A DNA stretch of 64,000 bases from contig UYJD01000014.1 of assembly GCA_900618795.1 (NCBI GenBank), positions 245,427 through 309,426 of the forward strand, written 5' to 3'. Every line of letters begins with the position of its first letter. Positions within the stretch are counted from its first letter, which is position 1. Source of the stretch: Cyanodermella asteris. Taxonomy: Eukaryota > Ascomycota > Lecanoromycetes > Ostropales > Stictidaceae. Below are positions 1 to 64,000 of the stretch, one piece after another. The position numbers and the translations under genes are program-made. Under the pieces are notes generated by a model. That model worked only from the letters and a program-made list of their open reading frames with translations, had not been told where the DNA came from and did not search any database.

Positions 1-329
1 ACCGTGCTCTTCGTATATGGGGTATTTGCAGACACGAGCCAATTCCGGAAAGTCCATGTAGATACCTGAACATCCCCGATGGCGCTCACATGACGTGTAA
101 AGCACTCCGTGGCCACTGACCAGTGGATGAGACCAAGTGGGCCGATTGCTTAGGTGATGCGGCAAAGTTGCTAATGCACTCTAGGATTCATTATTGCAGG
201 CAGAGAGGTCACAGCATGATCGGGATGCTGGGCAATATAGAAAGGGCCCCGACCTGGACTTGCCCACGACTTACGATCCAAGCTGTACCCTTCTTCCGAG
301 ATAATAGCGCGAGCATCGAGTGAAGCAGA
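1..329. other. 5' flank, no gene seen
   Basis: No recognisable coding region. The short open frames here are unlike known proteins. The stretch presumably holds the promoter and 5' leader of the iminopeptidase gene that starts at 330. Confidence 0.5.
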
Positions 330-1360
330 ATGTCGACCCCTTCAGCTACACCCCATCACCACGATGGGCCTTACGACTCTGGCTATCTCCGAGTTGGGTC
401 GATACACGATATTTACTACACCCAATACGGCAAGCCGGATGGCAAGCCTGCCCTCTTCCTCCACGGCGGCCCGGGGATGTCCTCCAATATTTGGAACGCG
501 CAATTCTTCGATCCAGCTGTCTATCGGCTTGTGCAGTTCGATCAGCGTGGGGGAGGCAAATCGAAACCCCTCGGCGAGCTTCGTGAGAACGATTCTCAGC
601 ACCTCGTCTCGGACATTGAGGCTCTGAGAAAGCATCTCGGGATCGACCAATGGCATCTGGTCTTTGGCGGCTCCTGGGGCAGTACTCTGGGCTTGTTGTA
701 TGCGGAGACCCATCCTGAGATGTGCGGTAGCATTATCCTACGAGGTGTTTGGCTTGTATCTCAGAAGGAGTTTGAGCTCTTCTTTACGCTGACTGAGGCG
801 TTGTGGCCGGATGTGTATGAGAAAGTATTTGGTCCGTTGACGCCAGCAGAGCGCGTCAATTCTACCACGGCATTTGCAGCGTATCATAGGCTGTTGACGA
901 CAGGAGACCATGAAAGCCAATTCGAGGCTGCGAAGCTATACACTTATTGGGTCATGATGACTGCGGCACTCATCCCACCACCTGGTGGCCTTGAGCTCCT
1001 TGCCAACGAGGATCCAGAGACGCTGATCGCGAGCTCGCGCGTCAACATTCACTACATGATCAACGGGGGCTTTCTCCGCGATTTGCAACTCTTGGAACCC
1101 GAGAATGTCAGCAAGATCCAGCACATCCCCATGAAGATTGTTAATGGCCGGTATGACGTTCTGTGCCCCATCTCCATGGCGTACACCGTGCACAAGGCGC
1201 TGCCGGAGAGCGAGCTATACATCATGGAAGGAGCCGGACATACCTCAGGCGTATGTTCCTACTATCCGTAACGCTACCAAAAGCTGACTTTGCTCAGGAT
1301 GCACCAAACAAGAACAAACTCATTGAGCTCAGCGACGAGATTGGCAAGCTGAACTTCTAG
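330..1360 (+). CDS. Proline iminopeptidase (alpha/beta hydrolase, peptidase family S33)
   Basis: Predicted cytosolic aminopeptidase releasing N-terminal proline from peptides. Two exons, 330-1250 and 1298-1360, give 327 aa. The 47-bp intron starts GTATGT, has a GCTGAC branch site and ends TTGCTCAG. Visible hallmarks are the oxyanion-hole motif HGGPG (residues 45-49), DQRG (71-74), the nucleophile elbow GGSWGS with Ser115, the acid region NGRYDVLCP and the catalytic His in GAGHTSG just before the splice junction. Length fits the family (about 310-330 aa). The ATG at 330 gives a normal short N-terminus ahead of the first strand. If the intron is retained, translation stops six codons after the catalytic-His segment. 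The family call is firm; the substrate is inferred from family membership. Confidence 0.9.
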
Positions 1361-2081
1361 GCGTACTGAGACCCGTTCGACTTTAGTTGACCCGATTCAC
1401 CAAGCATCAGAACATCTTTGCTCAAAATAGCAGACGTGCCTTATTAAATGAGACTGCGTTGTTGAGCATAGTCCTAGGCGGCTTGTGATTCTCCGCCATG
1501 AGGAGCTGGTCGCAGCGACACTATTCTCGTCGATCTGACATATCTGCAAATATGCTCGGACGACGGTTGTGTATTTGAACATGTTAAGAGACAGGTACAG
1601 TAGCTGGCTAGGTTGGTAGGATTGGTCTTAGGAAATAGATATTTTGGACGAAACTTTAGGGTGGGACGCAACTGCATTTCTGGAAGCAAGCGGGAGTCAA
1701 TGGGCAGTAACGCGTCAATTTTGCAGGCCGATATTGAAGATGGAGCGCATGATGTAACGTCCGTGGCACGAAGTGTTCCGATCTATCTGACTAGGTAACA
1801 CAAGTGAGGCGAGAAAAGGCGAGTCCGAGATGCGCTCTCTGAGCCGCACGGCATCTCGGGGCAAGCTCCGAAATATTTCTTGATTTCCGCTCTCGTTTTC
1901 CCATGCGCTTCATTCGCTTCAGGAGACCTTGGGTCTTCGCCGTCGGGATACGACGCACCAGACTCGTCAAACTAGCAGTTGCACCCGCTACGGTATGGCC
2001 CGATAGCTTCGGACTTCTTGAAAGACCGCGTGCGTCGTCGTTTTCGACGGACTCGTCATCTTCCGCTTCAATAGTGTCGTA
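1361..2081. other. Intergenic region between iminopeptidase and PET127
   Basis: About 720 bp holding the iminopeptidase 3' region and the PET127 promoter. A 106-codon antisense frame at 1791-2111 overlaps the PET127 start and resembles nothing known. No repeat or RNA gene was seen. Confidence 0.5.
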
Positions 2082-5000
2082 ATGCTTAAGACAGCTCATA
2101 TATGCGCTCAATGCCGGCTTCGCAGTGCCATTCCACGGAACAGGTCGATAGTCTCAGCGCTCAAGAAGACGCCATTTTCTTTCCGATCTTACGCAAGCTC
2201 TCGCACCCCTCATACCAAAACTGAGCCCTTGGCGGACTCCTCCAAAGCAGAGCAGCCTTCCAACAATGCCACGAGTGCTCCAGAAGACGATCGCAGCCGG
2301 CCTGCGCAATCCAATGGCGATGTATCGGACAGTGCTTCCACAGGCGCAAAGCAAGAGCAGGTCGCTGGTCAGCAACGCAATGAGAAGGCAACTTTCAAAA
2401 AACTCCTTAATGAGCATACCTCTGTCCGCTCTGTCATGAGCGCCTTGAATAAAGGTGATGTTTCAAATCCACCAGCAGACGACCAATCTTTGCGAGAGCG
2501 AGTCGAGAAGTTGGAGAAAGCTCTGTCGGATGCATTATCTGGCAAACTGGAAGACTTGAAGTATCGGCAAGCGCTGGCAAACCTCACACGAAGTGCGCAG
2601 AAGATGTCCAGAACGTTCGGACAACGTGAGAAATCTGCAGCGAAGGGGAAGCATCGAAGAGTCACAAATAAGACGCAGGGCGAGGCTTCACAAACAGTTC
2701 CTGCTGAGCGCCCTCAAACATCAAGGCTTCGAGGCCGATTATGCAATCGTTCCCCAGCTGGAAGGACGAATCGCAGCGATCTTGCACAATATGGGCTGGC
2801 CCATCTTTCCAAAGATCAACAGATGTCGATATTGCAGGCCTTGCCTCGATATTGCTCAACATTTCGCGACGAAAATGCGGACGATCCCAAGGTGAGACAC
2901 AATATGAAGATCAAAATTTCTGCTGTCTTTAATGACCAGAAAGTCGCGGACTCCGTCGCTGCCATGGTTTGCGATCGCGTCAAGCATGAACAGACAGTCC
3001 GATCCACTATAACCGTGAGCAAGATTCCAACGAAGGCCACGAAAGCCAGCTCCACGGAGACAAGCACCACCAAAGCAAGCGTTAGAGAGGAATCAGCGTC
3101 GCTCCCGTTTGAAGCTGCTACACCGAGAGCCCCCCGCATACCGCCTCTGCCCAAGAGCGCATATCGGGATCTGAGAGACACGATGGTTGAAGGCGCGAAG
3201 TTGCGGTTGAATCCTATTGAGGTTGAACAACCACCAGTAAGAGGGCTCACATATGGCCTAGATAGGGTACTTTTCAACCCTGGGGTATACAAACTACAAG
3301 AACTCAGGTCCAAAGTATATAACTTTGATCCTTATCTTAGTCAACTCATCCCTGTCCAGGACTTCAACTTCGATCTGCTTCCAGGCTTCATAACCTCTTC
3401 AAAGGATACGAAGCTCCTCAGTATTGCTCGCGAATCGAAAGCAAAGTACACGGGGTCCTCGTCCAGCATGACCGCAGTCCTAGCCCAGTTTCATTTCCTC
3501 TTATCCCGGTTCAGGCGCATCAACCTGCAGATGCTATCTCGTTCTCTTCCCATCAAGGACTTTCACCATGATTTCACCATGATAACAAAAGCCCCCGCCT
3601 CCATTTTTCTCCGCTTGAAAGATGGTGTATATGCTATCGATAGCGATAAAGAGTTTGCAAGCACAAATGTACTCAGTCTCCTCGGCAATTCACTTGAAAA
3701 ACTCCTTACGTTGGATAAAGCAGACTATCTCAAATATCGAAAGGACAGTTCGGAAACCATAGCCGAAGAAAAGTTGAACGCACCCGAGACCTATCATTAC
3801 ACCACACTGGGGAGTGTGCTTATGCGGTCGCAACTTGATGCACATGACTCCCGGCTCCCTGGGACCGGCATGTTTGACTTGAAGACCCGCGCGATTTTCC
3901 CTATCCGCATGGACGTAGACAACTATCAGAAGGGCAGAGATTATGAGATCAAGCATCAGTTCGCGAAGTTTGAGTCATTTGAGCGGGAGTACCTCGACAT
4001 GCTCCGCGCGACCATGATCAAGTATATGTTACAGGTTCGCATCGGACGTATGGACGGTATTTATGTGGCTTACCACAACACGCAACGCATTTTCGGTTTT
4101 CAGTATATTCCTCTCGAAGAGATCGATTTGGCTCTTCATGGGCAGTATGACCGCTCGCTCGGAGACCAGGAATTCAAGCACAGCGTCAACCTTATGAACG
4201 AAGTCATGGACAAGGCCACGGAAAGATTCCCAAACACGAGCATACGCTTGCTGTTCAGGACTGTCGGTGGCAGAAGTGAAAATATCTGCCGAATGCACAT
4301 CTTCGCCGAGCCGGTTACCGAGGACCAGGCGAACGCAATCCAGCATAAGAATGACGACCAGCTCGCTGCGATGGCAAAGGAAATTATGGACGGCAAGTTC
4401 CCAAAGTACGATGAAAGAGGTAACCGGGTTCTTGACTACTCGGTTGGCAAAGACGAAGCACAAAAGTATGGCGTTCTTGCCAGCGTGGACGGTTCTGGCG
4501 AGCCGGTCGAGGCTGATGCCGCACTTTCTGAACCCGTGGCTGCGGATGGCGTGGATATCAACTCATATTTCGCAAGTCCTTATAAGAATGGTAATAGCAA
4601 GCTGTCTGATCAGGGGCGCGCTGAAGCGACAGCACAAAGTGAAGACGACGCTCAAGGCAGTGGCGGCGAGGTCGACAGTCCACCCTCCGAGAGCGAACAT
4701 AATCACGAAAGCGCTCCATCAGAAGCAGGCACGGTAGATTCCAGCTCTGATCGTCCATATAGCGCGGAATCGGACTTCCTTGACGAGATCTCTGTGGAAA
4801 GCGAAGCTGCCGCCCAGCTGGCTGAGTCCAAGCTACCTCTGCTGGCCATGGAGCTCAAAATCCACAATTTGGTCAACGGGTCAGCTGTCACTCGACCCGG
4901 ATTTGCGGAGCCGAATGAAGGAGATTCAGAGACGTTTGAGGACTGGAACAATCGTCAAGAGCACATTTCGAACGCATTCTCGACCTCGAAAGACGATCAA

Positions 5001-5255
5001 TGGGACGTGCGGTATACTCTGAGAGAGATTTCAGACCAGGAGAGTGCGTGGTTGCTATACCTGAGCACTCAGAAGGCGAGATCGGTATTGTCACCAGAGA
5101 GCAGAGACCAAGATCGAGGGCTCGAGAGCATCCGAGCGGTTGGGAGAAATTGGAGCGACAAGGGGCGAGAATGGAGGAGGGAGAGAAATGCGGAGGAAGC
5201 CGCTGGCAGCGGTCCGGTGGTGTTTGGCGAGGATGTGCCGGAAAAGGACTCATGA
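2082..5255 (+). CDS. PET127: Pet127-like mitochondrial RNA processing/turnover factor
   Basis: Single-exon gene of 1057 aa. The N-terminus (MLKTAHICAQCRLRSAIPRN...) is rich in Arg, Ser and Ala and poor in acidic residues, as expected of a mitochondrial presequence. A long disordered region follows. The conserved Pet127 core runs roughly residues 385-800, beginning with GLTYGLDRVLFNPGVYKL and including FDPYLSQLIPVQDFNFDLLP and the later block YMLQVRIGRMDGIYVAYHN. The last 250 residues are acidic and low-complexity. In yeast the family is membrane-associated in mitochondria and acts in 5' processing and degradation of mitochondrial transcripts. The protein is longer than the roughly 800-aa yeast form because of its disordered ends. 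It converges on TAF6 with about 520 bp between stop codons. Confidence 0.88.
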   Translation: MLKTAHICAQCRLRSAIPRNRSIVSALKKTPFSFRSYASSRTPHTKTEPLADSSKAEQPSNNATSAPEDDRSRPAQSNGDVSDSASTGAKQEQVAGQQRNEKATFKKLLNEHTSVRSVMSALNKGDVSNPPADDQSLRERVEKLEKALSDALSGKLEDLKYRQALANLTRSAQKMSRTFGQREKSAAKGKHRRVTNKTQGEASQTVPAERPQTSRLRGRLCNRSPAGRTNRSDLAQYGLAHLSKDQQMSILQALPRYCSTFRDENADDPKVRHNMKIKISAVFNDQKVADSVAAMVCDRVKHEQTVRSTITVSKIPTKATKASSTETSTTKASVREESASLPFEAATPRAPRIPPLPKSAYRDLRDTMVEGAKLRLNPIEVEQPPVRGLTYGLDRVLFNPGVYKLQELRSKVYNFDPYLSQLIPVQDFNFDLLPGFITSSKDTKLLSIARESKAKYTGSSSSMTAVLAQFHFLLSRFRRINLQMLSRSLPIKDFHHDFTMITKAPASIFLRLKDGVYAIDSDKEFASTNVLSLLGNSLEKLLTLDKADYLKYRKDSSETIAEEKLNAPETYHYTTLGSVLMRSQLDAHDSRLPGTGMFDLKTRAIFPIRMDVDNYQKGRDYEIKHQFAKFESFEREYLDMLRATMIKYMLQVRIGRMDGIYVAYHNTQRIFGFQYIPLEEIDLALHGQYDRSLGDQEFKHSVNLMNEVMDKATERFPNTSIRLLFRTVGGRSENICRMHIFAEPVTEDQANAIQHKNDDQLAAMAKEIMDGKFPKYDERGNRVLDYSVGKDEAQKYGVLASVDGSGEPVEADAALSEPVAADGVDINSYFASPYKNGNSKLSDQGRAEATAQSEDDAQGSGGEVDSPPSESEHNHESAPSEAGTVDSSSDRPYSAESDFLDEISVESEAAAQLAESKLPLLAMELKIHNLVNGSAVTRPGFAEPNEGDSETFEDWNNRQEHISNAFSTSKDDQWDVRYTLREISDQESAWLLYLSTQKARSVLSPESRDQDRGLESIRAVGRNWSDKGREWRRERNAEEAAGSGPVVFGEDVPEKDS

Positions 5256-5778
5256 GACTACACAAGCATGATGACGGCCAAAAATGTATTATAGAACATG
5301 ATTCGTAAATTGGCTGCAGGTCGCACCTGATTGCAACCAGACAGCATATCCTCACGGAGAGAGGTCTATGTCAAAATGTTGCAGGCATGTTGCTGCTGCC
5401 TAAATGCATTCATCAAATCAACTCTTAAAATGTCTCTTGTATCCTCTTTCTTCTCCAGCTTTTGCACCTTTGCTGCTTGCCAGTCAAGTTTTGTTCCTTC
5501 TCTCTTTCAGCCTCGGCCGGAAAACACCCTCATCGCGGGACGTTCGAAGCGTATCTGCCTCACAATCTGGCGCCATAGTCGCCCTAAACCTTGGGATCTT
5601 GCATCATAGAATACCTCTGGGCTGAGAAATGCCTTATTGATGGTTGCTAAAGTCATGTAAAGCACCAGATCTTTCGTTAGGACTCTTGCACTTCTCGTAC
5701 CTAAGCCGTGCCGATTGTGGCCTCTTGCAAATGTTTTGTCAGCAGCAATGACCTCCGATCAAAATGAAAAAGTCGAGC
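5256..5778. other. Convergent 3' flanks of PET127 and TAF6
   Basis: This 523-bp spacer lies between the stop codons of two convergent genes. It contains pyrimidine-rich stretches and should hold both 3' UTRs. No gene was recognised. Confidence 0.5.
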
Positions 5779-7137
5779 TCAGCCAAGTCGACCTTTGTAT
5801 CGGGAGCCAATCACTGGACCCAGCTTCTCTTCGACCTGAGCCTTCAGCGTGTCCCCGCTGCCGGATGTTGTAGCACCACTTCCGTCACCGACGATCTCTG
5901 CAAGCGTGAACTGGTCCAGAGCCTCTATAATCGCTCCCAAGACCATCTCGGCGTCTTTATCATCCGGACTGCCTCTTTGTTTGGCCTCTTGCAACAGTGC
6001 GCTGTACTCTTTCAAATTTGGCAGTATGAGCACGGAAATCGCTTCCTGCCCCCCCACTTGTGTAATGCCCCTCAACGCGCCGTAATGCACACACAGGGGC
6101 TTCTTCGGGTCAAGGAAGAATTTCAGGCATGTCCGCACCAGACGCGGCTTGAGCGTCGAATACGATTTTGAATATCGCGTGGCTATGCGTCCCAGAAGCG
6201 ATGCAGCAATATTGCGGAGGGAGTAGTGGTCGAGGGGATTCGCAGCAAGAGCTGGATTGGCGGCAGCTTCTTTGGAACCGAGCTTGTTTGACACAAGGCA
6301 CGTGAGGATGGGTGAGATCAGACCCGAGACGTACGGGTCGACGAAGAGCGTAGGGTTATCGAGGAGGCAGTCTGCCATGTGGAGGACCATCCCAAGGACG
6401 AAAAGATCGCCAAGGCTATGTGTTACCTTTTCAGCTATGAACTGCACGAAATATGGCAGAAGCTGATGAAGACCGGGATCCGTCCGAAGCGATGTCATGG
6501 CCGCGGTTCGGATCTCCTCGTTTGTTTCGTCGAGCATCGCTGTCGTAATCTTGCTAAAGTAGAGCTGTAATTCCTGAGATAAGACATGCTTCACCAGTGG
6601 TTTGACAGTAGGATTGTCCATGCCGGTGAGAGCTGGCAAATACTGACTCGCGGCCGTCCCCTTTGGCAAAAGTTCTGTGGATCCAGTCTTGGACGTGCCG
6701 CTTTCAGAGGCTGAGCTCGGATTCTGCGGAATGCTTGGTTGTACACCCTCGACCGCTAGCCAGTGTGCGGTCATGGTAATCTCACGAGGAACCTTGGGCA
6801 AAGGCGCGTTTATAAGCTTCTCAAATTCTACTTCCTCATCGGTGACGTAAAACAACGGTTGACTCGGGCCCATCGAAGCCTCTCCGTAGCTGAGGGGCCT
6901 TGTCGACTCATACCCATACAGCGGCTCGACTTCAAGCTGCTTGAGAGCTTGCGACAGGTCTTGTGTGGTGAGTGTCGTCCGCTTCGCGTGTTTCATGAAG
7001 CGCAAAGCTTCCTCGAGCACTTGAGAGATTCGAAACTCGATATCGCCGGTCAGCGCATTCGAGACGTCTGCATTGACCGTGTTCAACCCCACCGACTCCG
7101 CAATGTCCTGCACATTGGCTGGATTCCATACGGACAT
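5779..7137 (-). CDS. TAF6: TFIID subunit TAF6 (histone-fold and HEAT domains)
   Basis: Uninterrupted 452-aa frame. The N-terminus MSVWNPANVQDIAESVGL, followed by an alternating helical segment to about residue 75 (VLEEALRFMKHAKRTTLT), is the TAF6 histone fold that pairs with TAF9 in TFIID (and in SAGA in yeast). The short linker has the family's PLYGYESTRPLSYGEA segment. Residues from about 190 to 430 form the conserved C-terminal HEAT-repeat domain (LPYFVQFIAEKVTHSLGDL). Length matches fungal TAF6 (about 450 aa). The start ATG is the only one placed before the histone fold. The protein acts in the nucleus in RNA polymerase II preinitiation. It is divergent from POM34. Confidence 0.95.
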   Translation of the reverse strand: MSVWNPANVQDIAESVGLNTVNADVSNALTGDIEFRISQVLEEALRFMKHAKRTTLTTQDLSQALKQLEVEPLYGYESTRPLSYGEASMGPSQPLFYVTDEEVEFEKLINAPLPKVPREITMTAHWLAVEGVQPSIPQNPSSASESGTSKTGSTELLPKGTAASQYLPALTGMDNPTVKPLVKHVLSQELQLYFSKITTAMLDETNEEIRTAAMTSLRTDPGLHQLLPYFVQFIAEKVTHSLGDLFVLGMVLHMADCLLDNPTLFVDPYVSGLISPILTCLVSNKLGSKEAAANPALAANPLDHYSLRNIAASLLGRIATRYSKSYSTLKPRLVRTCLKFFLDPKKPLCVHYGALRGITQVGGQEAISVLILPNLKEYSALLQEAKQRGSPDDKDAEMVLGAIIEALDQFTLAEIVGDGSGATTSGSGDTLKAQVEEKLGPVIGSRYKGRLG

Positions 7138-7924
7138 CTTGAGGGTGTTTGGCCGGTGTTGAGTAGCTGTATCAGGATCGTCGACAGTAAGGATCAGATC
7201 GCGGTGCCCGAGGAATTGCGAGTATCAGAAGCTAATAGGAGAACCAGTGGTCTTTCGACTTCATTCGATTGATGACATGTGGAGCTCGAGTGGCGAGCAG
7301 TAGCTTGCGGCCTGAGCAGCGAAAACGAAATTCGTGGTAGCGCGCGCGAATAAGCCGCGCTCACCAGATTGACGGCGCCAACGTGAATTATCTCTAGACG
7401 AGAAACAACAGTGCGATGCGAGGGCGAGCTTGAAGCATTTGTCGTGCCAGCTGACAAGGGTTGACGCGCAAGGGCGGCAAAGTGAGTGAAGAGCAAGGTA
7501 GCTCTACAGTGAAGATGGAGAGAGCAGGTTGGTGCCAAGACCGCTGAATGCGCCCAGAGAGGAAAGGCGCGATCTGAGCCTGGAACTAGTACGCGCCCCC
7601 CGGTCGCCGCGCTTGTCGCAGCTCTGAAGCGCCGCCAGCCTCCTCCGAACATAACATCCTTTGTTTTAGTCTGCTACCTCCCAACCACCAACGACTGCCG
7701 CTATGCAATAAGACACACACACCACCGCCTTGCGTACTAACCATTACAGCTCAGCATTCAACTACCGAAAGACTCCCAAAATATCGCCATAAATACAGCA
7801 CGCAGCACTCGAATAGCTCCGCGTCCACTTCTCGAACATTACCAGGGCTCCCTCACTCCAAAGTTGAGCCTTGTGCTCAAATCGCCGATTGAATATTCTC
7901 ACTGTGCCCCTGTCGATATCCATC
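7138..7924. promoter_or_regulatory. Divergent intergenic region TAF6 / POM34
   Basis: The 787 bp between the two start codons must carry both promoters. A pyrimidine-rich stretch with ACACACACACC lies near 7711-7726. No TATA box or protein-binding site was identified with confidence. Confidence 0.5.
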
Positions 7925-8768
7925 ATGGCCTCAACAACTGCGACCGTAACTTCTCAGACACCACCCAAGACCCCCATCACCCAGATCGCAAACCACACGA
8001 CCCAGACTCAAACACCCTCTCCCGGAACATGGAAACACCCACGCATGGCAGAAATTACGAGGAGGCGTAAAGCTGCCGTCTTCGACACGTCTAATGCTCG
8101 TTGCATCGCATACAATGCTGTTGCTTTGATTATGAGCTTTTACGGTCCTCTCCAACTGAAACAGTCGTAAGTCAAGTCCATCTCGAAACCATGCAACGTC
8201 TCTGACATGCACAAGCTTCCCGAGCATTCATCATGCCTTCGGGAGCATGACAGGTCTTCTTGGTTGGTATCACTGGCTGCCAATGCTTGTTCTACAAGTC
8301 CTGCTGGCCTACAATGTCGCCATTGCCACTATGCCTCTTTTCCGCGAACCAGACACCCTTTCCGACATCCCTCTCTCTCCGTCGCAACGCGTGCTACTCG
8401 GTCTACACCCTGGGTCCGGAAATCCAAACACACCTAAGACCACCTTTGTCACCCCGCCTCGCTATCAGAAATCTACCCCGAGAAGCCACTCTCCAGCAGG
8501 CGGAAGAGATAGGAGCGACAGAAAAGACGGCTTCTCTCCTAGCGCCAGCCCACTTTTCGCGAGGGCCATCAACGGCGAGAATTTGCGAAGGAGCTTCTCG
8601 AGGGAAAGCCCACTAGGAGGCAACAGCACACCAGGGAGAGAGTCATTCGGGGAAAGCAGTGGCTTCACACCCAGCACGCCTAGTCCAAACCGCGGTGCGT
8701 CTTCTGGTGTTCCGCTGAGCGCACGATGGTTGTACGAGAAGCGGAAGAGCTCCGGTGCATGGAGATGA
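7925..8768 (+). CDS. POM34: Nuclear pore membrane protein Pom34 (NPCC family)
   Basis: Two exons, 7925-8166 and 8216-8768, joined through a 49-bp intron (GTAAGT, CTGAC branch, CACAAG), give 264 aa. After a Thr/Pro-rich leader and the segment TWKHPRMAEITRRRKAAVF come two hydrophobic segments, about residues 65-82 and 90-120 (HWLPMLVLQVLLAYNVAIAT). The PLFREPDTLSDIPLSPSQR box that follows TM2 in fungal Pom34 comes next. The tail is Ser/Pro-rich and disordered with TPKTTFVTPPR, ending with the conserved LSARWLYEKR. Pom34 is one of the membrane-ring nucleoporins. An in-frame ATG at 7871 would add 18 residues, but 7925 is preferred. The intron falls between the two membrane segments. Confidence 0.82.
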
Positions 8769-9376
8769 ATTTTAGGTGCATCATGTGAATGTTACTGTTC
8801 ACACGAGCAATGAATTCAACGGCCTCGTTAATATCTTGACCAATTTTTCCACATTCGTACAAAACATTTGTCTACGTGCCAACTACAAAGTTACGACAAC
8901 ATCTGGATCCCTCGGATCTCGAAATGAGAAGCGAAAGCCCTAAGCACTACATACAAGTACTTACCATTGTTCACCATCTTTCAGTGCCCAAAGAGGATCT
9001 GATGGCTCAGGTCAGGCGACGTTTACTACACGATAGGTCTGTCGTCATCCAAAGGTGTCTCCGGGGTAGATCGATTGCCAACCTAATCATTCGATCACTT
9101 TTCCATCGGCGCTTCAGCTACGTAGCCACACAGCACGCAATGTCTTCAGAGCTGCTTTCGAGACTTGGAGCAGGGATCGGAACATGACACAAGAGCGCCA
9201 GTGACTGACAAGAGAGCCAGTGACTGCTGATCTCAGGGCTCAAGTCGCATTGCCTGGCCCAGCGGTCCGCTCTGGAAATTTGCAAGGCGGCAACGTCAAG
9301 ATTAATGGCAGGACGGAGTCTAAGGTATCCATCTCGCACTACATCTTTACTCCACCAAGTCTCAACTTAGTCGTTG
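8769..9376. other. Intergenic, no gene seen
   Basis: About 610 bp downstream of POM34. A 103-codon frame at 8876-9187 shows no recognisable motif. Probably POM34 3' UTR and degraded sequence. Confidence 0.4.
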
Positions 9377-9782
9377 CTACGGGTGGTTCAAATCAAGAAA
9401 GTCAGTCAGGTCTTGACACATGCAGCCAGACCTCATGAAGAAGCGCTCTTCAGTAGAGCCTTTTACCCATGTGCCGAGGCTGTGTTCCCTAATCTTCCCG
9501 GACCAGCCGTGCTCGCGGTAGTACGTGAGCGCCTCATTTAGCGGGCTTGATGTCGTTGTAACAATCGGTCTGCCATGAGCCCGGCGGAAACGAGCTGCTT
9601 GTCAGGTTTGACTCGGAACGATCGAGCACGTAGGAGGTAGAGGAACGCGGCATGGCGACCATCTGGCGCAGGGTGCCCATTCCGATACCCATGGTGGCTC
9701 CCATGAAGACGTATATGCGGCCCTCGTGCTGCTCGCTTGCAAGACGCTCGTTGCTCTCGGTGACTTTTGCTAAAGCTACCAT
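9377..9782 (-). pseudogene. Short-chain dehydrogenase/reductase remnant
   Basis: Reading down from 9782, the first frame gives MVALAKVTESNERLASEQ, then RIYVFMGATMGIGMGTLRQM. The latter is the first beta-strand and GxxxGIG nucleotide-binding turn of a common fungal short-chain dehydrogenase family, followed by VLDRSES where the family has VGRSE. After about 80 codons it stops. A shifted frame then reads EALTYYREHGWSGKIREHSLGTW, resembling the C-terminal helix of the same family, and ends at 9377. The catalytic YxxxK region and most of the roughly 300-residue body are absent, so this looks like an internally deleted, frameshifted pseudogene. The N-terminal match is clear; the C-terminal assignment is less sure. 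Confidence 0.62.
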
Positions 9783-10748
9783 ATCTGTTGACGGACTGGC
9801 TACACGTTCTCAAGGTGTTGATGTTGCTGCGGCGTGGACACAAGAGGGGTCCTGAGCAGGTCGGCCTGCCGAGTGACTGCCGCCATGGCCAATATCTCAT
9901 TGCTCCTGCAAATACTTCTTCATGATGTAGTTAACCAGCAGAAGTCTGCTACACCTGGCCGGTAGCACGGCCGATAGGTGTATAGTATCACAATCATACT
10001 TTCGCACGGTGGACCGTTAGCTAAACCCACCGCTTCCGCCCGGGTAGGATTAGACTTTCGAGACGTCGCCGGCGCCGACGTCCCCCACATGCCAATAACC
10101 ATCCTTCCTGACTTCATTCACCACCAACGTCCGTGGAACACTTAGCTCAGCTCGGGAGCGTCCGCGGAAGCATAGAATAAGAACTCGTGCATCGCGCTGG
10201 GACACTGTCAAATAAATGTTATACACGGCTAGACGGGAATAGGCCAGAGCACGGACACAGTTCTGCGAGACCATTAATAATGCGTTGACTCTACATCTGT
10301 GCCGATTACACTGCAGCCGCGTTGGCCCACGGGGGTCGTGGTTTGTGAAACCTGAAGTTACTTGACGGCGAATTGTTCCGAGAGTGGAAAGAAAAGCCCG
10401 GCCACCCCAATCAGGCAGGAATTGACCTTGAAACACATCTCAGCCTGCACATCCACAAGCTCGCAATCAAGGTGGCGCGGATCCGGCCGTCAGACGGATC
10501 GGCAAGCTTGATTGGCTCTCGTCCTGCTGTTCGCGCTATTCATCCCAAGTCGTCGCAGGAATGATTATGGTAAGACGAAGCTGGGCATCGACCAGACCGG
10601 ATATGTAACCCCCCTTGCTTGAACTGCTTGCGTGCACCTCCCAAATAGTCATGTAGCCCCAAATCACTGCTTCACGCTCACCAGCCTGTATCTATCATAT
10701 CTGTGGCATTTTCCGCTGCGGGCTCGAAACAGTCAACCATAACTCATT
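9783..10748. other. Intergenic, no intact gene
   Basis: No recognisable protein on either strand. A 128-codon antisense frame at 10050-10436 lacks motifs. The stretch separates the dehydrogenase remnant from the MFS gene and presumably contains the latter's promoter. Confidence 0.4.
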
Positions 10749-12271
10749 ATGGGTTCCCAAGGTACGTCCCTGATTCCGTTCCAGCCTCCATTCGTGATGC
10801 AAAGAGAGAGGAATCGACCCAAATCGCCACAAGTCGCTTTCTGACCTGCTACTCGAACAGCTCCACCGGCTACTAACGAGAAGGAGTTCGCCACAGGGCG
10901 TGATGTACACGAGCAAGCGTCCCAGCCCGGTGTAGGACCAACTGCAAACACACCTCCAGCACCCGACGGCGGCAGAGCAGCATGGACTCAAGTATTTGCG
11001 AGCTGGTGTCTCATATTCAGCACCTTCGGTGAGTCTCCGACAGAGGACGAGGCTGCTCAAAGATTGCCACTTACCGGACAAACAGGCACAATCGTCATGT
11101 TTGGCGACTATCAGGCCTACTGAGCGTGGCACAATCTTCACGGAGTCCTCATCGAATATATCGTGGATAGGCTCGGTACAAACCCTCGCCTTCTTTTTCA
11201 CCGGTGCCCTGACAGGGCCTGTGTTTGACCGGGGCCAGCTTAAGCTTCTCATTGCCATCGGCGGCTTCTTGATCGTCTTCGGACACATGATGCTGTCGTT
11301 GTGCACCCAGTTCTGGCAGGTGTTGTTAGCCCAGGGATTCGTGATCGGTATCGGTGGTGGCTGTCTATTTGTGCCAGCACTGTCGGTCATTCAGCCATAC
11401 TTTACCACACGCCTCGGTCTTGCCCTGGGCGTGGTCGGCACAGGAAGCTCACTTGGCAGCATCGTGTTCCCTATCATTTTCATCAACTGTATCGACCGTG
11501 TTGGCTTCGCCTGGACGACGCGCATCCTGGGCTTCGTATCTCTGGCCACATTCGGTCCACCGCTGGCAATTTCCAAAATGCGAACTCGGCCTCCGGCAGT
11601 CAGAAAGCTCTGGGATGCCTCTGCACTTACCGACGGCAACTTTATGCTCTGCATCCTCGGCTGCTTTCTAGGATATGCAGGGACTCAGGCTGCTTTCTTT
11701 TACATTGTGTTCTTCGGAGAAGCCAATCACTGGTTTACCGGGAACGTGGCTCTATATCTGCTCCCCATCATCAACTCGACTGGAATTTTAGGTCGCGTCA
11801 TCCCAAACATGGTAGCCGATAAGATTGGACCCGTCAATGTGGTCATTCCAGGTATGTGCCCTCCACTCCATTCTGCGGGTCCGGAAGCTCATTCCCGATG
11901 CAGGTGCCATCATACTTGGCATCATCACCCTGTGCAACATTGCCGTCGTGAATGCGGCTGGGGTGATTTGTACCGCGCTATTTCTGGGTATAGTGTCCGG
12001 CATCTTCATCTCCATGCCACCGCTGTTGTTCATGTCATTGACCAAGGACAAATCCAAGCTTGGGGCTCGCGTAGGTATTGGCTATGCCTTCACAGGCCTC
12101 AGCGTCTTCATAGCTGGTCCGCCGACGGGAGCTATCCTGCAACACGACCCGTCACGATTGGACTGGAGAGCCGCCTGGACTTATGCCGGCGTGCTCCCGA
12201 TGGCCGCGTGCGTAGTGTTTTGCGTACTGAAGGCATGGCGAGGTGGTCTAAAGCTGTTGACCAAGGTCTGA
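10749..12271 (+). pseudogene. Monocarboxylate-type MFS transporter with a frameshift
   Basis: Four exons read as a fungal MCT/SLC16-like transporter: 10749-10761, 10861-11028, 11086-11851 and 11904-12271. The product begins MGSQ, then a polar leader ending PAPDGGRAAWTQVFASWC, the classic first-helix entry of the family. Later segments match the family: WIGSVQTLAFFFTGALTGPV, GTGSSLGSIVFP, and the second half LGARVGIGYAFTGLSVFIAGPPTGA. Exon 3 opens in the right frame with GTIVMFGDYQAY, then meets a stop at 11121. The expected continuation YERGTIFTESSSN lies in another frame, as if 2 nt were lost between Tyr and Glu. A distal acceptor at 11063 would bypass the stop but destroys the conserved FGxxQAYY segment. 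The gene is therefore broken or carries a sequence error. Confidence 0.72.
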
Positions 12272-12471
12272 TACAACACTGTATGCCATCTTCCCTCATC
12301 TGCCTTCATCCAGAAGTCATGTGCCACCAAAGAAAGATAGGCAAGCAAGCAAAAGTGGGAAATGACCCCAGCAGGAGCGAGCCGACGAACTGCAGGACTC
12401 GATGTACCAGAAACCATCATTTCAATGATTATTTTGCTTCTTAGGTTAACAAGTCATCGATTATCTTGACA

Positions 12472-13348
12472 TTACGCAGCCTCATCAAGCTCTTGCGAAC
12501 ACGATTGTCGCGTTCGTTTTGCGCCATTACCTGCCTGTTTCTGTCTCTTCGCCCAACGTAAGCCGCATGCATTGCAAAGCGTCTTAGGCCCGTCCGGCCC
12601 CTTGCGCCATTCGGGGCTCGAGACCGTGTCACACATACGACAGACGTGGTTCCTGACTGCCTTCTTCCTGTCGGCTCTTTTGATTGCGTCGCGTTTGCAA
12701 GCTCCCACGTATACCAGTGACGCTAGCGTAACTCCAGCTAAAGCTCAGTTGACTCGCTCTCCGTCGGCCATGCCCAGACCTATGAGCAACCCCACGGCAT
12801 CCAGGTGGGTTACGCATCGAGTAAGATCCGTCCCAATAAATGCGCCGTTTGAGCTGTCTGGGTTTATAAGCGCTGGCTGTTTAACTGGACGAAAGTCTTC
12901 CTCAGGATCGCCCCCAAGAGTGTGGCCGTCTGATTGGAGCAACGCCCCCTCCTCTTCCTTCCGGAGAGCCTGGATCCTTTTTTAGAAAGCATGATGTTGA
13001 GCATCTTCTACTCGAAGAAGCTGTCGATGATTGCTGCATGCCTGCTCGGATGCCGTTGGCTCGTCAAAACGAACCCGGGCAGAACCACCGTCGAGACGAT
13101 AACGAGATCGGATAGACTCGAAAATAATGTCCTCGTCGTCGGAGGTGCGTAGGCGAAGAAAGAGTCGTAAAAAAGCGCCCTGTCCTATGCAGATGGCATG
13201 AAAACTTCGTGACCAGACTGACAAAGTCGTCCGGGTGTATGTAACTTTTAAACAGCGTTCCGATGAGCTTGGCCGGTGGGTAGCCCGTCAGATTTTTCGA
13301 TGCATCGGACGCAAAGCTGATACGTCCCTCGGAGTCGAGGTGTGGAAC
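12472..13348 (-). pseudogene. White-Collar-2-like PAS/GATA transcription factor, broken
   Basis: Homology reads down the minus strand in successive pieces. From 13348, VPHLDSEGRISFASDASKNL, then LTGYPPAKLIGTLFKSYIHP and DDFVSLVTKF form a PAS fold. At an A/T run near 13168-13175 the frame must shift to continue with LRLRTSDDEDIIFES, which completes the PAS core. Around 12940-12745 lies LTRCVTHLDAVGLLIGLG, ending GERVN and a stop. At 12708-12472 a third frame gives a GATA zinc finger, CRMC then 18 residues then CNAC, with SPEWRKGP and [15 protein letters not shown] exactly as in WC-2. Functional WC-2 partners WC-1 in blue-light and clock signalling. No start exon was found upstream of the PAS. 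An unseen intron could explain one jump but not the one inside PAS. Confidence 0.7.
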
Positions 13349-15136
13349 AGTGCGGGTACTGCATCGCTTACTGTTCCCGGAGGCAGCGGAGGCAGCAATT
13401 GAGTACCTATGTGCTTACCTAGTACTGCCAGCCTTCTCTGACCGGCAGCGCTAGGCCGTTCTGCATCGAAAGGGAACGACGCGAATCGCAGAATATTTCA
13501 CAATGTCTCCATGGCCTTGTCAGGGAACGTAAAGCTCACGTGATCATGACAAAACGGGGTAGGCTAGTCACAAACTTGGGTATTTTCGACAGTAACTTCA
13601 ATCACCTTTTTAGTACACATGATGCGGCCTGACAGGACACGGTTCGTCATTCGGAGCTAGCGTCGTAGATCATACGCCAACGATTATAAGTCATCGCATG
13701 GCGAGTCTCGGCTTATGCAAAGTGCTCAGATGAAGCCTGATATCTATCGATCTGGAGTCCATCAATTGTAGGAGACAGCAACGACTGACGAGGAATTGAA
13801 GATCGATCGGAGCACATATCGAAGGGCTTGACGTAGGATGTGCAACTACTATAAGTTTTGCTTTTCCACCAGTCCAAATCCACCTGATTTGAGGGCGACC
13901 ATTCGGCTTGGAGCACCTTTCATTCCTGAGCTCTAGCATTCAGTCTCGACGGAGTCCAATTTTCTGAGCCCGTCTACCGCCGGTGGCGAATGCGAGAGCA
14001 GCCGACGCATCGTTGCGCAAGGAGCTCCCATCGCGGTGTCGCCGACGTTCGAGGCTCGACTAGCTGAGCGGTCGCAGGCCAATGTACCCTGACAAGGGCT
14101 CCAGACTGCCCTCACTTGAATGCTAATTCGGACGGATCTCGGTCCGTCGCTTCTTCAATGAAACAGCAGATAACAAGAGCACTCATCTTCGCTCGTAAGT
14201 GTTTTTTGGCCTTGAAATCAGTGATCGAATCGTCCTTTCCTTTCCTTATCGTCCCTCCCAGTGTACGTCCTGCCAGATACACACATCATGAGCGCTCGTC
14301 AGGGAAACCGTTCAAGAACCCATCCCCTTCGAAAGCACCGAGGTTTTGGGTAAGAGACCAATTTCGAAAGAGGCCGGCAGACAGGCGAAACCACGGATCA
14401 ACGCAGTCCCTCTCTGACCCGACGATTGGATAATCTTTTCCCCTGGAAAATCTTCGAAATCTTCAGAATCATCGTCCTCGTCGCTACGACTGTCGCCGAT
14501 CGGGTTGCCAGTGAACTCCAAAGCGAGTACGACCCAGCCATGTTTGACGTGCCCGCAGCCCTTGCCGCCAGTTGCGCCGAAGGTCAAATGGCCGTTTGTG
14601 GTCAGGTTGTGTGATACTTGTGCTGCGCTGGCGATGATGGCGGGATGAGGTGAGGTGACGTTTCCCTTTTATCGGATCTGATCGAGTCAGGGTTGGGTTT
14701 TCAACGGCAGAGGACGACTGCCAATACAACCGAGAGCATGATGTGGCATTACGAGGCTTCTCGAAGCCACGTAACCTACGACAATAAACCGTACCGGCGC
14801 TTGAATACATACGATCTTTGAGAAAAGTCAATTTTCCGATGCGAGACGTTCGAAGCCGTGGTGTGGTCGGAGGGGTTGACACGGTGCGCAGACAGCTTGT
14901 ACCGTGGAAGTACCCCGCTACCTAGACTACCAGGTCTTGGCTTCGCTGGGTCGTTATACATTGTGGTTGGGCCCTCGATGGACCTATGGTCCTTGGAAGG
15001 CTATAGTAGCAGTATGGCAGGCCCTCGATACGTGGCTACTATTACTGAGCGCTGGTGAGGCCGACCCAATTTCAATCGTAAGGTGGTCAAATTCAACGGT
15101 CATTCCGAACCGGGCACTCTTAATGTCACATTCGCG
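13349..15136. other. Gene-poor stretch, nothing recognised
   Basis: About 1.8 kb between the decayed PAS/GATA gene and cardiolipin synthase. Several frames of 60-130 codons overlap (for example 14312-14587 and 14484-14882 on the minus strand) without motifs or a consistent exon structure. No repeat or RNA gene was recognised. Confidence 0.4.
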
Positions 15137-16463
15137 TCACGACTTTCGTTCTGCCTGATTTCTCCTCTCCTCAATGTCCTTTTCGGATAGGATCTTGACT
15201 GCATCCTTGGTATACACGTAGCTTAGACCACTCCATATCGTGGTGGTTGCCACAAGGTATCTGTCGTGATGGTCACGTACAATCAGCAAACCGGGGTCAC
15301 ACGCGTCTCAAAATGGGAGAGACTTACTGCATCCCAACCAGCGCCATCTCAATGTTGGAGCCGTACCCAGTCAGCATAGGCATACAAACCGTCCAGCCAA
15401 TCAGCCCGAGTTGCAGAGCTGTATTGATTTTGCTTATGCCCGTCGGCTTCACCTCGGCGCTCGGGAGTGAGAAATCCCAGTATCTGGCAAATGTCTTGGG
15501 TGGCGGCAATGAAATATAGCGATAGTAAATAGCAGATATAGCCAGTCCGACATCGCGACCTATTATAATTGTGGCACACCAGACTGTCAAACAGTGACAC
15601 GTCAGCGTCTGTTATATTTCACAGATGCATTCATAGAGCATTTGCCAAGCAGCTTGAATATGGAGGAGCTATGGCTCACCTGGTAATACGCCTTTGACCG
15701 CCAAACAAACCGTCAGAACAGTCATAAGGGTTTTGTCGGCCATGGGGTCAATGACAGTGCCGACCACCGTCTGTTGCTTGAAAGTCCGTGCAATCCAGCC
15801 ATCAATGAGATCAGTGATGCCAGCATAGGCGAATAGGCCAATGGCCCAAGCATGGTAGTCGTGAAGGACGAGGTAGCCGATGACAGGCGTGGCAATGAGA
15901 CGAGAGAAGGTCAGAACGTTTGGGATGGTGTAAATGTTCTCGTGCGGAGTGAGGGATTTAACCCTTTGGAGTATTTTGGCGGTAGGTTTCTTTGGCGATT
16001 GAGGTGGTGGCGAGCTGCATCGGGTTAGTTGAGTGAGAACTGATAAATGGTCCAATTGTCCTTCATGTCTGAGCCTGGCCAGTATATTGTCTGCCGGTCA
16101 TCTCCGACTACAACTTGGAACAATTGCCTGAGCCGCGTCTTGGATATGAACAACGTACAGATGTTCATCTTGAACATCAGTTAAGGTACGAAATGAGAGG
16201 ACAGCTTACCTCGGCTTCGCCGGACCGCTCCTCTCATCGGAATACGACCTGGCAGGCTGCTCACGCGACACCAGTCCTGGCTCTGGCAAGCGCCCTGTAA
16301 GGCTTACCTGTAGCGGCGCACCTCCCTTCCACCGTAACCGCGAGCATCCGGAAGATCCAAAACAGCGTCTCAATGTTCCTTGTCGCATGTAGGCTCGTGC
16401 AAGAGCAGGCTGCCTGGGCACTGCCAGTGGTGCCAAGCGGCAGAGCAACGAGGCCGAACTCAT
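15137..16463 (-). CDS. CRD1: Cardiolipin synthase (CDP-alcohol phosphatidyltransferase), mitochondrial
   Basis: Joins CDP-diacylglycerol to phosphatidylglycerol to make cardiolipin in the mitochondrial inner membrane. Four exons on the minus strand: 16463-16210, 16014-15680, 15583-15328 and 15260-15137, giving 322 aa. All junctions are GT-AG and in phase. The first 60 residues (MSSASLLCRLAPLAVPRQPA...) are Arg-rich and non-acidic, as in a presequence. An in-frame ATG at 16499 would add 12 residues. The signature D-x2-DG-x2-AR-x8-G-x3-D-x3-D is complete: D152, D155, G156, A159, R160, G169, D173, D177. Exon 3 supplies IIIGRDVGLAIS and GLIGWTVCMPMLTGYG, typical of eukaryotic cardiolipin synthases. 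The first intron (195 bp) is longer than the others. Confidence 0.92.
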
Positions 16464-17948
16464 GGCATCCCTCCGGCAGTCGTTCCAGTCGGGGTTCAAC
16501 GGGCCGGGATGTCAGATACCGGTCAAGAAATAAGCGCGACGGCAAGTCAAAGGAAAGGTGTTGAAGACGCCGTGCAAAATACCGGCGTTGCGCGGAAAGA
16601 TATGGTCGTCTCATTACATGGACCGGCCCGCCAGCGAAAGTCAGCATAAGCTTTCCTGCCAAGGCTGATGCGAGGCTGGACGGAGCGCGGCTCTGTTTTA
16701 GCGGCGCCTCCTCCCGCACCGCCACACTCACTCACGCTCACACTCACACTCACACTCCCTGTCTCCGCACCCAAGAAGGATTTCTGCGGCCGACAACCTC
16801 CCCAAACACAATCATTGTACTTGCAATCCCCCTCCACAGAAGCTGCATTTTGCGTTTGCAACCGGACGGATTCAATTGGTCTGTCTGCGCTTCGCAAGCT
16901 TAGGTCCTCAAGCCATCTCCATGTTCGACAGCGGCATGGCTGCTTGGCTGAACACAAGCTCAAAAAGCTTATCGATGCATCATCTTCTGACACAAAAGCC
17001 GCACACGAGCCACCAGGGCTGCACCGACAGGGATCCTGCAGAAGTCTAAAGTTCCAAATCCATCTCGTGAACCTTTGGGCCCAGAAGCCATGCGATCATA
17101 CTTTTTGGAAAGTCAATGGTGCGACAAACTATATCTCGAACGTGCGTGTCCGGCTTTCTTCCGCTCACTATGAGCCATCAGCGGCCGCTATCCCTGCCCT
17201 GATGCTACCAAGCGGCGCCGAGGGCCGTCATGCACATCCGTTGACAAACATGGTGATACTGTTGCAAAGAACGGTGGAGACGATGCTTTGAGCTTGTAAT
17301 TCTCTCGTTGCTTAAATCATTCAGTGTTTTCCTTGGTCCACTGACGCCCATCTCACTACACAGTGTCTGGCCAAGTTCGCTGCGATCATTATCTACCAGG
17401 TAATCTTCTTCCGCCTCCATTATTCAGCGTCCATGCTGCAGTGTCCAACTTTTCGCTTCCATGCGATGCCTCATCAAAACTCTCGCCGATTTTCGCTCTC
17501 AGGCCTTGCAGCACCGTCATGTGGCTGGTATCAGAATTGCAACGGATTTAGTACCGATGCCGATCGGGTCGTGTTCGCGCTCGCTCAGAATTCTCGACCG
17601 CGGGCGCATCTGGCTTCAACAGACACCACAGTTATCCAAGAAATGCAATGCCTTCGCCTCACGGTCAAGAGACGTGCGTCCTGGATCGGCGTGGGGAGCT
17701 TTCAGGACTGCGTCCTGAAGCAGCCAGTCATGGCACGGGCGCAATCAGCAGCAACAGTTCGATGTCATGGCTTACTGCGGCCCGGTCAGACAATTCCCTC
17801 AGTCGGACGAACACAGACAGTCGACTTCGCACACCAGACTGATTTGGCAGGTCGTGAGCGTACCTCAAGGGCTTTTTTGATCGCGTGACACGACAGGATC
17901 TTCCAGCTCGCGCTGATCCGTTAACTTATAAGTGGCAATGCGCCCGTC
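16464..17948. other. Intergenic between cardiolipin synthase and WOPR gene
   Basis: About 1.5 kb holding the cardiolipin synthase promoter and the 3' region of the WOPR gene. A 207-codon plus-strand frame at 16668-17291 spans a CACACT microsatellite and has no domain-like composition. No gene was recognised. Confidence 0.45.
16722..16757. repeat. CACTCA/CACACT microsatellite
   Basis: Imperfect hexamer array reading CACACTCACTCACGCTCACA and continuing with three CACACT-like units. It lies about 260 bp upstream of the cardiolipin synthase start. Probably a simple sequence repeat in the promoter. Confidence 0.7.
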
Positions 17949-19241
17949 CTACTGGCTCTGCGCCTGTCCACCGTACGACTGTCTCGGACCCGCTGATAAC
18001 GGGCTTTGCAGCATATAGCCTTGGGTATGATCCTGTGCACTGTATCCACTTGTCAAGCTCGGCAGATTCTGCTGACTGGGAGTATGATACCCATGTCCAT
18101 TGGCTGTGCTCGGATAAGTTGGGCTCTGCATCGAGGATTGGCTGCTCCCTTGAGCATAGCCGGTCGGATTGGCGGTGGGTGCATAATGTCCTGCGGGTGC
18201 CCTGCTCATGCTTTGATCTTCCAGCTTGGTGACGGACTGAGGGGCTGCAGCGGGGGCACCCATGCTGCCAGCTCCAAGAGTCTGGTTCGCGCGGTAATTA
18301 TATGTCGGTTGAGGCAGCTGTGTCTGTCGTTTGTCATCTGTGAGCTGGCCTTGAGGCTGAGAAGCTTGCGGAGCACCGTAGTAGCTTCCAGCAGGCGCCA
18401 TTGGGGCATAGCTCTGCATACCCGTCGAATAAGCGGCTGAAGAATATGGCATACCTCCGTACAGGGGCATGCCACCAACGTTGCCATAGCCGGCCGCGTA
18501 CTGCGGTGGCAGCAGCGACCGCGTGGGGTCGGGATTGTAACCATATGCGCCATATTGGGCGCCCGCCAAGCCGTCATGATGCTCGTCACTAGTCTCGTCG
18601 AGAGGTGCTCTGAAGTTTTGACGAGCGACCAGGTCCTGACGAGGGTCGATGTTCATCAACCGAGGGTCGACTTGCGGAGTCTTGAGTGTGCCATTCAGCA
18701 CATCCTCGACTTTGTAGTATGAGACAAGATGGTGATGGACTCCATGGACATTGACGCTCATCGTTTTCTTGACGAGACCTTCTTCCTTGAAGCCGTAGGA
18801 ATCGACCAGGGATCCAATCAATGCTCGTATCTCTTCACGATTCTCGCCGTTGCGAGATGTGGGTGTCGTTGGTGATGTCGGCGATTGAGCGTCCTGGCGC
18901 GGATACGGCTCTCCCGGCCGGCTGGCACGCTTGTTACGCTTTGTTGCCCGCTTCTTCTCGCCTGGAGGAAATGGTTTTTCGAGCTCTCTATATACAAGGA
19001 AATTTCCGAGAATGCGCGAGGGACTCCATGGAACACCGTCCGTCCACCGTTTGATTCCTGAGGCATTCTCCTCGTATATGAAGACGTATCCGGACTTGAT
19101 TAATTGGCCTCGTTCGCGATCGTGAGGCCGGCGAGCAACGTGATGCAATGTGCCATTCAGGCAGGCTTCAAAGAGAACTAAAGCATCGCGAGCGCTAGAG
19201 ACGTAACCAAACCATGTCGGCTGGAGGGAGCTGTTTGACAT
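17949..19241 (-). CDS. WOPR-domain transcriptional regulator (Gti1/Pac2; Wor1/Ryp1/Sge1 type)
   Basis: Single-exon 430-aa protein. Residues about 8-100 form the first WOPR half (TWFGYVSSARDALVLFEACL, RRPHDRERGQLIKSGYVFIY, GIKRWTDGVPWSPSRILG, NFLVYRELEKPFPPGEKKR). Residues about 155-205 form the second half (SYGFKEEGLVKKTMSV, HHHLVSYYKVEDVLNGTLK). The two halves fold together into a DNA-binding domain. The remaining 220 residues are a Gln/Ser/Tyr/Gly-rich, probably disordered activation region ending RQSYGGQAQSQ. Homologues are master regulators: Wor1 of white-opaque switching in Candida, Ryp1 of the yeast phase in Histoplasma, Sge1 of effector genes in Fusarium. Spacing of the halves and the GVPWSPSRI motif favour the Ryp1/Sge1 branch over Pac2. 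The very long upstream region suggests elaborate control. Confidence 0.92.
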   Translation of the reverse strand: MSNSSLQPTWFGYVSSARDALVLFEACLNGTLHHVARRPHDRERGQLIKSGYVFIYEENASGIKRWTDGVPWSPSRILGNFLVYRELEKPFPPGEKKRATKRNKRASRPGEPYPRQDAQSPTSPTTPTSRNGENREEIRALIGSLVDSYGFKEEGLVKKTMSVNVHGVHHHLVSYYKVEDVLNGTLKTPQVDPRLMNIDPRQDLVARQNFRAPLDETSDEHHDGLAGAQYGAYGYNPDPTRSLLPPQYAAGYGNVGGMPLYGGMPYSSAAYSTGMQSYAPMAPAGSYYGAPQASQPQGQLTDDKRQTQLPQPTYNYRANQTLGAGSMGAPAAAPQSVTKLEDQSMSRAPAGHYAPTANPTGYAQGSSQSSMQSPTYPSTANGHGYHTPSQQNLPSLTSGYSAQDHTQGYMLQSPLSAGPRQSYGGQAQSQ

Positions 19242-22200
19242 GGTAGGTTGAGGGGCCCAAGAGAGGACGCCTCGAGAGAGGGACTGAACGCCGACTGGAC
19301 AAATATAGGGCGGAAAATCTCCTCAACGGCTTGACGACAGTGAAAGGCTGGGCGCTGATGATGTTGCTGAGGAAAGAGGTTACCGCGGATATGCGCTGTA
19401 GAAATCAAGTATTGAACTTGAGTTCCGCGGGCAAGGATCGTCGCCGATTGTGGCGCCAATGACTATAATGCGCTTGCGTCTGCGTTCAATCGAGCAAGGT
19501 GACGCTGGGTCGCTATGGTGGAACGAGGGGTCGATGAACAGCGGGCTGTGGTGCTTTCGGCGGTGCCTGGGTGGTGGAGCTGCGGGATGACAAGTAGAGT
19601 TTGGATGGAATGTTTCGGGACAACCTCAATCTATCAATGCCAGAGATGTTGCTCAGACGCCGACAGTCGAGCGCCGTGATTGCGAGAACAGGTGTCGGGA
19701 AAAGTCCGTGTGCCTGCCAGATCGTAGCGTGCGCAGCGGCAATGGTGCAAATACTGCAAGCTGGTCGTGCCTGCTGCGCTGCGTTCTCGTGTCGAAGAAC
19801 TTGGAAAGGGATCCAGGAAGGAGGCGGAAGGCGCGCCCGCGCTGTCTGCCTATGTAGTAGGTAGTATTGGCAGGTGCGATCAACACGGCTTTGCTCTGGC
19901 GAGACCTGTAAGTGGTCTGTGTGCGTCGAGCACAGTGCAGCACCAACCCTTCACACCCGACTCGACGCGATCACTGACGCTTGCGTGCTTCGTTTTCGCG
20001 CCAGCACGAGTGTCTCTGGTCGTGTCTTCTGCGCCGCGTATCTAAAGACCCGGCTTGGGCTGATGGCTCCCGCTCAGACGTGCAGATTTGGGATGCGCAT
20101 GTAAGCTACCTCCACGTCGGCCTGAAGCTATTGGTCAACCGAGGACTGTGCGAAGTTTCCCGGCAGAGGCTCGAAGGAAAAAGGGTAAGCCAGGGAGAGC
20201 AAGGTAGGATGCTCTGGTCCTGGTAAACGGCAGGCCATTATCACTTCTTCTACTGAACAGTACTCGATAATTGCGAGGTATGATGGACCGCTACTCCGCT
20301 AGCATGACGGCCAATGGACGGCTTCGCAGAGACCACCCATCCGACCTGACCTTACCAACCGCTCCATCTCCCCAGGCCAGTAATGGTTGCTGCAAAATTA
20401 CGCCCCTTCCATGCCCTCCCCTCTCTGAGCCTGCCTGTTCTCCAGCGTTGAGTGAACGCCTTCTGCGAATCGTCCCGCGGGACCCACTGAATGCGTACCT
20501 GAATCTGTCACCGGGGGCCCGACCATAGCGTTCTTTGGCCATATCGACGTTTTGTCCTGGCTCGGCTGTTTACAAGGTTTACAGTATGCAGTGGCGCCCT
20601 GCTGACACTCATGCTGTCTTTACGGCGGTTTGCAGCTCAGCTCACACCTTCCATGCACTGCCTGGCTTTTGCTTTCTTACCGGGGTCCTGGTAGTGCCTC
20701 AACTGAGACGGGAGGGTAATAGGATAAATTGGGACATGAGCAAGGCAGGCGGAGCAATAATATCAGTGTGCTTAGCGGATCGGAACTTCACAGGCAGGGA
20801 GAGGGGTCGTCGATCCGACACCGCCAATCTCTATTCGAAGCAGTTTGCGTGCTTGGATTGGAGCAGTTGGGGCCGAGGCACCCTCCACCAACAAGCCGTA
20901 TCATCTCGTGTCGACAACGCCGAAATACTGCTCTGTACAGACTTGGCACCACGGTCCCAAGATTACAGCTATTCCATGAGGTCTTCAGCGGCAACATCCA
21001 TTTCTAAACCGCCCCTCGACAGCATCTGTGGTGAACGCCGTCCGATCTCAACCTGTCTCGTTTGGTTCAACCAACGGAACCCTTTTGGTGCCATCGATGT
21101 CGTTCACAGCAAAATGCACAGATTCGTCCAACGCTTGTGCTGGCGGCGCCGGGAAGGCGAGAGGCACATCATTTGAGCTAAAGAATTTTCACTTTACTAG
21201 CTCTGCACGCTTGTTGCTCCCCTAGCTGGAGATCTTCAACGGCCGGTATCTGGTGGGAACCGGGCACAGGGTCAATGGCGGGCTCCGCCCAACGCGTCTA
21301 TCATCTCCAGGTGCATCCTCGCTCAGATTAACTTGCCGAAACTCAAGACCAGCTAGCCTTTTCCACTTCACGTGGGCTGTCTCACTACCGCTGCACTTAG
21401 CCATACAACAGGCAATGCTGCTGATGCGCAAGAGCGCCAAAGTTTACCCGGCTTGCGAATGGCTTCCGCCATCAAATTAGACCTTGAAGAAAAGCGAGCT
21501 TAGCTCGCAAAAATTTGTCGCGCGGTCGCGTGAGCCGCGAAGTGTTGCACGAGCACTCAGCTCCGCGTGCGTGAATCGACAGGTCTGGGAGGGGTACCTG
21601 TCCATGCCGGCAGTACAGAAGAAGATGAGCAACCAGCATTCAGCAGACACGGGCGCAAGCACATACCCAAGAGGGAGAACAATCGAGGGCAGCGGGCGCG
21701 GCAAGCACTGTGATATGACGAATTGCTCGAGGAGGTGGGTCTGTGGTCTGACTATGGATTCCTGGTTGCCGGTACGCCATCACTGCGGGTTGGAACCCAG
21801 CCCGCATTAGCTCGCTGCGTTGCTGGCTGCGCGCTGGACAAGTTCATCCCTTGGCTGCGTGAGTGCTTGGTCCACTCACGAGGCCAGCTAGACAACCATC
21901 GGGATGATGCACGCCCCGCCGAACCATCACCACCGACACGTCTATCTTACATTTATTACGGAGCACCTGACGGCCATCCTGTGTGCATCAGCCTCCTGGT
22001 CTTCCCGATCCCAGACTCCTCTTGCGACCATCGCCGCTGCGTTGCCCTGCTTGTCTGTACCCTTGATTGGACGCGGGGCCAAGCTCAGATCAGAAAGTGA
22101 ACGGAGGACACGGCAATGCCACTTACGCTGCCGCCGCGGAGTCTGGAGGTCCAGGCAGTAATATCACCAGAATGACTACTTTGCCACTGGGTCTCTCGAA

Positions 22201-25200
22201 CCAATGGGACAGGTGACAAATTGTCCACAGTGTGGTCATAATTGTCGAATTGCTACCTCAAAGCGCCTGTGACCGCATTTTCAGCATGGCATGAGCAAAC
22301 AGCCATATGCTTCAGCGAAGGCACTGCACCGACACTTCATGAGTGCTGACCATTGCGCGCTTACAAGAGCGAGTCTTGGAGGACGAGAGCCGAGCACAAC
22401 TACGATTCAATCACGAATCCAGAACAGCTTGGGCTGCGGTGGAGCGGCTATGACCGTGACCTTAGTTTCTGCGCTTGACAAGACTCCGACTTAGGATATC
22501 ATTCATGCTCGGGCATTGACGGGCTCTAACAAACTAAGCGCTTTGCTGTATGTGCCCCGACAACTGCCGCGGTGGCTCACACGGCGGGCTGCTCCCTGGA
22601 TTCAAGCTCCATGTCCAAGCTTTCAGGAACGGATGTTTATCTTGAGCTGAGTTTGAGCATAAGAAGACATGCGCACTGCGCCAGGCGGCTCGCTCGTGCG
22701 TCGAAAGTATGCGCACATCAGCACCCAACGTCCAGCTATAAGGCAAGCAGTGAAACGACCTTGTTGCAGGACTTGATTTCTACGCTCGTGCAACAGGTTT
22801 CCCGCGCGATGCCCTCCAGAACAACCACCGATCGTAGGGTTACCGAGAGCACCTAAACACGCCATTATTCAAGTAACTCGGCTGCTTGTGACGACGCCTC
22901 TTGCGCTGCTTGCTGCGTTGTCCATCTCTCTGTCTCACATCCACATGCTTCGGCTCAAGAGGCATGTGACTCGGCCCGTTGTTCTCGACCGCACTGAACC
23001 CCAAGAGCCGACATGTTACCGTTATTTGGACACGCTCTAGCCGACTACAGCACAAAATTGCCACTTTTGTCTCGACGAAAGAGGCGGCTTCCCTCAGGAT
23101 CCTCCCTGCTTACCAAAGTTCGGCTTTGCGGCGAGAAGATCAGCAGGCAATCCGCAAGCCGCAATCCTTTGAGTGGCCTGGCTAATGCAACGATGCAGCA
23201 ATGCTGGCTGCGGCTGATACCTGGCCCCCGATGCATGATAGGACAGAGCTATATGTTAGCTGCCAACTGACGGCCCAAAGTGCGAATTCGAGGTTGAAGC
23301 GGAAGTTGCGTGCCCTGCCACGCTAACGATCTCGTGCAACACCAACGACCCGGCCTCCCCTGTGCTGGCGTCATGAAATCGCCCAGCCGCAACAATATTT
23401 AAGAGTCCTGGTGCTGTGGCGCCTTGAAATGAGGACTAATTGTAACCGACAGACAATGCTCCGAAGCTTGCAGGATCAGACCCGCCATAGCGCCGGGAGA
23501 GGAGGCTTTCTCTGTGTCACCGTTGTCTCTCAGCACGATCCATCCAGGCTTAGTCGGGACGTATTGATCATTCGAGATGCAACGCTAACTCCTCGCCGGC
23601 TTGAGTGCCTGACTTGGTCTTGATTGTCAGGGGGGTTCATGATCACGCCTGGCATCAGCCTGGCACTAGTCTCGATCCAGCATGACCACAGCAATTTTGC
23701 AGCCTCCATGCCGGGTATGAGTACGTCCGGGAAAATGTGACAGACCCTGTCTACGACGTTCTCAAGTGGCGACATATTTACAACGTCGCGCCATATTTGT
23801 CCGGCTAAAAACCGCTACGTAGGCAGTGCTTCCGTTTTCTGAGACAATGCCTGCCACACACAGAGCAGGTTTTGGCCTCAATATCTATAGACCGACCTCG
23901 GAAATATGTGCGCGATCAATACTCGTTGCAATCGCTCGCTGGATCAGCAGATGCGTCGATGCATACAAGGGTGATGCCTAGGGTAAGTTTGGTAAGGCGC
24001 AAGGAGGACACACGGATGCAACCATAGCCTCCCTTGGAGTGATAAGCTCGATAAGGGCTTCCAAGTCAGAAACAGCACTACTGTGTAACTGCGGGGAAGC
24101 TAGCTGCATGTCCAGTCGTCTATGGACTATATAGCACACTGAGTACAGTTTGCCTTTGAAACTCGCAGGGGGCTTGCCTGCACGCCAATGGTAGCTAGGC
24201 GAGCGAACATGTGGATTTCAACGGTTTGTAGTTGAAGGCATGCTCGAAGCGTCAAACAGACAGGGCAACGGTGCTGAGAACCCCTGTCGATGTCCTGTTC
24301 TTCTTGATGTCAAGGCCTGAGCCATGTCCTGCTTGCTTGCTCGTCTCGTTTCCATTGGTTGCGTTGGCTGTCCGCTCCAGGTGTATGTGTATCTGGGTGG
24401 TGTGCCACACCTATGCTGCTCCAACACCACTTTCGCGACACCACCCTGCTCCTAGGCATGCGCAGGGAGGCTGTAGTCCCCAGCCGTGGTGCAGCCGATT
24501 GCTTTTGTACACGACGAGAACCTGGACCTTCCACGTACTGTACAGTACGTATTGCTTGAAGCGCCACCATCGTTTCTCGTCCCAGCGTTCTTTCTCACCG
24601 CCTCGATTGCTCAGGGGCATCGAGCCGCCGACCCTTTCTGACAAGCGATTTCTTACCTTCATTGCCTTTCGTCCCGCCGACGACAAGTAGTCTATCGTCT
24701 GGCGCATCATCGCATGTCTCAGAGGACCTTCAAGGCCTGCAGTTATCGTCCCGCGGCGGGTACATGTTTCAAAAGTCACCATCCACGTCGCCAAGGAGTG
24801 TATCGTCAGATGTGGCTGCTATGGTTGACGCTTCGGTAGCCTTGCTTCAAGTGCCGAAAGGAAAGTTTTGAAGGCCAAGTGACTGCCCTGCTGCAGAGCA
24901 GGTGATGAAGGAATGGTTTGATGTAATCATACAGCTAGGCTTTTGCTTGACTTTTCGGATCGTCTACCGGGAAAAGCTACGCGCCGATGATTGGCAATGA
25001 TAATACAGACCTGCTGGACAAACAGTGGTCGGTCGGCATGTGAGCTTGACGACTGCTACCCTGCGGAAGCTCTTCCGTCCAAAGCCCCCTGCCATCGATT
25101 TCACTCGCTCCTATTTTCTGGCACTTCTCAGGCACCTTGTCTCATTACGCTGTCCCCTAATTCTTCCTTTACGTATGTATACACGCCATCGATGCACATC

Positions 25201-25735
25201 AGAACAGTCCTGCCGCCTTTCCTGCCATTCCAGTACGACGCCGCGGCTTTGCCGTTGTTGTCATAGCGTCGGCCCATCGTGTTCTGTTACCGCTGCACGA
25301 GCCCGTCAAAGCACTCTGCCAAAGCACGTGTATCTCGATGTCTCCCCTCCGAGGACACGCTTTGCCGCTTTCGGCATAACCCACCTACGCTCTCGGCTGC
25401 TCTCCTCTCATCACATTGTGAATCTGACGCAGAATCTGGGACTATGCGGCACCATTGTCCAGCGTCTGTGCCCTAACAACAACGCATCAAACAGTACTGT
25501 CTTGCATTTGGGTATGGCCTCATCTGTATCCAATTCTGGAACCGTCAAGGCTTGCGTATTATCGCTCAGTCTTCATCGTCAGATGACTATCTAGTCTTTT
25601 CCTGCAGCCGCCACGGAGCTTTACCGCAAGGACTTCAAGCTACTGAAAGCCTATGGTCAGAGTCACCTGCGCCTACATACACCCGTGTCTCTTTCACACG
25701 ATGTCGTTATCATGAAAGTACTCTTCCAAGCCAAT
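19242..25735. promoter_or_regulatory. 6.5-kb non-coding region upstream of the WOPR gene
   Basis: Between the WOPR start codon and the TDP1 stop codon no frame resembles a protein. The longest (213 codons at 20535-21176 plus, 189 codons at 25025-25594 plus) are Cys/Arg/Ser-rich, as expected of chance frames. No transposon, long repeat or tRNA was recognised. The simplest reading is an extended promoter plus possible long 5' UTR or non-coding RNA of the WOPR regulator. Genes of this family in other fungi (Candida WOR1 is the best-known case) have unusually long upstream intergenic regions. Part of it may also be TDP1 3' sequence. The regulatory role is inferred. Confidence 0.5.
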
Positions 25736-28301
25736 TCAGCCGAAGCCGCCAAAATACCAGGGTTCTCTGCCCCCCATATCGTCTCCAGGCCATTTCACAG
25801 GCACCGGGATCGTGCCCGCAAAATCCCTTTCCAAGCCGTTATCCAAAGCCGAACCGTGTCCATTCTGCCCGGTCATGCCCGAACCTGAAAGTTGAGTTGA
25901 GGTATGTCGCTCACCGTTTCCAAGAAGACTGTTGTTTTCGCGGTCGCTGCCGCCTAAGTGGGATACGGGAATCAGCACTCCGCATTCCCAGTTGCGGCAT
26001 GTGAGCTTTATGAGCTTGCTGGTCTTGTTAAAGATTAGTTTACCCCACGCACTGTCAGAGCAGTTGGCAGATCCAACATAGGCCCATGCACTGGAAGATC
26101 CGATTTTCGGTTTCGCTTCGTAAGATGAAGAGAGTTCGCTAGGTTCGTTCTTTGGACGGACGAAGAGCATCTGCCAATTTAGCCTGTCAGCGCTATCGGT
26201 TCATGCAATGTTACTTTCCTAATGCCTTGGAACAACTGCCAAAAGCCTGGCAGAGTCTCTGCATAAATCCAAGCTTTCAAGTACGACGGGTTCAAAGGAG
26301 TCTCCAAGACGAGCAGGAAGAGGACCTAGCGGCCAGTGGCACCGTCTCCTTCCAGCTAAAGTATAGCACTGGAGACAAGACCTGTTTTGACACAAGCAAC
26401 TAAGCGCTAGACTTCAGTTCAGGTCGAGGTGGATCCACTGTTCTCGCATGTGAACACAACCTGCCGCTGGAACAGCATTGACCTGGCAGGGAGTCGACGA
26501 GATACCATCCGAAGTTATTGCACGCTTAGCAATACCTTTGTCGCTTATGGCTTTCATCTTGATGCACGAAAATGGGAAACCCACTGACCTTGTTATGCAT
26601 GAGCAAACCTTCTCTCTTTGACTTGCAATCTCTCACAATCGACTTTGGGAACTTTGCTCCCTCGTACCATTTTCTCTGGAGACATATAGTGCCTGCGGCG
26701 TTCTTGCCACCTATCGAGTTCACAACTGTCTCTTTTGAGGGAAAGAACAGTCTGAAATTCTCTTTGGCAGTTTTGATTAGTGCTGGCTGACCAGATAAGT
26801 CGGGCTCTGGCACCTTCTCCCGTGGCCCTTTCTTTCCCTTGCTCTTCAGATCTGCGTGTCGTAGATATTTCTCTGCATTCGTTCGCCAGTTGAACTCCGT
26901 TAAGCCATCGTCTCCGCAACAAGCCAAGTACAGAGTGCTCACGAAATCGTCACTCAGCGATCCCACCGAGCTCGCCACGAAGTCCACCTCCACCTTCTCA
27001 CCTTCCGCAGCTTGTAAGCCAAGCTCACGGACTGCCCGGCCCAGCCCCGTGTATCCGGTTTGACGCCAACTTGCGTTCTTGTCTTCTTCAGGAAGACCAG
27101 ATCCCGTGTGTTCCCCGCCGATGCTGTGCACGAAAGCCAGTCCCTCAGCTCCAGAAAAGTCAAACTCGTACAGACTGTCGACGACGGCGGCATCCAGCGT
27201 CATCGCCTCACAGAACCTCAGCAACTCACGTCCAAACATGCCGAGTTCCGCGGGACTCCGTGCTCTCCCACCATCCTGCCTCCTGGGAAGATCAATGATG
27301 AAACAGCTATTCTCCATAACGCCGGTCTCTCCCCAGTCATACGCTGTTAGATTCGCACTCGGGACCACAACCCTGAGCACGTCTCCGTACCCGAGCAACA
27401 TGAGTTTCGAGTGCATGCACGAGACATTGCCCGGCATGGGTGGAAAACAGAGCCGGATGGCAACCGCGTCGGCAACGTCTGCGCGCCAGGAGCGTTGTGT
27501 CGCTTCATCTTTCGCTTGCATGACTAGGATCAGCTTGGTCTTCCGTTGATTGATCTTGCTGAGAAGCCAGCGGATGTCCCATTGGAAGGCGGAGAGGACG
27601 GCGAGTTTGAGGTCGGGCGCTTGGAGGACTTCGGTGAAGGCGATTGTGTCGGCGGAGTCTGGGTGAGAGGTCGAGGCGGTAAGCTTCACAACACCGCGCG
27701 GGTAATGGGGGACGGCAGGAAATGCTGAGCGTTTGTTCGTTGAATCTTGCACGGCGGGGAACTGAGCTTCGGCTGGAGTGGCTCGTGAAGATCGAGTCGG
27801 TAGGGCGGACGATGTCGGAGCCGAGCTTTTTGCTTTCTTTGCCTCTCGGTGTGTAGGCGGTGGCGAGATGCTGGCAGCAATTGGTTCCTGTCCATCTGCT
27901 TTGCGCTTTCGTGCCAGACGTGCGAGACGCTCAGCTTCCATGGCTCTGCGGTCGATGCCACCGAAGGGGGCACCGTGAGTGGTGAGTGGCGTTGAGGACG
28001 GCTTCTCCTCCTCTTCATGAGCTGGGTTCGATGGAGGCCTTGAGTTTTCAGCATCAGGTAGGGCTGCATCATTTCTCGACCCTGGGTCGGTCTCTCCCAG
28101 TGATAGCGCGATTGCACGCTCCAAATCAGAGTCTTCGTCTTCAGGAGCTGTGAGGTCGATGGTGTTCCCCCGGCGGCTCACTTTAGATGCGGTGGGGGCT
28201 TGGGAATCCACATTGACCGCTCTGTCGTTGCTGGTGTTTTCTTCAAGGGAGAGGGCGATTGCTTGTCGTAGATCATCATCTTCGGAGTCGGAACGTGACA
28301 T
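25736..28301 (-). CDS. TDP1: Tyrosyl-DNA phosphodiesterase 1 with N-terminal UIM motifs
   Basis: Removes topoisomerase I peptides and other adducts from DNA 3' ends in the nucleus. Two exons, 28301-26589 and 26170-25736, give 715 aa. The start at 28301 (MSRSDSEDDDLRQAIALSLE) is preferred over an upstream in-frame ATG at 28574 because it opens directly on a ubiquitin-interacting-like motif. A second lies at about residues 48-62 (EDSDLERAIALSLG). The first HxK motif is CMHSK (His297, Lys299) with VVPSANLTAYDWGE after it. The second is MHNK (His569, Lys571), the last residues of exon 1. Exon 2 opens MLFVRPKNEP and supplies YVGSANCSDSAWGKL and the C-terminal PVKWPGDDMGGREPW. The 418-bp intron (GTCAGT...TTGGCAG) is several times longer than its neighbours. 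Confidence 0.9.
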
Positions 28302-29353
28302 GGTGAGATGGGTGGTAGCTTCGCGCACTCCTTCCTGTTCAGAGGCTGTAGTAGTGTCGATGAATACTTTGACTCTCAATGGCGTGAAAGTTTTCGGATG
28401 CTTGAGGCTCGCATTGATGTGGAAGCTGACAGCGGAAAGCAGCTGCAACTGCTTAAAATGGATCAATGGCAGGCAAGCCTTGCTTCGAAACGTGGCTGGA
28501 CGAACAAACGATTGGGGAACTGCGAGATCGTCTGCTATCCTATAGAACACTCCAAAAGCTTTCGCGTGAATCATGGATTTTGAGCCGAAACGCGTTTCCG
28601 GGGATTCATCTGCAGTCGCTTATTTTTCATTGCATTCGCCCAAACGCAGCATCTGCGAGTAAAGTAGGGTAGGACACAATTTAGTAATAGTCACAAGGCC
28701 TTAGAGACGAGTGAAGTCATTCGCATGCAGGAATCGATGACAGCTGTGATCGCTTCTGTGACGGGAACAAAGACTTCGAGATGTGTCCGACCTCGTGCTC
28801 AGGCAATGTACAGCTCAACGCGATGACCAACAACGGTAAACATCTCCGAGTTCCGCAGCTGACTTCACAGGATAGATAAAGACTTAAGCACGCATACTGC
28901 GTGCGGCATCAGAGGCTGCGGTACTCCGGACTGGACTTCCTTGACGACCTGTTACGCAATACTGAGACCTGAAAGATTTCTCACGTCGCTGAAAATAATG
29001 CCAGGATCGGCCACGTCAGGGTGATCCGTACACCAAATACAGGTAGTCCGGCGTGTCACATAATCATCAGCGCTTTTGATCGAACGTAAGGTTGTTCTCC
29101 GTCATCACTCATATTCATCTGATTGAGGAACTACACGAACTCGCGATAAGGGGTATCAACACGCAACCTTTTAACCGAGACTTTCCAGCACGAATAGTCA
29201 CTCTCTGGAGACTGCGGTCCCGTGATCTCAACAATGCTGTAAACCAGGTATTTCCCGCTAACCGAAATGCATGAAAATGCCGCCCATTGCCAATATAACC
29301 CTTAACGCCCTCCTTGGTCACTCTAGAGTAGCCGGACTGCACGTCCATTGCCG
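28302..29353. other. Intergenic between TDP1 and BUR1
   Basis: About 1.05 kb between two minus-strand genes, holding the TDP1 promoter and leader and the BUR1 3' region. The open frame continuing upstream of the TDP1 start to 28574 has no conserved features. No other gene was seen. Confidence 0.45.
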
Positions 29354-31144
29354 TTACCGGCGCGGATAAGCACCACGATCCCTGTTCCACTCATCTGGCG
29401 GGCGACGTCCGGGGCTTCTGCTGCGATTTCTCGGTACTCTTTCTCTATCCCGCTCCCTATCACGATCCCTACCGTCTCTTCGCTCATTTGCACCATCATA
29501 GTCAAGTCGACCCGATTCGTCTATCGGCCTGCGACCTGCTTTAGCGTGTCGAGGACCGTCGTCGGTTCCGTAGCTGGGGATGTATACATCACCAGGCGGT
29601 GCACCCGGCGGTCCTCTTCCCCTTGGCTCCCGGCCATGTGGTTGTCGACCCACGGGCAAGTTTGGACGATAGCCGTTTCCAGTACCCCAGGTAACACCAT
29701 CATTGCTAGGGGGCGGCTTTGCCGGAAGCGCGGTGTTTGGAAGTCCCGATGGGCCACCGCGGTGGTCACGATGGTCTCGATTGTCTCTCCGCGGCTCGCC
29801 TCTGTCGTCCCAACCTCGCCGCCGCTCAGGCCCACCCCCGTTAGGTGGACCCCGCGTCCCATGGTTGTAATATCCGCCATTTTGCGGCGGAGCGGGTCCT
29901 CTCCTTTGCCCGCCGTGTTGATTATAGCCCCATTCGCCTTGCGGGTGGCCCATACCGACGGTACCGCCTGCAGGTGCTGGAGGCAATGCGGCATCCTGCT
30001 TGCCCTTTCTCCGATCCAGCTCATGGCTCTCTTCAAAATGCGGGACTTGATCAGGTCGGACTGGAAGGGGCTGTACCCTGAAATATGGATGCTCAAGGGC
30101 GTCAACCGCCGTGATTCGTTTTCTCCAATCGAGCATCAAGAACTTTGACATCAAATCCAGAAACTCGGCTCGACCGCTGAATCGGCTGAAGACCTCATTG
30201 AGATTGCCCTTGCGATACTGGAATTCTTTGACGCCTTCGCAACCAGGCAGCGAGCTCCATCCCGGCATGTTCTCTTCGGTGGGTGACCCGACCAGATCGA
30301 AAATCATTTGCGCTTGTTTCAAATCGCTCGAGCCGGCAAGGATTGGCTTGTGCTTGAACATCTCGCCTAGAATGCAGCCGACACCCCACATGTCGATGGC
30401 AGTCGTGTATTTGCGCAGGGACAGAAGTAGCTCCGGAGGTCGATACCATCGTGTGACTACAAGATGTGTGTATTCGCGGGTCGCTTCTCCGCCGCCTCGG
30501 CCGGCGCGCGGCGGTTCCTCATCGTACTGGCGCGCCAAACCAAAATCTGCGATTTGTAATATGCCTTTGTCGCTGATGAGAAGGTTCGCCGCTTTCATGT
30601 CTCTGTGTAAGATCTTGGTGGCATGCAGGTATTCCACGCCTTTCAAAAGTTGCAGCATGTAGCACTTGATGACCGCTTCCGATATTGTGACCTTCGGATT
30701 TTCAAGAAGACCAGATAGATCGTGGTTCATGTATGGCATGACCATGTACATGACGCTCTTCACCTTTCCTGATCTCTGCATGTGCTCCACAACCATCTCT
30801 TTGAGCTGGAGAACATTGGGGTGCGAGAGTAGCTTCAGTAACCGGATCTCACGGAGAGCGGTGATCGGAAAGCCGTCCTTCTCATTGTGCATAAGAATCT
30901 TCTTGAGCGCGAAGAGAGAACCTTCTGACCTATGCTTTGCCCGGTACACCTCGCCAAAGGTGCCTTCGCCCAACTTGTCCATGATCTCGTACATTTTGAT
31001 GCTTGAGCAGCCCTGAAATCGAGGCTGTCCATCGGATCGTATCTCAAGGGTTTCTGTTCGGCTCTTTGTCGCCCCGGCGTACGGTATTGGCGTCTGCGCC
31101 GTGTGTGGACCACCATTCTGCGGCGTTCGCTGTGAGCTTGCCAT
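29354..31144 (-). CDS. BUR1: BUR1/CDK9-type cyclin-dependent kinase
   Basis: Single-exon 596-aa protein. The kinase domain spans roughly residues 50-360: glycine loop [21 protein letters not shown] with the ATP-binding Lys, the C-helix PITALRE characteristic of CDK9, catalytic loop [13 protein letters not shown] in IADFGLARQ, and T-loop [17 protein letters not shown] with its activating Thr. The stretch [20 protein letters not shown] is typical of the Bur1 branch rather than Ctk1. The C-terminal 230 residues are Arg/Gly/Asp/Pro-rich and disordered. With its cyclin Bur2 the kinase phosphorylates Spt5 and the polymerase II C-terminal domain to support elongation. The gene is divergent from the complex I subunit at 31987. 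Confidence 0.93.
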
Positions 31145-31986
31145 CTTCTGCTGACGAGGATGCCACTCAAGGCTGGCTTGGCCGGATCGAGCGCGTGAGT
31201 CCGCGACAGTTCATGCGGCTTTGGCTTCGCCGATTCGTTCAGAGCGGTGTGACGAGAGCCGAAGGTGAGCGTCCAAGAATCGCAGTGCCGTGTAGGTGTG
31301 ACAACGATATCAAGCTTGACTCTGTCGGCAGCATGGAAGTTGACGCTCTTGTAAAAGCAAGGTTATAGTGAGAGCAAGCATCGAGACGTTGTGTAAGCTG
31401 AAGAGCCAGGCGGAATGGTCGGCGAGATCGGGGACGATCGTAGATACCTATGGCGTCAGCGCAGGGCTGTCGAGGCCACGGCGATGTGAGATGGGATCAT
31501 GGAGCAGGAGTATGATCGCCTATGAGCGAGCCAGGGTCCACGGATCTGTATATGAGAGATTGTGTGGTGAAAGGATCTTGGGATGGATTCAAAAATGACG
31601 GCGTTTCGCCCGTCAACGCCAAGGCGAGACCACAGCGATCGAAACGCCTGTATGTCCACGAGCAATCTCGTATTCAAATTCCAAACAGTATGGAAAGGCC
31701 ACCTTGCTGCTTTGCGTATGGACTTGCGCAAATGATAGCTTTGCAATTGCGTTACGAGTAATGTTGAGAAGCGAACGTACACGTGCATAAGGTAGCAGTG
31801 TATTCGACAGCCCAGTAGGCTGCTGTTCCGGGCTTGGCGCGGCGGCGTGTCGATCCGACGGCTTCGCGATCGTCCTCAACTTCACCTCATCGGCTTTTCC
31901 ACCCCGTCGACGCTCCCATCCCTCACACAGCGTTCGATCGCGGCTTTTGAGCAACATCTGACTACCCACACCTTCGAGCGACCATC
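31145..31986. promoter_or_regulatory. Divergent intergenic region BUR1 / complex I subunit
   Basis: The 842 bp between the start codons of divergent genes contain both promoters. Short frames on both strands lack motifs. No defined regulatory site was recognised. Confidence 0.5.
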
Positions 31987-32259
31987 ATGGCTGGCCACGG
32001 TTCCAAGGCTGGCGCGCACCCTGTTCACCTCCACGCCGTGCGTCATTGCAGACTCCACCATTAGAGCTTTCTTTCTGATTCTTTGCAGGTGCCCCGAGTA
32101 TACCGATTCTTTGCTACAGGCCTTGGAGCTTCCATGTGGTTTTTCGTAAGGCTGGACAAATCAACAATGCATCGGCGGGTCTAACTTTGGCAGCTGTTCT
32201 ACAGAATGAGGCAAGACGGACCGGCACTTCTGGGCTGGAAGCACCCTTGGGACCATTGA
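31987..32259 (+). CDS. Small accessory subunit of mitochondrial complex I (NDUFB2/AGGG-like)
   Basis: Three tiny exons, 31987-32037, 32089-32145 and 32194-32259, encode 57 aa. The introns are 51 bp (GTGCGT...TTTGCAG) and 48 bp (GTAAGG, CTAAC branch, TTGGCAG), both phase 0. The peptide begins MAGHGSKAGAHPVHLHA, continues VPRVYRFFATGLGASMWFF as a single membrane span, and ends FYRMRQDGPALLGWKHPWDH. The PRxYRxF start, the MWF-containing helix and the L-G-x-x-P-W-D end resemble the B2 (AGGG) subunit of the membrane arm of NADH:ubiquinone oxidoreductase. The peptide is reconstructed only from spliced exons. The complex I assignment is likely; the exact subunit name is less certain. It converges on the methyltransferase with 168 bp between stops. 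Confidence 0.82.
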
Positions 32260-32427
32260 AAGGCGAACAAGGAAAGGGGGATCGATAACGACGCGGAAAG
32301 AGCATTGACACGGCGTCTCTGGATGGGATCACGCTTCGCGGGATCGACGAATAACCACACCAGCGGGGCCGCGCTAGCATTCGGCCGGCCACATTTCACT
32401 GTCTATAACAATCCCGACTGCGAGAAT

Positions 32428-33547
32428 CTATGGCTTCTCAAACAGATAGTGCGAGACGCCCCACGTATCGCCGCCCTCAAATGCGAACAGTTCTGCGCAA
32501 GCCATATAGAAGATCTGCCAGCGATAAAACCACTTCGCGGTCTCCGTCTTCCCGTAGGTCTCTTCCAAGTGCGGCCAGAGTTCCTTCTTACTCGAGTTCA
32601 TCTTTGCCAGCCAGTCCTACGGCTTGGTCAGTCTGCACCTTTGCATATCGTTCTGGGACGGAACCTACCTCGCAAGTCCTGGCATAGTGCTGTCCATTTA
32701 CCCACCACTGAGTCTCAAGTTTCAGATCTTGCTGAAAGTAATGCAACAGGTCCGCACTCGGCATCGTGCCGCCGGTGAAGAAATGCGTCGTCATCCACCC
32801 GTCCTCAAAGTCGTAAGGAGAATCCTTGTGGGCGAAGATGTGGACGAAAGCCTTGCCTCCTTTCTTCAAAGCTCTCCCGACCTTCGCCAAGAGTTTCTCG
32901 TAATTCTTCATGTGCTCGAAAAGCTCGATGCTGACTACACGGTCATATTCCTCAGGCTTGAACTCGTAGTCGACCACATCGCCTGTGATGACCTCCAGGT
33001 TTCCGAGACCTCGCTCCGCGGCCTGCGCATCGATGTACAGCTTCTGTGTCCGACTATTGCTGAAAGCCATGATTTCCGAGCGAGGAAACCTTTCCGCAAA
33101 GTACAACGCCGCACTGCCCCATCCGCAGCCGAGATCTAAGATCCGCTGGCCATCCTGTAGCTGGGCGCGTTCCACGTATAACTCCAGCATGGCGACTTCC
33201 GCCTGGCTGAGAGTCTCGCGGCCGTTGGGGTACAGACAACACGAGTACTTCATTCGCGGGCCGAGCATGGCCTGCAGGACGCCGGTGCCGACCTCGTAGT
33301 GTTGCTCATTCGCCTTGGCCGTCTGAATAGCAATTGGACGGCTTCGGAGCAATGAAACGTACTTCATCTTTGTTTCCAAGGATTCGGTCACGGAGGTCGT
33401 GGATATCAGACGAATCCGCTCACGGAGCTGTGAGCGGATTCCAACTCGGATCACATAGCTGGGTAGGTAGCCGCCGTCGAGGATCCAATCTGCAACTGTT
33501 CAGTGCCAATGTTTTCATTATAGCCAAGAGAACTTACCATAATTCAT
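32428..33547 (-). CDS. Cyclopropane-fatty-acid-synthase-like SAM methyltransferase
   Basis: Three exons on the minus strand: 33547-33538 (10 nt), 33489-32669 and 32616-32428, giving 339 aa. The 10-nt first exon encodes MNY plus one base. Splicing gives [20 protein letters not shown], which matches the conserved start of this family, whereas the ATG inside exon 2 would lose it. The family core follows: [32 protein letters not shown]-binding motif [10 protein letters not shown], the acidic motif [10 protein letters not shown], and HYARTCE spliced to DWLAKM. The last exon ends [20 protein letters not shown] and LFEKP. Related proteins include bacterial cyclopropane synthases and plant coclaurine N-methyltransferase-like enzymes, so the methyl acceptor cannot be named from sequence. 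Confidence 0.88.
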
Positions 33548-34067
33548 GCTAGGCTTTTTCGACTGAAAAATTGAAGCCCCGAAATCCTCGTGCACTCTTC
33601 AGGCACGGCCGGTGAGCTGTTGGGTATCGTGATGATGTAGTGGACTACTTCGGTATGCTTAGATAAGCAGTTTATAGTTTTCTGTGCACATTGTATCGAA
33701 TACCTTCAATCCTCTCAATCCTTCCTATGCCTTCCAGTATACCCTCAGCAAGTATTTGGGACCCGAGGGAGCGCTAGTATGCAGCACAAGCTAGGAAAAA
33801 TGTCCTTGCTACCTAAGCACGGAAATACCTGTTACGAATGGTATATGGCGCAATATTGGTCCTCGAGATTCGCTTCTTCGGAGCTACTGGATGTGCGATG
33901 CTTCTGGTGAAGAATACTTGATAATGATTCAGTCGCTACGATGAGTGGTCATTTATACAGCCAGCCGCACCTGGGTGCAGATCTTCAGGCGCAATATAGC
34001 TGAAACCCCTGGTCAAAGGCGTAAGTAATTCAATACTAATTTCAAGATGTCAGAAAATGTACCGTTG
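33548..34067. other. Intergenic between methyltransferase and P5B ATPase
   Basis: About 520 bp between two minus-strand genes, AT-richer than the flanking coding sequence. It holds the methyltransferase promoter and the ATPase 3' UTR. Nothing else was recognised. Confidence 0.45.
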
Positions 34068-37000
34068 TCAAATGCGCATTCGTTCAGCCAAGAGCTTGTA
34101 CTCTTTCCGAACCTTCCGTCTTTGAGGCATCAGCTTATCCTTAGCCTTCCCAATCATTTTTGCCACTGCGGGGAAGATGTAATCCTCCCCAAACCATGAA
34201 CAGGCAAAGCCACCAGCAGAAAGCACAAGGACGAAGACCTTGAAAGAGTTCGAGAGCCATGTCAACTGCATGAAGTCGCTGAAGCCTTCGGACGGGTCCA
34301 CAAGCATGTAGACCGAGAAGAGAATCGCGGCTATAATAGTGACAACGAATGGCAAGTTGTGTGACATTGACTCTCTGAACGGTTTGCCCTTACTAAGAAC
34401 AACCGCAGATAGTATGTACTGAAAGCACGAGACAAGGAAGAGGGTGGTGTTCTGCGAATTTTCAATGTTGCTCTCTTCCCGGTCGAGCTTTGGTGGGATG
34501 TACCAGGCTTGACGACGGACGACTTGGAATCCAACGAGCTGTACCAAGATGCAGATGAGCACTTGCCCAAGGAGTGGTATCAGCACCTTGCGCGAGACCA
34601 AGCTCGCCGTGGGCTTCTTGATGCTCAAATGCGGATAAGGGCCTGTCCAGCCCATGAAAATCGCAATCGGAAGGATCAGAAACAGATCGATGAACAGAAA
34701 CTGGAAATCTCCAAGGTTGGAGGCCGAAGCATACAGGAAGCTGACGGACGTGAACTGGATGGCGGAATACAAGCTCATGTACTTGAAGCAGCAAAAGCTG
34801 GTGACCAGCGCTGCGCGACCTTCGCGAATGACCTCGGGAACACAAGAAATGTCGAAGACTCTGCTTGTGAATGGAGCTGCGACCGAGGCTTCTGCTTCCG
34901 AGAGTGAGATGCCCACGTCAGCAGCTTTCAAGGCGCCGCAATCATTCGCACCATCTCCACAGAACGCAGCACAATATTCAATGCTCTGAAACTTCTCAAT
35001 CAGCTCCGCTTTCTCGTCCGGTGACATCCTCGCGAAGACGCTGCCTTTGGTTAACATGCGCTTTGTGAGCTCTTCATTTCCGTATTGTATTATCCATCGG
35101 AAGACATCGCCGCTGACTGCCAGACAGTAGTTTTGAAAGTTGTGCATGTCGTACGGCAGCGATATATCGCCTTCGACAGGTGGTGCTTCAGGTAGTAGGG
35201 TTTTGGAGTCGAGCTGGTAGACCGAATTGTCCACGCTTTCCCATGCGATTTGGGCCTTCGGACTCAGGCTATCGCCCTCAACGAATCTTGGAACAAAGCA
35301 GTGCGCCGTACTGTCAATCAGGTGGCAATCTCTTGCTACACTGATGGCCGTGAGGATATTGTCGCCTGTACACATGACTGTACGGATGTTGGCGTCATTG
35401 AGCTCGTCCAAGATCTCTGTCGTGATCTCTTTCAGTTTGTTCTCGAAGATGATGAAGCCGACGAATTCGAGATTTGACTCTGCTTCTGGTCGTTCCATCT
35501 TCTGGACTTTTACCCAGTTGAGCTTGGGAATGTGCTTAGTCGCGCAGGCGATGACGCGAAACCCACGATGTGTGTAGAACCCTAGCAGATCTTCATAGTC
35601 AGACGGAAAGCTGTCTTGTTTACAGATGTCTCTCATGACTTCGGGTGCACCTTTGACAAAGACGTCTCCACCTTGCGAGCCAAACTGCCTCACTACCACG
35701 CTGGCTCGTCGGAGGTGAGACACAAATTCGAAAGATTTCAGAACCCCGAGCTCGACCGGGGATCGATTTGTATTGCCTTCTTCCTCGTGGTCATACTCTT
35801 GGCCGTGTGGTGGTCTGGCGACCGAAGGGGTAAGGTTGGAACCTTCACTATCCTCGCCGGGTTCTTTCCTGCCCGACTCCTCGTATGACCAACCCGTAAA
35901 TTCGAACATCTTGTAATCAAGAGGATCACCGACTAAGGCATCATCTACCACTCTGAGTGAATGACATGTGGCCATAGTATGCAATGCAGCCTTATGAATG
36001 CTGTAGTCCAGAGTAGGATCCCTCTCATAGTTGGCTGGTGGAAGTACAGCCTCAGCATCCGTAAGAAGATCGCTGAAGGTCATCGCTGGTTTGTGGACCA
36101 CGCGAACTCCCAAGACATCAAGTCCGTCCTCGGTCAAGGTGCCGGTCTTATCGAAGCAGACCAGATCCAGCTTGCCACCTACGTTCACGCGCTGGGGGCT
36201 GATGCAGAAAATTTGTTTCTTCTTCAGACGACCCAAAGCGAAGTTGATGCCAATTGATAGCGTCGCGGGCAGAGCGGGCGGAACAACGATGGTGATCAAA
36301 TCGAGAGCTCGAATCACGATCAAATGCCAGGCGAGGCCCAGTCTGACAAAGTTGATGAACGAGGCGATGAAGCCGAGACCTGCAACGCCAGCCATGACCG
36401 AAATGTAGCGAAAGGAGTCTCGATAAAACTTGAATCCAGAGGGTTTGGGGAAAAGCATGGAGCGGACAAGAGCCCCCTTGGTTGTGTTGAATCCTGTTCT
36501 CAGTACCATACCCAAAGCCACAGCCTCGTCGTCGTCTGTATCTTGTGGACGACGTGCTCGGATTATCTTTGTACCACTGAAGAGGAAGTGACGGGCCACA
36601 GTCGGATGGATAGCATTAGCGCCAAGATCCAGAATGTCGAGAACCTCGTCGACAGCGGGTATCTTGGACACAGGTACAGATTCACCTGTGAGCATGCTCT
36701 CATTGACAATAGCATCTCCAGACAACAAGAGGCTATCGGCGGGGAACTGGCCAAGGGCGGGATCTGACACTTCGTAAACGTCTCCTGGTACCAATTCTGA
36801 ACTGTCCACCGTCCTCCAGAAACCATTTCTTAATACGCGCACATTGCACTCGTATCTCGATATCTCGCGGAGTCGTTTCATGGTCTGCCGTGTCTCAATC
36901 AGAGTCGTGGTGATGCTGACGACGGAAATGATGAAGATGCATGTGGCATAGTAGTAGTACTCGTCCATAGACCAGAGGATCAAACTGGCGATCTGGAACA

Positions 37001-38105
37001 CGTAGAACGGGTGAAAGGCTTCGTCCATCAGCAACGCCGGGATGGATTTCTGCTCGATCTCGATAACATTGTCGCCGAAGACTTGCCTTCTGATGTCGCG
37101 GTCATCACTATCAAGGCCATGACGAAGGACTTTGACGTCTTCCCATTGGGGATCTTTGTAATTGCTGTTGATCAAAAACTTATCTTTCAGCGGATGGAAG
37201 ATAAATTTGATGTATCGGTAGGTCACAGTCCGCATAGACCCAAGCGGTGCATCTGCATCTTCATCATAGTACCGAAGCTTCGGCTTTTCTGCAGCACCAA
37301 ATATTGTGACCAGGGGATGTTCGAACGTCTCAGATTGGATGTCTAGCGTCGATACTTCACCCCATTGATTTTCGATTACCAGCCACTGTGCGTCCTTCAA
37401 CGGTGCCGCTCTGCCGACGATGGCGATTTTCCAAGCAGGGATCCACCTGAAGAGCAGGTATCCTAGGCCTCCAGTGGCTATGCAGAGCAAAACATAGATA
37501 AAGAAGCCAGCCGCGCTCGTCTTAAAGCCTGCGAAGACGACCGTCAGGTCCTCGCTAGCAATGTATATCTTCTGCGTCCGGCGACCTCCTTCGATTCCTG
37601 TCAGATGGCTCGCGACCGAGTGACTGCGCTGTAAAAGTGGATCCTCGACAGAAAGCCTAGATAGTCCAGACGACTTTCGCCGTGGTGGAGTCGGTCGTCC
37701 GGACTCCAGATCTCGCCCATCAATGCTACCGTCGAGCGATTCATCAGTCACTTCCTCGATTGTCGGATCATCAAATATGGCGACCTCTTCATCTTCTGGC
37801 CAGGTCGAAGCTTCGGGTGATTCTTCTTGTTCGTCGTCATAGAATGCAAAGCTGGCAGCTGAGCCGGATCGCTCTCTGTAATGAGCAAAGCCCGCCTGAC
37901 TGGTCGGCAAACTCTCTGAAATTGGACCGGCAAACACCTCGTCGTGAGCCATCTCAACCTCGGACACAAAGCTACCGGCAGCAAACTCAGACCCGCGTCG
38001 ATAGGACAGCCCACTGATACTGGTATTACTGCGAGTTCGCCCATGATGACGAGAGCCGGATTCGCTACGGCGAAATTGGCCACTAGGCCTTGGTGTTCCG
38101 TTCAT
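34068..38105 (-). CDS. YPK9: P5B-type ATPase (Ypk9/ATP13A2-like, vacuolar)
   Basis: Single-exon P-type ATPase of 1345 aa from the ATG at 38105 (MNGTPRPSGQFRRSESGSRH). An in-frame ATG at 38219 would add 38 less conserved residues. The N-terminal 200 residues are Ser/Glu-rich cytosolic sequence. The TGES actuator motif is at 473-476, the fourth membrane helix carries PPALP (609-613), the mark of the P5B subgroup, and the phosphorylated Asp652 lies in DKTGT. The hinge is GDGANDCGALKAADVGISLS. Six further membrane segments and the basic tail KVRKEYKLLAERM follow. P5B ATPases act in vacuolar/lysosomal membranes; human ATP13A2 exports polyamines and yeast Ypk9 protects against metals. Specific cargo here is inferred. 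The gene is divergent from NAP1. Confidence 0.94.
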   Translation of the reverse strand: MNGTPRPSGQFRRSESGSRHHGRTRSNTSISGLSYRRGSEFAAGSFVSEVEMAHDEVFAGPISESLPTSQAGFAHYRERSGSAASFAFYDDEQEESPEASTWPEDEEVAIFDDPTIEEVTDESLDGSIDGRDLESGRPTPPRRKSSGLSRLSVEDPLLQRSHSVASHLTGIEGGRRTQKIYIASEDLTVVFAGFKTSAAGFFIYVLLCIATGGLGYLLFRWIPAWKIAIVGRAAPLKDAQWLVIENQWGEVSTLDIQSETFEHPLVTIFGAAEKPKLRYYDEDADAPLGSMRTVTYRYIKFIFHPLKDKFLINSNYKDPQWEDVKVLRHGLDSDDRDIRRQVFGDNVIEIEQKSIPALLMDEAFHPFYVFQIASLILWSMDEYYYYATCIFIISVVSITTTLIETRQTMKRLREISRYECNVRVLRNGFWRTVDSSELVPGDVYEVSDPALGQFPADSLLLSGDAIVNESMLTGESVPVSKIPAVDEVLDILDLGANAIHPTVARHFLFSGTKIIRARRPQDTDDDEAVALGMVLRTGFNTTKGALVRSMLFPKPSGFKFYRDSFRYISVMAGVAGLGFIASFINFVRLGLAWHLIVIRALDLITIVVPPALPATLSIGINFALGRLKKKQIFCISPQRVNVGGKLDLVCFDKTGTLTEDGLDVLGVRVVHKPAMTFSDLLTDAEAVLPPANYERDPTLDYSIHKAALHTMATCHSLRVVDDALVGDPLDYKMFEFTGWSYEESGRKEPGEDSEGSNLTPSVARPPHGQEYDHEEEGNTNRSPVELGVLKSFEFVSHLRRASVVVRQFGSQGGDVFVKGAPEVMRDICKQDSFPSDYEDLLGFYTHRGFRVIACATKHIPKLNWVKVQKMERPEAESNLEFVGFIIFENKLKEITTEILDELNDANIRTVMCTGDNILTAISVARDCHLIDSTAHCFVPRFVEGDSLSPKAQIAWESVDNSVYQLDSKTLLPEAPPVEGDISLPYDMHNFQNYCLAVSGDVFRWIIQYGNEELTKRMLTKGSVFARMSPDEKAELIEKFQSIEYCAAFCGDGANDCGALKAADVGISLSEAEASVAAPFTSRVFDISCVPEVIREGRAALVTSFCCFKYMSLYSAIQFTSVSFLYASASNLGDFQFLFIDLFLILPIAIFMGWTGPYPHLSIKKPTASLVSRKVLIPLLGQVLICILVQLVGFQVVRRQAWYIPPKLDREESNIENSQNTTLFLVSCFQYILSAVVLSKGKPFRESMSHNLPFVVTIIAAILFSVYMLVDPSEGFSDFMQLTWLSNSFKVFVLVLSAGGFACSWFGEDYIFPAVAKMIGKAKDKLMPQRRKVRKEYKLLAERMRI

Positions 38106-38628
38106 GATAGGCAGCGTTGACCCAGACTCTGCCCAAGGACTATCGGAACGAGCGTAACTCAGCCAAACAGCTCGATGGCGCAGTTCCGTCCAAACCTGGT
38201 AACACAGGCATGAATGCACGCGATAAGGCTCTCACGTCCAAAGTGTCGCAGAGAGGGGACTGGTTATGAGCAAGATCAATGAGCCTCGGACGGAAGCATA
38301 CTTGGTCAAGGAAAGACCCCGAGTGTATGGGGAGTCTGTGGGTCCCCCGGCTCTGTGCTGGGACAACTATTGTGGAAGAACGTCAGCTTGAGAAATTCAG
38401 CATTTTAGTGACGTGTAACCTGAAGCATTTAAAGTTCGCTGTTACAGTAGAGAACGCGCGGTGATTTGCGCGCCACGGGGTACCAGCGGCGGCCTGTTGG
38501 CCGCGCGCTTAACCCTTGGCCTTTGTACTTGGCGGGGTCTTGCTAGATTTCCCAAAGTCTTTGAAAACCCACTATCAAACCTCCACGACTCGTCAATACC
38601 TATTCCGACATCTCCAACGGCCGTCAGC
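38106..38628. promoter_or_regulatory. Divergent intergenic region P5B ATPase / NAP1
   Basis: The 523 bp between divergent start codons contain both promoters. No specific binding site was identified with confidence. Confidence 0.5.
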
Positions 38629-40024
38629 ATGTCTGAACCTATCAAGAACAGACGGTTGGACAGCCAGACAGCGCCGTGAGTGCCCCGCCGGCCCCTCAAC
38701 AAACCTCTCAACGGAGGCAACTGACTGGAAAACGCAGGACCCCCCAGAATACTCCGGCATCCGGCGCTCCCATCACCTCTCGCGCACAGGCCCCAACTCT
38801 AGGTAGTCTCAAAGAGGGTGTGTGCTCCTTTTCATCGAATTTATGTACGTTCGTCAACTAACGAGAAAATTAGAGGACCTTGATCGCGCCGCCGCCGCTT
38901 CCATTTTTGCTCAGAACCCGCAGCTTGTGAATCTGATTGAGGGCAAGCTCGGAACCTTAGTCGGCCGATCATCAGGTTACGTTGAGTCGCTACCTGCCCC
39001 GGTCAAGCGCCGCGTTGCCGGTCTGAAAGGCATTCAGAAAGAGCATTCGAAGCTCGAGAAGCAATTTCAAGAGGAGGTCCTTGAGCTTGAAAAGAAGTAC
39101 TTTGCCAAGTACAAGCCTCTTTACGAGAAGCGTGCCGCAATCGTCAATGGCCAGGCTGAACCTAGCGAGGAGGAGGTGAAGGAAGGCGAGGCAGACCAAG
39201 AGGATGAAGACGCCGATGATGAAACAGATGAAAACAACGAGGCTAAAGAGGCCGACGTTGACACGAAGGCACAAGAGAACATCAACGGCATCCCCGAATT
39301 CTGGCTCTCCGCAATGAAGAATAACGTCAGTCTCGCGGATCTTGTTACCGAGCGTGACGAGGGCGCCTTGAAACACCTCACCGACATCCGCATGGAATAT
39401 CTCGAAAAGCCCGGTTTCCGTCTCATCTTCGCCTTTGCCGACAACGAATTTTTCACAAACAAAACCATCACGAAGACGTATTACTACCAGGAAGATACTG
39501 GCTACGGTGGCGACTACATTTACGACCATGCTGAAGGAGACAAGATTGAGTGGAACCCCGAGAAGGACTTGACTGTTCGTGTAGAGCAGAAGAAGCAGCG
39601 CAACAAGAACACAAAGCAGACCCGCATCGTGAAGAAGACTGTGCCGACTGAGTCATTCTTCAACTTTTTCAACCCGCCCAAGGTCCCCGATGAAGAGGAC
39701 GAGAATGTGCCAGAAGACATCGAGGAGAGGCTTGAGCTTGACTACCAGCTTGGTGAAGACATCAAAGAGAAACTCATCCCGCGCGCTATCGACTGGTTCA
39801 CAGGCGAGGCTCTACGGTTTGAAGAGCTTGAGGATATGGAGGACGACTTTGAGGACGAAGACGACGACGACGAGCTCAGCGATGAGAGGGATGACGAGGA
39901 GGAATCTGAGGAGGATGAGGTGAGCTCTTCCCCATGATTGCTGGCCGACGACAGTAAGCTGACATTCATGCAGGAAGACGGCTCGAAGCCCAAGCAGGAG
40001 GCTGCTGAGTGCAAGCAGAGCTGA
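38629..40024 (+). CDS. NAP1: Nucleosome assembly protein NAP1 (histone chaperone)
   Basis: Binds H2A-H2B, shuttling between cytoplasm and nucleus. Four exons, 38629-38675, 38738-38817, 38874-39919 and about 39975-40024, give about 407 aa. The start MSEPIKNRRLDSQTA, then PQNTPASGAPITSRAQAP and FAQNPQLVNLIEGKLGTLVG, is the family N-terminus. The long dimerisation helix contains RRVAGLKGIQKEHSKLEKQF and FAKYKPLYEKR. The core continues with IPEFWLSAMKN, NEFFTNKTITKTYYYQ and the NFFNPPKVPDEED loop. An acidic tail runs from about residue 360. The last exon, 17 codons, ends CKQS, a CaaX prenylation signal as in animal NAP1L1 (CKQQ). Intron 3 separates the acidic tail from this signal. The exact last base may be off by one. 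Confidence 0.93.
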
Positions 40025-41019
40025 AGAAACCACATTACCGGATTAGTCTCTACCAGAATACTGTCGTGAATAATTGCGATCGATGCAGATTATCACTGAT
40101 GGCGACAAGACCTCGGTCATTTGGGTTTGCACAAGAAGGGAATATGGAGTTTAGGGTTATAAGCATAGTGTCCTGCATACATGGGCTTGTGTTGATTATT
40201 AACTGTCTGACTGTCGAGATGGGTGGCTGTAGCGACTGATTAGCAAGCAATAACTTCCCTCTCGACTTGCCGGTCGTTCGAAGTTCAAATTTCGCTTCCG
40301 GCGCGAGCGGGAGAATTTTCGTAATGCTTACATATAATAATCACTGTTTATTCCGTTCGACGAAAGCCCCGAAAATCACTGCCAGTGTATTGCCACACTG
40401 GGTTTATCTGACTCATTTATCACACGGATGGCTGTATACGCCGAAGTAGCGCTGCCTGCTGCTCGTCGCCGCCTAGATGATGCCAGCCAGAGACCGAATA
40501 TTGAAACACAGCTTGTCGTACCAACTACGACGTTCTGCCAACAGCCCAGGTGACTCTTTGGTGTAGCAGATTCCGTCATATCGCGTTGACTGTGTCGCTT
40601 TACCCTGAGTATTACCTCCAAAGGGGGGATACCGAGGGCACTACTAGGAGCTTGTCTGGATGCAGGTACATCTGCAGCTGTCCATGCTTGATTTCTTCGT
40701 TACATGATCGCCCTTGACACTTTCTCGAAGACTTACTGCGTCGAATCTACTAGTATACAGCCTTTGCTTTCGTATTTGCCGAAGCATTTTGCTTTTGGCT
40801 CGTTTAGCCGACAACGCCTCAAAGTCAAAGAAGTTTTGACGTGTGGCGGTGGTGGCGCCGCGACCAAAGATCTGACGCAGCCGTCCGAAGATCGCTGGAT
40901 CCCTCATGTGGTGTGATTCATAGAATAGAATTTTATTTTCCTGAGCTCGGCTACCCATAACTACGAAGGCAGCTGAACTGGAACTGCTCTTCGACATTAC
41001 CGCACATCTCATAGCAAAC
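40025..41019. other. Intergenic between NAP1 and 3-phosphoglycerate dehydrogenase
   Basis: About 1 kb holding the NAP1 3' UTR and the dehydrogenase promoter. A 134-codon antisense frame at 40644-41048 overlaps the next start and has no motif. One amino-acid-control-like site is listed separately. Confidence 0.45.
40409..40415. promoter_or_regulatory. Candidate Gcn4/CpcA site (TGACTCA) upstream of SER33
   Basis: A perfect TGACTCA, the bZIP consensus of the cross-pathway amino-acid control factor CpcA/Gcn4, lies about 605 bp before the phosphoglycerate dehydrogenase start. A related TGACTCT occurs about 140 bp nearer the gene. Serine biosynthesis is a known Gcn4 target, so the placement is sensible, but a 7-bp site can occur by chance. 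Confidence 0.35.
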
Positions 41020-42477
41020 ATGGCTTCCCAAGCGCGCAACATTGTCAACTCGGTCGGCCAGCTTGGCAGCGATTTCGCCGCGCAGCTGAGCGTCTCAACC
41101 TCGCCCTCGCAAAGTTACAAAGCTCCGCATCAAGATGGTAGCAATCCGCATTCATATCAGTCTGGAAGCCACTTCGGAAGCAGACGGCTCTCTACTGGCG
41201 CAAGGCCTACCGCCAAGCAATTAAAACCCTTTGCGACAGAGGACATCAAAATCTTGCTGCTGGAAAATGTCAACATTACTGGCCGAGAGAAGCTCCAGGA
41301 GCAGGGGTACCAGGTCGAAGCTCTCAAGGCTTCTCTGCCCGAAGAAGAGCTCATTGCTAAAATCCGGGATGTCCACGTCATCGGTATCCGATCAAAGACG
41401 AAGCTGACGGCGCGTGTTCTTCGTGAAGCAAAGAATCTGATTGTCATTGGTTGTTTCTGTATCGGTACAAACCAGGTCGACCTCAAGTACGCTGCCGAAC
41501 ACGGTATCGCCGTCTTCAACTCGCCATTCTCGAATTCCCGTTCAGTTGCAGAATTGGTGATCTGCGAGATCATCGCTTTAGCACGACAACTTGGCGATCG
41601 CTCGAATGAGCTGCATCAGGGCATTTGGAACAAGGTCAGTAATGGTTGCTGGGAAGTTCGAGGCAAGACATTAGGGATCATCGGCTATGGCCACATCGGT
41701 GCTCAGTTGTCCGTTTTGGCGGAAGCCATGGGCATGAATGTTGTCTACCACGATGTGGTCAACCTGATGAACCTGGGTTCGGCAAGACAAGTAAAAGATC
41801 TGCCTGAGTTGCTCGCTGCGGCGGACTTCGTTACGGCTCACGTTCCGGAGCTGCCTGAGACGACAAATCTCATCGGAGAGGCGGAACTAGCCGCGATGAA
41901 GAAAGGAAGCTATCTCATTAATGCCAGCCGTGGCATGGTTGTCGATATTCCAGCTTTGATCCATGCAATGAGGACTGGGCACATTGCAGGGGCTGCGCTG
42001 GACGTGTATCCCCAGGAGCCGGCCGGCAACGGCGAATACTTCAAGAACAATCTCAATGCCTGGACAGAGGATTTAACGAGCCTGAAGAACATCATACTTA
42101 CACCGCACATTGGTGGCAGCACCGAAGAAGCGCAGAGAGCCATCGGAATTGAAGTCGCCGATGCTTTAATCCGATATGTCAACCAGGGACTCACGATTGG
42201 CGCTGTCAACTTGCCCGAGGTCAACCTTCGCAGCCTGACCTTGGACGAGCCGAATCACGTCCGGGTCATCTACATTCATCAAAACGTGCCTGGTGTATTG
42301 AGGAAAGTCAATGAGATCCTGGGTGACTACAACGTCGACAAGCAGATGACAGACAGCAGAGGCGACGTTGCCTATTTGATGGCAGACATTAGTAACGTCC
42401 AGCACAGCGATATTCGCGGTCTATACGACAGCTTGGAGAACTTGAGCTCGAGGATCGTGACAAGAGTCTTGTACTAG
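41020..42477 (+). CDS. SER33: D-3-phosphoglycerate dehydrogenase (first step of serine synthesis)
   Basis: Oxidises 3-phosphoglycerate to 3-phosphohydroxypyruvate with NAD+. Single exon, 485 aa. After a 60-residue Ser-rich N-terminal extension comes the substrate-binding domain (IKILLLENVNITGREKLQ, VIGIRSKTKLTARVL). The NAD Rossmann motif is GKTLGIIGYGHIG at about residue 217-229. The substrate/catalytic blocks are LINASRGMVVDIPALIHAM with the conserved Arg, the Glu in DVYPQEPAG, and the catalytic His in LTPHIGGSTEEAQ. The last 75 residues form an ACT regulatory domain (HNVRVIYIHQNVPGVL region, DYNVDKQMTDSRGDVAYL), the site of serine feedback in homologues. The length fits yeast Ser3/Ser33 (469 aa). 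The ATG at 41020 is preceded by CATAGCAAAC. Confidence 0.96.
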   Translation: MASQARNIVNSVGQLGSDFAAQLSVSTSPSQSYKAPHQDGSNPHSYQSGSHFGSRRLSTGARPTAKQLKPFATEDIKILLLENVNITGREKLQEQGYQVEALKASLPEEELIAKIRDVHVIGIRSKTKLTARVLREAKNLIVIGCFCIGTNQVDLKYAAEHGIAVFNSPFSNSRSVAELVICEIIALARQLGDRSNELHQGIWNKVSNGCWEVRGKTLGIIGYGHIGAQLSVLAEAMGMNVVYHDVVNLMNLGSARQVKDLPELLAAADFVTAHVPELPETTNLIGEAELAAMKKGSYLINASRGMVVDIPALIHAMRTGHIAGAALDVYPQEPAGNGEYFKNNLNAWTEDLTSLKNIILTPHIGGSTEEAQRAIGIEVADALIRYVNQGLTIGAVNLPEVNLRSLTLDEPNHVRVIYIHQNVPGVLRKVNEILGDYNVDKQMTDSRGDVAYLMADISNVQHSDIRGLYDSLENLSSRIVTRVLY

Positions 42478-43708
42478 ATGCGGAGAGTAATCGAAAATGT
42501 GCATGCATCCGAGGACTGAAAAGGCGTTTGGCGAGAAAAGGCTGCTTTGATTTTACAAGGGTATCATGGCGCATAGTTCTTCAACGAAAGGTGGCCAGCC
42601 TCAACACAGGGCCAGATTAGCTTTAGCAAATAAGTTCCTCATCTCACGATTTCCGGTGTACAAGTGAAAGTCGGCGTCTTCAGACTGGACTGCCAAAACA
42701 CCTGATATCCCCTCCCGAGGACTTTGGAAACCTGTCTATTACTAGACGCGGCATAGAACCATTGTGTCGAATCTGTGGTTCGGAGTTTCGGAACGGGGGA
42801 GAATGACCGATACGTAGCCGTTGAGAGCTTGTCAATCCTGCAAGCTCAGAGACCTGTTTGGTGAGCAGACTGCTCCGGTGCTGTGACGCCGTTAGGTTGG
42901 CGCGCCATGGCTACCTGAACCGACGGAAACGTTGAGCAGACACGGCGACATGGACAGTAACATTTACAGACCGATGCTCAGCGACAATCATGCGCAGGCT
43001 CCAATGAGCATAGTGAAGCCCTTGGCCTCCTTTTCAGAAACTCGAGAAGAGACGTTTCGGGAGATGGTAGATAACGCAGCCCCTGACGCCGATACCACGT
43101 GCTAATAAGCGTGTTTCATCGAGGCGCTAGGCAGGCTGCCCCGGACATTCATGGTCGACCGTTGTCTAGGAATGGCGGGACAGCATTGTTTGCAGTCGGA
43201 GCAAACGTGGCCGTTGTGGATCCAGTAGAACAAGCAAATTGTAGCAAACTTGGGAATCAACGGACGCTGAGCGCAGAGAGATCCCGGGCTGTGACTGTGA
43301 GAAGGTCCCTGAGGAGTGGACGATGCGGACGATGCACTTGCGACTTGCGGGAGAAAGTAAATCCGCGGCGGACGGGCCATCCGGCAGTGGATCGGCTGGG
43401 GAGCGCCCCTGAACACGGCGTGCCAGCCGCCTGTCCAGGCTGATGAAGTGAGACGCTCCGAAGATAGTTCCATCTGCTGCTTCCTGCTGCGCTGCCTTTC
43501 CCAAAATATCTTCACGCCCTTGCAGAAAGACACTCCATCGGTGCGCTGGGCGATCGAGGTGGAGGAGGTTTCTGCACTTCTTGAAGCCCTCGCTTTGAAT
43601 CTGTCCTGTCTTTAGATCGTCTTCGTTTCGGTCCTCCCCGATGTACTGAGCCTCCTGCTTGCTCAACTTCCTCTCGAGCGAGCTATCCCCCCTGGATCAC
43701 TAGCCATC
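42478..43708. other. Intergenic between SER33 and myosin V
   Basis: About 1.2 kb. A 166-codon antisense frame at 43166-43666 and shorter plus-strand frames have no recognisable domain. Probably SER33 3' sequence and the promoter and leader of the myosin gene. Confidence 0.45.
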
Positions 43709-46700
43709 ATGTCGCACACCTACGATGTTGGCACTCGCGTCTGGCGGCCGGACGCCACTGAGGGCTGGCTGGCCTCGGAGGTTGCCTCCAAAACAGAGGA
43801 TGGCGACAAGGTCAAACTCGTTTTCAAGCTCGAAAATGGCGAGGTATGTCTATCGGGACCCCAATCGTTGTCCAGATCTTGCGGGCTGACACTCTATATC
43901 ACAGACCCAAGAGGTGCAATTGGCCTTGTCAGATCTGCAGAATGGCGCTGGCGACCTGCCTCCCCTAATGAACCCGACGATGCTTGAGGCTAGCGACGAC
44001 TTGACGAATCTCTCACATCTCAACGAGCCAGCAGGTATGTACACTACGTTTCGTCCGGCAAGTTTTGGTATACTCATTCAGGATAGTTCTACAAGCGATC
44101 AAGCTGCGGTATCTCCAAAAAGAAATCTACACATATTCCGGAATCGTCCTAATCGCAACAAATCCTTTCGCTCGCGTCGATTCATTATACGTCCCCGGCA
44201 TGATTCAGATCTATGCTGGGAGGCAAAGAGCGGAGCAGGCGCCCCACTTGTTCGCCATTGCTGAAGAATCATTCGCGTAAGCCATACATACATGAGAGTG
44301 TGGACCAGTGCTAACGAACTCAGGGACATGCTGCGCGATCAGCACAACCAGACCATCGTTGTCTCGGGCGAGTCAGGAGCAGGAAAGACGGTCAGTGCGA
44401 AATATATCATGCGATATTTCGCAACCCGAGAGACGCCCGGCCAGGTCAGCCGAAAGGTGAAGGGCTCTTCGGATGCTCTTAGCGAGACGGAAGAACAGAT
44501 CCTGGCAACGAACCCTATCATGGAAGCTTTCGGTAACGCAAAAACGACAAGAAACGACAACTCCTCCCGCTTCGGCAAATACATTGAGATCTTGTTTGAC
44601 GACAAGACGACAATCATCGGTGCTAAGATAAGGACATATCTGCTCGAGCGCTCAAGACTGGTTTTCCAGCCCTTGAAGGAAAGGAACTACCACGTCTTTT
44701 ATCAGCTGGTCGCTGGTGTGTCAGATGCTGAAAGGGAGGAGTTTGGCCTGCTCCCGGCGGACCACTTTGCCTATATGAACCAGGGCGACGCACCTGTCAT
44801 TGACGGCGTGGACGACAAGGCTGAGTTTAAGTTGACCAAAGACGCAATGACGGCTGTCGGTATCAGCGACAAGAAACAGAAGGAGATCTGGCGTTTGCTT
44901 GCGGCACTACTGCATATTGGCAATATCGAAATCAAAGCCAGCCGCAACGACTCATCCCTCTCTCCCGAAGAACCCTCGCTCGCCAAGGTCGCCCAAATGC
45001 TCGGCATCGATGGAGATGAGTTTGCTAAGTGGACAGTCAAGAAGCAGCTCATCACAAGAGGCGAGAAGATTGTGTCTAATTTGACACAAGCTCAAGCAAT
45101 CGTCGTCAGGGATTCCGTCGCAAAATTCATTTACTCGAGTCTATTTGACTGGTTGGTGGAGGTCCTCAACAAGTCGCTGGCTTCGGACGAAGTGCTGTCA
45201 CAAGTCAAGTCTTTCATTGGCGTGCTTGATATCTACGGTTTTGAACATTTCGCCAAGAACTCGTTTGAACAGTTCTGTATCAACTACGCCAATGAGAAGC
45301 TTCAGCAGGAGTTCAATGCACACGTCTTCAAGCTCGAGCAAGAAGAGTACGTGCGAGAACAGATTGACTGGACTTTCATCAACTTCTCAGACAACCAGCC
45401 ATGTATCGACTTGATCGAGGGCAAGCTTGGTGTCTTATCACTTCTTGATGAAGAATCTCGTTTGCCCATGGGCTCTGATGACCAGTTCGTCACCAAACTC
45501 CACCACAACTTCTCTGGCGACAAGCACCCGTTCTACAAGAAGCCTCGTTTCGGCAAGTCTGCTTTTACCGTTTGCCATTATGCAGTCGATGTCACCTATG
45601 AGTCGGAAGGATTCATCGAGAAGAACCGTGACACCGTGCCTGACGAACATATGGCCGTGATGAGGGCTACCAAGAACGAGTTCCTTGCTGAGGTTCTCGA
45701 GGTGGCAGCCGCAGTTCGCGAAAAAGAATCACAGGAGGTGGCCAGCACGAAGCCCCAACCGGCCGCTGGAGCGAGACGAAATGTCGCAACTCAGAGGAAA
45801 CCCACACTTGGTGGTATCTTCAAGTCGTCTCTGATCGGCTTGATGAAGACTATCAACTCCACCGATGTCCACTACATTCGTTGCATAAAGCCCAACGAGG
45901 CTAAGCAGGCGTGGAAGTTTGAGGGGCCTATGGTTCTCAGTCAGTTGCGTGCCTGTGGTGTCCTCGAGACTGTGCGAATAAGTACCGCAGGTTATCCGAC
46001 AAGATGGACGTACGAGGAATTCGCGCTCCGATACTACATGCTGGTTCCCTCGTCACAATGGACATCGGAGATTCGCAACATGTGCGATGCCATTTTGAAG
46101 AAAGCTCTTGGCACATCTGAGGAGAAGGGTAAGGACAAGTACCAGCTTGGTCTGACCAAAATCTTCTTCCGTGCCGGCATGCTGGCCTTCCTTGAAAATC
46201 TCAGGACCAAGAGGCTGGAGGCCGCGGCCATAATGATCCAGAAGAATTTGCGCGCCAAGTACTATCGCCGCAGATATCTCGAGGCGCGTGAAGCCGTGGT
46301 CGACTTCCAGTGCCTTGTACGTGGCCACCTTGCTCGTGCCATCGCCGAGGAGAACAGGAAGCAGCGGGCGGCTACAATGATTCAGACTCTGTGGCGTGGA
46401 CAGAAGGAGCGAAGACGCTTCAACGAAATTCGCAACAATGCTATACTCCTACAGTCCGTCACGAAGGGCTTCTTGCTGCGCAGAAACATCTTGGAGAAGC
46501 GCAGCTTGGATGCAGCATTGTGTATTCAACGCAACTGGCGCGCCCGACAGTCGATGAAACAGTGGCGCCAGTACCGCAGGAAGATCGTCATGATCCAGAG
46601 TCTTTGGAAGGGAAGAGCCGCTAGAAAGACTTACAAGGGCATGCGAGAGGAAGCTCGAGATCTCAAACAGATCTCGTACAAGCTCGAGAACAAGGTCGTC

Positions 46701-48644
46701 GAGCTTACTCAGTCGCTTGGCACGCTCAAGCAGCAGAACAAGAACCTGGTTGGTCAAGTCGAGAACTACGAAGCCCAACTCAAATCTTGGCGAAGCCGGC
46801 ATGCGGCCCTCGAGGCTCGTGCCAAAGAACTTCAGGCGGAGGCCAATCAGGCTGGTATTACAGCGGCCAAGCTGGCGCAGACAGAGGCCGAGATGGCCAA
46901 ACTACAAGTCAGCTACGACGAGTCTTCAACCGCGATCAAAAAGTTGCAGGAAGAGGAGAAGTCTCTTCGCGAGTCCCTGCGCAAGACCGACACCGAGCTC
47001 CAAGAAGCCAAGAAGAACCAGATCAGTCATGAGAACGAGAAGGTGTCGCTCCGCCAACAGCTCCTCGATCTTCAGGACCAGCTCGAGATGGCCAAGCGCG
47101 CTGCGCCCATCAACGGAGATCTCGCCAACGGCGCCAACGGTCATGCCGTCGCTCCTCCACTCAGCGGCCTGATCAACCTTGTCTCAAGCAAGAAGCCAAA
47201 GCGCAGGAGCGCCGGCGAATTGCCTGGAATGGACCGCTTCAGCGCAGCATACAACCCGAGGCCGATGTCTATGGCTGTCACCGGCCCGAACGCCTACCGT
47301 GGCGATGAACAAGACAATGTCGAGATGGAGCTGGTCGATATCCTGTCAGATGAAGATGGTCTCAATGACGAGATTACGATGGGTTTGATCAGGGCGCTCA
47401 AGATTCCCTCGCCGGCGCAGACGCCACCTCCTAGCGACAAGGAGGTTCTCTTCCCCTCATACCTCATCAACCTTGTCACTTCCGAGATGTGGAACAATGG
47501 GTTCGTGAAAGAGTCTGAGCGCTTCCTGGCTAACGTCATGTCGAACATCCAACAGGAGGTCATGCAGCACGAAGGGGACGAAGCCATCATTCCCGGCGCT
47601 TTCTGGCTATCCAATGTCCATGAAATTCTGTCCTTTGTGTTCCTCGCCGAGGACTGGTATGAGGCTCAGAAGGACGAGAACTACGAGTACGCCAGGCTTC
47701 TAGAAATCGTCAAGCACGATCTTGAGTCGCTCGAGTTCAATATCTACCACACCTGGATGAAGGTGCTCAAGAAGAAGCTGCACAAGATGATTGTTCCCGC
47801 CATCATCGAGTCACAGTCTCTCCCTGGCTTCGTTACGAACGAAAGCAATAGGTTCTTGGGCAAACTCATTGGCAACAGCAACCAGCCTGCGTTCACAATG
47901 GACAACTTGCTCAGCTTGCTGAACAATGTTTTCAAAGCAATGAAGACGTTTTATCTGGAAGATTCAATCATCACCCAGGCCATTACCGAACTCTTGAAGC
48001 TCGTCGGCGTCACCGCCTTCAACGATTTGCTCATGAGGCGAAACTTTCTGTCTTGGAAGCGTGGTCTCCAAATCAACTACAACATCACAAGAATTGAGGA
48101 ATGGTGCAAGAGCCACGACATGCCGGAGGGAACCTTGCAGCTCGAGCACCTTATGCAGGCGACTAAGCTACTGCAATTGAAAAAGGCGACATTGAACGAC
48201 ATTGAGATTATCCAGGACATCTGCTGGATGTAAGTCATCCTCGTGTGCTATATTTCCGTCATCGTGCTAACTCGAACTTACAGGCTGTCGCCCAATCAAA
48301 TCCAGAAGCTTTTGAACCAATATTTGGTCGCCGACTACGAGCAGCCTATCAACGGCGAGATCATGAAGGCAGTTGCATCCCGGGTGACGGAAAAGTCGGA
48401 CGTGCTCCTGCTGACTGCTGTGGATATGGAAGACAGTGGACCGTACGAAATTGCCGAGCCCCGCGTCATTACTGCTCTGGAGACGTACACCCCGTCGTGG
48501 CTCCAGACTCCTCGTCTGAAGCGACTTGCAGAGATAGTCTCCGCTCAGGCGGTGGCACAGCAAGAGAAAATGGAGCTTGAGATGGGCGTTGATGGCGAGC
48601 ATGTGGAAGCCAACGGTAACGGAGTCGAAGAGGCGATCGCATAG
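43709..48644 (+). CDS. MYO2: Class V myosin heavy chain
   Basis: Actin motor moving secretory vesicles and organelles towards hyphal tips. Five exons, 43709-43843, 43905-44034, 44087-44276, 44324-48229 and 48284-48644, give 1573 aa; every junction is GT-AG and in phase. The start MSHTYDVGTRVWRPDATEGW is the SH3-like subdomain. The P-loop GESGAGKT is at 167-174, the switch region includes NDNSSRFGKYIEI, the relay region DIYGFEHFAKNSFEQFCINY, and the actin-binding/converter segment includes YIRCIKPNEAK. Six IQ motifs (about 781-921, such as AATMIQTLWRGQKERR) bind light chains. A coiled coil spans about 928-1078. The DIL cargo-binding domain follows, from about 1195 to 1500, ending near the last exon. 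Yeast orthologues are Myo2/Myo4; Aspergillus MyoE. Confidence 0.96.
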
Positions 48645-49421
48645 AATGGAACGCCCGCAGAGTACTGACACCGGGATGATACGTGCTCACGACGAACATC
48701 GTAATGCAGGGTGAATGCAGTGATGAGAATATTGACGGAGTTGGATACATGCAGCAGGAACGCAAAGACGCACAACTATACGATGGTATCTGTTGGAGAT
48801 GTCTCTACATTTGTCTCGTCATTTCTTGCAGCATTTGAGCGACATGGGTTTTGGGCGTTTCCGTTCTCGAATTACACAGACAGAAGCCGGTCATATTGCC
48901 TCAGCTTGTCTTGTCATGTCAAACATTCATTGGTTGTATGGGCAAGTTGCTAGCAAGTCTGTACGATGGTTGGAGGGCATCCGAGAGATGAAGAGTCGAC
49001 ATAGCGGGTGTTTCACTCGATGTAAAGCAATGTATCAATAGAAGACCAGTGAGATAACGCGCGATATTTAGACTGGATTGTAGATGCTGTCTGCTCTCAT
49101 AGTCGGCCTGCACAGGTGGCACGGGCAAAGAACGAGTAGATCTCAAGGTCAATGCTAATAGGGCAGAAGCTCCAGCGTTGGCCGTCAGCCGCATGAGAAG
49201 CCAGCTGTGAAGTCCGGAGTCTGATCGCCGCCTTCCCCGTTCAGGGCCTTGCGTTGCGCGTCCTGATCCTGGCAAACAACGGCGTTACCACAGTTTGGTC
49301 TCGAATCGCATGGGGCGAGCCTGACATTCGTAGAAGCCCTTGATTCCAGAGCTTCTTGCAACTGACACGATTCATGACCTGAAATTGTTTGCCGCCTGCA
49401 GAAGGCGAACGGATCGACGAA
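48645..49421. other. Intergenic between myosin V and Na+/H+ exchanger
   Basis: The 777 bp hold the myosin 3' UTR and the promoter of the next plus-strand gene. No gene, repeat or RNA was recognised. Confidence 0.45.
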
Positions 49422-51727
49422 ATGGCCTCCACGATTGCTAATGCTGCCTTCGCGTTACTGAGTATGCACTCTTCGCATGATTCACCTAGTCCAACTTGAC
49501 GACTGACATGTGCAGGACGAGAAAGCGATGACGCAGACCCTGAAGAACGTGAGAAATTCCCTCGCGCAACGGTTATCGAAGCCCATACTGATCTCGGACA
49601 GCCCCAGAGGCAGGACAGAAGGAGACCTTCTCCTCGTTTGCGCTGTTCATTCTGATTACACTCCTCATCGTCGCCTTGTTCACATCATATCTCCTACAGC
49701 AGCGCAAGATCCAGGTCGTGCATGAGACGGTGTTATCGATCTTTGCGGGTAAGCACGAGTTGGAGCTATACGGTGAAAGCAGGCGGTAACAGCTAGGCAG
49801 GCATGGTGGTTGGTCTCATCATACGGTTAACCTCGAGCAATTGGATACAAAGCGCCGTCAGCTTCGACTATCAGTTTTTCTTCAATCTTCTCCTACCTCC
49901 CATTATTCTGGCTTCTGGATACGAGCTGCATCAGGTGAGAGCGCGATAGCACGACGTCGTTCTGAAGAGATGGAATAGCTAATATGTGCGATCGCCAGGC
50001 CAACTTCTTCCGAAACATTGGGTCTATCCTGACATTTGCCTTTGCGGGCACATTCATCTCGGCCGTCGTTCTAGCTCTCATATTATGGCTATGGACGCGC
50101 ATTCCCATCGATGGATTTAGTATCACCTTCGTCGAAGCGTTCGCAACAGGAGCTACACTCTCAGCCACGGATCCCGTCACTATTCTTGCCATATTCAACG
50201 CTTACAAGGTCGACCCGAAGCTATACACTGTCATCTTTGGCGAATCTATCCTCAACGATGCGATAGCTATCGTGTTGTTCGAGACTGCTGCTAAATATGC
50301 CCCCAGCGCAATAGGTGAAGATGCCAAAGGCCTAACAGTCGTCAGCTTCTTCGAAGCTGTAGGGCTTTTCTTGTTCAAGTTCTTTGGCAGCTTGGTAATC
50401 GGTGTCGTGATTGGCATTGTGACGACTCTGGGTCTCAAGTTCACGCACGTCCGGAGATTCCCCAAGACCGAAAGTTGCTTGGTGGTACTGATCGCGTACG
50501 CCAGCTACTTCTTTGCGAACGGCATACATATGTCAGGTAAGAAAATGTGTTTGCATTCTACATATTACTGCTGTCTGACAGTTTCCAGGTATTGTGTCGT
50601 TGCTGTTCTGCGGCATCACCATGAAACATTACGCATACTATAACATGAGCCGTCGAACCCAACTCACCACAAAATTCATCTTCCAGGTCATGGCCCAACT
50701 GTCGGAGAATTTCATCTTCATCTATCTTGGGCTTACCCTGTTCACGGAGACGGAGCTTGTGTTCAAGCCCCTTTTCATTCTTATAACCGTTTTCGGCATC
50801 TGCGCGGCCCGCTATGCAGCCGTGTTCCCGCTCGCGAAGCTAATCAATGCCGTTCACAGATGGCGAGCGCAGAGAAAGGGCCAGACGGATGTTCCGGACG
50901 AGCTCCCTCAATCCTACCAGGTGATGTTGTTCTGGGCAGGATTGCGAGGTGCAGTCGGAGTCGCTCTTGCCGCTGGCATGCCTGGCTCGCCCGAGAACGT
51001 CAAGGCCCTACAAGCCACCGTCCTCATGGTTGTGGTCTTGACGGTCATCATTTTTGGTGGTACGACGGCAAAGATGCTCGAAATCATGGGCATTCGAACG
51101 GGCGTTGTAGAGGAGGTTGACTCGGATGATGAGTTTGATATCGAGACAACTTCGAATGGCACTTACTACAAGCGAGCAGCGAATGCTGTCGGATACACGC
51201 CCCGACGGGACGATCTCGACTTTCGATTACCCGCTTTGAACGGCAAAAATATCCCTGGCACTCGAGCAGGGGATTGGGAAGCCGGATTTAGCAGCAGCTC
51301 TGCTGGTCACTCACCACCGGTGCGGCCGAACATTACCCGAACAGGCTCGCGGAACAGCCAGCGGGACCGTGATGCAGCTCAGCTACTGCTTGCGCAGCAG
51401 CAAGAAAGCAACACACCAGACGACGACTTTTCGGACAGTGATCTGCCGCCAGCCGCTCCACGCCGGGCACCGAAACGCCGTGCAAGCCCGCCTCACACGA
51501 GCAGCGTATCACCTCACGCCGGCGCCTTCCCCGCGGGCCTGGTCGATGACAGTCAGCCAGAAACTGCATACCAGACGGCAAGAGGTGTGCTGAGCGAATT
51601 GCTCAGCGGCAGAGAAGATGTCGGGGCTCTGTTTAAGAGACTGGACGAAGGCCTCATCAAACCGACCCTTCTACTCGATCAGAATAGCAAGGCTGGCGGT
51701 CACGGCCAGGGCCCTGGTGCGGCGTAA
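49422..51727 (+). CDS. NHX1: Endosomal/vacuolar Na+(K+)/H+ exchanger (NHX family, CPA1)
   Basis: Exchanges luminal H+ for cytosolic Na+ or K+. Preferred exons: 49422-49461, 49614-49748, 49801-49934, 49999-50536 and 50589-51727, giving 661 aa. The start MASTIANAAFALL is followed by the first membrane helix (FALFILITLLIVALFTSYLL), the amiloride-region motif FFFNLLLPPIILASGYELH, SATDPVTILAIFNAYKVDPK, the ion-site motif FGESILNDAIAIVLFETAA, and GLRGAVGVALAAG in the last conserved helix. The cytosolic tail of about 200 residues is acidic and Pro/Ser-rich. A nearer acceptor at 49515 opens a frame starting RRESDDADPEEREKFPR that looks protein-like, but it runs out of frame about 30 codons later unless one base is missing. 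Either the distal acceptor is used or exon 2 carries a frameshift. It converges on the sugar transporter with 168 bp between stops. Confidence 0.88.
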
Positions 51728-51895
51728 AACATTTAGTTTCGCATGAGACGAGGCACGGGAACCAGGAATTATGCATGGGATCTGGCGTATCAACTAGAGT
51801 CTTTCTGGGTTCTGTGACACAATACATTGATTCATGTTCGTGAGGCTAAAAGCACAAGTCCGTGCGGTCGATGAAAAACACCCCAGAGCACATTG

Positions 51896-53506
51896 CTAAC
51901 CCACTTTGGAGAGCGGTTTGGACACAGTGGTCGAGTACCCTTTGTCGGTGTCGTTTGGAGCTGAATATCCGCTTCTCGTGATGACGTTGACCTCGGCAGC
52001 CACGCTTTCAACATTGACCGTTTCCTTTCCCTTGTAAATCATCTCCAGATCCGCAACATTGGAATGCTTCTCGCCCTCGAAGATGCCATCAATCTCTTCC
52101 AATGTCTTCCCCTTGGTCTCCACCCAATAATAAGCCAACAGGCCGATGAGAATGACATCCCAAGCCCCGTTGATCATGTACGTCTTCCACCCGATACTGC
52201 CCAGCGCAATCGGCATCGTAAACACTATCAGCACGGCCGAACAGTTGTTGGCGAGCTGCGCCATTCCCAGCCCGATACTCCTGATGGGGAAGGAGAGGAC
52301 CTCGGGCGGATACAGATTCAACAAGGGCGTCCAGCCGATGCTGTACGCGCCCTGAAAGAGGAAGACGGCGGCGACCGTGCCGTACACGCCCGCGGTATCC
52401 CCGCTGGACCCGTACAATGCCGTCAGGATGCCGACGACGAAGATCATGACGGTGAGGAAGGCCTGGCAGACCACCGCGGTGGGCTTCCGGCCCCAGCTGT
52501 CGATGCTCCAGGTGCCGAGGATGGAGCAGGCCAGACACCAGACGTTCAGGATGATGTTGATCTTCAGCTGCGTGTCCGCATCCGTGATGCCCGCATTGTC
52601 CAGCATCGTGCCGAGATAGTAGCTGGCAATCACGTTTCCGGCAATGACGCTGAAGACGGCGCCGCTGCACGCGAGCAGGACGCGCCGCCTCGCCGCGGGC
52701 GTGCGGATCAGCTGCCTGAAGGTGAGCGTCTCGCCGGCGGCCTTTTCGTACTCGAGCGTGTCGACGATTTCCTTGAAGACGGTCAGCACGATGGGCGAGG
52801 TCTCGTCGCCGTCGGCGTACGTCTGCGCGACGACCTTCAGCGCAGCTTCCCTGTGGTCCTTGTAGACGAGCCAGCGCGGCGATTCCGGGATGAACGGCAG
52901 GATCAGGATGCAGAGGAGGCTGGTCGCGGCTTGGACGGCGGACGGGGCGCGCCACGCCCACGTCGAGTCGAGGCCGAAGGTCCCGTACGTGACGCCCGCG
53001 GCGATGAGGCCGCCGACGTAGTAAAAGTCGTTGAAGATGCCGAGGCCCCATGCTCGCCAGTGCAGAGGCAGCGTTTCGGCGAGGTACGCGGGCCCGGACA
53101 TGCCGCACATGGTGTTGCCCACGCCGATCAGGATCCGGGAGAAGACGAACATGCCAATGTTCTGTGCGGCGGTTTGCAGGATGACCGCGATTATGGTGAT
53201 GACGGAGCCCCAGAAGAGGGCCGGTCGGCGTCCCAGTTTGTCGGTCGCCTTGCCCCAGATTAGGGATGCAATTGTGCCGCCGATGAAGACGGAGGCGGTC
53301 TGCAGGCCGGTGGTGGCATCGTCGAGGGAGAAGTAGTTGGCATACGAGGGCAAAATGTTCAATCCATTCATCATGGAGCCATCGTAGCCTCCGGTCGTCG
53401 AATTGACCGCCGAGCAGAGGACGAGGAGGATGGCGATTGCGCGGGAAGACTTGGGGACGAGGGCGGGAAGCCATGTGCCCGATTCGGTGTAAGTGAAGCC
53501 CGCCAT
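51896..53506 (-). CDS. MFS sugar transporter (hexose/lactose-permease-like)
   Basis: Plasma-membrane sugar:H+ symporter of 536 aa in one exon. The ATG at 53506 (MAGFTYTESGTWLPALVPKS) is preferred over the one at 53614, whose 36 extra residues look non-coding. Twelve hydrophobic segments are visible. Family marks are GGYDGSMMNGL in helix 1, WGKATDKLGRRPALFWGS between helices 2 and 3, SRILIGVGNTM, PESPRWLVYKDHREA before the central loop, DSWGRKPTAV in the second half, and ETKGKTLEEIDGIFEG at the end. This resembles the fungal lactose/hexose permease branch; the substrate cannot be fixed by sequence. The coding region is strongly GC-biased at third positions, which creates long meaningless frames on both strands and distinguishes it from neighbouring genes. 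Confidence 0.9.
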   Translation of the reverse strand: MAGFTYTESGTWLPALVPKSSRAIAILLVLCSAVNSTTGGYDGSMMNGLNILPSYANYFSLDDATTGLQTASVFIGGTIASLIWGKATDKLGRRPALFWGSVITIIAVILQTAAQNIGMFVFSRILIGVGNTMCGMSGPAYLAETLPLHWRAWGLGIFNDFYYVGGLIAAGVTYGTFGLDSTWAWRAPSAVQAATSLLCILILPFIPESPRWLVYKDHREAALKVVAQTYADGDETSPIVLTVFKEIVDTLEYEKAAGETLTFRQLIRTPAARRRVLLACSGAVFSVIAGNVIASYYLGTMLDNAGITDADTQLKINIILNVWCLACSILGTWSIDSWGRKPTAVVCQAFLTVMIFVVGILTALYGSSGDTAGVYGTVAAVFLFQGAYSIGWTPLLNLYPPEVLSFPIRSIGLGMAQLANNCSAVLIVFTMPIALGSIGWKTYMINGAWDVILIGLLAYYWVETKGKTLEEIDGIFEGEKHSNVADLEMIYKGKETVNVESVAAEVNVITRSGYSAPNDTDKGYSTTVSKPLSKVG

Positions 53507-54356
53507 GGCGACAAAGGCGATATCAGACAGCAGCCTTCTTGCACAGGCGCAGAACGGTGAGACGGCGTTCGGAATGTTGACCGGCCAGGCACGCGATGAT
53601 GTTTCACGAAGCAAAAGAGAATGCAGGCCGTCGCGGATAAATAGAGATTCTCAGCTGCCTACTTCCAGAGGCAGAGAAGGCAAACCTCCGGTTCACCATC
53701 TGTGCCATTATTCTAGCGTCCTTTCGTATGCGCGGCACGAGGCCAGGACGAGTCGGGCAAGTTTCATTGGACAGACTGAGAGCTGTTGGTCGTCGAGACA
53801 GAAACGATCGGCAGTCTGCCAGCTGAGAGGTTAAGCCACAGGGTAGACGATAGGGTCAAATCAAGGGCGGCTTCTTATCGCTAGCTGCGTCGACGGAGAC
53901 ACGGGTTGGGAAGGGTGGAGACGGCAAGGCACAAGACCAGGACCTTGACCACAAATACCCGAAGACGCCTACTCTGCAGTCGCTGCTCCGCGAGAATGGG
54001 AGAAGCTTGATTGACCACATTATTGGAACGAGCGGGGAAACCCCAGCTCTAGCATCGGCGCATTCTTTCGCCGCCGCAGCGGTGTCTAATTGAGTGACCA
54101 TGTTTGAGCTGCAGTCGGTCAAAGCTTGTGGTGAAGACATTGCCAACAGGCAGTGCTTGGCACTCTTCAGTCACGTCTACGCGGTGTTGGGTACTTGGTT
54201 GAGATTAGAATGTTTATTGTGCGCTAGAAGCATCGATGTTCGTGTACGGTACGCTTCGTGGTAATGCAAAACAGTTTCATCACAAACAGTTCAGCCGTTT
54301 CCAAATCGCTCGTCTCAAGTCTGATCGTTTTTTTCTTTCATGCGAAAACAGATACT
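53507..54356. other. Intergenic between sugar transporter and CorA gene
   Basis: About 850 bp. It includes the sugar transporter promoter (minus strand) and the CorA 3' UTR. A 96-codon antisense frame at 53856-54146 shows no motif. Confidence 0.45.
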
Positions 54357-56309
54357 TCAAATGAATTTGCGCCTTTTCGCCACCGTTAACCCTGTCAAGA
54401 CAAAGAGCGCAATGACACCAACGATGCCAAAGAACCAGCCAAAAGTTTCTTCGCCTTGCCCGGGCACGTGCACGTTCATTCCAAACAGACCGGTAATCAG
54501 GTTCATCGGAACTAGTAGCGTTGCGACCACAGTAATCTTGGAGAGAACCTCGTTCGCACGGTTGCCCTGCATAAGATGATCGACGGACAGGTGAGCCAGG
54601 TAGTTGTTATGGCTGCGCGATAGGATCTTTTCGAAAGAGATCAGGTTGCTCATCATGGTAACAACGTGGTCCTGAATGTCACCGAGGTAGAGACCAATCT
54701 CGTGTCGAGGAGTGACACTGTACTGCTCGTTGCAGCGTTTGGCGAAGCCCTTGATGACATCGCCTTTGCCGCCCAGTAGGCGCATGAGCGACGTGACTCT
54801 CTTGCGGCACTCGCCGATGCTCCGCAAAAGAGGGAGGGAATCTTCGGCACGCAGCACGAAGACTTGATCCTCAATCTGGTCAGACTCACGCTCTATCTCT
54901 TGAAGGTAGGGCGCGAACGAGTCAACGATGTCGTCGATGATGGCGTAGCAGATCCAATCAGCCGTCAAGTTGATGTAGTCCCTCAGTTTGCCAATTCTTC
55001 CACGCACGTGGGCCGCATGGGGCGTTGTCTTGTAGCTGAAGCTGAGGATGCCTGTCCGGAAGACCACCATGTAAACCATCACCGGGTCAAGGAACTCTTC
55101 GCTCGCAGGGTCCATCACAAACGATCGGAACGAGACAAAGTAGTACTGCTTGAAGAGCTCCACCTTTTCGCGGGTCTCTTGCTTTTCAATATCCTCGGCC
55201 GTCAGCCTGTGAATGCCGAAGGCCTTTTGAACCAGATCAACCTCCTCCTCGCTCGGGTTCATGATGTCCAGCCAGAAAGTGCCGTTCTCCTCGGGAATAT
55301 CGAAAAGGTCGCGGAACGATTCGCCAGGCATGAGCAGGTCGCCAATGTCCGAGACATGCACGGTTTGCTCCATTTCAGAAGAAAAGAAGCTGAACCTTTG
55401 ATCCTCTGCAACACTGGGTCGACGTTCGGGGCGGGTTGCAACCAACTTCTCATCGAGTTCGATGGCGTGAGCGTCAATGTCGAGGCCAGAGTCCGAGGGC
55501 CGCAACGTGTGAGACTTGGTTTCGGTGATATCCGTAAGCCTACCATTCTGCGCTCGGCCTGATGAAGTGTAGCTGTCGCGTCGATGGCTAAAGATCTCGA
55601 CCCGGCCACGGTTCTTTTCAGCGACGTACTCGTCAAGTGCTTCGTAGTCAATGCTAAATGACTTGGTCGGCTGCGTCTCGACCGGGAAACAGACATCGTC
55701 CTCTGGCTGGGTACGGTCGTCCACCGGCAGGTTTCGCACGCTGCCGTTGTTGAAAGTGGGACGACGACGGTGGGTGCCACCGGAGTTTGTGCGGTCACGC
55801 TGAAACTCGGAGGGCACTGCGCTGCCGAAAGTGTTGGCCCTCTCGCGACGCCGAGGCTCAGCGAAAGCATCCACCGAGTTAGGTGGAGATGTAGAGCGCG
55901 CCGAGATGGCGTCCTCGTCGATATTGCCGTCTGCCGTCAAAGTCGGGCCGGCGCCTGCCGCTGAGCGGTTTGATCTGCGTCGCCCAGGCGACCTGCCACT
56001 ACGTGGGCTCCTCCGAGTTTCCTTCGCTTCATCGTCCGTGACAGCACCATCTTCGAAATCGCGACCAACAGGTCCGTCGAATGCATTGGGAGGCAGGAGA
56101 AGAGTCGGAGCCTGAACTGATCCGACGGTGCCACGTCGGGGAGCGGGTCCAGTCGACATGTTCTGCGCAACACTTTCTCGTCGACCGAGGATCTCAGGAG
56201 AAGCGGCGGGAATCGGGCTCTGGTGGCGATGGTCGTCTAGCTCGTTGTTGGGGGTGCTATAACGAGTGTTGTCGCCATGGTCCTTGTCAGATCGCGTTGG
56301 GGAGTCCAT
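54357..56309 (-). CDS. CorA-family magnesium transporter (Alr1/Mnr2-like)
   Basis: Single-exon 650-aa protein. The N-terminal 290 residues are disordered, rich in Arg, Ser and Pro (SPRSGRSPGRRRSNRS). The cytosolic CorA domain runs about 300-580: FWLDIMNPSEEEVDLVQKAF, IHRLTAEDIEKQETREKVE, YYFVSFRSFVMDP, then the long stalk helices (YLQEIERESDQIEDQVFVLR, HNNYLAHLSVDHLMQGNRAN). Two C-terminal membrane helices follow, and the first ends in the pore signature GMN within LITGLFGMNVHVPGQ. The tail AKRRKFI is basic. Fungal members are Alr1/Alr2 (plasma membrane) and Mnr2 (vacuole). The long disordered N-terminus is compatible with either, so membrane location is open. Confidence 0.93.
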   Translation of the reverse strand: MDSPTRSDKDHGDNTRYSTPNNELDDHRHQSPIPAASPEILGRRESVAQNMSTGPAPRRGTVGSVQAPTLLLPPNAFDGPVGRDFEDGAVTDDEAKETRRSPRSGRSPGRRRSNRSAAGAGPTLTADGNIDEDAISARSTSPPNSVDAFAEPRRRERANTFGSAVPSEFQRDRTNSGGTHRRRPTFNNGSVRNLPVDDRTQPEDDVCFPVETQPTKSFSIDYEALDEYVAEKNRGRVEIFSHRRDSYTSSGRAQNGRLTDITETKSHTLRPSDSGLDIDAHAIELDEKLVATRPERRPSVAEDQRFSFFSSEMEQTVHVSDIGDLLMPGESFRDLFDIPEENGTFWLDIMNPSEEEVDLVQKAFGIHRLTAEDIEKQETREKVELFKQYYFVSFRSFVMDPASEEFLDPVMVYMVVFRTGILSFSYKTTPHAAHVRGRIGKLRDYINLTADWICYAIIDDIVDSFAPYLQEIERESDQIEDQVFVLRAEDSLPLLRSIGECRKRVTSLMRLLGGKGDVIKGFAKRCNEQYSVTPRHEIGLYLGDIQDHVVTMMSNLISFEKILSRSHNNYLAHLSVDHLMQGNRANEVLSKITVVATLLVPMNLITGLFGMNVHVPGQGEETFGWFFGIVGVIALFVLTGLTVAKRRKFI

Positions 56310-57500
56310 TGTGACGGCAGATTCTTGACCTGACTGCCGCTTGTGTCTTGAGCCTCGCGATGAATTATAATGGTGGATACGTCTTTAGAATGCTTTTATA
56401 TGTGCAGGTCCTTCTCTTTTGCCGGCTTTCCGCCCTTGAAGGCGCGTTCGCTTTTGGGTAAACTTATCCCATTGATATAAGTCGTATAGATGCAGTCGCA
56501 AAGTCTCCGGCTTCCGAGCCGGGCTGAGGAACGGTCAAGGTGACGTGCAAAAGGGCAGTTACGGAGGCTTCAGGTCGCCTCCAAGCAGGACCCTTGGCTT
56601 TGGTCCGAGCAGAGGACGGATGAAGGAGAACTGGAGGATGCGAGGTCCCGCCAACTTGCCGGCAGCAGAGGATGTCTGACCCTGAAAAGGCGCCAGGATT
56701 GGTGGATTGGATTGATGGGTGAGTAGCAAGCACGAGCGGTCAGGCGAACTGACTGGTTTCTCGTGGGTTATCGTGGGGGAGCAGGTGCTCTTGCAAGAGG
56801 ATCGACAGACGCGCAGTGTTTTGCACAGAGCGCGATATGAAGTTGCGTGCGTAGGATGACGCCGGAAGTAGATTGGAAAGGGTGTCTGGAATATAAAGTG
56901 CAGTGCACTGAGGTGGTGAAGAAGTGGGACGGGGGGAGGTTGACGGCGACGGCAATGTTTTTCAAGGCTGGGCGCACAAGTCTGTCGGGGAGCAAAAGCA
57001 ATAATGACGCTCAAACTTTTTTCCCGCGAAAGACTGCAAGTTGTTCCGCAACGTGTGCCGCCATGCCCAGGTCCTTTCGTCGAATTATCTTTCGAGTTCA
57101 CTTTCTTGCTTTTTTCTTCCCCTGGTCTCACCCCAAGTTCTGCTGGAGTCTGGCCTGCTTGCGTGGCTTGCTACATGCAGTAAATCGCTCATCCAGCTGT
57201 CCGTTTTGGCGTGCAGAACCCCTCGTCGCTACTTTCTACGCTCCTCCACGTCTTGTCCCAATTATTCCACGCCCGGTCCACGGCTATATCGAATGGGCAG
57301 CGTGAGCAGCATTTGCAACTGCCGGATCCAGCCCAGTCTGTAAAGCTGACTCTTTGCACCACCGCGCGCGCGACGCGCAAGGATCGGCTGCGCTCCTGGA
57401 GGATCCTGGCATGCACGCACCAATCCCGTTCCCTGCTTTGTACGAGCTGATTCACGCAGCATCATCGCTGCATAGCTACGCCTGCTGCGCGATCCGGCTC
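56310..57500. other. Intergenic upstream of the CorA gene
   Basis: About 1.2 kb containing the CorA promoter and leader. Open frames such as 56559-57131 minus (190 codons) are Ser/Pro/His-rich and unconvincing. The upstream end adjoins the inverted-repeat element. Confidence 0.45.
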
Positions 57501-57505
57501 AGTAG

Positions 57506-57656
57506 CACCCTGCGCAAAAAAAAACGAGACACTGATCTGTGCTTACTCCGCTCTAAAACTACGTATGCTTTCTTTCACGTCGAATAACTCCCGCAACTCT
57601 TAAGCTATAGACCTATAGATAGTCGTAAAAGAATCGTAATCACTTAGCGACTCGAA
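57506..57656 (+). repeat. Left terminal inverted repeat of the MITE
   Basis: About 150 bp starting CACCCTGCGC and running through CTTAAGAGTTGCGG-complementary sequence to the TpA-rich core. It pairs with 57828-57979. Confidence 0.85.
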
Positions 57657-57827
57657 TTATATAGACTTTTAATCCTTTATTCGTAGGTATAGGCTACGCG
57701 GTATACTTAAAGTCGAAGGATACCTCGGGGTTAAGCACTTTTAGTACCCGAAAAAGCATTTTCGGTCGTATCTTTATAATTTTTTCCCGACCGTACCGGT
57801 AGACTTAATATTCTATAATAGATATAG

Positions 57828-57979
57828 TTCGAATCGCGAAGTGATTACGATTCTTTTACGACTATCTATAGGTCTATAGCTTAAGAGTTGCGGGAGTTAT
57901 TCGACGTGAAAGAAAGCATACGTAGTTTTAGAGCGGAGTAAGCACAGATCAGTGTCTCGTTTTTTTTTGCGCAGGGGTG
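57828..57979 (-). repeat. Right terminal inverted repeat of the MITE
   Basis: Reverse complement of the left arm, with 135 contiguous identical positions, ending TTTTGCGCAGGGGTG immediately before the second AGTAG. Confidence 0.85.
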
Positions 57980-57984
57980 AGTAG

Positions 57985-58203
57985 GTCGTCTCCAGGAGCC
58001 AAGGCCGCTTGGGCAGCGCCGGCCCGTCGCCGCGTTGCGAGGCATCCACTGCTCTGTTCGTTGGGGGCGTCGCGGCCCATTTCCCTGCACAAGGATCATC
58101 AACACTTGATTTCGCTTGTCGATTTTGTCGTCATTCGTCTCTATATGTCGTCGCCCACGCTGCTGTGCAGGCTGTGGTCTATCAAATGCAAGCCTCCGAG
58201 CCA
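57985..58203. other. 3' flank of prephenate dehydratase
   Basis: A 219-bp spacer between the transposon and the dehydratase stop codon. Probably the 3' UTR; no gene seen. Confidence 0.45.
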
Positions 58204-59321
58204 CTATACTCCTCCTCTCTTCCTCCAGTTGCCATGCCATCTCCACTCCTCGGTAACCTGCTTGACTTTTTCCAGCGTCTTGTCGACGGCATCCTGGCCT
58301 TTGCGCCCCTCAAATTCGATGAAGAAGGTGTAATGCCAAGGTCGCGTTCGACTTGGCCTGCTGTTGATACTCGTCATGTTGAGGCCAAACTTGGTGAACA
58401 AGTCCAAAACCTGACTCAATGAACCCGGCTTGAAATGATTGATGGTGAAGCTGATGAATGTCTTCCAGTGCCTGGGCTCTGCCGCCTCGCCGTTCTCTAA
58501 AGTCAGCCCAGCAAGTTTTGGCTCCTCGACTGGTTCTGGCTGCTCAGATTCTGTCAGCCGGAGAACTAGGAATCTCGTCTCATTATCGGGCCGGTCTTCG
58601 ATCCCCGAAGCCAAGATTTCCAGCCCGTGCACCTCCGCTGCCATTCGACTCGAAATCGCTGCCGACATCTTTTCGGGATCCTCTGCCACCATTTGCGCTG
58701 CACGGGACGTACTGCTAACCTCCTGTCTCTCCGCACCTTTCAGATGTGCCGAAAGAAACGCCTCGCATTGCCCGAACGCCTGCGGATGCGAGTAGATTTT
58801 GCGAATGTGCTGCACCCGCTTCTTTGGCTTGGCCTTTGGCTTGGTCGGCAGTGGTACCTTGTTCGTAGGCGTAGCTTCCCCAGACTCGACCTCTCCGTCG
58901 TCCGAGGATGATGCAAAACCGAGTAGACAGTGATGCACGGCAATGTAAACTTCACCGATGACCTCGATGTTGTTGTAGTGGCCCGCCTTGTCGCCGAAGA
59001 TGTCCAGTGTCTGGATCACGGCGCCGTTGCTGGAGTTCTCGAAAGGGACGACGCCGAAGCGGACTGACTTGTCTTGCACGGCATGAAAGACGTCTGAACA
59101 CGTCAGTACTTGTAGTCCCAGAAACACGCCGCCAAAGCTTCACTAATAGTACAACAAAAAAACGGTAGTGCCGTACCGACAATGGATCCGCGCGGTTGCA
59201 GGTCGTATTCGCTCGCATCGAAATTGTCCACCGTCGCCTGATGCGTGTACGACGAAGGCGGGCCCAGATATGCTATACCCGGCTTCCCAGCGGACACGAC
59301 GCCATTGCCGTTCGTGGCCAT
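58204..59321 (-). CDS. PHA2: Prephenate dehydratase (phenylalanine biosynthesis)
   Basis: Converts prephenate to phenylpyruvate. Two exons on the minus strand, 59321-59177 and 59093-58204, give 344 aa. The 83-bp intron begins GTACGG, has a TACTGAC branch site and ends GTTCAG. The start MATNGNGVVSAGKPGIAYLG, then GPPSSYTHQATVDNF, is the usual PDT entry. After splicing, DVFHAVQDKSVRFGVVPFEN and SSNGAVIQTLD form the conserved first lobe. The later block with IYSHPQAFGQCEAFL and the STSRAAQMVAED region completes the catalytic domain; the usual Thr-Arg-Phe motif is seen in NETRFLVL. The C-terminal 95 residues are an ACT domain (SFTINHFKPGSLSQVLDLFT, NMTSINSRPSRTRPWHYTFF) for phenylalanine feedback. 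A Lys/Pro-rich insert sits near residue 150. Confidence 0.95.
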
Positions 59322-60223
59322 TTCGAGGCCACTCTCAGCGACCAAGTAGCCAACTTGGCGGACTTGAATTGAATCTTCAACGAGAGGGCGCACTCGCTCA
59401 AATACAACGTCTTCGTATACACATACAAGATGCAGTGTGATGAGGATGTGCTCCGGATGTTGTACATGCGCCGTCCTGTCGCGACGGAGACGAGCGGAAA
59501 CTTTCCGTCAAGTGTTCGTGAGCGGGCAAAGCAGTAGTGAGCTAGCTAGCGAGTGAGCGAGTGAGCTTTGAGAGGATTTTCAATCGTACCGGGTCCTGCG
59601 TTCAATAATCATGTAATCCAGGATTCCTTGACAGATACTCTGATACAGCTTGATTCTTCTTCCGGGGATTGGAAGACGTCTAGATGAACATTGTCATCTT
59701 TGCCTCCGAGAGGCATTAAAGTATCCGGTTGAGTTTACCTGCTGGGAGGGCTGCGATCTGGGGTTCGTTTCGGTCGCGCGCCTAGTAGTTGAGTGGTCTT
59801 GGCTGCATGTCATTTTACTTCCGATTATCGGGGTCTGTCATGCGCCGGGCGATCATGCTGAATCTATGTACTGTTCGACACATCACGCGAATCACAATCA
59901 CTCGATGGCCTCTGCAAGAGTTACAATACTGGCCACGCAATATTGATATTAGCGATGTCTGAGAAAGTGGTCAGGTCTGAGATCAGGTCTCGGCATATCT
60001 TCGCTACGTTGTACCATCGAGAGCGGAATCTTAGTATCAATTGACGTGTGTAACCTCTGAGTTTCACAAAAACGTCCTCCCTCCCGGCCGCGTCAATTCA
60101 TCGAGCTTCCCCAAACGCCACGCTGAAAACGAAACAGCAGCCGTAAAATTTGTTTTTCTTTTTCATCTCAAAAGCGCTTCCGCCCCAAAATACCTTTTCC
60201 AGTCGTATTCTTCCCCCCTCGGA
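59322..60223. other. Intergenic between PHA2 and AVT1
   Basis: About 900 bp with the PHA2 promoter and the AVT1 3' UTR. A small imperfect repeat of GAGTGAGC/GAGCTAGC units lies near 59528-59566. No gene was recognised. Confidence 0.45.
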
Positions 60224-62218
60224 TCACGAATGCGTGATGGAAGAAGGCAGAAACGCCCAGACCGTCCCGACCACCGCCAAAACCAGACTGATCACGCCCA
60301 TGGACCATAGCCCGATCCTCTCCAAAACCCCAATCTCCTGGCTGTACAGTCTGAGGTAGAAAGCCACGGGGAAACAGATGCAGATGACCATGCAGAACAG
60401 GCTGCCCATGAAACTCATCACGCGGTCGAATCCGGGGCAGAAGATTGCAATCACCGTGATGATGGCGATGACGGCGATTCTCCCGACGATGCGCACGATC
60501 TTGCGGCCGACGTTGGACTGCTCTCGTCCGTCGTCGTCGAACTTGGTTGGCAGGCTCAATTTGGTCAGGTTCTCGACGAGGCTGAAGATGGGTTGCGCGT
60601 TGAGCGGTAGCTTGGTGATTGGTATGATGGCGATGCAGATGACCAGCAGGAGAGACAACGCTCTCGGGTAGCCGTCCGTCTCGAAGATGTTCGAAGTGAT
60701 TTCCGCCCTGGTGTCGTTGCCGAACATGAGCAATCCGATGACGGCGGTCGAGCAGTCGAGGAAGAACGTCAGCGAGAAGGTTACGGTGACGCTCTTGGCG
60801 TACTTTTGAGGATGCCTCATGTCTCGGTAGAGTTGAGGAAAGACGGCGTGACCGCCCCATGGGCTCATCAGAAGGCCTAGGCTCAGAGGGAGTGTCATCC
60901 AATTTTCGGGGAAGAGATAGGTTGCAGCCGGATCGAGCAAGGACCCGGGTGACTCTGCTTTGGACAAGCCGGCGGCGAACACCAGCACGACGATCGAAAA
61001 GCAGCTGACGACGCCGAGCAGACTCGTCAGACCAAGAAACCTGAGAGGTACGAAAGCGAGGGGCACGCTGATCAAGCCGGCCAGGATTTTCCATTCCACC
61101 ACGCCCCAGTCAGGAATAAGCAAGTGTAAACTGTCCCCGAAAAGCACCACCAGAGCCACACATGCTGTGAGAAGCTCAAACGTGAACAAAAGCCCAATGG
61201 CAATCTCCGCCGACTTTCCGAATGCAATCAGGGCAATGTCCGAGTATGTGATGACCGATCGGTCCCGGTCGAGGCATTTACCTAGCAATCGAGCGGTATA
61301 CGCCGTGGACACTGCAGCCAGAATCAACATGATGATGCCGAGTACCCATCCTGCGAAACGTATGCCAAGCGGCAGACTGAGAATTCCCACGCCAACCAAG
61401 ACGTTGGTGCTGTTCAAGATGGTCTGATAGATGGTGCTCTGCCCAACGACTTCTATCGTCATCTTCCCATCCTCGTCCTCTACCTGTTGAAGAAGCAGCG
61501 GCTCGCGGTCCTTTTCCGGTCCCGGGTGCTGATGTGTTGCCTGCTCAATGAATGCTTTGGTGGCCTGCTGTCTCTGCTCCACGTCGTTCCCGGACGAAAA
61601 CGACCCGTAAGTTCCGCCCGCGAAGCTCGACGAAAATGGTGATGCAAAGACGCCTCGACTGGGAGACCGGCCCAGCAAGGGCATGTTCGGATCCAGTGCA
61701 GCGTCCGCCGGCTCTTGGGGTGTGTCCTCCATCACATCCTCTGGAGGAGTTCCATGCTGTTCGATGTGCTGGCGCAGAAGGGAATGTCTCTGTCTCACGG
61801 GCTGTTCCTCGTCCGTGGGCTTCCTCCCATGCTCGAACTCGTCTTCCGATGCAACCGCAAAGGACCCTCGGACCGGAGCAATCTCGTTGAAGCCCACGGC
61901 ACGCTGCCACGACCTGGCGAAATTGTTGATCGAGTTCACTCCACCCGCGTCTGCTAAGCGGCCCATTGCTGCACTGACCGACGATCTGTGAACAATTAGC
62001 ATTCGAGACATTTGCGTGACAGGTCGGCGAATGACGTACTTTCGTCGTAGTCGTGTCGGGCTTCTGGCCTCGCTCGCATGGGGATCGAGCAGATGTGTCC
62101 GCTCTCTCGAGTCGGCATCGTCTGCGAATTGGACCCTACCACTGCCTTGAGAGGTGTTGGAGTTCTGTCGCTGGCGCCCCTGCTGGTAATCGTCCCACGT
62201 ATACGTCTTGCCCGACAT
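60224..62218 (-). CDS. AVT1: Vacuolar amino-acid transporter (AVT1-like, AAAP family)
   Basis: Proton-coupled amino-acid transporter, probably vacuolar. The ATG at 62218 (MSGKTYTWDDYQQGRQRQNS) is preferred to the one at 62233. A probable 54-bp intron (62039 down to 61986, GTACGT...GTTCACAG with a GCTAAT branch site) gives exons 62218-62040 and 61985-60224 and 646 aa. Without splicing the frame stays open and 18 residues are added. The N-terminal 265 residues are polar and disordered, as in yeast Avt1. About eleven membrane segments follow, starting QTILNSTNVLVGVGILSLPL, the conserved first AAAP helix, and including LLMSPWGGHAVFPQLYRDM and CIAIIPITKLPLNAQPIF. The end VVGTVWAFLPSSITHS closes the last helix. 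Confidence 0.9.
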   Translation of the reverse strand: MSGKTYTWDDYQQGRQRQNSNTSQGSGRVQFADDADSRERTHLLDPHASEARSPTRLRRKYVIRRPVTQMSRMLIVHRSSVSAAMGRLADAGGVNSINNFARSWQRAVGFNEIAPVRGSFAVASEDEFEHGRKPTDEEQPVRQRHSLLRQHIEQHGTPPEDVMEDTPQEPADAALDPNMPLLGRSPSRGVFASPFSSSFAGGTYGSFSSGNDVEQRQQATKAFIEQATHQHPGPEKDREPLLLQQVEDEDGKMTIEVVGQSTIYQTILNSTNVLVGVGILSLPLGIRFAGWVLGIIMLILAAVSTAYTARLLGKCLDRDRSVITYSDIALIAFGKSAEIAIGLLFTFELLTACVALVVLFGDSLHLLIPDWGVVEWKILAGLISVPLAFVPLRFLGLTSLLGVVSCFSIVVLVFAAGLSKAESPGSLLDPAATYLFPENWMTLPLSLGLLMSPWGGHAVFPQLYRDMRHPQKYAKSVTVTFSLTFFLDCSTAVIGLLMFGNDTRAEITSNIFETDGYPRALSLLLVICIAIIPITKLPLNAQPIFSLVENLTKLSLPTKFDDDGREQSNVGRKIVRIVGRIAVIAIITVIAIFCPGFDRVMSFMGSLFCMVICICFPVAFYLRLYSQEIGVLERIGLWSMGVISLVLAVVGTVWAFLPSSITHS

Positions 62219-63395
62219 TATGCAAAGCGACAACCGTCGCAGTCAGAAACAGCTTCAAGGTTGACAAGAAAAACGCCCACGGTAGGTCACAAAGTCGGCC
62301 GCGGCGTACACGCCTCCAGAATAGTCTTGTTAGTCAGGATGTGTCGCGTGTTCATCTCCACACTACAGAGCGTGGGTTCATGGCTCAAATTGCGGGATGG
62401 ATCAAGCGGGCAACAGTTGTGCAGTCGGCAAACGATTCCCCCAACCCGCTCGCAACGGCAGGCAGGAAAACTGAAGAAAGTGGGCAAAAGAAAGAAAAAA
62501 GAAGATTGAAGCGGGAGTAGAGAGAGAAAGGAAGGAAGAACGTGTCTACGTCAAAGTTGCAACGGCAAGAGAGTCATGTGAGGCGCTGGGGAGCTTAAGG
62601 TAGCTAGCTCAAAAGCTGACAGGCATGGTCGTGGTTCAAGAGGGGGGGAAGATCATTCGACCCATAGAAACCCCGTCGTTATCAGTAGGTAGTTCGCTTC
62701 CAGTTCATTTTGCGTTTTGCCGTTGCCGGCCTCAGGTCCCTTCCCCGACCTGCACCGTTTGACTTTTCGACCTCTCGCTTCCCGCTGCCGCTGCTTGAGC
62801 GCCCGCCGGCCGTTTGTTGCTTACTTTGAAGAAGCGAAGTTGCTTCGAGACGAAGCGCGCGGATGCTTGCTCTGATTTGTCGGGGATTGTGAGGGCGAAG
62901 AGGCTCGAGTGCAGTCGCAGCTTTCTTATTGGGCTGTTTGCATGCCGCTGATAGCGCTGATGAAGTGACCCACTGGAGTCCACCGGGCTGCGACGCCAAG
63001 GAGTCGAGCATTGACGGCAGCATCATCATCCATCCCTGTCCATCCTTGCGTCGGCTCCCTTTCGCTCGTTCACTGCAGGTCTCCCTTGCTGGTATAGGTA
63101 CCTCTTTGCGTGCGGAATTACTTGTCTGGGTGCTTCTCTAGGAGCGTATACAGGAGCTCATATACTTGTTCACCTAGACATGTAATTGCTTCCTTACCGA
63201 CCTTCTCACGGGAGCATATGTTCGAGTATTCAACAAATAGCCTGCAATGATATTGGCTACATCTAACACTCATTGATAATTTGAGCAACTACTTTGTCTG
63301 CGTCGCAATATGTTCGCCGTACTGAGACCACGATATTATAAATAAATGCAACAATCCACGTAATCATGGCCCGTTGGCTCGACTTCACCACCTGA
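62219..63395. other. Intergenic upstream of AVT1
   Basis: About 1.2 kb with the AVT1 promoter and the 3' region of the last gene. A purine-rich tract on the plus strand (about 62463-62540, so CT-rich in the AVT1 sense) is the only compositional feature noted. Confidence 0.45.
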
Positions 63396-64000
63396 TCAAT
63401 CTCGCTCATGCTCACGACCAACCTCACTTTCATCCTGGCTGACAGGCCTCGAACTCGTGTGACCAGCAATATTCGGACTCAACTGCGGGCTCATCAAACT
63501 CACCACGCCCGGACTTCCTGGTACTGTCCCAGTCACGGTATTCGGGCTAAGCACGCCGATTGGCGAACCCATCTCGCTGACGTCCCTGCTGTGTCCTCGC
63601 GAGACACCGGCGCCGGATCTGGGATCATCATGGTATACAAAGTCGGCAGGCAGCTCGCTGACCATGCCCGCTTCGCTCGTGTCTGCCATCTCGGCCGGTG
63701 GAAGGATCGGCACCATTGATGCACGACCGTCAATTTCTTGCGCCGTCGTTTGTCCATCGATTTCCTGTACTTCGTGCTGTCCCGACGGGCCGCTGCCGTG
63801 TGCTCCTGTGACGGCGGCGCTTTTGCCGTTGCCTGGATGGTCCTCGTATGCGGGTGGCGATGGATCCATGATGGCCACTCCGCCTCCGGTCTTTGAGTAC
63901 TCGTTGCGCATGCGCTGTCGGCGGCGGTAAAAGATGAAGCCAATGATGCCAGCAGCTAGTAATGCCGGCAGACCAAGACCGAGCCCGACTCCTAGGCCAA
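63396..64000 (-). CDS. Single-pass membrane protein, C-terminal part (cut by window edge)
   Basis: The frame enters from beyond 64000 and ends at 63396. The visible 200 residues begin with a glycine-rich transmembrane helix (LGLPALLAAGIIGFIFY) followed by a basic stop-transfer cluster RRRQRMR, so the rest should be cytosolic. The tail holds PSPPAYEDH (a PPxY-like motif that could recruit a Rsp5-type ubiquitin ligase), acidic stretches and SPIGVLSPNTVTGTVPGSPG, and ends EVGREHERD. This layout fits a fungal cell-surface protein of the Mid2/Wsc/kelch-membrane kind, with the extracellular part outside the window. The family cannot be named from this piece. An internal ATG at 63911 is not the true start. 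Confidence 0.6.
   Translation of the reverse strand, partial: GLGVGLGLGLPALLAAGIIGFIFYRRRQRMRNEYSKTGGGVAIMDPSPPAYEDHPGNGKSAAVTGAHGSGPSGQHEVQEIDGQTTAQEIDGRASMVPILPPAEMADTSEAGMVSELPADFVYHDDPRSGAGVSRGHSRDVSEMGSPIGVLSPNTVTGTVPGSPGVVSLMSPQLSPNIAGHTSSRPVSQDESEVGREHERD

Follow-up and report, generated by a model that had tools for sequence, protein, structure and literature searches.

In ascomycetes, the MITEs characterized in Cochliobolus heterostrophus were of the Tc1-mariner type, and the part of that article considered here names Transib in its list of superfamilies only (PMC4112212). A wider range of ends and duplications is given in the section considered of PMC12730594: the CMCT clade comprises EnSpm/CACTA, Mirage, Chapaev, Transib, Plavaka, ESTA and Lanisha, and most of its elements end in CA..TG and duplicate 2-5 bp; fungal EnSpm elements have CAC..GTG termini and 3-bp duplications; and the hAT5 families, which fall in a lineage with animal hATs, make 5-bp duplications. 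An element with CAC ends was analysed here in a 64-kb window (the whole stretch of DNA studied) of the Cyanodermella asteris genome; a literature search, with the terminal sequence not among its terms, did not find a description of its transposon family.

The element (57506-57979, 474 bp) ran from CACCC at 57506 to GGGGTG at 57979, and we consider it, with a probability of roughly 0.85, to be a non-autonomous cut-and-paste DNA transposon (MITE). An inverted-repeat search placed its two 155-nt arms at 57508-57662 (+ strand) and 57822-57976 (- strand), on either side of a 159-nt loop (57663-57821); no other inverted repeat of 30 nt or more, its arms up to 5 kb apart, was reported in the window. 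The arms were 98% complementary, with mismatches at 57646, 57651 and 57657. The perfect match between arms described in an earlier note on this DNA was there, though its length had been given as 135 positions and was measured as 138 nt (the first 138 positions). The predicted fold of the element (-313.3 kcal/mol, z -29.6) was equalled by none of 100 dinucleotide shuffles, its high stability being due to long arms that dictate the pairing. The left terminus, CACCCTGCGCAAAAAAAAACGAGACACT (57506-57533, + strand, 28 nt), had one C fewer than the right terminus, CACCCCTGCGCAAAAAAAAACGAGACACT (57951-57979, read on the - strand, 29 nt), so that CACCCC at the right end was 1 nt longer than CACCC at the left. 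AGTAG, a presumed target-site duplication read directly from the sequence, adjoined both ends (57501-57505 and 57980-57984); the flanks agreed over exactly 5 bp, and, if equal base frequencies are assumed, two 5-mers at fixed positions agree exactly by chance once in 1024 cases. The claimed MITE-like inverted repeat was therefore real, as judged from the arms, the AGTAG on both sides and the shuffled folds, and the shared CACCC(C) termini abutting AGTAG were likewise read at both ends. Coding capacity was minimal: 7-12 stops in each of the six frames, and a longest open stretch of 45 codons.

The whole element, the left arm and the loop (query 57650-57835) were each single-copy in the searched genome (28.5 Mb in 25 contigs, some stretches of which read N and in which repeats may be undercounted). 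Inverted ends, a length of 474 bp without a transposase gene and an AGTAG duplication at one insertion were thus accompanied by one miniature copy instead of several; the element was filed as MITE-type in spite of this, since MITEs are often, not always, multi-copy. The single copy that would count against mobility according to the earlier note thus applied to the full element, arm and loop, and not to the termini, which recurred at four other sites. Three patterns of the terminus were each found at nine places in the genome: CCCTGCGCAAAAAA with up to one mismatch (five places for the control read backwards), GCAAAAAAAAACGAGACACT with up to three (control, two) and CACCCCTRCGCAAAAAA with up to two (control, two). 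Six ends were judged to be family termini: the two at 57506-57979 and those at C7:1775568, C15:1334800, C20:218605 and C15:621437, which lie on two further contigs and on the element's own. At these four other sites the terminal 29 nt had 0-2 differences or an A run shorter by 2 nt. Read inward, five of the six termini began with CACCCCT and the left end of the element with CACCCT (CACCCTG); GCAAAAAAAAACGAGACACT was exact in five of six, the terminus at C20:218605 having two fewer A; and TGCGC varied by G to A at C7:1775568 and C15:1334800, and read TATGC at C15:621437. The other places matched by the patterns were dropped as chance: at C7:196737, C13:185471, C15:3257560, C20:553391, C11:59562 and C16:1007286 a correct start or CGAGACACT was missing, or both were. 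C16:663456 (with CGAGACACT, without CACCCC) and C15:2609763 (which begins CACCCCTGC and is without the A run and CGAGACACT) were dropped too. A 22-mer of the terminus had no match in viral contigs.

The 5-mers before CAC at the five sites were AGTAG, GCCGC, CCTCG, CCATC and GCGGC, and homology began at CAC in all of them. Because the other insertions share the terminus from this same CAC and have different flanks, the boundary of the element is fixed, and the recurrence of a near-identical terminus from one base bears out the MITE-type element with CAC ends of the earlier note; from it follows the assignment to a MITE-type, low-copy family. On the + strand, the 5-mers at C7:1775563-1775567 and C15:621438-621442 were both GCCGC; chance, a G/C-rich target preference and a rearrangement involving the two copies are indistinguishable as its source.

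The ends at C7:1775568, C15:1334800 and C20:218605 formed one kind, with 95-97% identity over 174-230 nt. The end at C15:621437 was of another kind, with approximately 39 nt in common with C7:1775568 and C15:1334800 and no significant similarity to them further inward. Runs of N lay beyond the relatives' ends (approximately 13.2 kb on C7, 10.1 kb on C15 from 1335034 on, 4.2 kb on C20, and 4.1 kb at C15:617167-621220), and a partner end was seen at none of the four in the fetched stretches. For this reason the 5-bp target duplication proposed earlier, which AGTAG supports at 57506-57979, was seen at this one insertion. The inner arm and loop had no convincing similarity to the relatives' ends beyond the termini. 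Homology to the C7 end first looked suggestive with simple shuffles (6/500 for the arm, 5/500 for the reversed loop) and was weakened by dinucleotide shuffles: 59/2000 against C7, 418/2000 against C15:1334800 and 522-1454/2000 in the other tests for the arm, and 200/2000 against C7 and 1155/2000 against C15:1334800 for the reversed loop.

A different dispersed repeat (TGTAACGCGGGCAC...) started at approximately position 230 of the C7 copy (C7:1775797-1775886), and 37 of the 40 scored matches (128 candidates) were to it. Its segment TGTAACGC was also read directly before the N run at C15:617167, where this repeat may, going by that segment, be present too.

In the relative at C15:621437, a frame lay 63 nt in from the end, in which 18 residues were followed by a stop and a further 32 residues and which continued into N. 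By eye we took it to resemble the start of a fungal transposase, and it may be one. Pfam returned one sub-threshold match (HTH_7; 13.2 bits where 23.8 are required, E 0.099) for the stretch of 32 residues and none for a 51-residue piece; a PDB search gave five chains up to E 10, none of them credible (best 0.54). A second copy of the frame was not found in 75 genome loci and the window. The active transposase source suggested in the earlier note was not borne out, the sole coding trace seen being this frame with its in-frame stop and its run into N. Another short frame, MALLRELTVGERNSIIGVKRNSIKLT (C15:617033-617125), had no Pfam match; by eye it resembles the start of a Tc1-type transposase.

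The composition of the element was strongly RIP-like. TpA/ApT and (CpA+TpG)/(ApC+GpT) were 1.57 and 0.42 in the element and 1.77 and 0.11 in the loop, versus 0.55 and 1.41 in the 1 kb to the left, 0.44 and 1.37 in the 1 kb to the right, and 0.59 and 1.27 in the window. Among 1271 segments of 474 nt each, those over the element were the extreme on both indices (best 0.39 and 1.62). The usual RIP thresholds are a TpA/ApT of at least 0.89 and a value of the other index of at most 1.03; they were passed by 26 segments (10 overlapping the element), and are for that reason not special in the window when taken alone. The largest group outside the element was at 14551-15374, where eight overlapping segments (starts 14551 to 14901) passed, two of them with a GC content of about 51-52%. 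Support for RIP from the relatives was mixed, since differences fell in CpA/TpG context in 4/5 cases between C20 and C7 and 3/4 between C20 and C15:1334800, but in 1/7 between C7 and C15:1334800.

From the left end, the first 159 nt still had eleven CpA/TpG sites, of which seven lay within 36 nt of that end. The arms agreed at the remaining CpA/TpG sites within the 138-nt run, and the RIP-like composition was common to both. This is most simply read as mutation first, with the two arms made copies of one another afterwards. Clean arms had been taken in the earlier note as a sign of recent mobility; they are no proof of it, because nowhere in the window is RIP-like composition more extreme than in the element, and two strongly RIP-like arms may match through how they were made. 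The joint occurrence of RIP-like composition and identical arms is a warning against dating such elements by how alike their arms are.

For the superfamily, the flanks at the five sites excluded TA, TTAA and TWA as required targets. The dinucleotides beside the termini (AG, GC, CG, TC and GC) did not follow the TA rule of Tc1/mariner. PIF/Harbinger duplicates TWA and piggyBac TTAA; the trinucleotides were TAG, CGC, TCG, ATC and GGC, and TTAA was seen at none. The 8-bp duplication of hAT and that of approximately 9 bp of MULE do not fit the flanks of this copy, which agree over exactly 5 bp; a 2-bp duplication (AG) is permitted by the flanks, and would make the matching 5-mers a further coincidence. 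Ends of the CA..TG type, combined with the 5-bp duplication seen at one copy, would be compatible with the chemistry of Transib or of hAT5-like elements.

Movement of the element by a lineage other than Transib, for instance an EnSpm-like (CMCT) one or a hAT with 5-bp duplications, is a tentative reading with the odds somewhat against it. It is favoured by the ends and duplications described for CMCT, fungal EnSpm and hAT5 in the section considered of PMC12730594, which on the other side gives 3 bp for the duplication of fungal EnSpm and places hAT5 with animal hATs. Domain searches of the genome outside the N stretches also bear on it: Transposase_21 (CACTA-type, PF02992, E 1) and the hAT dimerisation domain (PF05699, E 0.001) had no matches, but, like RAG1 (PF12940, E 1), which had none either, they were positive in 0 of 14 control genomes, and these three zero counts are consequently not evidence of absence. 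The MULE domain (PF10551) was also without matches there, its controls being positive in 3 of 14 genomes. It is unlikely that the element is the miniature derivative of a hitherto undescribed fungal lineage that has CACCCCTGCGC ends and duplicates 5 bp without sequence specificity, and that a palindrome-forming or homogenising step copied its arms from each other once RIP-type mutation had taken place, after which it still transposed.

A MITE of the Transib superfamily, moved by a RAG1-like transposase, was considered improbable. Transib elements duplicate 5 bp of target, prefer G/C-rich targets and end in a CACWATG/CACAGTG-like heptamer. In agreement with this, the element had CAC at both termini and what looks like a 5-bp duplication, and G/C made up at least 4/5 of the flanking 5-mer at three of the other four sites. 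Against it, the ends read CCCTGCGC after CAC, unlike that heptamer: with CACCCCT in five of six termini and CACCCTG in one, the agreement is limited to CAC. Other CA..TG lineages, moreover, exist in fungi (PMC12730594, section considered). Were the transposase Transib-like, the few records of this kind from fungi would gain one more.

The neighbouring frames, all on the - strand, were a prephenate dehydratase (58204-59127; PDT and ACT), a frame without a Pfam match (56559-57131) and a CorA-like transporter (54357-56309); the element lay 1196 bp upstream of the CorA-like frame. That the hairpin is kept as a small-RNA source or a regulatory structure of a neighbouring gene, as its very stable predicted fold and its position 224 bp downstream of the prephenate dehydratase frame might suggest, is very unlikely, given that the fold follows from transposon arms and that an Rfam search of 57000-58500 up to E 1 had a single row (mir-350, E 0.98), outside the element. 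Faulty replication or repair might instead have duplicated the sequence in inverted orientation on the spot, with no transposon ever involved; this would yield clean arms and agrees with a single-copy arm and loop, and is nonetheless scarcely probable in view of the termini that recur at four sites from the same base and of AGTAG at both ends.

The MITE-type transposon is thus left as the preferred reading, with termini common to four other sites, one of which has a candidate transposase start, and with relatives whose interiors read N; its family is apparently small, low-copy and decayed. We infer that a transposase given in trans by a longer relative would have bound the shared terminal 29 nt or so, excised the element at CAC and, through a target cut staggered by 5 bp, inserted it. 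The arms would have been made alike, after RIP-type mutation, by inverted duplication of one end or by later homogenisation.

Exact terminal sequences are now available for a fungal family of DNA transposons with few copies. The element resembles Transib in its CAC start and in the apparent 5-bp duplication of its one copy, and differs from it in the rest of the heptamer. Like the ascomycete MITEs in the part considered of PMC4112212, it is short, non-coding, bounded by terminal inverted repeats and near genes; it differs from them in its 155-nt arms and in being single-copy as a full element, and from those of C. heterostrophus, which are Tc1-mariner elements at TA, in having no TA beside the termini at five sites. 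As far as the section considered of PMC12730594 goes, it shares the apparent 5-bp duplication with hAT5, unlike it in that hAT5 belongs to a lineage with animal hATs, and differs from fungal EnSpm in duplicating 5 bp (one copy) instead of 3. With the CMCT clade as a whole it shares CA..TG termini, in its case CAC..GTG, and its 5 bp mark the upper limit of the 2-5 bp given for that clade.
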